Notes: generated from the sequence alone by a model not told the origin. 38,850 nt of DNA from Microcaldota archaeon (GCA_030613375.1 JAUWMC010000005.1:1-38850); one strand, 5' to 3'. Shown: positions 1 through 38,850, counted from the first letter of the stretch. Made by a program: numbers and translations.

Positions 1-318
1 CACCAGTTCAGCGAGGATTTTGAGGTGAGACTTTGGTGCGGCCACATCACAGCAGATACGAAAGAGGAGCTTTCAAAGCAAATGATTGAGGATAAGAGCG
101 TTCTTTCATGTACAGGCTGCCAACCTCTTTATTCTCCTTCCTGTGCAGAATTTATCCAGGTAAGCCAAAAGAAAACTCCTGAAGAGAAGGACAGGGTAAG
201 GCTTGCCTCTTCCAGCCCGCTCCCAATCTTTTTTGGAGCAGTAGGAGCTTCAATCTACTCGCCCAAATATGGAACCGCAAACGTGGTTTACGTGCCTCTT
301 ACGGAGTGGATAGAATGA
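1..318 (+). CDS. C-terminal part of a secreted or pilin-operon protein (5' end outside window)
   Basis: The reading frame is open from the first base, so this is the 3' end of a longer gene; the GTG at 25 is in frame but there is no reason to call it the start. The visible 106 or so residues contain four cysteines (W-C-G-H, then C-T-G-C and S-C-A) and end in a small-residue-rich stretch followed by PLTEWIE. I do not recognise the family. The ATGA overlap with the following class III prepilin-like gene, and two further pilin-like genes behind it, place it in an envelope or pilus operon. Its cysteines suggest disulfides outside the cell. Function is unknown; that it is coding is fairly sure because the operon is packed without gaps. 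Confidence 0.6.
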   Translation, partial: HQFSEDFEVRLWCGHITADTKEELSKQMIEDKSVLSCTGCQPLYSPSCAEFIQVSQKKTPEEKDRVRLASSSPLPIFFGAVGASIYSPKYGTANVVYVPLTEWIE

Positions 319-623
319 AGGGTCAGGTTACAGTGGAGGAATTAATTTCCCTTTCTATCTATTTACTCTTGCTCTCCATGCTCATCTCTGCAACCCTCAA
401 TCTTAAGGAATCCGGAGAAAATTGGGGTGAGCAACTTTCCCTGCGTGCAGAAGCAGGTTCATTAGCTCGCACAGAAGACGCATTCCACAATAATAATCTA
501 TACAATCCATACAACTGGTCCGGAGGAGGAACCGGATACCTGGAACTCCAGAAAGGAGAATTAGAAGCTACAGCCCCAGTTTTGTGGGGAAAAGCAGAGG
601 TGGCAAAAGGTGAACCAATTTAA
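315..623 (+). CDS. Class III signal peptide prepilin-like protein
   Basis: A 102-residue protein whose N-terminus MKGQVTVEELISLSIYLL shows the archaeal class III (prepilin) pattern: a charged K-G, probable cleavage before Gln, a Glu five residues later, then a hydrophobic helix. Such proteins are processed by an EppA/PibD-type peptidase and assembled into pilus-like fibres or act as minor pilins. I chose the ATG at 315, which overlaps the previous stop as ATGA; a GTG at 306 is in frame but would add three residues before the signal. The mature part is polar and without recognised domains, with a N/Y-rich stretch (residues about 57-67). It overlaps the next gene by 14 nt, supporting translational coupling. 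Family-level call is good; its substrate or fibre is unknown. Confidence 0.75.
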   Translation: MKGQVTVEELISLSIYLLLLSMLISATLNLKESGENWGEQLSLRAEAGSLARTEDAFHNNNLYNPYNWSGGGTGYLELQKGELEATAPVLWGKAEVAKGEPI

Positions 624-1017
624 GGGATTTATTTCGTTTGATTTGCTTTTTGCTGCACTTCCATTACTCCTTATGATTGTGCACCTGCTCACGGTTACAG
701 GAATGGCTGCGGATGTTGGGGAACAAACCCTCAAATCTACGGAAACAACCGGGAAGCTCATTACAATTGCAGATTATGCGGTGAAGAGGGGAGCGGTCGA
801 GCGATCTCTTCAGGGAACTGAATTCCTGGGAACTGCAACCTACAAACCCAACGTAATCGATGAATCAGTACTCAGCTCAATAGATATTGAGGGAATACGG
901 AAATGGATGGAGCTGGATTCCCTCCAAATCTCCTGGGAAAAAGGAGAAGGATCCTGCATCTATAGACTCGTGCTCCTGGAAGGAGAAGTAAAGAAACTTT
1001 ATGTATGTGGTGAATAA
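610..1017 (+). CDS. Pilin-like (pseudopilin) protein
   Basis: 135 residues beginning MNQFKGFISFDLLFAALPLL. The K-G followed by F-I-S-F-D and then a hydrophobic helix resembles a class III prepilin signal with Asp in place of the usual Glu at mature position 5. The start is a GTG at 610 preceded by GAGGTG at 597-602, a Shine-Dalgarno at suitable spacing and inside the end of the upstream gene. The rest is a soluble domain with two cysteines near the C-terminus (GEGSC and YVCGE) that could pair. It is adjacent to another pilin-like gene with no gap. I infer a minor pilin or pilus-assembly component; the exact role is not visible. Confidence 0.65.
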   Translation: MNQFKGFISFDLLFAALPLLLMIVHLLTVTGMAADVGEQTLKSTETTGKLITIADYAVKRGAVERSLQGTEFLGTATYKPNVIDESVLSSIDIEGIRKWMELDSLQISWEKGEGSCIYRLVLLEGEVKKLYVCGE

Positions 1018-1380
1018 ATGAAAACAATCGAAGCATTAATCTCTCTCATGATACTGCTTTCTTTTACCTCACTTTCTTTGCTCCATGCCCCACCTCAGGA
1101 ATCCCAATTATGCAAATACCAGCTTGCAGAGGATGTGTGGAGAATCGCTTACCTAAAAGGATGCTTCAATCAATCCGTTCCTTCCCTAAATCCACAAAAT
1201 GAAATGGAAGAATGCCTTAACCCGCTAATTGCAGAAATAGAAAGGGAAACCTCACTAAAAATTGCATTCACTCCGTTGGAAGCGGCAGGGGAAAATCTTC
1301 CAAGTGAGAACGCAGTATCAATACGCAAAACAATCCCGATAAACGGAATTCCACAGGAAATAATATTGCACGTCGGGTAA
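1018..1380 (+). CDS. Small pilin-like membrane-anchored protein
   Basis: 120 residues, N-terminus MKTIEALISLMILLSF. It has the Glu-then-hydrophobic-helix layout of its two neighbours but lacks the K-G before the cleavage site, so processing by a prepilin peptidase is doubtful and it may simply be N-terminally anchored. The ATG follows the previous stop codon directly. The outer part has three cysteines (C33, C49 and C67) and no domain I recognise. It is the last gene of the left-edge operon; a TATA box and a new transcript follow. Best described as a hypothetical pilin-operon protein. Confidence 0.6.
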   Translation: MKTIEALISLMILLSFTSLSLLHAPPQESQLCKYQLAEDVWRIAYLKGCFNQSVPSLNPQNEMEECLNPLIAEIERETSLKIAFTPLEAAGENLPSENAVSIRKTIPINGIPQEIILHVG

Positions 1381-1413
1381 ACTTCTTATTTTGACGTAAA
1401 AGATAATCCAATA

Positions 1414-1422
1414 ATATATAAG
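1414..1422 (+). promoter_or_regulatory. TATA box for the aminotransferase gene
   Basis: ATATATAAG lies about 27 nt before the ATG at 1445, the spacing expected for an archaeal leaderless transcript. No Shine-Dalgarno is seen before the ATG. Confidence 0.6.
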
Positions 1423-1444
1423 CATTGCCTATTATTTCTCAAGC

Positions 1445-2611
1445 ATGCAACCCTCACATAGGAGTTCATTGGTAAAATATGCAATTAGGGATGTAGTTCT
1501 TGAAGCCAAGAAGGAGGAGGCAAAAGGCAAGAAAGTTATCTATCTTAATATAGGTGATCCTGCAGCATATGATTTTTCCCCGCCCCAATGCATTGTGGAT
1601 GCAACAAAAGAAGCTTTGGATGGCCCGTACAAAGGATATGCTTTCTCGCTTGGGGAACCTAAACTCAGGGAAGAAATAGGAAAGATCGAGAACTGCAGTT
1701 CGGACAATGTTTTTGTAACTGCAGGACTTTCTGAAGGAATTGATCACGCTATGAAAATACTTTTGGACCCAGGGGACTCAATCTTGCTTCCAAATCCCAC
1801 TTACCCTCTTTACTCAACTAAGGCGCAAGTTCTCTTTGCACAGCCTCTTTATTATGGGTGTAAAGATGGCTGGATTCCGGACCCGGATGAGGTAAGGAAA
1901 AAACTAGATGATGCAACAAAAGCGATAGTAATCATAAACCCAAACAATCCAACGGGTGCAGTCTATCCATATAATTTGCTCAAGGAGCTTGCAGACATTG
2001 CTGCAGAATACAAGCTTACAATAATCGCGGATGAAGTATATGACCACGTTATTTTCGATGATGTGGAGATGCACAAGATGAAGGACATTGCAAAAGATTG
2101 TGTGGTTTTCTCTGGAAATAGTCTGTCCAAGAATTTCCTTTACCCTGGTGCAAGGATAGGTTATATGGCAATCCACAATGATGTTGAAGGTGGGTTCAAA
2201 GATGCATTCACAAGATTGTGCAACCAGCGCCTTTCAGTGAACTGGGAATTCCAGTTTGGTGCAATTGCAGCATATAAGAATGGATTTGATTTCCTTAAAC
2301 CCTCCCTGGATAAGCTGAGAAGGAGAAGGGACGTAATCTGCAAAAGGATTGATGAGATTCCAGGCCTTTCAATATTCCCCCCTCAGGCTGCATTGTACGG
2401 ATTTGTAAAAGTGGATGGATACAATGGAACAGATTGGGAATTCGTATATGACCTGCTCCGCACAGAAGGGGTTTTGGTGGTTCCAGGCTCTGCATTCTAC
2501 AAGGAAAACAAGAATGAGCTCTATTTCCGCACAACACTTCTTCCGGATGACGAGACTCTTGAAACCGCAATGAACAAATTGGAGAAGTTCATGAGGGAGA
2601 GGATTGTTTAA
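1445..2611 (+). CDS. Class I PLP-dependent aminotransferase (alanine/aspartate type)
   Basis: 388 residues, normal length for fold-type I aminotransferases. Visible hallmarks are NIGDPAAYDF near the N-terminus, the cofactor-pocket segment V-T-A-G-L-S-E-G, the NPNNPTGA loop, ADEVYDH (Asp and Tyr contacting PLP), and SGNSLSKNFLYPGARIGY where Lys229 should form the Schiff base; an Arg in Y-F-R-T-T near the C-terminus would bind the substrate carboxylate. It transfers an amino group between an amino acid and a 2-oxo acid in the cytoplasm, most probably alanine or aspartate with 2-oxoglutarate; substrate cannot be fixed from sequence alone. It is monocistronic by promoter position, although an AAA+ gene follows 25 nt later with its own TATA. 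Confidence 0.9.
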   Translation: MQPSHRSSLVKYAIRDVVLEAKKEEAKGKKVIYLNIGDPAAYDFSPPQCIVDATKEALDGPYKGYAFSLGEPKLREEIGKIENCSSDNVFVTAGLSEGIDHAMKILLDPGDSILLPNPTYPLYSTKAQVLFAQPLYYGCKDGWIPDPDEVRKKLDDATKAIVIINPNNPTGAVYPYNLLKELADIAAEYKLTIIADEVYDHVIFDDVEMHKMKDIAKDCVVFSGNSLSKNFLYPGARIGYMAIHNDVEGGFKDAFTRLCNQRLSVNWEFQFGAIAAYKNGFDFLKPSLDKLRRRRDVICKRIDEIPGLSIFPPQAALYGFVKVDGYNGTDWEFVYDLLRTEGVLVVPGSAFYKENKNELYFRTTLLPDDETLETAMNKLEKFMRERIV

Positions 2612-2617
2612 TAAACT
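2608..2617 (+). promoter_or_regulatory. Putative TATA box for the AAA+ ATPase gene
   Basis: TTAATAAAC overlaps the aminotransferase stop and lies about 25 nt before the ATG at 2637, favouring that ATG over an in-frame TTG at 2604. Confidence 0.4.
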
Positions 2618-2636
2618 TTTTCCGAGTATTTCCCCC

Positions 2637-5348
2637 ATGGAGCAAGCTACTAAGACTAATACTGAGCTTGGCCACTCAATGATGGAAGAAAAGGTAAAGG
2701 CATATCTTAAGATAGCCCAAAAGAGCGAAGGGCTTTGGGCAGCAATACTTGTTTTCCTCGGAGCGCTTGCACTTCTTTCTGCAATTCCTTTTTATCCGTT
2801 AGAGATTTCATTTGTGCTTGCGCTCGCTTGTGGTGCAGTTGCGTACAAAAGTCCTCCAATTGGAGTAGCTTTGGGATTCATGCTTATTCTTCCCGCACTC
2901 TCATACCAATCCCCTATATTCGGGTGGGTAGGGCTTCTCCTCCTTGCATTAATCCTATTTGAAGTATTCAATAACTGGGGCGAGATTGCGCTTCTTGAAG
3001 TGATAATCCTACTTCCATTTGCTGTTTTCCCGCTTTCGCTTTTCAGCGGGCTTGTCTATTTTGCAATGATCTGGGGGAGTTTTCATTTCGGCTCAGCAAA
3101 AAGCATGGTGATATCTGTTCCTGCAGTTTTCGTGATATTACTTCTCTCTTCAATCTGGCTTGTTCCCAACTCAGCATTTTTCCCGATAAACATGGCAAAC
3201 TACAGCCCAGGGATCTCATATTTACAGCTCCAGAAGCCCTCTCTTTCTCTTACAACAATTGGAGGAGAAATCGGGCCCGCACTTGGGAATATGGCCAATC
3301 TTTCAGCAGCGGGGGAAGCCTGGAATACGGTTGCCCAGATAGGAAACAACCTTATTACACTATTGATTGCGGACAGTGCATTCTTGCAGCTTGTAATATG
3401 GGCGGCAGTCCTTTTCTTTGCAGGTTGGTATCCTGGAAGAAGCAGGGGAAAATGGAACCAGACAATCGGTGCAGCTCCGGTTCTTGCAGTCCCGATAGTT
3501 TACCTTATCGTCTCCCAGATTTACAGCTATTCTTTTGATCCGATGATGTTTGTGTATGCAGGCCTTTCCGTAGGGATTTTTGCAGCATTGGATTACAAGG
3601 GAATAAAATTCTCCAGGGAGCGCGCAATCTCCAAATCCAAAAAACAACAGAAATTCGGGAAATTCGGATTCAAAGGGATGTCGGATACAGGTGAAACCCT
3701 GGACAGTGTAGGTGGGTATGAAGATGTAAAGAAGGAACTTACGGATTCAATACTTCTTCCGCTTCAAAACAAGGGTCTTGCAATGGCATATAACCTCAAG
3801 GTACCAAGCGGAATACTCCTTTTCGGCCCTCCTGGTACAGGTAAAACCATGATAATGCGTGCCCTTGCAAATGATATGGATTACAGCTTTTACCCTGTAA
3901 AGACCCCGGAAATCCTCTCTCAATGGTATGGTGAAAGCGAGAAGAATGTAGTGGAAGTGTTTGAACGCGCAAGGGCTACCGCTCCCTCAATCCTGTTTTT
4001 TGATGAAATAGATGCAATAGGCAAAAAGAGGGAGCTTGCAGGCACAGATTCCGTAACCCCAAGGGTACTCAATGTACTTCTCCAGGAAATGGATGGGGCA
4101 AGGAAAACAGATAAGTCCGTGATAGTCATAGGAGCAACAAACATTCCAAGTACCTTAGATAATGCGTTAATGAGGCCGGGAAGGTTTGATAAGATAATCT
4201 ATATGCACCTCCCGGACTTTGATGCGAGGAAGGCAATTTTCAAGGTTTCACTCAAAGGCCTCCCGGTTTCTAATGATATTGATTTCGAAAAGCTCGCAAA
4301 AAAGAGCGAAAGATTTTCGGGCGCAGACATACAACAAGTAGTAAAGGTTGCACTCCGCAAGGCTGCGGAGGATGCAAAAGCAGTAGGAAAAGTAATTCCT
4401 ATAACTATGCAGCACATAATGGGAATCCTGGAGCACACAAAACCCAGCACTTCCCTTGCTGCTTTGGACCTTTATGATCAGTTCAAGCTTGACTTTGAGC
4501 GTTCTGAAGCAGGTGCAGCAGAAGCTGAAGCCGCAAAGAAGGATAAAAAGAAGAAGATTGGATGGGATGATGTTGCAGGTTTAAGGGACGTGAAAAAGGC
4601 ATTCAAGGAAGCAATAGAAATCCCGTTGCTTCATCCGGAACTGATGGAGGAATTTAAGGTAAAGCCTAGCAAGGGATTACTCCTTTTTGGCCCTCCTGGA
4701 ACAGGAAAAACCCTTGCAGTACGGGCAGCTTCAAATGAGCTGGACATCGCCTTCTTGAACATGAGTGGAGCACAGCTTATGCAGAAAGGTTATGCTTATG
4801 CAGTAAATGTAATCAAGGAAACATTCAACCGTGCAAGGGAAAACGCGCCCGCAGTAATATTTGTGGACGAGATGGAAACCTTTGCTCCTGCTAGGGGAAT
4901 GGGCCGTGGAGATATCGTGGGTCAGTTCCTGGTGGAAATGGATGGGGTAAAAGGAAATGAGGGAGTTCTTGTGGTGGGAGCAACCAACCGACCCGATATT
5001 TTAGATAAAGCAATATTGAGGCCAGGGAGGTTTGACAAGGTGATCTATGTGCCTCCACCAGACAAGGACACCAGAGTACAGCTTTTCAAAATACACTTTG
5101 GCATTTATGCGGAAAACTTGGATCTTGAGTCCCTTGCACAAATCACCCCAGGATTTACAGGAGCAGATATAGCAGCCATTGCGCAGAAAGCAAAGATGAC
5201 TCTTCTGAACAAAAAACTTGCGGGAGGAGACCCAATCCTTACAACCCAGGAAATAGTGGCGATGCTTTCCCAAATGAGGCCTTCAGTAACTTCGCAGATG
5301 CTGGAGAAATACAAGAAATTCATGCAGGAATACGGGGAAAGAAAATAG
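2637..5348 (+). CDS. Membrane-anchored double AAA+ ATPase (Cdc48/VAT-like)
   Basis: About 903 residues. Residues about 25-325 are very hydrophobic, with roughly eight to ten membrane segments, interrupted by a polar loop containing NMANYSPG and GGEIGPALGNMANL. Two AAA+ modules follow. D1 has GPPGTGKT near residue 397, an aromatic pore loop QWYGESEKN, Walker B ILFFDEIDAIGKK, and GATN plus RPGRFD (sensor/arginine-finger region). D2 has GPPGTGKT near residue 685, Walker B VIFVDEMETF and again GATNRPD and RPGRFD. D2 lacks the usual W-V-G-E-S-E pore segment, having LMQKGYAYAVN instead. No HExxH is present, so it is not an FtsH protease. It probably extracts or unfolds membrane or secreted proteins. 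ATG 2637 is preferred over TTG 2604 because of the TATA position and the lack of overlap. Confidence 0.85.
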   Translation: MEQATKTNTELGHSMMEEKVKAYLKIAQKSEGLWAAILVFLGALALLSAIPFYPLEISFVLALACGAVAYKSPPIGVALGFMLILPALSYQSPIFGWVGLLLLALILFEVFNNWGEIALLEVIILLPFAVFPLSLFSGLVYFAMIWGSFHFGSAKSMVISVPAVFVILLLSSIWLVPNSAFFPINMANYSPGISYLQLQKPSLSLTTIGGEIGPALGNMANLSAAGEAWNTVAQIGNNLITLLIADSAFLQLVIWAAVLFFAGWYPGRSRGKWNQTIGAAPVLAVPIVYLIVSQIYSYSFDPMMFVYAGLSVGIFAALDYKGIKFSRERAISKSKKQQKFGKFGFKGMSDTGETLDSVGGYEDVKKELTDSILLPLQNKGLAMAYNLKVPSGILLFGPPGTGKTMIMRALANDMDYSFYPVKTPEILSQWYGESEKNVVEVFERARATAPSILFFDEIDAIGKKRELAGTDSVTPRVLNVLLQEMDGARKTDKSVIVIGATNIPSTLDNALMRPGRFDKIIYMHLPDFDARKAIFKVSLKGLPVSNDIDFEKLAKKSERFSGADIQQVVKVALRKAAEDAKAVGKVIPITMQHIMGILEHTKPSTSLAALDLYDQFKLDFERSEAGAAEAEAAKKDKKKKIGWDDVAGLRDVKKAFKEAIEIPLLHPELMEEFKVKPSKGLLLFGPPGTGKTLAVRAASNELDIAFLNMSGAQLMQKGYAYAVNVIKETFNRARENAPAVIFVDEMETFAPARGMGRGDIVGQFLVEMDGVKGNEGVLVVGATNRPDILDKAILRPGRFDKVIYVPPPDKDTRVQLFKIHFGIYAENLDLESLAQITPGFTGADIAAIAQKAKMTLLNKKLAGGDPILTTQEIVAMLSQMRPSVTSQMLEKYKKFMQEYGERK

Positions 5349-5350
5349 AA

Positions 5351-5926
5351 TTATAATTCTTTGTACGCAACTACTCCGTTTTTTGTTTTTGAGAACCTGT
5401 AGCCCCTTTTAAGAAGCGCCTTTTCTGTTTTGTTTCCCCTCTGTTGCACAACATCTCTTATCTTTGCATCATCTGGGTTAATTGAAGCAGTAATTGCAAC
5501 TGCATACTCAAAATTCCTCTTTTCTCCTTCCTCCTCCCTCTTCTCGATAAGGAGTTCTCTTATCCCCCTTCCTTCATAAGCGAGCAGTATTGCATCATCT
5601 TCCAGAAACACTGAGTTTTCTTCGCCCTCCTCGAACTCCCAGCTTTCAGGATTGAATCTGACGCCCCAAGAAAGCGCAACAGCAACAAGAATCCTATCTA
5701 CAAATCCCCCATAGCTCATGCCTTTTTTCACTATTCCTTCAATTTCATCGTCCGTAACCGTGAAGAGGCATTTGCGCATCACCGTTGAGGCCACTTCCAC
5801 ATCATCACCATTAAGCTTTTTTATTTCAATGTTCTCCACATCCGTAGGTGCGTGGAACTTTTTCTTCTTTTCCTGTTTTGGGCCTACTTCAGTTTCCAGC
5901 AACTCACTTTTGAACCCTGTCTTCAT
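5351..5926 (-). CDS. GNAT-fold acetyltransferase-like protein
   Basis: 191 residues. After a polar, lysine-rich N-terminus (to about residue 35), a segment Y-E-G-R-G-I-R-E-L-L-I-E-K resembles the acetyl-CoA pyrophosphate loop and helix of GNAT enzymes (R/Q-x-x-G-x-G/A). The C-terminal KALLKRGYRFSKTKNGVVAY fits the last strands, where GNATs have a bulky aromatic near a turn. The match is weak, so a non-catalytic relative is possible. It is the last gene of a three-gene minus-strand operon, overlapping the zinc-ribbon gene as ATGA, and it ends two nt from the convergent AAA+ gene. Substrate unknown. Confidence 0.55.
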   Translation of the reverse strand: MKTGFKSELLETEVGPKQEKKKKFHAPTDVENIEIKKLNGDDVEVASTVMRKCLFTVTDDEIEGIVKKGMSYGGFVDRILVAVALSWGVRFNPESWEFEEGEENSVFLEDDAILLAYEGRGIRELLIEKREEEGEKRNFEYAVAITASINPDDAKIRDVVQQRGNKTEKALLKRGYRFSKTKNGVVAYKEL

Positions 5927-6258
5927 CCAAACCTAACTCCACATACTGGGCACCTTGACATATAACAACTCATTTTATACCCGCATCTCGGGCATTTCCA
6001 CTGCGTTTTTTTCGCTGCCCGTATTTCCGATTCAAAATCATAATTGCATTCCTTGCAGATCTTTGCATCCAGCTCGTTCATGGCTTTGCATTTTGGGCAC
6101 TTTTTTCTGAACATGCTTTTTATGCGGGTTCCGCATTCATGGCAGCGTTCCCAGTCCAGCTTTACAGGCTTCCCGCAGTTGGGGCACTTGAAATCCTTTG
6201 AGGCAAGGGTTTTATTTTTCCCCTTCTTTTTTCCAAACAAAGCGTCCAGAAGCCCCAT
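5923..6258 (-). CDS. Zinc-ribbon protein with three CxxC-CxxC units
   Basis: 111 residues, MGLLDALFGKKKGKNK followed by repeated zinc ribbons. Paired knuckles are C-P-N-C / C-H-E-C, C-P-K-C / C-K-E-C and C-P-R-C / C-P-V-C, so three zinc-binding modules separated by basic linkers. The short amphipathic N-terminus (LLDALFG) with many lysines could touch membrane or nucleic acid. Such zinc-ribbon-only proteins are common in archaea and usually of unknown role. The start directly abuts the stop of the upstream secreted-protein gene, and its end overlaps the GNAT-like gene by 4 nt, so the three are almost certainly one transcript. No specific function can be assigned. Confidence 0.75.
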   Translation of the reverse strand: MGLLDALFGKKKGKNKTLASKDFKCPNCGKPVKLDWERCHECGTRIKSMFRKKCPKCKAMNELDAKICKECNYDFESEIRAAKKTQWKCPRCGYKMSCYMSRCPVCGVRFG

Positions 6259-7116
6259 CTATTCTCTCCTCATGAACCCTGCAATCGCTGTTAGCAGGAG
6301 CACGAGCCCAACCGGGCACGCTGAACCATCCTCTTCAGTTTCATATGTTTCCGGGGCAATTGTGCTGGGTGCGGTTTCCACAGGTGCAGCAGTTTCTTCC
6401 GGCTCAGTTCCCGGCTTTGTAACCTCAAAAGGAATGCTTTCCTTGGGCTTGTCCGGCTGTTCTGTCACAACCTCACATTCCCCTGCTTCCTGGTATGCCT
6501 TGAGCTCATTAATCGCATTGGTGATGGTGGTTCTTGAAGCATCCAGCTTGCATTCCACCCCAAGGTCCATTGCTTCAGGGACAACTTCTGAAAATTCAGC
6601 TGTTTTTGCAGGGCAGCCTGCAAGCATTGTTTCAAACTCATCAATCTTTTCGTAAATTACATCTTCCCTATTTGTTCGTGTGTGCGACACATACAGGTTG
6701 AATGTCCTAGAATAAACATCATCTCCATCCACCAATTCTACTCTGAGCAGATCAACATATCCCCTCTCCTCTGATTCACTCATCCCCCAGACTACCGGGA
6801 AATAGAAATCACAGTCTTTCCCGTCACTGTCTACATTTATGCAGGTGTGAACCAGGGACCACTCATTCATGCTGGGCTTGTAGGCATAAATATCCACATT
6901 CTTGTTCTCCTCGAATGGGGTTTCAAGGTCCATCTCTGCATGCATCTGGAAACCTTTTTCCTCATCCCAGTTACAGTTCCACAGGATTATGGGGCTATAC
7001 TCACTTCCGGAAGGAGTGGTATCCTTCAGCCTAAATCCTTTGTAATCATCATCACCCGCAAAAGCCGGGCTAAAAAGCAATCCCAATACAACCAGAAAAA
7101 CTAGAGTTGATTTCAT
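6259..7116 (-). CDS. Secreted protein with C-terminal anchor
   Basis: About 285 residues. The signal peptide MKSTLVFLVVLGLLFSPAFA is followed by DDDYKG. A domain to about residue 165 has alternating strands and several cysteines, then a helical part with C-P-A-K and E-C-K, then a Pro/Thr/Glu-rich stalk (residues about 225-260). The end, CPVGLVLLLTAIAGFMRRE, is a short hydrophobic helix with a basic tail, the layout of archaeosortase-type sorting signals, though without the canonical PGF. ATG 7116 was chosen over the GTG at 7125 because the TATA at 7140-7149 is about 28 nt upstream and the signal peptide then begins correctly. It leads an operon with the zinc-ribbon and GNAT-like genes. A cell-surface role is inferred; its ligand is unknown. 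Confidence 0.7.
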   Translation of the reverse strand: MKSTLVFLVVLGLLFSPAFAGDDDYKGFRLKDTTPSGSEYSPIILWNCNWDEEKGFQMHAEMDLETPFEENKNVDIYAYKPSMNEWSLVHTCINVDSDGKDCDFYFPVVWGMSESEERGYVDLLRVELVDGDDVYSRTFNLYVSHTRTNREDVIYEKIDEFETMLAGCPAKTAEFSEVVPEAMDLGVECKLDASRTTITNAINELKAYQEAGECEVVTEQPDKPKESIPFEVTKPGTEPEETAAPVETAPSTIAPETYETEEDGSACPVGLVLLLTAIAGFMRRE

Positions 7117-7139
7117 GATATTCACTTCATTAGTAATGA

Positions 7140-7149
7140 TTTATATAGT
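7140..7149. promoter_or_regulatory. Shared TATA box between divergent genes
   Basis: TTTATATAG reads as a TATA element on both strands. It is about 28 nt from the minus ATG at 7116 and about 25 nt from the plus ATG at 7169, so one site could serve both leaderless transcripts, including the large membrane-protein operon. Confidence 0.5.
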
Positions 7150-7168
7150 TTATCTTCTAATTTGGAGC

Positions 7169-8410
7169 ATGCGGATGGGACATCTTTTGATATTTGCCCT
7201 AATACTCGTCTCGAGTGCATTTGCGATAGATCCACCGCAGCTTCCTTCATTGGGCATAGCTTTTATTGCTCTTGTGGCACTTGTTTCCGCAGCAACAATC
7301 GCCCTAGCTACTATGGTGGGGCAAGCCTTGCAAAGCCCCAGCATAACTGCATGGAGCAAAAATGAACTTCGCCAGGTTATTGCAGGAACAATCCTGGCAG
7401 TACTTATTTGGTCAACCGTTATGGGGTCATCTACCATCATAAGTACTCTTTTTCTCCAGGAGGGAGTTCCAGATTTGCCTTCTTTGGGAGCAGTAGCCCT
7501 AGATGACCATATTGAATACATGGAAAGTTTGTATATCAAAGTTACTGATGCGTACCAAACAATCGGGCTTTTTCAGGGGCTCGGGTACTTTGCAAGCCTG
7601 GGCGGGTTCTGGATATATGCAGGCCAGGGAGCAACTCCGTACTTTGGCCTGAGTATCCTTCTTGGGCCACTTTCTACAGCTGCAAACAACCTTACCATGC
7701 AAATTTTGACATTCAGGCTAATCCAGGTATTCTGCGAATATCTAGCAGCCACCATTCCCACATTCGTACTTCCAATTGCGCTTGCCTTTAGGATCTTCCC
7801 ATTTACCCGAAAGATGGGAAATACACTAATCGCCCTTTGTTTGGGTGCAATGTTTGTTTTTCCCCTATCCCTAATGTTTGTAAATGAATTCTGGCATGCT
7901 ACAGATTGGATTTACAAGGAAGACATATCTAACATAGAATTCACTGCAGATGATATGGATCTAGGCGAAGGATTTATGGATGGAGTATTCAACACAGTGG
8001 AATTTGTTTGCGGAAACGAAGTTTCCAGGGTTTTTCTTACCCTGGGGGAGATCATATGGTCACTTATTTTTGCTGCGATTGCCGCAATTAGCTGCTTGGC
8101 AGGTTATGCGGCCTGTTTTGTAGCATATTTCCAACTATTCTTTTGGTCTCTTTGGCCATTGATACTTACCTTTTTGCAAATAGCGCTAGCAGGGACAATT
8201 CTTATAATCTTCAATGTAAATCTCGCTGCGGGTGCCCCAGAAGGTTTTAACGTCGTTCCTGAATATCTCTTTCCCGCGGTTACCGAAGCAACCGGATTTT
8301 CCATTGTTTCAATTTTTATGATTATTATGATTACTTTTGCAGGCACCAAATCCATTTCAGCGGCTATAGGTGGAGAATACATTCTTTATGGAATTTCGAG
8401 GTTTATGTAG
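7169..8410 (+). CDS. P1: multi-pass membrane protein, first of six paralogs
   Basis: About 413 residues. The N-terminus MRMGHLLIFALILVSSAFA is a signal peptide, then a first membrane segment. Motif A is SPSITAWSKNELRQV (residues about 56-70). A loop region (residues about 95-160) precedes further helices and motif B, LPIALAFRIFPFTRKMGNTL (201-220), then a helix ending in F-V-F-P. The second half has extra membrane helices compared with its paralogs and ends IGGEYILYGISRFM (motif C). The frame is open upstream to 7115, but ATG 7169 (or 7175) gives a proper signal peptide and the correct distance to the TATA. It heads an operon with the next gene starting right after its stop. The family is not one I recognise; a VirB6/TrbL-like channel subunit is possible. 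Confidence 0.8.
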   Translation: MRMGHLLIFALILVSSAFAIDPPQLPSLGIAFIALVALVSAATIALATMVGQALQSPSITAWSKNELRQVIAGTILAVLIWSTVMGSSTIISTLFLQEGVPDLPSLGAVALDDHIEYMESLYIKVTDAYQTIGLFQGLGYFASLGGFWIYAGQGATPYFGLSILLGPLSTAANNLTMQILTFRLIQVFCEYLAATIPTFVLPIALAFRIFPFTRKMGNTLIALCLGAMFVFPLSLMFVNEFWHATDWIYKEDISNIEFTADDMDLGEGFMDGVFNTVEFVCGNEVSRVFLTLGEIIWSLIFAAIAAISCLAGYAACFVAYFQLFFWSLWPLILTFLQIALAGTILIIFNVNLAAGAPEGFNVVPEYLFPAVTEATGFSIVSIFMIIMITFAGTKSISAAIGGEYILYGISRFM

Positions 8411-9334
8411 ATGGGGAAATTTATGTTCATGCTGGCGCTTCTTTTTCTTGTTTCCCTAGCTTCAGCCACGTGTACTTTCCATCCGGAAGACCCTGAGGAT
8501 GTCGAATCATTTGAATCTGCAATGGGCTTAGTTATTATTGCAATCTTAATCTCAGTTGTGATTAGCGCACTGGCATATCTGCTTGGCAAGGTTACTGCTA
8601 ACCCAAAGTTGCTGGTTTTCAGTAAAGACGAGGTTACTCACTTAGGAGTTACAATCCTTCTATTTATCTGTATTATTTCCTTTTTTGAGGGTTCCTGCCA
8701 GTTTTTCAATAATTTTCTGGAGCCTGGGGCAGGAAGCCTCCTGGATCGTGCCCAGGATTATATGTATGCCCTTCAAGTCAAAGGGCAAATTATAACCGAA
8801 TCCCTTTTGGAAAATTCAATTAAGGAAAAATTCAAGGGTGCAAAGATTGTTGGATACATGGCTCCGGTCATAGGAGGAGAGATGGTTTATATGCACGCAT
8901 TCCATAATGCATTTGCAAGACAGTATGAAGTTTTAGCAGATATGACTACTGTGGGAATGGTTAGTGCAGGGGTTCAGTATTATATCCTCTTATTCGCCCA
9001 GCGACTTGTATTTCCAATTTTCCTCCCATTTGGTTTGCTGCTTAGGGCATTCCCATTTGTCAGGGAAGCTGGAAATGTGCTCTTGGCAATAACTTTTGCC
9101 ATTCTAATAATCCTGCCATTTGCGTATGTGGTCAATTCAAGCGCTGCAGATATAGGGTTATCCACACTTTGTGATGAGCAGACCGAAAAAGTTTTAGGGA
9201 ACTGCGAGGATGTGCTTGGGTGGGGAACAATTGCAGCATTTTTGTTTCAGACAATATTCCTGCCCAATCTGGCACTTGTGATATTCATAACCGGTGCAAC
9301 TGCAATGATTAAGGTGGCCAAGGTGATTCCATAG
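8411..9334 (+). CDS. P2: multi-pass membrane protein, paralog
   Basis: 307 residues, the shortest paralog. Signal peptide MGKFMFMLALLFLVSLASA, a short acidic outer segment (HPEDPEDVESFES), then a membrane helix and motif A NPKLLVFSKDEVTHL (about 64-78). The middle (about residues 95-180) is amphipathic and polar with histidines (M-H-A-F-H-N-A-F). Motif B is LPFGLLLRAFPFVREAGNVL (205-224) followed by a helix with I-L-P. The C-terminal helix ends GATAMIKVAKVIP, a diverged motif C without the acidic pair. It begins at the base after the P1 stop and precedes P3 by 8 nt, so it belongs to the same transcript. Function is inferred only from the family context. Confidence 0.8.
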   Translation: MGKFMFMLALLFLVSLASATCTFHPEDPEDVESFESAMGLVIIAILISVVISALAYLLGKVTANPKLLVFSKDEVTHLGVTILLFICIISFFEGSCQFFNNFLEPGAGSLLDRAQDYMYALQVKGQIITESLLENSIKEKFKGAKIVGYMAPVIGGEMVYMHAFHNAFARQYEVLADMTTVGMVSAGVQYYILLFAQRLVFPIFLPFGLLLRAFPFVREAGNVLLAITFAILIILPFAYVVNSSAADIGLSTLCDEQTEKVLGNCEDVLGWGTIAAFLFQTIFLPNLALVIFITGATAMIKVAKVIP

Positions 9335-9342
9335 GAAACAAG

Positions 9343-11526
9343 ATGCTAAAATATAAGCCAGTTCTATTTGTCCTAGCACTAGCCCTAATATTATTCGCAG
9401 GCTGCCCCCAAGAAACCGAATCTTCATATATAGTTACTGAGGATGGGGGGCAAACAAGTTATGGAGATTTTACTCCAACTTCATCCACCACTATTCTAGG
9501 GGCAATAATTAATGAGTGGAGGATTTTTGCCTTAATATTCTTGATGATTTCAGTGGCTTTAATTGCCATTACTTACCCAATTGCACATGCATTTAATTTG
9601 CCTGGCCTTAAAGCCTGGGCAGATGTTGAGATGAGCCAGGTTTTTGTTACCGTATTAATCGTAGTTTTTGTTATGGCTTCCCTTATTTTTGTGGAATTAT
9701 TTACTCATGCACTTGTCTTAAATACTCCTGAATTAAGCTGTGATTCCTCTTCGAACTATTGCCCTATTACTGTAGCTAACCAATACCTGGAAGAATACTT
9801 GGACAAGAGCATGGCAGTATATGGAGACATTTTAGAAACTGCAATAGAGAAGGGAAAATTAGCCACAATGTCCTTCGTAGTCGGAACCAATTATCTTTGG
9901 CTTGGTTATTTATCCCTAAGCATGAAGATTTGGCCCCATTATATGATAGAAGTAACTACTGCGTCACAGCAAATGCAATTTTTAATGGGAATGAGGGACG
10001 CACTTGTTTTCCAGCAATTTATCCTAAACCATGTTTCTGGAACGCTTGCCCCAATGGCACTCATGCTTGGAATAGTCTTCCGCTCCTTTTTCATTACTAG
10101 AAAGTTGGGAGGGCTTTTAATGGCATTTGGAATTGGTTTCCTCTTAGTTTTCCCTGCAACTTACGCCCTTGCAATGTATACTCTTCATACTACTCTTCAC
10201 GGAAGCACTTCTACTGGAGGAGATGTGTCTACAGAATTCTGCACTGCGAGCTGTAGGGAGCTTCCACCTCTTGCGTATACTATTTCAGGGGGAGGTGAAA
10301 CTTATCAACGCACAGGGATAAAGGAACTCTTCCCTCAGGAATCTGCTGAATCTGACGATGAATATAAAGTAAGAATAGATGAATTTATCTCTGGAAAGAA
10401 CTGCAGTATACAAACAATAGATTTTATGGGAGATCCAATAGAAATTGAAATCTGTGATCCACTAGAGTTTTTGGAGTCTCCAGAAACTAGTGAGGATATC
10501 TATACCTGTGGCTATTACAATGAGATTTGCCCCCAAGCCTGCAGATCCCTCCCTTACCCCAACCAGGACCCAGAATGTGCTTTCCGAAGAACCGAATACC
10601 TGTGCAGGGAAATTGTTCCTGAGGAGTGCTTCACAATTAGGTTTGCAAGTTTTGATGATCCGATGCTTGGAGGATTAGAGGACAGCGATGCACCATCTGA
10701 TGACATTTGCCCACGCAAGTGCAGACCACTAGTTGGGCTCAAAAAAGCAGGCTGCGATATTGGCTATGGATTTATTCTAGACGATGATGGGATGAAGATA
10801 AGTGAGATAACTGCGCAGATGCTCACGGACGGTTATACTACTGTGGATGATGATGAGGATTATTTCTCCCCTGTTTATCTCCGTTGTAATGATACTTGGT
10901 CGGGATGGTGGTTTGCTGACTATTACTGCGAGCCTAATGATAAGGCTTACCGGGCCCTTGATTTCTTAGGCTTTGAAGAACTGGACGAGGACAAGATGGT
11001 GGCTTGGGATGAGGGCTGCCCAAATAATTGCAGGTGGGTAACTACAGACGGAGAATTTGGGCCAGGCTGCTCTGGCTGCATTTCCCAAGCCAATGCAGGA
11101 GATTTATGGGATGATGCATATGATGCAGCAGATCCAGATGATTACGACTTGGATACTCAGATAGAAAAAGCCAAGGAAAGCTGCTACATGGTAATTCCTG
11201 AAGCGGTATTTACTGATAAAGATTGTGTCAGCTGTGATTCTCTGATTGACCCCGGCTTTGCATCCTACCCTCCAGTGCACCAAAAATGCGCTAACCTTTG
11301 TGGAAAGGTTAAGAAGGTAGCAATTAGTGAGGATACAGGTGCCCTGGGATCCGCAACTGATGGTTTTTCAGGGCCACTTGCAACTAAGGCCATAACCAAA
11401 CTTATAATTCCGTCTATTGTGCTTCCTATGCTCAATCTCGTGATTACATTTATGTTTATTCGGACCCTCTCTCCAATGCTTGGAGGAGATGTTGACATTC
11501 CGGGAATGGGGAGGCTGATACGATGA
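9343..11526 (+). CDS. P3: multi-pass membrane lipoprotein paralog with large cysteine-rich insert
   Basis: 727 residues. A lipobox LFAGC (Cys21) ends the signal peptide. Motif A LPGLKAWADVEMSQV (86-100) and motif B, with L-G-I-V-F-R-S-F-F-I-T-R (about 243-253), match the paralogs. After a membrane helix the protein departs from the family: residues about 295-680 form an extracellular acidic, cysteine-rich region with five C-x-x-x-C-R/G units (CTASCRE, CPQACRS, CPRKCRP, CPNNCRW, CANLCGK). The last helix and tail, ending LGGDVDIPGMGRLIR, return to the family plan. So the insertion sits in the loop that is short in P2 and P4. The insert could be an adhesin or recognition domain held outside by the conserved membrane core. 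The stop overlaps the P4 start by 4 nt. Confidence 0.8.
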   Translation: MLKYKPVLFVLALALILFAGCPQETESSYIVTEDGGQTSYGDFTPTSSTTILGAIINEWRIFALIFLMISVALIAITYPIAHAFNLPGLKAWADVEMSQVFVTVLIVVFVMASLIFVELFTHALVLNTPELSCDSSSNYCPITVANQYLEEYLDKSMAVYGDILETAIEKGKLATMSFVVGTNYLWLGYLSLSMKIWPHYMIEVTTASQQMQFLMGMRDALVFQQFILNHVSGTLAPMALMLGIVFRSFFITRKLGGLLMAFGIGFLLVFPATYALAMYTLHTTLHGSTSTGGDVSTEFCTASCRELPPLAYTISGGGETYQRTGIKELFPQESAESDDEYKVRIDEFISGKNCSIQTIDFMGDPIEIEICDPLEFLESPETSEDIYTCGYYNEICPQACRSLPYPNQDPECAFRRTEYLCREIVPEECFTIRFASFDDPMLGGLEDSDAPSDDICPRKCRPLVGLKKAGCDIGYGFILDDDGMKISEITAQMLTDGYTTVDDDEDYFSPVYLRCNDTWSGWWFADYYCEPNDKAYRALDFLGFEELDEDKMVAWDEGCPNNCRWVTTDGEFGPGCSGCISQANAGDLWDDAYDAADPDDYDLDTQIEKAKESCYMVIPEAVFTDKDCVSCDSLIDPGFASYPPVHQKCANLCGKVKKVAISEDTGALGSATDGFSGPLATKAITKLIIPSIVLPMLNLVITFMFIRTLSPMLGGDVDIPGMGRLIR

Positions 11527-12557
11527 AAAAACTGATGTTGGCTCTGGCATTCATTTCGCTTTGCTTTGCAGGTGCAGCTGACTGGCAGATCCTCGCATTC
11601 ATTGCCATCTTTACTGCATTTATGGTCCTCCTTATCTTGTATATTCTCAGTTATTTGGTAAATTCTCCTGAGATGCGAATGATGGCAAAGGGAGAGATGT
11701 ATCAAGTATTTATTACCCTGATGTTCTTGATGGTTTTTGTTTCCTTCCAGCTTTATTCCACATCAGTGTTCTCTTCAGCCCTCTCTAGTGCCTTTGAAGA
11801 GACAACCATGGACCATATTTCATATGCCCAGGAATTGGCAGCCCAGATGGCAACTTATCAAGGGGATATCCTAAAGAGATTGACCCTTGGCTTAACCCTT
11901 CCTCTTGGAAGCATGGCATCTGCGAGTGCCAGTTGCAATATATTGGGAACCAGTTTCTCCTACCCAGGTTGCATTGGAATCCAGGTCCCATTCTCTTCAC
12001 TCATGTTTGCTACAAACATTATTGTTTCTGCCATGCTTGCAAACAATTCCCAAATTGTGCTGTTAAATTTAGCAAAGACCTTCTTTTTCCCAATTTTGCT
12101 TCCCCTCGGCCTTTTCCTAAGATGTTTCCAGTTTACCCGAGGTGCAGGAGGCCTCTTAATTGCGATAGCATTTTCATTTTATTTCGTATTTCCAATTGCA
12201 ATAATGATCACCGCAGGAATGGCGGCAGAAGTGGATTTCGGGGACCCAATGTCTCTTATTCCAGGAGAAGGGGATATTGAGTATCCATCTGAATTGTTTG
12301 GAGAGGAAATGACCAGTTGGGAAATTAATTCAGAATGCAACCCCCTAGATATGGATCCAAATGCAGGCAATAAGCAGGCGCAGCGGTTGGTAGGCAGCAG
12401 TGCAGCTCCTATGATTAAGAGCATCACATATGTATTTTTTGTTCAGGGATTATTTACTACAGGGTTAAATATTTTGATGACCCTTGCAGCAGTTCGCGGT
12501 CTCTCTAAGGTGTTTGGTGCAGAAGTAGATATTTCTGCAATCGCAAGAATTTCGTGA
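11523..12557 (+). CDS. P4: multi-pass membrane protein, paralog
   Basis: 344 residues. Signal peptide MKKLMLALAFISLCFAGAA, a membrane helix, then motif A SPEMRMMAKGEMYQV (about 47-61). The outer loop (about 85-165) has two cysteines that could pair (S-C-N-I and Y-P-G-C). Motif B is LPLGLFLRCFQFTRGAGGLL (194-213), the best match to the family consensus, followed by F-Y-F-V-F-P. A further outer loop, rich in acidic residues, lies before the last helix, and the protein ends FGAEVDISAIARIS (motif C). It is translationally coupled to P3 (ATGA overlap) and to P5 (TGATG). Same inferred role as the other paralogs. Confidence 0.8.
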   Translation: MKKLMLALAFISLCFAGAADWQILAFIAIFTAFMVLLILYILSYLVNSPEMRMMAKGEMYQVFITLMFLMVFVSFQLYSTSVFSSALSSAFEETTMDHISYAQELAAQMATYQGDILKRLTLGLTLPLGSMASASASCNILGTSFSYPGCIGIQVPFSSLMFATNIIVSAMLANNSQIVLLNLAKTFFFPILLPLGLFLRCFQFTRGAGGLLIAIAFSFYFVFPIAIMITAGMAAEVDFGDPMSLIPGEGDIEYPSELFGEEMTSWEINSECNPLDMDPNAGNKQAQRLVGSSAAPMIKSITYVFFVQGLFTTGLNILMTLAAVRGLSKVFGAEVDISAIARIS

Positions 12558-13597
12558 TGTTTATGGCATTTGCATGGAACGATGTATTTTCCCTTTCTAT
12601 TCTTTCGGCAATTGTAACCGGGATCACTATTGGACTTGTATATGCAGCAGGCCAACTCATGCAGAATCCCCGCTTTAATGTATGGGCAAAAACTGAATTT
12701 TTCCAGGTCATTGTTAGCGTTATACTAGTGTTCCTAACCCTATTTTTAGTAGGTTTGATTGGATTGGACCCTTCTGCAGATATGGTAATTGATGCAGGAT
12801 GGATTACTGCATTGTCATCTGTTGATGTTACGACTGTATATGAAAATCCTCAGATAGGTGCTACTGATAGTGTTTTTGACACTGATGAAAAATACCTTAA
12901 AAATCTGGCATTTTTTGCCCATCGCTCAGTAAGAGCTTCGCGTGCCCTTATGGGCTCTACCGATGAGATGTCAAAATATACGCGAACCCCATGCACCCCA
13001 GCTATCCTCCTCTGTTTGATGGGGGTTAATGGAATAAATGTAAGGCCGCTTTCTGGAGCTGCTGCTTATATGCAAACTTCTAATACATTATTGTTTACCT
13101 CTACCAGCGCATATCTCACAATTCTGGCCCAGATTTTCTTTTTGAGGTTCATACAATCAGGTTTAATCATAGTTTATCTGCCACTTGCAATAATTCTGCG
13201 TTCCCTTCCGTTTATGCGGCCATTTGGGGGCGCACTCTTGGCGATATGCTTTTCTCTTTTCATTATATTTCCAATGCTTTTATTTGTAGAATCCATTTTC
13301 TGGAATCCATATGAATGGGTAGGTGGTACCTGGAACGAGGTAGATGATTTTGTGGGTGACTTGGAAGGGCAGTCTGAAGATGCGGCATATGGAGACCTTT
13401 TCAAGAGTGTGGGGGACTGGCATTTTAGTGACATTAATAATATGGTGCCAGGTATTATTGAAATGACCTCTTCAGCGTTTGTATGCGCAACATTCCTCTT
13501 TGCATTTAACATAACGGTTGTATCAGCAGCATCGCTGCTCTTTGCCAGGCTCCTGGGCGCAGAGGTGGACTTAAGTAGACTTGTTCAGATAGTATGA
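12557..13597 (+). CDS. P5: multi-pass membrane protein, paralog without signal peptide
   Basis: About 346 residues. The ATG at 12557 shares one base with the P4 stop (TGATG); a GTG at 12554 is also in frame. Unlike its neighbours the N-terminus MFMAFAWNDVFSLSIL leads directly into the first membrane helix, with no cleavage site or lipobox. Motif A NPRFNVWAKTEFFQV (37-51) is close to consensus. The outer loop (about 70-165) holds a C-T-P-A-I-L-L-C pair. Motif B is LPLAIILRSLPFMRPFGGAL (208-227), followed by F-I-I-F-P. The tail is LLGAEVDLSRLVQIV (motif C). Nine nt separate it from P6. The absence of an exported N-terminus suggests a core position in the complex, which is inference. Confidence 0.8.
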   Translation: MFMAFAWNDVFSLSILSAIVTGITIGLVYAAGQLMQNPRFNVWAKTEFFQVIVSVILVFLTLFLVGLIGLDPSADMVIDAGWITALSSVDVTTVYENPQIGATDSVFDTDEKYLKNLAFFAHRSVRASRALMGSTDEMSKYTRTPCTPAILLCLMGVNGINVRPLSGAAAYMQTSNTLLFTSTSAYLTILAQIFFLRFIQSGLIIVYLPLAIILRSLPFMRPFGGALLAICFSLFIIFPMLLFVESIFWNPYEWVGGTWNEVDDFVGDLEGQSEDAAYGDLFKSVGDWHFSDINNMVPGIIEMTSSAFVCATFLFAFNITVVSAASLLFARLLGAEVDLSRLVQIV

Positions 13598-13606
13598 GGT
13601 AATATC

Positions 13607-14695
13607 ATGATTAATGCAAGAAAAACTCTTGGGCTCGTATTCCTTGTTGCATTATTCCTATCGATGGGGTGCACAGAAGCAGATACCAGTGATTACGAGG
13701 AGGAACTAACAAAAGGGCCGTTTCTTGGAGTTTGGGAAGTAGACTGGGGATGGCTTCCAATTTGTATTCTTGCAGTAGTAATTTCCGTATTTATCCACGG
13801 CATTATCTATATGTTTGGGTATTCGCTAAACATAAATTCCCTCAAGAGATATGCGCAAGCTGAATTGATCCAGGCAGCCGCTACTGCTTTGATTGTAATA
13901 GTTCTAATTTCAGCATTAATCCAGTCGTTTGACTTTATTTCTTCTTTAGGTTCAATTGATTGCGGAGGGAACATAATTGACAGCCCAATCGAAGCAGATG
14001 CCTGCAGGACACAGGAAATCTTAACTAAAGTAGGCAATTTATATGACAATGTTTTTGAGGCAGATTGGGGACCAGAGATCGGTTATTCTACCCAGATCAC
14101 ATTATTCGGAATTCCCGTTTTCAATGGGGCTTGGATGGTGGATTCGATATATAATGAGGTGGAAACATATCACAGCATTGCATATATTTGCGTTAACCTA
14201 ATGATGGCACTGAGTGCAAAACTCTTTTTGCTGCAGTACATAAATGAGAATATGCTTGCAGTATTCCTCCCATTAGGAATCCTCCTAAGGACCTTCCATT
14301 TCACCAGGGGAATAGGCGCATTTTTCATCTCTCTTGCAATTGGATTCTTCTTTATTTTCCCCACAGTTACTTTCCTTATGGACAGTAGTTTTATGGAATC
14401 ACTTGATGAGCCTGACCCCCCAGAGACAATTGTTTCTGGCTTCTGCAATATTCCCATGTTTGGAAGCTTTTCCTTTGGCGCAGCTGCCCTTGCTTCCTAT
14501 GGGGAACGCTCTTCTTCAGCAAGTTCTGCTTCCCTTTCACAGGATTTAGCCAGTTTTGTTGCAACAATCCAGACAGGCATTCTCTTTAATAGTTTAGTTG
14601 CTTTTGCCATAACTGTAACGTTTCTTAGATATGGAACTATGATACTGGGCGGGGACATATCGCCGTTTATGGGAATGGCAGGGAGGTTGATCTAA
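13607..14695 (+). CDS. P6: multi-pass membrane lipoprotein, paralog
   Basis: 362 residues. Lipobox LSMGC (Cys22) and a short acidic outer segment, then a membrane helix. Motif A is diverged (N-I-N-S-L-K-R-Y-A-Q-A-E-L-I-Q, about 75-89) but keeps the invariant Glu86. Motif B is LPLGILLRTFHFTRGIGAFF (221-240) followed by F-F-F-I-F-P. The outer loop after it contains G-F-C-N-I and a serine-rich stretch. The tail LGGDISPFMGMAGRLI is motif C. Two cysteines in the first outer loop (I-D-C-G-G, D-A-C-R) may pair. The stop overlaps the start of the giant lipoprotein by one base (TAATG), tying that protein to the paralog operon. Confidence 0.8.
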   Translation: MINARKTLGLVFLVALFLSMGCTEADTSDYEEELTKGPFLGVWEVDWGWLPICILAVVISVFIHGIIYMFGYSLNINSLKRYAQAELIQAAATALIVIVLISALIQSFDFISSLGSIDCGGNIIDSPIEADACRTQEILTKVGNLYDNVFEADWGPEIGYSTQITLFGIPVFNGAWMVDSIYNEVETYHSIAYICVNLMMALSAKLFLLQYINENMLAVFLPLGILLRTFHFTRGIGAFFISLAIGFFFIFPTVTFLMDSSFMESLDEPDPPETIVSGFCNIPMFGSFSFGAAALASYGERSSSASSASLSQDLASFVATIQTGILFNSLVAFAITVTFLRYGTMILGGDISPFMGMAGRLI

Positions 14696-17600
14696 TGAAT
14701 AAAATGTTTTTGCTTTTGGCTTTCGGTGTTCTTTTGTATGTGCTTGCAGGGTGTATAATGCCCAAATACCAGTTTTGCTGCTTTGCCGATTCCGCATTTC
14801 CTGAAGATCCTAGTAATGCGGTATGCACTGGTTTAATTGAAGAGGGAGCCGAAGAAACAATCGAAGTTCTTTCTTGTGATGAAGAGACTTGGACATTCAT
14901 AACAGGTTTGGACCCAGAGAGTGGAGAACCAATAGAAGTGCCAGTATGTCCAAATATTGAAGTTAGTCCATGTACTTCCAATTGTTCTGGATTATTCTGT
15001 GGAAACTTTTTCTATGATCCGCGTCCCCCATATGGGATGACTCCCGGGGATGAATCCCATGCCCATTCGAGGGAGGCGGGGGAAGGTAACACAGCAGCCG
15101 TTACAAATGAGCCCATTGGGCTTTGGAAGGCAGAGTGCAGAATGCGTGCACTGGACCCGCTTTTTCTGAGAAACGTAGAAAATTCTGATGATGTTGTTAT
15201 GGGGACTTTCCGATTTGGAGTAGGAAGCTCTTTCCAGGATTTTGAGATGGCCCAGTATTACTTCCCAATTACTGACCAGGCATGTTACCTAAACCCGGGG
15301 GGGAGTGTGGATAGGTATATCGTTTATGCAGTTCCAAATCGCCTGGGTTATGGAACTCTTTGTGACAAGAGCGAAAATATTTATACCTGTACTGACGATT
15401 CAAACATACAATCGTATAACTATTTTGACTGTGCTTCACGATGCGCGCTTGGATATTATGGATATGAGCCAAAAATTGAACCCTTTAATCCGTATTTAAC
15501 ATATTACGAAAACAAAATAGTTGGAAATCCCTTTACATATGGGCCGTTAAGCTATCATTATGACCCAATAGATAACGATCAATTTATTTTCCCCCAAGCT
15601 AGGCCCAAAGTTGCTTCATATAGTGGGATATTGCCTTTGGATGACAATTACCTTACTGGCACAACATTATATGGCTCAGTTTTTGGGGAGCCGATCCTTA
15701 CTTTGGACCCGGATGGAAAAGGAGAATATTGCTTCTTTGAATTAATGGCAGAAAAAGGATCTGATCCGGATGCTACTAAGCAAGTTCCCTCCTTTAGCCG
15801 TACCATTCCTGGAGGGGATGAGGATACATATAGCTACGCCGATATGCACTTTTATCTGGATTGGAATGACGAGGGGGACCACAAAGCCCAAACAACATTC
15901 TTAACTGTCGAGCAGGACCCCCACAATATTTATCCCTGGCTTCTGGCCCACCATTCAGTGTATAATCCACAGTTTAAATTGGGGCACAGATTAGTCGATG
16001 GAACATCCAAAACTGGTGCAGAGTTTGAATGCTTGGGTGGCCAGGATTGCCTCTCAGGATATTGCAACAGTTTTGATTATGCACGAAGTGCGTGTGTAGG
16101 TGGAGATGGAGAAGATATCCTTTGTGATTGTTGGTCAGAAACAGGAAAAACAATGTGTATGGGCTCGGCTGCTGCAAAAATAGGTTCATGGGATGATTCA
16201 GGTGTGGATATAGAAGTTCCAATTGTGCTGGCAGCAGCAGTTGATTATACTGGATCAGGTTCCGGCTATTCAATTGCCAGTCTTCCTGCAATCGGCTCTG
16301 TTCGTACAGTTGAATTCCTCTATCTTGATGGTGACAATAAAGGCGAACCAATAGGGGATCTTGAAGGGAAAATTCCCCTTTTTATAATGCACATAGGTGG
16401 CCCAGGTACCGAGTGGACTGCCAGTGATGGATACAAGAGAGTAAGCCCGGATTACCTGAAGCGCAGTTTTGAGGAAATATTCGATAGTGGAAGTTCAGGC
16501 TACAAGGTATGGGGCCGTGCAAGAAGACTAATTAGCCCCTGCACCATTTTCCCAAAATCCTGGACCACAACCAACTGGTACTCGATTGGATATAGCGGCA
16601 CCACATACGTAACCTGCTGTGGTTCCACAAGTGATTGTTCTTATGATGGAGATGGAGATTATGATGGTGCAGATGACGTTTATGTGCGCTCGGCGATTAA
16701 TGAAGGGGAGCACGCTACACGTTTCGTAGAAAATTGTATGGAGGGATACAAGAAATATGTGCATGCATGCTATGAGCATGAAGCTGCAGATGCTAAAATG
16801 CTAGATATTCCAGGTTGGGATTATTCAGGAGGGGAAGTAAACCAGGAATTGGAAGATCATTGGTGGGAAGGAGGGAAGGGAGACGGAGGACTTTGCAATT
16901 ATATCTACCATATGAGTACTGATGATGCAAACCAGTTAACTGGTTACCAATGGAGTGGAGGCTCATTTTTCCCTATGGGAACAGGAGACGAGGATAAAGC
17001 CGAATCAGTCACATTTATTGCAATTGAGCCCCGCTGGGATGAGGATCTGGACCGCTGGGCATTTGGAAACTGCCTGCTTAATGAGCAAGGGAACGACCTT
17101 GAACTGCATGAATATGGAATATGTGAATCCTGCGGCTACCTTACTATGGCTAAACAGGAAATAACAGCATTGGATGAGCATGATTGGGACGACCCTGATT
17201 TGACTGAAATTTATGATGGTGAGCTGCAGGCCAACCGGCGCACTGGAAACATGTATTGTCCAGATATGGTAATCAAAACGCCATTGAGTTTCTTTGATTT
17301 GATTACTCTCGATTCAGAGAGTGCCATATATGCACTTTCTCCCTTTATGATGAACGGATATGTGCAGGTAGATTATGGAAGTTCACAATGGGGATCAGAA
17401 GTAGATTTTGATAAGTGTATTTATCCAAATGGGCGTGTAGTAGTTCATAATGAGGATACGTACGATATGACTACGTATAGAGGACTTCCAAACGTTCTTC
17501 CTGATGCGTATTATCTAACTAGCAAACTTGAGAGCATGATGAAGCGAAACATCCAGCCAGTGCTTTTTGCCACAGATAAGGATTTGTGGGATTCGAAAGT

Positions 17601-19128
17601 TGATATTCAGTCTCCTTCGGGGAACAAAGAGATTGAAGATGCATATCGTGTGGCAATACAGCTAGATAGTGGTGGGGACCCTCAATGGGCAACCGCCAAT
17701 TTCTTATTCGACCTGCTTGAGAGAAGGTCAGATGTATTCATCCTGGCTGAAGAATGTGATAATGAGGATGAAGGGGAGGAGTGCACATATTATGCAAAAG
17801 GGGGCGCTTTCCTCACAAATGTTGTTATGGATGGAGGTGCAGTAGTAATCGTTCCCCTTACTTATCCAGTTTATGGGGGGGGATCCTCTTTCATGGGAAT
17901 GTTTATCTTTGGGGATGAAGATGAAGAACTAGATCCGGACAAAATTTTCCAAAGTGAATATCTAGACAGGGGAAGAACTACCCGATTTCTATGCCCTAAT
18001 TGCATGATTGCTTTGGCTATTGGCTACCCGCCAACATATGTAGGGGGCATGATAGAGGGGGAGGACTTGGATGCGCTATTAGCTGAAACAGACCCGGGTG
18101 CATTTGATGTTGAATTGCGTTTAGAACAAATAGATGCTGCATTATCTAATCCCGAGGTAGCTGCATATGTGGATGTGCTTGCCCTCAATTTCGAGATGGA
18201 ATATGATGACGATTATTGCGATATAGATAATCAACAGGAACGTTTTGACGCTATTCTTGCTAACCTAACTTACCTTGGGAGAGAAACCCTCAAGCGCCAT
18301 GGAAAACCCATAATAATTACTGATTTGATAATCAAACGTAGCAGCACAGGGTGCTGGACTTCAGAATCTTCTGGAGATTTCATGGCATACTTGGGTGCCC
18401 ATAATGAAGAACTGGTAAGTTCGGGTTATTTAGGGTTAATGTACGGGAAGTGGGATTCGAATAACTTGGAGGGCAAAACTGGCATCAGGCACAGTGTTGA
18501 TAATGCGTACAAAAGAAGAGATGAATTTTATGCAGGGGTATTTACTGGAGCCAGGAACTTTGCAGGCCAAACCTTTCAAGTATTCTACACTGAAGTTGCT
18601 GCTACTCCAGAGTGCCCATGTATTCCATGTACTCTCGGAGACCCATCGTACCTCTGCAATGGTCGTTTTAGGGGCACCGGGCCTCGTTGCGAGGGGTATG
18701 AATCAGGTACCCCGGTCAAATGGCCGGATAATTGCATAACAACGGATGTTTGTACGATACTGCATTTCCCGAGCATAGGGCCAGATGCTGTAGCAAGTTG
18801 TGATCTCCTCTACAATAATGGCACAATCGACCAGATAGACTTTCCATTGGGGGATGTGATGGATAATCCAACTGCATACAGGGATGTAATTGCTTCATTG
18901 GACCTGGAGCTTCCCCTCTGCTTTGTAACAGGTTCGGAACGACTTCTTACATATTTCCGAAGTGAAGAAGTGGGATATATGCCAACCCCTATTCTATTTG
19001 ATAAAACTGGGGACCAGGAAACTATTTGCGACCCTATGCAGGACCTGACGGATTCTTTCTGTGGGTATTATCCCCCTATAACCGATTATAAGATGGAGTG
19101 TACTCTGGACCTTGATTCCGGTCCATAA
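14695..19128 (+). CDS. Giant (1477-residue) surface lipoprotein of the paralog operon
   Basis: A lipobox LAGC (Cys20) ends the signal peptide MNKMFLLLAFGVLLYVLAG; no later membrane helix is evident, so the whole protein should sit outside, held by lipid. It is cysteine-rich throughout, including C-T-S-N-C-S-G-L-F-C-G and CLGGQDCLSGYC. Residues about 945-1265 look different: strand-helix alternation with PVLFATDKDLW, CMIALAIGYPP, VDVLALNFEMEYDDD (about 1159-1173) and GKPIIITDL (1203-1211), reminiscent of a glycoside-hydrolase-like TIM barrel with acidic residues at strand ends. That is pattern reading, not proof. The start overlaps the P6 stop, so it is made with the six membrane proteins. It could be an adhesin, an enzyme acting on a surface polymer, or the outer part of the membrane complex. 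Confidence 0.75.
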   Translation: MNKMFLLLAFGVLLYVLAGCIMPKYQFCCFADSAFPEDPSNAVCTGLIEEGAEETIEVLSCDEETWTFITGLDPESGEPIEVPVCPNIEVSPCTSNCSGLFCGNFFYDPRPPYGMTPGDESHAHSREAGEGNTAAVTNEPIGLWKAECRMRALDPLFLRNVENSDDVVMGTFRFGVGSSFQDFEMAQYYFPITDQACYLNPGGSVDRYIVYAVPNRLGYGTLCDKSENIYTCTDDSNIQSYNYFDCASRCALGYYGYEPKIEPFNPYLTYYENKIVGNPFTYGPLSYHYDPIDNDQFIFPQARPKVASYSGILPLDDNYLTGTTLYGSVFGEPILTLDPDGKGEYCFFELMAEKGSDPDATKQVPSFSRTIPGGDEDTYSYADMHFYLDWNDEGDHKAQTTFLTVEQDPHNIYPWLLAHHSVYNPQFKLGHRLVDGTSKTGAEFECLGGQDCLSGYCNSFDYARSACVGGDGEDILCDCWSETGKTMCMGSAAAKIGSWDDSGVDIEVPIVLAAAVDYTGSGSGYSIASLPAIGSVRTVEFLYLDGDNKGEPIGDLEGKIPLFIMHIGGPGTEWTASDGYKRVSPDYLKRSFEEIFDSGSSGYKVWGRARRLISPCTIFPKSWTTTNWYSIGYSGTTYVTCCGSTSDCSYDGDGDYDGADDVYVRSAINEGEHATRFVENCMEGYKKYVHACYEHEAADAKMLDIPGWDYSGGEVNQELEDHWWEGGKGDGGLCNYIYHMSTDDANQLTGYQWSGGSFFPMGTGDEDKAESVTFIAIEPRWDEDLDRWAFGNCLLNEQGNDLELHEYGICESCGYLTMAKQEITALDEHDWDDPDLTEIYDGELQANRRTGNMYCPDMVIKTPLSFFDLITLDSESAIYALSPFMMNGYVQVDYGSSQWGSEVDFDKCIYPNGRVVVHNEDTYDMTTYRGLPNVLPDAYYLTSKLESMMKRNIQPVLFATDKDLWDSKVDIQSPSGNKEIEDAYRVAIQLDSGGDPQWATANFLFDLLERRSDVFILAEECDNEDEGEECTYYAKGGAFLTNVVMDGGAVVIVPLTYPVYGGGSSFMGMFIFGDEDEELDPDKIFQSEYLDRGRTTRFLCPNCMIALAIGYPPTYVGGMIEGEDLDALLAETDPGAFDVELRLEQIDAALSNPEVAAYVDVLALNFEMEYDDDYCDIDNQQERFDAILANLTYLGRETLKRHGKPIIITDLIIKRSSTGCWTSESSGDFMAYLGAHNEELVSSGYLGLMYGKWDSNNLEGKTGIRHSVDNAYKRRDEFYAGVFTGARNFAGQTFQVFYTEVAATPECPCIPCTLGDPSYLCNGRFRGTGPRCEGYESGTPVKWPDNCITTDVCTILHFPSIGPDAVASCDLLYNNGTIDQIDFPLGDVMDNPTAYRDVIASLDLELPLCFVTGSERLLTYFRSEEVGYMPTPILFDKTGDQETICDPMQDLTDSFCGYYPPITDYKMECTLDLDSGP

Positions 19129-19146
19129 GTTTTTCTTTTTTTTATT
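19129..19146 (+). terminator. Oligo-T terminator after the paralog operon
   Basis: Two T-rich runs (TTTTTC then nine or more T) follow the stop codon immediately, as in archaeal intrinsic termination. A new TATA box begins a few bases later. Confidence 0.5.
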
Positions 19147-19153
19147 GATATCC

Positions 19154-19163
19154 TTTAAATATA
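19154..19163 (+). promoter_or_regulatory. TATA box of the 1285-residue protein gene
   Basis: TTTAAATATA lies about 20-23 nt before the ATG at 19177, and slightly better spaced for the ATG at 19183, indicating a leaderless message separate from the preceding operon. Confidence 0.5.
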
Positions 19164-19176
19164 CTAGCATAGAATC

Positions 19177-22100
19177 ATGTCTATGGACCGGAACAGCTCA
19201 TTAGCCGGAGGAGGAGCAATACTCCTTATTCTTTTAATTCTTTTTCTTTTTGCGGGAGGAGGAGAAGGCACGTGTTCTGGGGATGCTGATTGTTCGGAAG
19301 GAGAAGTTTGTGGACCTGAAGGAACATGTACTTCTGGAGGGGGAATAGGTGCTCCATGTGAAGGGGATGATGAGTGTGATGAAGGCCTAATCTGTGTGGA
19401 CGGTTTTTGTACTGAGTCTGAGGAGGGAGATGGAACCTGCACAACCAGCGAAGATTGCCCTTCCGGCCAAATATGCATTGATGGATTTTGTTTTGAAGAT
19501 GAGGGAGGGGGAATAGGTGATCCTTGTGAAGGGGATGATGATTGTGATGAAGGCCTAATCTGTGTGGACGGTTTTTGTACTGAGTCTGAAGAGGGAGATG
19601 GAACCTGCACAACAGATGAAGATTGCCCTCTTGGGCAGATCTGTGTTGATGGGTCCTGTACAGATGAGGATGGAATAGGACCAGAAGAGTGCATTGAGTG
19701 CCCATGTATCCTTCCACATGTTTGTGTAGGTGGCTGTTGTGTATTTGACCCTGATTTAATAGATGTCATCCCAGTATTATGTGAGCCGTGTGAAGAGGAC
19801 AGTGATTGTGAAAACCCAGGGGATTTTTGCATAGATAATTGTTGCATTTTCCCAGAAATTACTATTCCAGGGGTTAGCGGTTTTGGTCCGGGGAGCATAA
19901 GCTTTAAGGAGGAGTCATATTGTGATGGCTGTCCAGAAGAAGATTCTTTAGTTACCTTGATGTTTTTGGGTATGGACCTTGAAGGAAAAGAGATGAGGAA
20001 TACTCTTATTGCTGAAATGGATGACAAATCCAGGGAAACTGTGGAAGATGCAACTGTCTTTATTACAATTACTGCAAGTGACCTTTCAAGTGTTTATATC
20101 TGCAGGACTCTTACTGATTCAGATGGAACTGCCAGATATAATTATTCTGATGACAATGTATGTAAGGATGTTGGATGCAATCTCAAATTTACTTTTTGCT
20201 GTGCGGATGTGAGTGAAGGCTGTCTTATTCCTATTTGTTTGGGAGGGGACAGTGGAGTAGAGGAATATACTGATGTTCCTGAGTGTGTGCCCAGTGGGCT
20301 AACCTGGCCCGAGAAAGCAAAAATTGATGGGTCAACTACGTTACCAAATGGGGACCCAATTTACCTTTATCCTGCAATTAATGATGTTTCTATTCCACCC
20401 GAACCCAAGATCATTGGGGGAGCATTTACATTTGAACTTTGTTTGCCAGTTATGGTAATTTTTGGCTTGCTTGCTGCAGCAATGTTCATTAGCGGACGAA
20501 ATCCTCTACAGATGTTTTCACTTTATAATCCCCGCTTTAAGCGAGCCCCACAGAGGGCATTGAGGGCCAGGGGAATGAACTGGAATATTAGTTCGATCAT
20601 AAGCTCAGTTTCTAGTGCTGCCAAGGGAGTTGGAAAAACCAGTGAAGGGAGAACCCTCAAGGACAAGGCCAAAGGGCTCAAGGGAATGAAAGGAAAAATG
20701 AAGGACATCAAATCTATGGGGAGGTCTATTAAGGGAGGAAACATAAGTGCAGTTCCAAAAGCTACAAAAGGAACGGGCCTCAAAGGAAAAGGGACAGAAA
20801 CAACTGGTGGAAAAGCAGGCACGGGCGATTCCAGAGCTTCAATCGAATCTATCAAAGGCCCCATGGATGTTGTAGCTTCCGGGGCACATGCTGGTTTTGG
20901 GGGGTTCATAAAAGCCTTTGGGGCTGAATTCGGAAGCGCATTGCTGGGGAAGCTCTTGGGTGGAAGCGGACTTACCAGTTGGATTGTTTATGGGGGAGGA
21001 AGCTTCAAAGGGACCAAAAAATTAATTACTGAAAAACTGCAAGCTAGCTATGCACCAACACTTACGAAAGAACTGGCACTTCTGGAAAAAGATATTGGAT
21101 TTACAGTAACTGCGGTAACGAATGAAGATGGGAAGATAATCGGCTATACTGCCAGCTATAATGCCATGAATGAAGAAGGAACTCCTCGCATTGAGGTAGG
21201 CACTAACGAAGAGCCAGCCTCATTAAGCACAGTGATTGCAGCATATGAGGGCGTTGTGGAACCAGTTGAGATGGCAGAATCAATCTCTGCTAAGAGGGCA
21301 GCTGCAGCAGCTATTGTAGCGGGAGGTCCCCTTCACGAGGGAATACAAGCCACAATTGAAGATGGCAGTAGAACATTTGGAATTCCCAAAGATGAAGCAG
21401 GGACCCTCTCTTCCTTGGATGCTGAGGCCAAACTCCATCACCAAACACCAACTGAAGACGTCCCCGGAATTCTCCTAAGTTCGGATGATCTCAAGAATGA
21501 TGTTGGAAAACCAGTAACGGATAATCCTGCAGTAGATAAATGGGTGAATAATCTAGAAACAAAAGTAGCTCAGGGAACACTTACTTCTGATGACCTGAAA
21601 GCAGCTACCGAGATCTTTAATAGAGCTTCCCAGGACCTGGGTGCAGGCGTACTTGCCCAAAATGAAAACTTATCTAAATTGGGAGGAGTTATTGTTGATG
21701 GGTCCAAATCACTTTTGGATTCTGCTCCCCCTGCAGGCAGGTCCGAAGCACTTGAACAGGCTATGTATTCCCAGGCAAGTGTAGCAAATACAGGAATTAA
21801 AGCATTGGATGAGGGGGCCGGGGGCAGCTTGGTTAATGTATCAATGCCTGCTCTAGGGGATAGTTATTCCCAAGCAGACCAGATGGTTCTGAATCAGGAG
21901 AAAGGAACTACAGCTACCCTCTCGGAAATGACTTCCAACTTTGGTGAGGCAACTCCAGAGTCACATAACTCATTTGTGGAGATTAATCGCACAATTGATG
22001 ATGGGATAATTGCCCATGAACAGTTTAAACTTCAAAATGGCTTAGATGATGGAACCAGCCAAACAGCTGATTATCTGCTTAATGAGGTGGACAGGTTTAA

Positions 22101-23034
22101 GCAGGCACCTCCGGGCTATGAAACTCCGTATTCTGGTCCCTTTGCAAAAGAGCAAAAACCAGGATCAGATTATGAAAAGGCACGCGCAGCCGAGATGATT
22201 CGCCAGCTGGATCCTGCGTCTGCTGCTAACCCATTTAACCCAATGGGCCCGGAAAGTGCAGGGAGTAACCAGCTTAAGCCCGGAACCAAGGCATATGAAA
22301 AGAATCAGGATGTATATAATCAATATGCGATACAAGCTCAGGATGCAGCTACAACTGCGATTGCAAACCGAGACCTAGGATCCCAACTTTCAGATAATGT
22401 GAGCCCAATAGCCCCAGTTAACATGGCAGATTCCCAAGCTGTTGAGAGATATTCTGAACAAAATTTCATTTCTCCCCAAGAACTCTATGACACATATGCG
22501 CCCAAAGCAGAAGTAAATTATGCTGATGTGCATAATAAGGCACTGGATGAAGCCACTACACTAGTTGATCCTCTTCGAGATAGTTACAAACCACCTAGCG
22601 ATACAGGTCAAACAGCAGAGCAGAGGATGGTCGCATACAAGGACTTAGAGGAAAAAATAGATCCATATAGAGGCTTGCTTGCTGGAACTCCCTCTCTTGG
22701 AGGTGGAAGAGAATCCGCATTAACTAATCTGTATCTAGCTATGGACGGATCTCCAAATAATCCAAAATCAATGAACAAATCAAATACTGCAGAGCTAAAC
22801 CGTGTTGCCAAACAAAGAAGGGAATATGGTGTTGGAAAGGGAAAAACATATGGTGAAAGAATTCAAAATGATGTTTCCAATGCCATGGCCCAGCATGCGA
22901 AGCGGGGAGATGAGATAAAGACACGGGCAAAAAAAGCCAGAAACAAAGAAAAACAAATGCTGGATCAGAGACGTAACCAGACAGCAAGAAAAAAGAAGAA
23001 AAAGCCAAGAAAGCCAAGGGGACCCAACCCCTAA
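19177..23034 (+). CDS. Giant (1285-residue) membrane protein: cysteine-rich outside, large cytoplasmic domain
   Basis: An N-terminal hydrophobic segment (about residues 9-28) is followed by disulfide-rich repeats (about 32-225) of the form C-x(5)-C-x(3,4)-G-x-x-C-x-x-G-x-C, similar to dickkopf/EGF-like knots. A beta-rich domain (about 230-400) with V-T-L-M-F-L-G and D-A-T-V-F-I-T-I-T follows. A membrane helix lies at about 420-442 (L-C-L-P-V-M-V-I-F-G-L-L). The remaining 840 residues should be cytoplasmic: a Lys/Gly-rich stretch, a glycine-rich hydrophobic segment near 560-610, a long helical Ala/Glu/Asp-rich region, and a very basic tail (K-K-K-K-K-P-R-K-P-R). No known enzyme motif is seen. 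Position and size suggest it links an outer sensor or adhesin to the inside of the paralog complex. A 56-codon repeat shows recent duplication. Confidence 0.75.
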   Translation: MSMDRNSSLAGGGAILLILLILFLFAGGGEGTCSGDADCSEGEVCGPEGTCTSGGGIGAPCEGDDECDEGLICVDGFCTESEEGDGTCTTSEDCPSGQICIDGFCFEDEGGGIGDPCEGDDDCDEGLICVDGFCTESEEGDGTCTTDEDCPLGQICVDGSCTDEDGIGPEECIECPCILPHVCVGGCCVFDPDLIDVIPVLCEPCEEDSDCENPGDFCIDNCCIFPEITIPGVSGFGPGSISFKEESYCDGCPEEDSLVTLMFLGMDLEGKEMRNTLIAEMDDKSRETVEDATVFITITASDLSSVYICRTLTDSDGTARYNYSDDNVCKDVGCNLKFTFCCADVSEGCLIPICLGGDSGVEEYTDVPECVPSGLTWPEKAKIDGSTTLPNGDPIYLYPAINDVSIPPEPKIIGGAFTFELCLPVMVIFGLLAAAMFISGRNPLQMFSLYNPRFKRAPQRALRARGMNWNISSIISSVSSAAKGVGKTSEGRTLKDKAKGLKGMKGKMKDIKSMGRSIKGGNISAVPKATKGTGLKGKGTETTGGKAGTGDSRASIESIKGPMDVVASGAHAGFGGFIKAFGAEFGSALLGKLLGGSGLTSWIVYGGGSFKGTKKLITEKLQASYAPTLTKELALLEKDIGFTVTAVTNEDGKIIGYTASYNAMNEEGTPRIEVGTNEEPASLSTVIAAYEGVVEPVEMAESISAKRAAAAAIVAGGPLHEGIQATIEDGSRTFGIPKDEAGTLSSLDAEAKLHHQTPTEDVPGILLSSDDLKNDVGKPVTDNPAVDKWVNNLETKVAQGTLTSDDLKAATEIFNRASQDLGAGVLAQNENLSKLGGVIVDGSKSLLDSAPPAGRSEALEQAMYSQASVANTGIKALDEGAGGSLVNVSMPALGDSYSQADQMVLNQEKGTTATLSEMTSNFGEATPESHNSFVEINRTIDDGIIAHEQFKLQNGLDDGTSQTADYLLNEVDRFKQAPPGYETPYSGPFAKEQKPGSDYEKARAAEMIRQLDPASAANPFNPMGPESAGSNQLKPGTKAYEKNQDVYNQYAIQAQDAATTAIANRDLGSQLSDNVSPIAPVNMADSQAVERYSEQNFISPQELYDTYAPKAEVNYADVHNKALDEATTLVDPLRDSYKPPSDTGQTAEQRMVAYKDLEEKIDPYRGLLAGTPSLGGGRESALTNLYLAMDGSPNNPKSMNKSNTAELNRVAKQRREYGVGKGKTYGERIQNDVSNAMAQHAKRGDEIKTRAKKARNKEKQMLDQRRNQTARKKKKKPRKPRGPNP
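19338..19673 (+). repeat. 168-bp tandem duplication within the cysteine-rich repeats
   Basis: Unit 1 (19338-19505) and unit 2 (19506-19673) are closely similar at DNA level, with a nearly identical core around GGCCTAATCTGTGTGGACGG and divergence towards the 3' end. The period is exactly 56 codons, so the frame is kept. Confidence 0.85.
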
Positions 23035-23044
23035 GTGATTCTTT

Positions 23045-23359
23045 ATGAAAAAAACAACAAAGCCCTTCAAACGACTGAAGCGCCACCTAACTTCAGAAAA
23101 CCTCTGGCTCCCAATAATGTCCATAATCCGAAAAGATGGGGAAGCTTACGCATATGCTCTTCCTGAAGAGATGGAAAGAAGGTTTGGGTTCAAGTGCAGC
23201 CGCGTAATGGTCTACATTGTATTGCACATGCTGGAAGGACAGAAGCTTATCCAGTCTTCGGAAAAAGGAAGGAGAAAATACTACAAATTAACTAAATCTG
23301 GAAGCGATACCCTCGATGACGCAAAGAAATACCTCAAAATGATCTCGTCGTCGCTCTGA
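23045..23359 (+). CDS. PadR-like winged-helix regulator
   Basis: 104 residues. The N-terminal helices, a recognition region with F-K-C-S-R-V-M-V-Y-I-V-L-H-M-L-E, and the wing with S-S-E-K-G-R-R-K-Y-Y-K-L-T-K-S-G fit the PadR family winged helix-turn-helix; the last helix would serve dimerisation. It starts 10 nt after the giant membrane protein and has no obvious promoter of its own, so it is probably read from the same message. Small stand-alone PadR proteins are usually repressors of neighbouring genes; autoregulation of the surface-protein cluster is the natural hypothesis but nothing in the sequence shows the operator. Confidence 0.75.
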   Translation: MKKTTKPFKRLKRHLTSENLWLPIMSIIRKDGEAYAYALPEEMERRFGFKCSRVMVYIVLHMLEGQKLIQSSEKGRRKYYKLTKSGSDTLDDAKKYLKMISSSL

Positions 23360-23374
23360 ACGCGCGCCTGTGCT

Positions 23375-23384
23375 ATTTTTAAAC
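23375..23384 (+). promoter_or_regulatory. TATA-like box before the propeller lipoprotein
   Basis: A TTTTTAAACC stretch lies about 25 nt before the ATG at 23405 and supports that start over an in-frame TTG at 23390. Confidence 0.4.
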
Positions 23385-23404
23385 CTTTTTTGCATTACTC
23401 CTTC

Positions 23405-26002
23405 ATGTCCAGACTAATTGCATTTTCTCTGGTTTTGGGTTTGCTGTTATTCTCTGGTTGTATTGTTGAACAATACATGGAACCCGGAGCAATAGCAGTA
23501 TGGCAGCAGAAGGACGATGGTGATTGGAACATCAGATATTCTCTTTGGAATGACAATACCAAAGCATGGTACACTCCAGCAGGGCCGGTTACTTCTCTTA
23601 TTGCTAATATTGGAGGAGACGACCATGACCCGTATATTGATTCCGATGGCACTGATACTGCAATTTCAGTATGGAGCCATGAAGCAGATGGTTCTGCGGA
23701 TATCTATTATTCTGTATGGAAAACTAATACCTGGACAAAACCCGTCCCTGTCGCAACCTTGAGTGGATATGATTCAGATCCCGCGGTTGCAATGGACTTT
23801 GCTGGAAATGCGGTTTCAGTATGGGTGCACAAAAATACTGATGGCACTACCATGCTATACTATTCTACTTACGATGGGAAAACCTGGAGCTCACCTGATC
23901 CAGTGAACAGAGAGCACACCAAAGTTTCCCTCCCTGAGCTTTCATACAGCTCAACAAGCGGAATATTCTTCCTTATCTGGACAGAATCAACTGAAGCAGG
24001 CACTAGGGCCTTTGCTTCAGGATACAGCGGTTCCTGGGTACCTGCAGTAGAGATACCCGGACAGAAAAACAATGCAGCGTTTGACACAGAAGTCCCGACA
24101 GATGAAAGAATCGGGCTTGGAACTGCAGGAAAGAAAAAGGAAGCAATTGCCGTATGGCCTACAACCAACGGAGAGCTTTATTCTTCTACCTGGTCTCCTT
24201 CTGGTTGGAGTACTGCATTGATGTATGGAACTGAAGAAATGCCTGATGCAGAATTTGAGTATGGAGGAGTTCCATATTCTGTATTTATCAAGGAAAGAGA
24301 TCTTCATTGGAGCAAGGACCTTTATTCTTCAGGAGGAGTTACTCCGGTGCCAGGAACCGGTGAAGATTACAGACCTGCACTTACCTTTATTGGAGACAGG
24401 ATAACCGGGCTTACAGTTTTATGGACAACGAAAGCCCTCCCAAGCGAGATTTACTTTGGGCGCTGGGACGGATCTTCATGGGAACCAGTAAGGCCAATAG
24501 ATGTGGCGACTGTTCCAGGGGAAGACAGGAACCCAGACGTTTCTCCATTGATGAAGGAGGATCAGGAATGGGATGCCTATGTTGACTGGTGCGGTGATGG
24601 AGTAATCCAGTGGCCGAACATCTGGGGCAACTTCGAACAATGTGAAGTAGGAATTCCTTGTCCGATTGCAACTGATTGGTGTAATCCGGCAGACTGCCAG
24701 TGTTATTATGATTATCCAAACGTTACCTGGTGTGGAGACGGCATGATACAGAGGCCTAACTCTGCAGGAGTTATGGAGGAGTGTGAGGCCGGAGTGCCTT
24801 GCATGAACCCGAAAGAGAAGTGTAATCTTGCAACATGCAAATGTGAACCGCAGGACCAACCTCCTCCACCTGAAGATGGTGATGATGACTTGCCTCCCGA
24901 GGATGGTGATGATGATGGCGAGCCTGAAGATGATGAGCTAGATGAGGCAATATGCGGAGACGGATTAATTGAAGGAAACGAAGCATGTGATATTGGAGGC
25001 GCCACCATAAATGGACTTACACATGGCGCTGCACCAGAAACTTGCCCAATGGGCCAACACTGCAGGGATTGCCAGTGTGTGAAGGGAATATTCACTCCAA
25101 GGTGTGGAGATGGATACATCTCCGGACAGGAGCAGGGTGCAAACGAGGAATGTGACACAAAAGGAGGAACGCTTCCGGATACCTGTACACCTCCTGAAAC
25201 ATGCAACTCCGTTTGCAGGTGCGAATACGCTGAAGAGGATGATGGGATGCACTATGCCTGTGTTGAGGGCGGATGCATGCTCATTGAAGGCGAGGGCTAC
25301 AACGAGTGCGTCTATGATTCCCAGTGCAGGTACTATGAGTGCGTGGATGATGCGATATGCCAGCTTGTGCTGACCCCTGGAAATAACGAGTGCTATGATA
25401 ACGAAGACTGTGAACTTACCCACACAGAATGCATAGATGAAGAATGTGTGGATGTTTCAGGGTTTGGAGATAGCGAGTGCATCTATGATGCAGATTGCAT
25501 AGAAGAAGAGTGGCACACTGAGTGTGTTGAAGGACAGTGTGTTGATGTTGAAGGCGAAGGCCAATGGGAATGCATTTACGATGAAGACTGCGTGGAGGAT
25601 ACATACTGTGGAGATGGCATTGTGCAACCTGAATACGAGGAGTGCGAATATGACCAAGACTGTTATGGAGAAGCAGTATGCAACAACTGCCAATGTATAG
25701 AGCCACCATACTTGGATTGCGGATACATCTGCGGACAGACAGCTGGAGCAGAAGTTCTTGCACAGGGGCTTGCAACCTCAAACGAGTGCAAATCAGCGCT
25801 GAGCGTATACGAGTCTATAACCTGCTACACAACATGCAGATACTCCTGGTTTTACAGGGTAGATAATGTAGCTGGATATGACAGTTGCTGTTGTGGAGTG
25901 GTTAAGAGATTCCCGTGTGATGACTGCCCGGGGCAAAATCCAACCTGCCCAGACCCGGAAGATATCTGTGATGCGAATGCCCCAAGCTGGTATTCGCCTT
26001 AA
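23405..26002 (+). CDS. Surface lipoprotein: seven-bladed propeller-like domain plus CGDG cysteine-rich repeats
   Basis: About 865 residues. Lipobox LFSGC (Cys19). Seven successive segments to about residue 380 share a pattern like A-x-S-V-W ... Y-Y-S-x-W ... W-x-x-P, as expected for a seven-bladed beta-propeller of the sialidase/BNR-like kind. Then come five CGDG-x-I units (CGDGVIQ, CGDGMIQ, CGDGLIE, CGDGYIS, CGDGIVQ) similar to DUF4215-type cysteine-rich repeats, a Pro/Glu/Asp linker (about 485-515), and four repeats with E-C-V-x-x-x-C-V-D-V-x-G-x-G and E-C-I-Y-D-x-D-C. A last cysteine-rich domain has CGYICG and C-C-C-G. No C-terminal helix. It is likely a displayed binding protein; a T-rich run and a palindrome follow the stop. 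Confidence 0.75.
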   Translation: MSRLIAFSLVLGLLLFSGCIVEQYMEPGAIAVWQQKDDGDWNIRYSLWNDNTKAWYTPAGPVTSLIANIGGDDHDPYIDSDGTDTAISVWSHEADGSADIYYSVWKTNTWTKPVPVATLSGYDSDPAVAMDFAGNAVSVWVHKNTDGTTMLYYSTYDGKTWSSPDPVNREHTKVSLPELSYSSTSGIFFLIWTESTEAGTRAFASGYSGSWVPAVEIPGQKNNAAFDTEVPTDERIGLGTAGKKKEAIAVWPTTNGELYSSTWSPSGWSTALMYGTEEMPDAEFEYGGVPYSVFIKERDLHWSKDLYSSGGVTPVPGTGEDYRPALTFIGDRITGLTVLWTTKALPSEIYFGRWDGSSWEPVRPIDVATVPGEDRNPDVSPLMKEDQEWDAYVDWCGDGVIQWPNIWGNFEQCEVGIPCPIATDWCNPADCQCYYDYPNVTWCGDGMIQRPNSAGVMEECEAGVPCMNPKEKCNLATCKCEPQDQPPPPEDGDDDLPPEDGDDDGEPEDDELDEAICGDGLIEGNEACDIGGATINGLTHGAAPETCPMGQHCRDCQCVKGIFTPRCGDGYISGQEQGANEECDTKGGTLPDTCTPPETCNSVCRCEYAEEDDGMHYACVEGGCMLIEGEGYNECVYDSQCRYYECVDDAICQLVLTPGNNECYDNEDCELTHTECIDEECVDVSGFGDSECIYDADCIEEEWHTECVEGQCVDVEGEGQWECIYDEDCVEDTYCGDGIVQPEYEECEYDQDCYGEAVCNNCQCIEPPYLDCGYICGQTAGAEVLAQGLATSNECKSALSVYESITCYTTCRYSWFYRVDNVAGYDSCCCGVVKRFPCDDCPGQNPTCPDPEDICDANAPSWYSP

Positions 26003-26071
26003 TTTTCTTTTTTATTTTTTGATTGGAAATTCAATTGAATTTCCAAAGCGGACAGGATACTCATTCTGTCC
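26003..26071. terminator. T-rich run, 24-bp palindrome and hairpin between convergent genes
   Basis: The T-rich run at 26003-26020 can end plus-strand transcription. TTGGAAATTCAA/TTGAATTTCCAA at 26023-26046 is a perfect 24-bp palindrome. GGACAG...CTGTCC (26050-26071) is a second inverted repeat before the pelA stop. Confidence 0.5.
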
Positions 26072-26073
26072 TT

Positions 26074-27105
26074 CTAATTAATCCGGAATCTCAATAACGC
26101 CGCGATTCCACCAAACCCTTTCAGCTTATGTCCTGCATCGCTCTGTGCTGAAAAGAAAATAAGTTCTGCTTTCATCTTTTCCGCTTTCTCAGTAACTTCT
26201 TCAACACGCTCATCCTTGCGCAGACTTTCATCCAAAACCAGCAATTTCTTTATTGCCCTCCCATCTATAGCAGTCTTAATCTCCTCTATTCCATACGCAG
26301 CCAGCCCATCTTCCTTGTGTAAATGCGTAATGAATTCTTCAATAAGTTTCTCTTCCTCCTCCAACTGTGCTTCCCCCATAATCTTTGCAACAACCCCTCT
26401 CTTAAGCAATTCATTTACTCCGCTTCTCTCAGAAGTAGAGCAAGATTCAAATGCAACCCTTTCCATTAAATCAGGGTATTTTTCCTTTATGAAATCCTTT
26501 AGCCCATCTTTTGCAAAACCAGGGCCAGCAACAATAAAGTTTTCTGGGTGACCGTGTATGTACGAGGCAACTTCCCCATAATACTGCCTTACTTTTTCCT
26601 CATAATTCCCCTCACGTTTACTCCCGGAACAAGAAAGGGTGGGTCCATAGGAAACCCCATATCCACGAAGTATTGCAGTAGTTGCATCATTCTCATCCAT
26701 CACAATAATTCGTACCAAAGGCCGCTTTGATTGCTCCACTGCCTTTTCAATTCGTTTAACCTCGTAATTTTTCCAGTTCTTTACAACTTTGAGCTTGCTC
26801 CCGGGTTCCAAATCAAAAGTATGGTATCTTCCCATCTGTATAAACTCTTCAGGAGAACCAGAAACAATTTTTCCACCTACGCGCAAACGGTTTGCAAACT
26901 CTGCAAACTCAACAGATTCAACTTCCAAAACAATGCGTACGGGTTTCTTTTCTTCTTTTCCATCCCCAAATCTAACACTGCGCATGGTCCGGGATTCGAC
27001 CTTGTCACCTTTGCGCAGCACCCTTTCAAGATGCCACAGATCCTCCAGGGTTTCCAGGTGGAGTTTCATCTCACCCAGTTTCCTGTCGAAGTGTGTTATT
27101 CGCAT
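26074..27105 (-). CDS. pelA: Pelota (Dom34) ribosome-rescue factor
   Basis: 343 residues, the usual archaeal length. The N-terminal Sm-like domain (about 1-130) contains G-E-M-K-L-H-L-E-T-L-E-D-L-W-H-L, typical of Pelota. The central domain carries F-I-V-A-G-P-G-F-A-K and the C-terminal eRF1-3-like domain has LLVLDE and A-E-L-I-F-F-S; the GGQ of true release factors is absent, as expected. Pelota binds stalled ribosomes and, with ABCE1 and a translational GTPase, splits them. It lies 32 nt downstream of the PHP-like gene on the same strand and is probably co-transcribed. The end is convergent with the propeller lipoprotein. Confidence 0.92.
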   Translation of the reverse strand: MRITHFDRKLGEMKLHLETLEDLWHLERVLRKGDKVESRTMRSVRFGDGKEEKKPVRIVLEVESVEFAEFANRLRVGGKIVSGSPEEFIQMGRYHTFDLEPGSKLKVVKNWKNYEVKRIEKAVEQSKRPLVRIIVMDENDATTAILRGYGVSYGPTLSCSGSKREGNYEEKVRQYYGEVASYIHGHPENFIVAGPGFAKDGLKDFIKEKYPDLMERVAFESCSTSERSGVNELLKRGVVAKIMGEAQLEEEEKLIEEFITHLHKEDGLAAYGIEEIKTAIDGRAIKKLLVLDESLRKDERVEEVTEKAEKMKAELIFFSAQSDAGHKLKGFGGIAALLRFRIN

Positions 27106-27137
27106 AGGCTAAATTAGAAATGAAAAGAATTAGAATG

Positions 27138-28964
27138 CTATGTGTGGGTGCTGAACATCCTTCCGGCCCTTTTTCTGAGATCCCGGAACACCAGTTTTGC
27201 ATTCAGCATCCCGTGCCTTATCTCGTCCCTCACTATCTTCAGTTTGTATCCGAAATCCCTTCTTGGGGCAACGGGCTTAAGCGTTCCCTTGTCCAGTTCA
27301 AGAAAGGTTTCGGTTTCTATCTTTACCGGCTCGTTCATGAATCCCTGCTCTCCCATTGCAGGCAGGATTGGGATCTTGTATTGCTGGTGGCGCATCATGT
27401 AAACAACATCTTTACTTTCCATCCTCCCCTTTTTCCAAAGGTGGTTCATGGCATTTTCACCCAAAACAAAAACAGTCCTTCCGTATGCAAGAGGGCCAAC
27501 CAGCCGTTCATACCTCTTCATCCTGCTGTATACATGAGTATCATGGTCAAAGTATGGGAATGTTCTGTATTTCTCATTCATCCTTCTTGCAAATGCATAG
27601 CTTACGCAGTTTTCTCTCATCTGTGCACCTTCCATTACTTGCGCATCAAGGCCAACTTTTATCTGCTCCGTTCCTTCCTTTAGCTTCCTTGCCGTTGTCT
27701 CAGCGATTTCAATATCATTAGCAATCTCCCCCACTTCCTTCCTTCCCTCTAAGAGTTTTCCTTCCTGCTCGAGCTGCTCTTCCCCCAGTTCTTTCCTTCC
27801 CTCAGTTATCCTTTCAGTAACAAGCTCGTTTATCTTTCTCTGAAAGTACGTTTCCACTTTGGGGTCGTTGAAATGCAGCATGTAATCTACAAGAGTAGGG
27901 TTGAATTCTCCAACCCCATCTGCATATTTTTTTACGAATGATTTTATCGCATGCCAGTTGTATTTGTATTCACCTTTCTCATCCTTTTCAGAAAGCAAAT
28001 TCAGCAGCCCTACCGGGAGCCTGCCCACTATCACGTTGAGTATGCATGAAGGGTGCGCAATCCCCAGCGCCATTTCATCATTTTTTCTCATCTGCTGGAT
28101 GTACTTAAGCACTGTTCGTTTGTTCACGTTTGGCGCCAGCCCGGGCATTACATTAATCTTCTTGTCCTTGAGGAAATTCTTCCAGAAGCTCAGCGCAGCC
28201 ATCCTGCATGAAAACCAGAAATTGAGGTGCGGGCCGTTTTCTGCCCCAGGAGTAAACGGCATCGTAAATTCCAGTGAGGGTACTTTCACAATCCCCACAT
28301 CCTTCTCCCGTTCTCTCACATCATCCAAAGCAGTTGTATGAATCCAGTTGTGGTAGCCCGTTGCGTCAATATCATAATGCCAGAGCATAAACCTGCGTAT
28401 TACATCCTTCCTGCTGGATACCCCATCATCCCTGTTTTTTTCTTCATCTGCGTTCTCTCCCCAGTGCCCATGAAGAACCGCAAAGAATTTGTTGGAGTCT
28501 TTCTTTTCTGAAACCTCCAGGACTTCGGAAGCCACCTTTTCTGCCCAGTCCTTTTTCTTTGAAAACCAGATGCTCCTTCTTCTCATAAGCTCTTTTCTGG
28601 AAAGCTTTCTTCCTTCTGCACTTGAGGTTGGGTCCGTGAAGAATGCACTGGTTTTGAAAGTGCTGAACCTCAGGAAAACAAAGAAATTTGATTCGGCACT
28701 GTCCCTTGCCCTGTTCAGGATTATCTCGTCCCTGTTTGCAAGGTAGGGGTTGCGCACCACATTCGCAATTCCTGCCGCTTCCAGCCGTTTTTTTACGTAT
28801 TCAGAGCCTACAATCGCCCCATATCCGCTTACATATAGGCTTTGCGCTAGCTCAATCGCTTTCTGGAACTTCCTTTCTTTGAACCTGTTGAATTCGCTTT
28901 TTGCAGAAGCAGGTTTAGGTGGCGCTTTCGCTGGCTTCTGAAGGACCAACTGTCGTGGAGTCAT
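27138..28964 (-). CDS. Large PHP-domain-like protein with coiled-coil insertion
   Basis: About 608 residues from an ATG preceded by GGAGGTG, a strong Shine-Dalgarno; an in-frame GTG at 28979 would overlap that site. I read scattered PHP phosphoesterase motifs: A-V-L-H-G-H (His165, His167) with a following D-D-G, Y-H-N (His205) in place of T-D-H-N, S-L-E-F-T (Glu232), G-P-H-L (His246), G-I-A-H-P (His304), and late F-D-H-D-T-H in place of S-D-A-H. The spacing follows PHP order, but with a 160-residue N-terminal extension and a Glu/Lys-rich helical segment (about 385-455) before the last motif. It could hydrolyse a phosphoester using metals, possibly nucleic acid. The link to pelA and a TPR protein hints at RNA or translation quality control. 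Family assignment is tentative. Confidence 0.6.
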   Translation of the reverse strand: MTPRQLVLQKPAKAPPKPASAKSEFNRFKERKFQKAIELAQSLYVSGYGAIVGSEYVKKRLEAAGIANVVRNPYLANRDEIILNRARDSAESNFFVFLRFSTFKTSAFFTDPTSSAEGRKLSRKELMRRRSIWFSKKKDWAEKVASEVLEVSEKKDSNKFFAVLHGHWGENADEEKNRDDGVSSRKDVIRRFMLWHYDIDATGYHNWIHTTALDDVREREKDVGIVKVPSLEFTMPFTPGAENGPHLNFWFSCRMAALSFWKNFLKDKKINVMPGLAPNVNKRTVLKYIQQMRKNDEMALGIAHPSCILNVIVGRLPVGLLNLLSEKDEKGEYKYNWHAIKSFVKKYADGVGEFNPTLVDYMLHFNDPKVETYFQRKINELVTERITEGRKELGEEQLEQEGKLLEGRKEVGEIANDIEIAETTARKLKEGTEQIKVGLDAQVMEGAQMRENCVSYAFARRMNEKYRTFPYFDHDTHVYSRMKRYERLVGPLAYGRTVFVLGENAMNHLWKKGRMESKDVVYMMRHQQYKIPILPAMGEQGFMNEPVKIETETFLELDKGTLKPVAPRRDFGYKLKIVRDEIRHGMLNAKLVFRDLRKRAGRMFSTHT

Positions 28965-29030
28965 TTGCACCACCTCCACTATATTATAGGTGGGGAAAAA
29001 TATTTAACCCAGGCACACAAGCTGCAGGTG

Positions 29031-29528
29031 TTATGCACTCTTTATTCCGAGTTTTTTCATCATCAATTTCTTTTCCTTTTCAGGAATGCTTTTATCATCC
29101 CTGAAGAAAGAGTTGAAGAATTCTTGCAGCATCTTCTTGGTTTTCGCAGGTTTTATCCTATGGGCTGCAGCCAGATGTTTTTCTGCCCCCACATCATTCA
29201 GGAAAAGCAGCGCAATATAAAGCATGAAATGGGATTCTACATCCTTCTTGAACTCAAGTGATTTTCTAAGCTCGGAGGCAGCCTCCTCAAACTCAAAAAG
29301 GCCCATATGGGACATGCTCTTGGCTTTGTGGTATTTCCCGGTCCTTTTCAAATAGAGGGCGCGCTCAAAGCATTCCAATGCATATCCTTCGTTTCCCTTC
29401 TCATGGGAAACCATTCCCATAAGGAACCAGCCCTCCGGGTCATCGCGATTTGCCTTCAGTCTTCTGCTTGCAGTTTTCCTCACTGCATCGACTTTGCCTT
29501 CACTCAGCTTCTTGAGCACTGACTCCAT
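29031..29528 (-). CDS. TPR-like helical repeat protein
   Basis: 165 residues, almost entirely helical. Segments such as D-D-P-E-G-W-F-L-M-G-M-V-S-H-E-K-G-N followed by A-L-E-C-F-E-R-A-L, and F-E-E-A-A-S-E-L-R-K-S-L, carry the Trp/Leu/Gly/Tyr and Ala-x-x-x-Phe spacing of tetratricopeptide repeats; two to three repeats are visible, then a basic helical end. It would act as a protein-protein adaptor in the cytoplasm. It has its own TATA (29548-29558), and the PHP-like gene follows 66 nt later on the same strand, so co-transcription with PHP-like and pelA is possible. Partner unknown. Confidence 0.65.
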   Translation of the reverse strand: MESVLKKLSEGKVDAVRKTASRRLKANRDDPEGWFLMGMVSHEKGNEGYALECFERALYLKRTGKYHKAKSMSHMGLFEFEEAASELRKSLEFKKDVESHFMLYIALLFLNDVGAEKHLAAAHRIKPAKTKKMLQEFFNSFFRDDKSIPEKEKKLMMKKLGIKSA

Positions 29529-29547
29529 GATCGAACTTCTTCTTTAT

Positions 29548-29558
29548 GTTTTAAAAAC
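29548..29558. promoter_or_regulatory. TATA box between the TPR gene and tRNA-Gln
   Basis: GTTTTAAAAAC is nearly symmetrical, about 25 nt from the TPR ATG at 29528 (minus) and about 31 nt before the tRNA (plus), so it could fire both ways. Confidence 0.4.
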
Positions 29559-29583
29559 TATCTTACGCCTAAAGTAGCAGAAT

Positions 29584-29656
29584 AGCCCTGTAGTCTAGCG
29601 GCCAATGACGCGGGATTTTGGATCCTGTAACCCCGGTTCGAATCCGGGCAGGGCTA
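29584..29656 (+). tRNA. tRNA-Gln (anticodon TTG)
   Basis: Acceptor AGCCCTG (29584-29590) pairs with CAGGGCT (29649-29655), with A as discriminator. The D stem is GTC/GAC, the anticodon stem CGGGA/TCCTG with loop TTTTGGA gives anticodon TTG, and the T arm is CCCGG-TTCGAAT-CCGGG. No intron and no encoded CCA. It reads CAA, and CAG by wobble. A pyrimidine-rich, T-rich tract follows and may end transcription. An unknown gene on the opposite strand runs through most of it. Confidence 0.92.
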
Positions 29657-30479
29657 TTCTTCTTCCTTTTTGTTCAATCTCATATCCTGCAGCCTGCAGT
29701 ATTTCCTCCAGAATTAGTATTGTTATGGTATCCGTTTCAGTGTCCAGCAGGATAGCGTTCTTTAAATTTGTTTCAATGTCCGGAGTCATATCCTTTGGCT
29801 CATTACAAAAACGTCTGATGGGAATTACATTGGTTCTCATTGGGAAATACCCACACCACCTCACCTCCGAATTCTGGAGTTTTTCAATTATCTCGGACTC
29901 AACTTGCACTCCAAAACCTGTAGCATCGTCAATCATATTCATCCCTAGTAAAAAGTCTCCCTCAGAGGACCCGTAAGGAAAAATGTCGCCTCTGCCATAA
30001 TAATTCTCAAGGACTTGGACCTTCACTGGGTGGATGAACCTTTTTGTTCCCGAATTATTTACCTCCACATTCTCTTCTTCGTACCCGGGGTCCACTATCA
30101 GGGCAGCATTTTTTTCTCCAATAACCTCTTTTGGTACATACTTTGCTGGCAGGACAAATGGCGGGTCATAATATTCCCCGCTGTCCATGATGTCTTCTCC
30201 CTTCTTATATCTCTGCCCCGATCTCAGTGCGACAAGGATTTCCCGCACGTGCACCTCAGAATTGGGAGCTGGTTGCCTCCAATCTCTGGCAGGAAACAAC
30301 TTTCTTATCTCTTTGATAATCGGAGAGCGGACGAAAATCTCCTCAATCAAGCAATTTCTGGCAACCCCTCCAAAAGGACGGGCCAGTTTCCTCGCCTCAA
30401 ACCAGCTAAATCCTTGTTTTCCTGTTACTGGAATAACCTGCAACTTTTTCACCTGCAACTTTTTCTTAACCTTACTCAC
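29595..30479 (-). CDS. Unknown protein whose end is antisense to tRNA-Gln
   Basis: About 294 residues from a GTG at 30479 preceded by GAGGTG at suitable distance; an in-frame TTG at 30521 is less likely because it falls between the TATA and the start. No known domain is recognised. Features seen: a basic start with K-K-K-L-Q-V-K-K-L-Q-V, a mixed alpha/beta body with DPPFVLPAKYVPKEV and YYGRGDIFPYGSSEGDFLLG, and acidic C-terminal helices. The last 20 or so residues (including LPGFEPGLQDPKSR) are simply the reverse complement of the tRNA gene, a peptide often seen in false ORFs; the body upstream looks genuine because of its length, promoter and Shine-Dalgarno. Divergent from the TrmB-type regulator, which may control it. 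Confidence 0.5.
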   Translation of the reverse strand: MSKVKKKLQVKKLQVIPVTGKQGFSWFEARKLARPFGGVARNCLIEEIFVRSPIIKEIRKLFPARDWRQPAPNSEVHVREILVALRSGQRYKKGEDIMDSGEYYDPPFVLPAKYVPKEVIGEKNAALIVDPGYEEENVEVNNSGTKRFIHPVKVQVLENYYGRGDIFPYGSSEGDFLLGMNMIDDATGFGVQVESEIIEKLQNSEVRWCGYFPMRTNVIPIRRFCNEPKDMTPDIETNLKNAILLDTETDTITILILEEILQAAGYEIEQKGRRIALPGFEPGLQDPKSRVIGR

Positions 30480-30525
30480 CCATAACACCTCTTTACACTT
30501 ATTGTAAAATATTCCTGGCAAACCA

Positions 30526-30580
30526 GTATATAAAATTAAGTAGTCCGATTACAGTACTACTAAAACATAAATTTATATAC
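30526..30580. promoter_or_regulatory. Divergent TATA boxes flanking an inverted repeat
   Basis: TTTATATACT occurs on the minus strand (30526-30537) and on the plus strand (30572-30580, 26 nt before the TrmB ATG). Midway lies AGTAGT (30539-30544), 11 nt, ACTACT (30556-30561), a candidate operator for the regulator. Confidence 0.5.
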
Positions 30581-30601
30581 TCCACTTGAGAAATTGATCC
30601 T

Positions 30602-31354
30602 ATGGATACAAGATTATTGGAGGAAGTCGGGCTCACTACTGGAGAAGCAAAGACATATTTGGCGCTTGTAGAACTTGGGGAGTCCACTACCGGGCCACTC
30701 ATTTCCAGGACACGCATGCAGAAGTCCACAGTATATATCTGCCTTGAAAAGTTGCTGGACAAGGGGCTCGTGACGTATATTATAAAGAACAACAGAAAAC
30801 ATTTCCAACCGTTGCCTCCAGACAGAATCGTGGAGTACCTGAAGCAGAAAGGAGAGGAACTTAAGGCCCAGGAGAAGCGCGTTGCCAGTTTAATCCCCCA
30901 AATCTCGGTGGAAAGAGAGCGCGGCCCCCAACAGGCGAGGTTCTTCACGGGCTGGAATGGAATGAAGAGTGCCTTTGATGATATACTCAGAACAATGCAC
31001 AAAGGAGAAGAGTACTATGTTTTTGGCGTTAGTGCTGCCCCAAGCATTTTTGAAAGATTCCGCCGGTTCATGACAAAGTTCCACAAGAAGAGGGCCCACA
31101 AGGGAGTCAAATTGAAAATATTGGTGAATGAAGACCTCAGGCACACGATTGGCGCAGACAGGGCGAAAAATAAGCACACTGAGGTCCGTTTCATAAGTAA
31201 GGAATTCTCCACTCCTTCTGTTGTGAATGTTTACAAAAACAAGACTCTCATTGCTATATGGAGTGCAGAGCCAGCGGCGGTGCTCATAGAAAATGAAGAA
31301 ACGGCAGAGTCCTTTAGAAATTACTTCAAACTGATCCGGAGCACTGCAAAGTGA
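30602..31354 (+). CDS. TrmB-family transcriptional regulator
   Basis: 250 residues. The N-terminal winged helix reads L-L-E-E-V-G-L-T-T-G-E-A-K-T-Y-L-A-L and T-R-M-Q-K-S-T-V-Y-I-C-L-E-K-L-L-D-K-G-L-V, which is the TrmB signature; a short coiled coil (about residues 80-100) follows, then an effector domain with Y-Y-V-F-G-V-S, K-L-K-I-L-V-N-E and V-N-V-Y-K-N-K-T-L-I-A-I-W, as in TrmB proteins lacking the sugar-binding extension. Such proteins respond to small molecules, often sugars, but the ligand here is unknown. It is leaderless from the TATA at 30572-30580 and divergent from the unknown gene next to the tRNA. Confidence 0.82.
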   Translation: MDTRLLEEVGLTTGEAKTYLALVELGESTTGPLISRTRMQKSTVYICLEKLLDKGLVTYIIKNNRKHFQPLPPDRIVEYLKQKGEELKAQEKRVASLIPQISVERERGPQQARFFTGWNGMKSAFDDILRTMHKGEEYYVFGVSAAPSIFERFRRFMTKFHKKRAHKGVKLKILVNEDLRHTIGADRAKNKHTEVRFISKEFSTPSVVNVYKNKTLIAIWSAEPAAVLIENEETAESFRNYFKLIRSTAK

Positions 31355-31433
31355 TTTTTATAATATTCGGTCTCCCTTCATTACTATGTGTTCCTATGTG
31401 TTAAATGGTGAGGTTTAAAAACCCTTCCCCACC

Positions 31434-31443
31434 AAATATAAAC
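31434..31443 (+). promoter_or_regulatory. TATA box of the small basic protein gene
   Basis: AAATATAAAC is about 27 nt before ATG 31465. An in-frame ATG at 31405 lies upstream of it and so is not the start. Confidence 0.45.
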
Positions 31444-31464
31444 ATTCAGTTGAATAGGGATAAT

Positions 31465-31737
31465 ATGGTTGTAAAGAAAAAGAAACGCTCAAAACTTTCA
31501 GTCGTGCCGAAGAAGACAGAAGGCACAATCAGCACTAAGTACGCTCTCGGTTCCATAAGACGTTCTGTGAATATGGCTGAAAATGCTGACAACCACCACA
31601 AATATGCAGTGCATGCACAAAAAGACTATAACATTACCAATAATTGGGAATCCCTTCCGATTTACCATACTGGGGATCATATGCCCAAGATGGAGCTCTT
31701 TAAGAATTTCAAAAAAACAGTAAACAACGTCCTCTGA
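31465..31737 (+). CDS. Small basic hypothetical protein
   Basis: 90 residues beginning MVVKKKKRSKLSVV. The N-terminal third is strongly basic, the middle carries N-x-x-x-x-A-E-N-A-D-N-H-H-K-Y, and the end is a basic amphipathic helix. No cysteines or membrane segment, and no family I recognise. A nucleic-acid-binding role would fit the charge but is only a guess. The gene has its own TATA and stands alone, and its stop is followed 14 nt later by the convergent GMP synthase gene. Confidence 0.55.
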   Translation: MVVKKKKRSKLSVVPKKTEGTISTKYALGSIRRSVNMAENADNHHKYAVHAQKDYNITNNWESLPIYHTGDHMPKMELFKNFKKTVNNVL

Positions 31738-31751
31738 TTTTCCTGAAAAAA

Positions 31752-32708
31752 CTATTCCATTTCTATTGTAGAAGGCGGTTTATTCGTAATATCATAAACT
31801 ACTCTTCCAGCGCCATTTACCTCATTAGTAATCCTGGTTGAAATAGCTCCAAGAACCTGGTGCGGAATCTCCGAAAAGTTAGCAGTCATGCCGTCTAAAC
31901 TTCTTACTGCACGCACAACAATGGTGTATTTGTAGATTCTTTCATCTCCCGCAACACCTACTGTTTTCGTAGGCAAAACAGCTGCAAAATACTGCCAAGG
32001 CTTTTCCATAAGTTCTTTTGCGGAAGCAGCATCCATCTCCTCTTCAACTATTGCACAGGCTTCACGTGCGATTTCCAGCCTCTCACGGGTAATTTCCCCG
32101 ACTGTTCTTATTGCAAGCGCGGGCCCGGGAAATGGCTGTCTTTCGAATACCTGCCTAGGCAAACCAAGCTCCTTTCCAATCATACGCACTTCATGTTTAT
32201 AGAGTTCCCGAAGAGGTTCGCAGAGTTCCAGCCCCATCTCTTCCGGAAGTCCGCCTACATTATGGTGACTTTTGATTGTGTCTCTTCCAGCCCCTCCGCT
32301 TTCAATCCAATCAGGTGCAATTGTCCCTTGTATAAGCACTTCTGCCCCACTTTCTTTTGCATTCTCTTCGAATACGCGTATAAATAACTCCCCGATAATC
32401 TTGCGTTTTTCTTCGGGTTCGGAAATACCCACTAATTTTCCAATAAATCGCTCACTTTCATCTACTACAGTAATAGGAATCCCTGCTTTTTCCGAGGCAT
32501 CCTTCACATTTACTGCCTCGTTCTTGCGCATAAATCCTGTATCTACGAAAATTGCAGTAAGTTGTCCTGGAATTGCTTTTGCAGCAAGCGCAGCAGCAAC
32601 CATCGAATCCACTCCTCCGGATACTGCTATAACTGCCTTCTTTTCACCCACCTTTTTCTTTATCTCTTCCACTGCTTCAGGAATGAAAGTTTCAGGATTG
32701 AATGCCAT
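31752..32708 (-). CDS. guaAB: GMP synthase, ATP-pyrophosphatase subunit (subunit B)
   Basis: 318 residues from ATG 32708. The PP-loop S-G-G-V-D-S is at 30-35, then V-D-T-G-F-M-R and D-W-I-E-S-G-G. The dimerisation end has R-Q-P-F-P-G-P-A-L-A-I-R, and the last residues are K-P-P-S-T-I-E, the conserved C-terminus of GMP synthase. It adenylates XMP and accepts ammonia; the glutaminase subunit of archaeal split GMP synthases is a separate protein and is not in the window. An 18-codon upstream extension exists, but the TATA at 32731-32743 sits about 27 nt before ATG 32708. Cytoplasmic purine synthesis; monocistronic and divergent from the EndoQ gene. Confidence 0.93.
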   Translation of the reverse strand: MAFNPETFIPEAVEEIKKKVGEKKAVIAVSGGVDSMVAAALAAKAIPGQLTAIFVDTGFMRKNEAVNVKDASEKAGIPITVVDESERFIGKLVGISEPEEKRKIIGELFIRVFEENAKESGAEVLIQGTIAPDWIESGGAGRDTIKSHHNVGGLPEEMGLELCEPLRELYKHEVRMIGKELGLPRQVFERQPFPGPALAIRTVGEITRERLEIAREACAIVEEEMDAASAKELMEKPWQYFAAVLPTKTVGVAGDERIYKYTIVVRAVRSLDGMTANFSEIPHQVLGAISTRITNEVNGAGRVVYDITNKPPSTIEME

Positions 32709-32730
32709 GTGGAAATTGTGGGGCGCACCT

Positions 32731-32743
32731 CTTTTAAATAAAA
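32731..32743. promoter_or_regulatory. Shared TATA between guaAB and the EndoQ gene
   Basis: CTTTTAAATAAAA reads as TTTAAATAA on plus and TTTATTTAAAAG on minus. It lies about 24 nt from ATG 32761 and 27 nt from ATG 32708, so one element can drive both leaderless genes. Confidence 0.5.
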
Positions 32744-32760
32744 CCACTTGAAAGCTTCCC

Positions 32761-34005
32761 ATGCAGGTTATTGCAGATTTACACCTTCACTCTAAATACT
32801 CAAGAGCTACCAGCCCGCACTGTGATTTAGGAGGATTAGCTGAATGGGCCCGCATAAAAGGAATAGGGCTTCTTGGAACCGGAGATTTTACCCATCCAAA
32901 ATGGCTTAAGGAACTCAAGCAAGGTCTCAAGTCTTCCGGGGAAGGAACCTATGAGCACCAGGGAATCAAGTTCATGCTTACTGCGGAAGTGAGCAACATT
33001 TTCGAATTGGAGGGTCAGGAAAGGACCAAGAAGGTCCATACGGTTCTTTTTGCACCCTCTTTTGAAGTTGTAGAGCAGATTAATGATGCAATCAAATCCT
33101 ATGGGAATCTTGCTGAGGATGGAAGGCCCATCCTTATGATGGATATTGCCGAACTTCTGGACATAGTTGAGGGGATTTCAAAGGAAATAATGTTTATTCC
33201 AGCACATTTATGGACGCCTTGGTTCGGGATTTTTGGCTCAAAAAGCGGGTTTGATTCGCTTGATGAAGCCTTTGGGAAAAAAGCTTCACACATTAAGGCA
33301 ATTGAAACAGGCTTGTCTTCGGACCCTGAAATGAACTGGATGATTAGCGGATTAGATGGGGTTACACTTATATCTAATAGTGATGCGCATTCTCCTCCAA
33401 AACTTGGGCGGGAAGCAAATGTATTCGAGCTCCCGGAAATCACCTACAAATCCGTAACTAATGCGATTATTACAAGGGAGGGATTCGAGAAAACCTACGA
33501 ATTCTACCCAGATGAGGGAAAATACCACTGGGACGGGCACAGAAAATGCAATGTATGGATGAATCCTGTAGAAGCAAGGAAGCTGGGAAACAAATGCCCC
33601 AAGTGCGGAAAACTCCTTACTGTAGGGGTTATGCACCGCGTTGTTGACCTTGCAAACAGAGATCAGGGCTACAAGCCCAAGGGTTCAGTTCCATTTACAA
33701 GTTTAGTTCCGCTTACTACTGTAATTTCTGCAGTTCGCGGAAGGGGAGATCAGACCAAAGGAGTGCGGGATGAATACTTCAAGCTGATAAATTACTTCGG
33801 AACAGAGTTCAAGGCGCTTGAAGCGCCCAAAGAGGAACTTCGTCTTGCAACGGACAAGGAACTTGCAGGTGCAATTGTTAATGCGCGCGAGGGTAAGGTG
33901 CACTGGAGACCTGGATATGATGGGGTATTTGGAGAGCTTTCCTTCAGCAAAATCGAGCAGCCTGCTTATTCCGTAAAGGGCCAGAAGAGTTTGATGGATT
34001 TTTAG
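32761..34005 (+). CDS. EndoQ-like PHP-domain endonuclease
   Basis: 414 residues, close to EndoQ of Thermococcales. PHP metal motifs are A-D-L-H-L-H-S (residues 5-11), G-T-G-D-F-T-H-P, a Glu in L-T-A-E-V-S-N, F-I-P-A-H, and N-S-D-A-H-S (about 205-210). A zinc-binding part has H-R-K-C-N-V-W and K-C-P-K-C-G-K, followed by V-G-V-M-H-R-V-V-D-L-A-N-R. Known EndoQ enzymes nick DNA 5' to deaminated bases (uracil, hypoxanthine, xanthine) and so start repair; I infer that role from the whole layout. Older annotations call this family UvrD-associated or TIGR00375. It is leaderless, divergent from guaAB. Confidence 0.85.
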   Translation: MQVIADLHLHSKYSRATSPHCDLGGLAEWARIKGIGLLGTGDFTHPKWLKELKQGLKSSGEGTYEHQGIKFMLTAEVSNIFELEGQERTKKVHTVLFAPSFEVVEQINDAIKSYGNLAEDGRPILMMDIAELLDIVEGISKEIMFIPAHLWTPWFGIFGSKSGFDSLDEAFGKKASHIKAIETGLSSDPEMNWMISGLDGVTLISNSDAHSPPKLGREANVFELPEITYKSVTNAIITREGFEKTYEFYPDEGKYHWDGHRKCNVWMNPVEARKLGNKCPKCGKLLTVGVMHRVVDLANRDQGYKPKGSVPFTSLVPLTTVISAVRGRGDQTKGVRDEYFKLINYFGTEFKALEAPKEELRLATDKELAGAIVNAREGKVHWRPGYDGVFGELSFSKIEQPAYSVKGQKSLMDF

Positions 34006-34055
34006 TTCCATTTATAAATATTTATGCACACAAATCATTCTAATTGGTTGAGTGT

Positions 34056-34382
34056 ATGGAAGGCGACAAAGAAATAAGCCCTATGGGGTTTCAGCTCAGA
34101 ACACTCATTGGTGCGACTCTTGCTTTTGGGAAAAATTTTATTGAAAGGTTCGGTTCTTACCTTGATACCAAATCTTACTTGGCGTATCACCAACTCGAGG
34201 AGTCTGCTGAATCGCCTGGCCCTTCCAATTTTAGCAAAAAAGCCAGAAGGGAAAAGGCCCGTTCAAGCCGCCAGCCCCCTGCAAAACAACCCATTAATTC
34301 TAAAATCGGCAAAAGGAGGGACAGCACCCGCCCGAGCAGCCCTCCCAGAGGGTGTGTTCCGAATAAGGCGCTGAGAAAGTAG
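34056..34382 (+). CDS. Hypothetical protein with basic, disordered C-terminus
   Basis: 108 residues from ATG 34056 (an in-frame TTG at 34044 is also possible). The first 50 residues may fold as helices (F-Q-L-R-T-L-I-G-A-T-L-A-F-G); the rest is Ser/Pro/Arg/Lys-rich and looks disordered. No family is recognised. A TATA-like TTTATAAATATTTATG lies at 34012-34027. The gene ends shortly before the left end of the TnpB element. A second open frame overlaps most of it in another phase, so I am only moderately sure that this one is the product. Confidence 0.4.
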   Translation: MEGDKEISPMGFQLRTLIGATLAFGKNFIERFGSYLDTKSYLAYHQLEESAESPGPSNFSKKARREKARSSRQPPAKQPINSKIGKRRDSTRPSSPPRGCVPNKALRK

Positions 34383-34426
34383 ACCCTCCTTTTTAACACG
34401 GTGGTTCTGCTTTGATGGCCAAGAAA

Positions 34427-34448
34427 TCTATGGACTTTAGTCCGTAGA
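34427..34448 (+). repeat. Left-end hairpin of the TnpB element
   Basis: TCTATGGAC-TTTA-GTCCGTAGA forms a nine-pair stem with one G-T pair and a four-base loop. Confidence 0.65.
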
Positions 34449-34593
34449 TGAGTTGGACATATCTAGTCGTTCAAAATCACAAAAATTGTCTTATTCGTAC
34501 TATGTAAAATTTCCTTTGGCATAGTGTCACTGGAAACACTGGAAACACACTGCTTCCTTTTCTTTATAAAGTTCTTAATTCACTTTATTACCA

Positions 34594-35775
34594 ATGATGG
34601 CTATACGAAGTTGGAAGTTTCGAATTTACCCAACAAAAGAACAGGAAAAAGAACTCAAACATTATTTCTACGAATGCAAAAACCTATGGAATTTCCTTCT
34701 AGAGCATACAAAACAATACTACGAAAAAACCAACAAGTTCCCAACTAGAAAACAACTGTATGTCATTACAAAAAAGAAAACCAAACTGTTTTCTCAAGTT
34801 TCCCAAAATGTGGCAGACAAACTTGTTAAATCCCTGAAAGGAATGATTGCAACAAAGAAAAAGGGGAAAAAAGCAGGTTTTCCTAGATTCAAGCCAATAG
34901 AACGAATGAAATCGTTCACTTATCCACAGTTTGGATTCAAGTTAAACGAACAACTTTCCCTCTCAAAAATAGGAGAAATACAAATCAAGAAACACAGGGA
35001 ACTAAAAGGAAAAATCAAAACACTCACAATAAAACGAATGCCTTCTGGGAAATGGTTTGCCATATTTACCGCAGAACTAGAAGTAATCTCCAAGCACAAT
35101 AAAGGCCAAAAAGTAGGAATGGATCTTGGAATAGAACATTTTGGACATTTAAGTAATGATTCCATAATCACGAACCCGAGGCACCTGAAGAAAGCAGAAA
35201 ACAAACTAAAACAAGCTCAAAAACTACTTTCGGGAAAAAATAAAGGAAGCAAAAACAGGAAAAAGGCGAAACTACGAGTAGCAAGAGCCCATGAGAAAGT
35301 TACCAACAACCGAAGAGATTTTCTGCACAAAGCCAGCAGGAAGCTGGCAAATTCATATTCTTTAATTGCAATGGAAGACCTAAATGTAAACGGATTGAGC
35401 AAAGGTTTCCTTGCAAAACACGTATTGGACTGCAGCTGGGCAGAGTTTAGGGGAATGCTTCACTACAAAGCGGAAGAAGCTGGTTCTGAAGTAGTTTTTG
35501 TAGATCCTGCCCACACTTCCCAAGAGTGCAGCAGTTGTGGTTTAATACGAAAGAAAACGCTTGCGGAGAGGTGGCATAACTGTTCTTGTGGAACATCTAT
35601 GCATCGTGACCTTAATGCAGCTAAAAATATACTCAAAAAAGCTACCGGTGGGCATCGGGAAGCTAGGCCTTTTAGGCCAGAAACGCCTGTGGAGAGTGGT
35701 CCTCTGCCTGAGAAGGTAAGTTCTGCCGATGAATCAGGAAAATCTATCTGCGAAGATAGAAGCCCCGTCCTTTAG
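34594..35775 (+). CDS. tnpB: TnpB RNA-guided nuclease of an IS605-group element
   Basis: 393 residues. The N-terminal R-S-W-K-F-R-I-Y-P-T-K-E-Q-E-K is typical. The RuvC acidic residues are present: Asp177 in G-M-D-L-G-I, Glu261 in M-E-D-L-N-V and Asp339 in H-R-D-L-N-A-A. The zinc finger has C312-x-x-C315 and C330-x-C332, so the nuclease appears intact. TnpB uses an RNA from the element's right end to cut the matching DNA. The last 60 or so residues are not needed for fold; the 3' end of the gene overlaps the guide-RNA region and the right-end hairpin, in whose loop the stop lies. A TATA at 34563-34570 precedes ATG 34594. Confidence 0.9.
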   Translation: MMAIRSWKFRIYPTKEQEKELKHYFYECKNLWNFLLEHTKQYYEKTNKFPTRKQLYVITKKKTKLFSQVSQNVADKLVKSLKGMIATKKKGKKAGFPRFKPIERMKSFTYPQFGFKLNEQLSLSKIGEIQIKKHRELKGKIKTLTIKRMPSGKWFAIFTAELEVISKHNKGQKVGMDLGIEHFGHLSNDSIITNPRHLKKAENKLKQAQKLLSGKNKGSKNRKKAKLRVARAHEKVTNNRRDFLHKASRKLANSYSLIAMEDLNVNGLSKGFLAKHVLDCSWAEFRGMLHYKAEEAGSEVVFVDPAHTSQECSSCGLIRKKTLAERWHNCSCGTSMHRDLNAAKNILKKATGGHREARPFRPETPVESGPLPEKVSSADESGKSICEDRSPVL

Positions 35776-35795
35776 GGCGGGGAGCAGTCACCTAT
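35640..35795 (+). ncRNA. Predicted omega RNA/right end of the TnpB element
   Basis: The region covers the 3' end of tnpB and the hairpin CCCCGTCC-TTTA-GGGCGGGG (35763-35782). By analogy with known TnpB systems, the guide scaffold is the transcript of this part and the guide is the sequence beyond the right end. The ends are inferred. Confidence 0.45.
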
Positions 35796-35852
35796 TTTTA
35801 CCTAATTTAACCCAAGGTAATATTTATTTCTTATCTGCAAGAAAAACCCAGC

Positions 35853-35871
35853 ATTCATGCCGGGGATGAAT
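35853..35871. repeat. Small inverted repeat between the two TnpB right ends
   Basis: ATTCAT-GCCGGGG-ATGAAT. A related CACCGGGG follows at 35886-35893. It may be debris of a further IS end, but is too short to assign. The stretch 35796-35913 holds no gene. Confidence 0.35.
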
Positions 35872-35913
35872 TACCGCAAAAATTCACCGGGGTAGGCCTT
35901 TATGCTCGGGACA

Positions 35914-36053
35914 AGCTACCGGTGGGCGCCGGGAAGTCAAGCCTGCTGAGAAGATACCCCTATCCATTAAAACTGTGATGGGCAAGTATCTCTATGAATC
36001 AGGAAAATTCATCTGCGAAGGTGGAGCCCCGCCCTTCAAGGCGGGGGGTAGCC
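35914..36053 (+). mobile_element. Remnant right end of a second TnpB element, running into glyS
   Basis: GCTACCGGTGGGC, then ATGAATCAGGAAAA, CATCTGCGAAG and the hairpin CCCCGCC-CTTCAA-GGCGGGG (36027-36046) match, in order, the 3' end of tnpB at 35641-35782. The element body is missing; only its scaffold-like end remains. Its right border lies close to the codons of the conserved GlyRS body. Confidence 0.75.
35966..35973 (+). promoter_or_regulatory. Candidate TATA box of glyS inside the IS remnant
   Basis: ATTAAAAC is about 24 nt before ATG 35994. It lies in the part of the remnant that departs from the tnpB copy, so the insertion may have supplied the promoter. Confidence 0.4.
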
Positions 36054-37532
36054 ACGGAGCTTCATGAGACGATATTCGAGCTTGCACTGAACAGATCATT
36101 CTTCATGCCTTCAAACGAGATTTACGGCTCAGTTTCAGGATTTTATGATTATGGGCCAATAGGGTTTCAGATAAAGAAGAACCTGGAAAATATGTGGAGG
36201 AAGAAATTCCTTGTGGAGGAGGGTTTCCTTGAGCTACAGAGCACAATTGTAACCCCTGAGATAGTGCTTAAGGCAAGCGGCCACGTGGAGAAATTCACTG
36301 ATCCGGTTGTTTCATGCAAGAAATGCAACACAAAGCTCCGCGCAGATCATCTTGTGGAACGCGCACTTAATGTAAAATGGGACATGAAGCTCGAATCGAT
36401 AGACAAGCTTATTCGGGACAACGGCCTAAAGTGCCCCTCATGCAAGGAAGGCGAGCTCTCCGATGCTTATAACACTAATTTGATGTTTGAAACGGGAATT
36501 GGCGCGGATTCAGCACATGCGTTCCTCAGGCCCGAGACTGCCCAGGGAATATTCACTTCTTTTCCTCGCGTATTCAGAAACCATGGTTCCAAACTTCCAA
36601 TGGCTGTAGGGCAAATAGGGAGGAGTTTTAGGAACGAGATTTCCCCAAGGAAAGGATTAGTAAGGATGAGGGAATTCACCCAGATGGAATTGGAGTATTT
36701 CTTCAATCCTTCAAAAATTGAAATGGAAGGATTTGACGAGGTAAAAGATACGAAGGTGAGGATGCTTAAGAGGGGGGCGGAAAAGCCAGAGTGGATTACA
36801 GGAACTCAGATGATTGCGGATGGAATTGCAAACCAAATTATGACCTATTTCATAATCAAAGAATGGGAGTATTATGTAGATGTGGGGCTTAACCCGGACA
36901 AGATGTGGTTTAGGCATCTTGGAGAGAATGAAACTCCTCACTATTCCCAGAGCAACGTGGACCTGGAAGTTGAAACCTCATATGGGGTAGTGGAGATTTC
37001 CGGAAATGCATACAGGACTGATTATGATCTTTCCCAGCATAAGAAATTTAGCGGAAAGGATCTTGAGGTTTTTATCCAGGATGAAGGGAAGAAAATACTC
37101 CCTCACGTAGTTGAGGTTTCGATGGGTGTGGACAGATTAATCTTCTGTTTATTGGAGCACAGGTTCAGGGAAAAGAGCAAGGAAAAAGAATGGGAATGGT
37201 TTGATTTTCCCCCTGCAGTTGCACCCTATGAAGTTGCAGTATTTCCATTAATGAAGAAGCCAGAGCTTAGGGAGCCTGCAAGAGAGATTGCAGTCCAGCT
37301 TAGAGATGCGGGCCTCAACACCCAATTTTCATACGTAGGTTCTATAGGGAAGAGATATGCCCGTGCGGATGAAGCAGGAATTCCCTATGCAGTAACTATT
37401 GACTATGATACTCTAGAAGATGGAACAGTTACGATAAGATTCAGAAACGACGGGCAGCAGGAAAGGGTAAAGAAAGAGGAACTTGCTGAAAAATTGAAAA
37501 AATATAAAAAAGAAGGGAAGTTCACACTTTGA
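35994..37532 (+). CDS. glyS: Glycyl-tRNA synthetase (archaeal/eukaryotic alpha2 type)
   Basis: 512 residues. The body starts at E-L-H-E-T-I-F and has E-I-Y-G-S-V-S-G-F-Y-D-Y-G-P-I-G, a zinc-binding insert (C-K-K-C and C-P-S-C), class II motif 2 (F-R-N-E-I-S-P-R-K-G-L-V-R-M-R-E) and motif 3 with G-V-D-R-L-I. The C-terminal anticodon-binding domain is from V-A-P-Y-E-V-A-V-F-P to the end. It charges tRNA-Gly. Odd: the first 20 or so residues (MNQENSSAKV, then E-P-R-P-S-R-R-G-V-A) are translated from a TnpB right end, and the only in-frame starts before the conserved body are ATG 35994 and GTG 36021, both inside it. The gene ends in an 11-nt antisense overlap with the ACT gene. Confidence 0.92.
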   Translation: MNQENSSAKVEPRPSRRGVATELHETIFELALNRSFFMPSNEIYGSVSGFYDYGPIGFQIKKNLENMWRKKFLVEEGFLELQSTIVTPEIVLKASGHVEKFTDPVVSCKKCNTKLRADHLVERALNVKWDMKLESIDKLIRDNGLKCPSCKEGELSDAYNTNLMFETGIGADSAHAFLRPETAQGIFTSFPRVFRNHGSKLPMAVGQIGRSFRNEISPRKGLVRMREFTQMELEYFFNPSKIEMEGFDEVKDTKVRMLKRGAEKPEWITGTQMIADGIANQIMTYFIIKEWEYYVDVGLNPDKMWFRHLGENETPHYSQSNVDLEVETSYGVVEISGNAYRTDYDLSQHKKFSGKDLEVFIQDEGKKILPHVVEVSMGVDRLIFCLLEHRFREKSKEKEWEWFDFPPAVAPYEVAVFPLMKKPELREPAREIAVQLRDAGLNTQFSYVGSIGKRYARADEAGIPYAVTIDYDTLEDGTVTIRFRNDGQQERVKKEELAEKLKKYKKEGKFTL

Positions 37533-37914
37533 GCAGTTCCCTTACTTTATCGAGATGCTCCTCAATAGGCTTTACTGCAACTTCAATGTAATCTTCTTTT
37601 TTGTTTACAATGTAAACGCTTTCAAGGTCAATCCCCCTGTTTGCCATTTTCCTGGTGAGCTTTCCAAGCTCTCCTGGCCTGTTGATCATCTTGGTTACAA
37701 TAACATCTGAAACAACGATTCCTTTTACTCCTTGTGTCTTGTCCAATGCATTTCTTGCGCTAGTGGCGTCATTGGTGAGAATCCTGAAGACTGCCCTTCC
37801 GCCTTGTTCATATGCAGCGACTGCCTCAATATTGATTCCCACTCCTCCGAGCGCTTCAGCTACATTTGCCAGAGTACCAATCCTGTTGTCCGTAACGATG
37901 CTCAATTCTTTCAT
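37522..37914 (-). CDS. Double ACT-domain protein
   Basis: 130 residues from an ATG preceded by GGGAGG at good spacing; a longer frame up to 37983 lacks support. Two ACT units are seen: K-E-L-S-I-V-T-D-N-R-I-G-T-L-A-N-V-A-E-A-L (1-21) and M-I-N-R-P-G-E-L-G-K-L-T-R-K-M-A (about 80-95), each with the beta-alpha-beta start and the D/N-x-x-G turn that binds amino acids at dimer interfaces. Stand-alone ACT proteins sense amino acids; ligand unknown. It is convergent with glyS, whose end it overlaps by 11 nt, and it follows the lipoprotein gene on the same strand by 46 nt. Confidence 0.82.
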   Translation of the reverse strand: MKELSIVTDNRIGTLANVAEALGGVGINIEAVAAYEQGGRAVFRILTNDATSARNALDKTQGVKGIVVSDVIVTKMINRPGELGKLTRKMANRGIDLESVYIVNKKEDYIEVAVKPIEEHLDKVRELLKV

Positions 37915-37960
37915 ATAGTTCCTCCCGTAAATGGATTGTTTAGAAGATGTTTTAAGTCTA

Positions 37961-38818
37961 TCAGCTACAAGTAAGGTCCACATTCATTTCTGAGATTACA
38001 AACCTCATAGACTGGTTGCATACATAATCCTTGCACCCTGAAGTTATCGCCTGCCTGCAGGTTCCCTCTATACAGATATATCCAAATTCTCCATCTGCTT
38101 TGAAGTAGCTTGCCTTTGATCCAGAAAGGTCCTTTGTTGTGCTGAGCTTTGCTTCTGGAGGGAATTTGAGCACTGGTCTATAGTAACACTCCGGGCAGCT
38201 CCCCTCAAGCCAGAACCCCTCCAGCTTAATACTGTCATCCTCATCGATCTGCATTGTCTGTCCGGGGTAAATGGTTTCGGTCATTGTGGGCTCTGTTGCC
38301 TGGCTTGCAGGAACCCCTGCGGGATAAATTTCTATTGTTACGTAGCTTCCAGGTCCTGCTGTCGGGATACATGCTTTCTTGCTTATTGGGGCTTCAGATG
38401 CATTGCAACCTGCTATCGGTATGTGGATGCATTCATAATCAGGGCCTCCTGAACAGAAATCAGTTGTGCACGGATCTCCGTCTGCACAGGGAGGACATCC
38501 AGTATTTACACACGCACCTTCTTTGCATTCATATACGCACTCATGTGTTTGGTATTCCCATTCCCCATCCACGCACTGGAAATCATAGTATAATGTACTT
38601 CCCTCACAATGATCGCTTATCTCCGGAGGATCACATCCGAATTCTTCCTCATAATCATCAGGCTCTTGGTAGAGCTCTTCATAAAGGTAGCTTGGCTGGT
38701 CATACAGGAACGGCGGCTCCTCCCTTAGCGCTTTCTGCTGCTCTTCTTCCTGCACACAGCCTGAAACAAGCAGCAATGCTGCTAAAGACAAAACAAGTAC
38801 GAATGTTGCCCTTGCCAT
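37961..38818 (-). CDS. Cysteine-rich surface lipoprotein
   Basis: 285 residues. A lipobox LVSGC ends the signal peptide MARATFVLVLSLAALLL. A Glu/Tyr/Pro-rich tether (about residues 22-60) follows, then a cysteine-rich part with G-C-P-P-C-A-D-G-D-P-C-T-T-D-F-C-S-G (about 110-130), which resembles the short C-x-D-G-x-x-C units of EGF/thrombospondin-like repeats. The second half is strand-rich with paired cysteines (G-S-C-P-E-C-Y-Y) and C-I-E-G-T-C. No enzymatic motif. A TATA at 38838-38847 precedes the ATG. It shows the same surface style as the propeller lipoprotein and the giant proteins. Function unknown. Confidence 0.7.
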   Translation of the reverse strand: MARATFVLVLSLAALLLVSGCVQEEEQQKALREEPPFLYDQPSYLYEELYQEPDDYEEEFGCDPPEISDHCEGSTLYYDFQCVDGEWEYQTHECVYECKEGACVNTGCPPCADGDPCTTDFCSGGPDYECIHIPIAGCNASEAPISKKACIPTAGPGSYVTIEIYPAGVPASQATEPTMTETIYPGQTMQIDEDDSIKLEGFWLEGSCPECYYRPVLKFPPEAKLSTTKDLSGSKASYFKADGEFGYICIEGTCRQAITSGCKDYVCNQSMRFVISEMNVDLTCS

Positions 38819-38837
38819 GCTCCTCTTTCAAAAGTCA

Positions 38838-38847
38838 ACTTTAAAAA
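38838..38847 (-). promoter_or_regulatory. TATA box of the cysteine-rich lipoprotein gene
   Basis: On the minus strand ATTTTTAAAG lies about 24 nt before ATG 38818. Confidence 0.45.
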
Positions 38848-38850
38848 TCA

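Follow-up and report, generated by a model that had tools for sequence, protein, structure and literature searches.

The closest described systems are the Ced and Ted apparatuses of Thermoproteota (CedA/CedE, CedA1 and CedB/CedD; TedA/B/C), which are encoded on the chromosome as a VirB2-VirB4-VirB6 set without VirD4 (PMC9905601). In Ced, the VirB4 N-domain is split between CedB and CedD, and CedE is a second CedA paralog already known from that system (PMC11868833); the pore protein CedA is similar at its N terminus to the CedA1 pilin (PMC9905601). In the bacterial systems that have been solved, VirB6 and DotA are homo-pentamers and VirB4 is six-fold (PMC9259494, PMC12857230). The VirB6 position is multiplied in Rickettsiales, where the rvh T4SS has five paralogs (RvhB6a-e) and Anaplasma has virB6-1 to -4 (PMC2653234, PMC7648143), and the T4SS of Patescibacteria (CPR), which is essential in Southlakia, has six divergent VirB2-like pilins (PMC12102498, PMC12857230). 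Here we describe a tandem array of six membrane proteins from Candidatus Micrarchaeota that, with a probability we would put at roughly three in four, serves as the membrane-channel module of an apparatus of the Ced/Ted type, derived from a T4SS and fixed in the chromosome, in which six proteins take the VirB6/CedA position. A search of the open-access literature found no paper describing this system in Micrarchaeota.

The window that we analyzed is a stretch of 38,850 nucleotides from the genome of a Candidatus Micrarchaeota archaeon. The six genes, P1 to P6, lie head to tail at 7169-14695 with intergenic gaps of -4 to +9 bp, and we refer to them as array I (Table 1). An upstream ATG at 7115 is also present for P1; the start at 7169 gives a clean signal peptide. 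Profile searches with the giant P7 protein found no family or PDB match. Its C-terminal part looked glycosidase-like by eye, a candidate assignment that we dropped because these searches gave nothing. P8 has one TM segment near residue 430 and a long basic tail that is predicted to be cytoplasmic. At the other end, base 1 of the window falls inside a gene. Contig C26 of the same genome overlaps the window there by 23 bp, and the reading frame of this gene continues across the junction. The three single-TM proteins near that end are possible pilin-like accessories, and the double-AAA protein may be an accessory of array I.

Table 1. Features of the window, with positions counted from its first base.
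Feature	Coordinates	Strand	Remarks
Secreted protein, 3' part	1..318	+	Remaining 5' part on contig C26, downstream of a VirB2-like pilin gene
Three small single-TM proteins	306..1380	+	N termini resemble class-III signals; synteny with array I across the genus
Membrane-anchored double-AAA (Cdc48-type) protein	2604..5348	+	Synteny with array I across the genus, also in some other genomes of its family
P1 (array I, position 1)	7169..8410	+	Polytopic, signal peptide; VirB6/CedA-position paralog
P2 (array I, position 2)	8411..9334	+	
P3 (array I, position 3)	9343..11526	+	Lipobox LFAGC; long Cys-rich insertion, predicted extracellular, before last helix
P4 (array I, position 4)	11523..12557	+	
P5 (array I, position 5)	12554..13597	+	Signal peptide not obvious
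P6 (array I, position 6)	13607..14695	+	Lipobox LSMGC
P7	14695..19128	+	Giant, rich in disulfides; predicted lipoprotein with an invariant lipobox (G19-C20); conserved directly 3' of array I
P8	19177..23034	+	Giant; Cys-rich EB/Dickkopf-like repeats (DUF7107); conserved after P7
104-aa small protein	23045..23359	+	Resembles a winged helix by eye; conserved after P8 in the genus at 77-80% identity

A preliminary description of this DNA had proposed that the six proteins are tandem paralogs of no named family, and both statements held. BLASTP within the six-protein set linked all 15 pairs, the best at about 4e-14 and the weakest at about 1e-3. When HMMs were trained on five of the proteins and used to seek the sixth, each of P1 to P6 was recovered with an E-value between 2e-22 and 4e-26, against only 1.3e-3 for the best non-array polytopic ORF (71 such ORFs were counted among 1,474). 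P1 to P6 are therefore true paralogs. None of the six matched a family in Pfam or NCBIfam, PHROGs scans of P1 and P6 were likewise without a match, and a PDB profile search with P6 returned only noise. Several of the non-array ORFs nearest to the leave-one-out HMMs are VirB2-like pilins.

Six columns are invariant across P1 to P6 (E66, L201, R208, R214, G217 and P232 in P1 numbering), and we followed their counterparts through 234 sequences drawn from all 13 paralog groups described below. The glutamate of the N-terminal motif (motif A) is indeed invariant among the six, as first described, and is kept in 205 of the 234, while the Trp, Lys and Gln positions of the proposed motif vary. In the second motif (motif B) the first arginine is conserved as claimed (229/234), but not exclusively so, since the second arginine (222/234) and the glycine that follows (231/234) are conserved too. 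The proline that had been noted at the end of the next helix is present in all 234 sequences.

An AlphaFold2 model of P6 (pLDDT 77) has long helices at residues 50-74, 77-113, 179-228, 234-258 and 303-346. We predict that the loops at 114-178 and 259-302 (P6 numbering) lie outside the cell, based on the signal peptides and lipoboxes and on the conserved and inserted cysteines that these loops carry; P3 has a large Cys-rich insertion of about 400 residues between its last two helices. This orientation would place motif A and the motif B loop, which is strongly positive (net +10 per 100 residues), at the cytoplasmic face. The conserved Glu and Arg-Arg-Gly-Pro motifs would then lie on the side at which a VirB4-type motor could dock, with the Cys-rich outer loops, among them the P3 insertion, and the giant P7 and P8 proteins as outside parts that might serve as a contact or stalk toward another cell.

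Further members of the family were found elsewhere in the same genome, which has 13: array I, a second six-gene set (array II) that is split over contigs C39 and C52 beside a leucyl-tRNA synthetase gene, and one solitary paralog on contig C40 beside a motor cassette. Faulty binning does not explain the paralog count, since in another genome both arrays, the solitary gene and two motor genes all lie on a single contig of 920 kb. All named relatives belong to Candidatus Micrarchaeota, although some are deposited as 'Ca. ainarchaeum' or 'uncultured archaeon', and they include the complete chromosome CP058998 of Ca. Fermentimicrarchaeum limneticum. Array relatives occur in 40 of the 40 nearest genomes and, in a sample of 295 genomes of the phylum, in 258; the VirB4 N-domain protein described below (VirB4N) occurs in 256. 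Each is found in 104 of 125 genera and in 88 of 96 good genomes. Array and motor thus vary together in their presence over these approximately 295 genomes, with 19 of the 20 absences listed common to arrays and VirB4N. Most lineages carry the six-gene array twice per genome.

Next, we labelled the arrays using position-specific HMMs, which were applied to 51 non-duplicate internal arrays including 18 held out from training. The order 1-2-3-4-5-6 was exact in 47 of the 51 and in 15 of the held-out 18, and the other arrays seem to be affected by contig ends or by split frames. Arrays cut by a contig edge read as consecutive runs such as 3456. Apparent arrays of three to five genes were rejected as real variants, since their raw frames show six genes, a contig-end cut or one frame-split member. 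In profile-profile comparisons the member at each position of array I was the reciprocal best match of the same position in array II for all six, and the identity pairing ranked first of 720. A FastTree phylogeny of all paralogs did not cleanly pair positions 3 and 4 between the arrays, whereas the profile-profile comparison resolved all six. This pairing suggests that the six had diverged before the array was duplicated, so that all six subunits were probably specialised in the ancestor already, before a copy of the entire array arose. The earlier proposal of specialised subunits is supported by the fixed order and by the position-by-position match of the two arrays. Such a pattern would also be expected for obligate subunits of one hetero-oligomer, the other part of that proposal, although it is not proof of one.

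The strongest competing explanation is that the six genes serve separate complexes, each paralog forming its own homo-oligomeric channel (e.g. a VirB6-like pentamer) for different substrates or partners, with co-transcription for co-regulation only. The solved VirB6 and DotA homo-pentamers (PMC9259494, PMC12857230) provide a precedent, and since a solitary paralog and single-copy lineages exist, a homo-oligomer is possible. However, nearly every complete array has exactly six genes in one fixed order, and arrays I and II evolve in parallel, position by position. Independent loss or reshuffling would be expected of separate channels, but no partial losses were seen in internal arrays. We therefore consider this explanation unlikely.

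To place the arrays in a functional context, we turned to the genes that accompany them. On contig C40 the solitary paralog is followed by a gene for a 259-aa protein with two TM segments and then by an ATPase gene. The ATPase matches Pfam DUF87 (2e-19), AAA_10 (4e-14) and TrwB (2e-6), and the ATPase of a second cassette type, beta, matches the TraG P-loop domain at 4e-10, above its cut-off. The top 11 PDB matches of an AlphaFold2 model of the 259-aa family (pLDDT 80) are all R388 TrwK/VirB4 complexes (probability 0.92-1.00), and the next is unrelated (0.41). In our reading, the 259-aa protein combines a VirB3-like membrane anchor with a VirB4 N-domain, and the VirB4 ATPase has a gene of its own; Ced is comparable in that CedB and CedD share the VirB4 N-domain between them (PMC11868833). 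A VirB4-type ATPase and a VirB4 N-domain, the motor parts of a T4SS-derived apparatus of the Ced/Ted type, are thus both present.

This motor is directly linked to arrays in several lineages. The array, two VirB4N genes and the ATPase gene are contiguous in CP058998 and at loci L162, L168 and L170; L178 has the same array-VirB4N-ATPase order but is cut by a contig end, and L166 has the array and both VirB4N genes before the locus ends. At L100 and L153, VirB4N directly follows the array and P7-P8, and in L100 the ATPase comes next. Motor type alpha pairs with array I and motor beta with array II, and most genomes of the window's order have two motor cassettes. In that order, however, motors lie mostly away from the arrays, and in the window's own genome they are on other contigs. 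A neighbour of array II of about 920 aa that we had suspected of being the ATPase is in fact the leucyl-tRNA synthetase, and array II therefore has no adjacent motor in this order.

The evidence also supports a VirB2/TrbC-like pilin as a neighbour of the array. Just upstream of the array in CP058998 are genes whose products, 118-119 aa long, have two hydrophobic helices in addition to a signal peptide and match the Pfam families TrbC/VirB2 (1e-4) and T4SS_pilin (2e-4), both below the curated cut-offs. Pilin-like proteins occur in tandem upstream of the array in the window's genus, and in this genome a VirB2-like pilin gene is located at the end of contig C26, just upstream of the window. Family f21, which has a single paralog, carries a minimal cassette of pilin, VirB6-like protein, VirB4N and ATPase. 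The N termini of the array proteins at positions 1 and 3 themselves weakly resemble pilins (hhalign probability 78-85%, controls <1%), which mirrors the relation of CedA to CedA1 (PMC9905601).

The preliminary description had suggested a VirB6/TrbL/CedA-like pore. The context strongly favours this, given the linked VirB4N, the VirB4/HerA ATPase, the VirB2-like pilin and their co-occurrence, and the array proteins are polytopic membrane proteins encoded with VirB4, as judged from model helices, hydropathy and, in several lineages, a common operon with the VirB4N and ATPase genes. Direct homology to VirB6/TrbL, in contrast, was not found in sequence or fold. The Pfam VirB6/TrbL profile (PF04610) matched none of P1 to P6 nor anything else in the genome, while some control genomes were positive. 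Alignment by hhalign to an R388-type VirB6 profile, built from six partly redundant sequences, gave probabilities of at most 4%, similar to unrelated controls. A Foldseek search of the PDB with the P6 model gave no match at E<=0.001 and only coiled-coil-like noise; the PDB does contain R388 VirB6, though as a single, distant target. Because Pfam, profile-profile and fold comparisons were all without a match, we do not claim membership in the VirB6 family; our claim is for the place of VirB6/CedA in a T4SS-derived machine.

The same negative results, together with the giant Cys-rich surface proteins P7 and P8 that accompany array I, could be taken to mean that the arrays are unrelated to T4SSs and form a Micrarchaeota-specific surface complex, for S-layer or envelope assembly or for export, whose ATPase is HerA-like by convergence only. 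We find this slightly less plausible even than separate channels, since the fold match of the VirB4 N-domain is specific to R388 VirB4, TrbC/T4SS_pilin-like genes start the same gene row, and the minimal pilin-VirB6-like-VirB4N-VirB4C cassette exists. A recently integrated conjugative plasmid or ICE would explain the conjugation-type components but is very improbable, because VirD4 (PF02534) is absent from 21 of 21 genomes while five control genomes were positive, the spread is phylum-wide with conserved synteny, and a plasmid search found no credible relatives of the solitary paralog. We conclude that P1 to P6 are a genuine membrane module of six proteins, conserved by position and found across the phylum, in a T4SS/Ced-like machine.

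Like Ced and Ted, this machine is chromosomal and combines a putative VirB2-like pilin, a polytopic pore and a VirB4/HerA ATPase, a likeness in gene content and layout. It differs in the giant Cys-rich proteins beside array I and in the number of pore paralogs, which is one or two in Ced/Ted and six, in fixed order and twice per genome, in Micrarchaeota. With the R388 T4SS (VirB6/TrwI pentamer and VirB3-VirB4 inner membrane complex) it shares VirB3-like two-TM helices, a VirB4 N-domain, a VirB4-type ATPase and a polytopic inner-membrane protein at the VirB6 position, but R388 VirB6 is a homo-pentamer from one gene, to which P6 has no sequence or fold match. In the Rickettsiales, which are host-dependent, a fixed chromosomal T4SS also has several paralogs at the VirB6 position, and these carry large extensions that differ between lineages (PMC2653234, PMC7648143). 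Their paralogs, however, number five or four, match PF04610/COG3704 as P1 to P6 do not, and belong to a bacterial diderm system with VirB8-10 and VirD4. Patescibacteria likewise have ultrasmall cells that depend on a host, and a chromosomal T4SS is widespread among them, but they multiply the pilin where Micrarchaeota multiply the pore protein, and theirs is a bacterial MPF-FATA class system with VirD4.

We propose that in most Micrarchaeota the single protein at the VirB6/CedA position has been replaced by six paralogs, each with a fixed, non-interchangeable place. The six may come together in a single channel, ring-like or pseudo-symmetric, that would plausibly match the six-fold VirB4 ATPase, in contrast to the five-fold VirB6 of bacteria. 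As known VirB6 rings are pentamers, six genes need not mean one hexamer. Most genomes would contain the system twice, once as array I plus motor alpha and once as array II plus motor beta, and its substrate, shared with a partner or host cell, could be DNA or another kind of macromolecule. The fullest version of this model is an obligate hetero-hexameric conjugation-type channel, a membrane counterpart of MCM2-7 with a unique position for each paralog, belonging to the core of the phylum, with the whole machine duplicated (I/alpha and II/beta) and serving cell-cell or host transfer; we hold it tentatively, at slightly worse than even odds.

Altogether, our results suggest for this phylum a transfer channel of a conjugation-like kind, in which the usual single pore protein is split into six specialised parts. 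Ratchet-like obligate hetero-oligomery is familiar from MCM2-7 and the chaperonins, and a channel that evolved it through a six-fold, position-specific expansion of its pore subunit would be unusual. How DPANN archaea exchange material with their hosts or neighbours is a long-standing question, for which a near-universal T4SS-like apparatus present in two copies would be a direct candidate and, if our interpretation is correct, a parallel to the essential T4SS of Patescibacteria.

Array I (six tandem paralogous membrane-protein genes) is preceded by a gene for a Cdc48-type double-AAA ATPase with about seven TM helices grouped at its N terminus, and this synteny is found in the window's genus and at least one further genus of the family. 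The last 23 bp of contig C26 from the same genome are identical to the window from base 1 on, and the junction falls inside one gene whose reading frame continues across it, which makes the two contigs probable neighbours. The window also encodes a TnpB/OrfB-like protein (IS200/IS605 type; likeness judged by eye).

Motor cassette beta, which goes with the genome's second array, ends with an 800–855-aa 2-TM protein that is conserved across families and had zero Pfam matches. Within the phylum, arrays and motor are both wholly absent from families f16, f18, f20 and most of f21. Apart from the arrays, a T4SS-like locus lies on contig C87 of the window's own genome, where the contig end interrupts it. 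It comprises a pair of pilin-like ORFs together with genes for a secreted protein of 493 aa, an 8-TM protein of 324 aa and a VirB3-like protein of the PrgI family (PF12666, E 1e-4); it is possibly a conjugative element of MPF-FATA type.

Coordinates and basis of assignment of the features
Feature	Coordinates	Basis
Cdc48-type double-AAA ATPase	window:2604-5348	N-terminal TM block and synteny
P7, predicted lipoprotein	window:14695-19128	invariant lipobox
P8	window:19177-23034	EB/Dickkopf Cys-rich repeats (DUF7107)
TnpB/OrfB-like protein	window:34594-35775	
2-TM protein	extracted loci L089:3045-5612 (-); L161:15855-18290	end of motor cassette beta
T4SS-like locus	extracted locus L195 9007-12408 = C87 19007-22408	gene content

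Downstream of array I, and conserved together with it throughout the order, lies P7, a protein of ~1,300–1,900 aa with dozens of conserved cysteines that gave zero matches to families and PDB. The next protein, P8, would place its animal-like repeats outside, followed by a single membrane helix and a basic tail of ~800 residues, and may be a trans-membrane link to cell contact.
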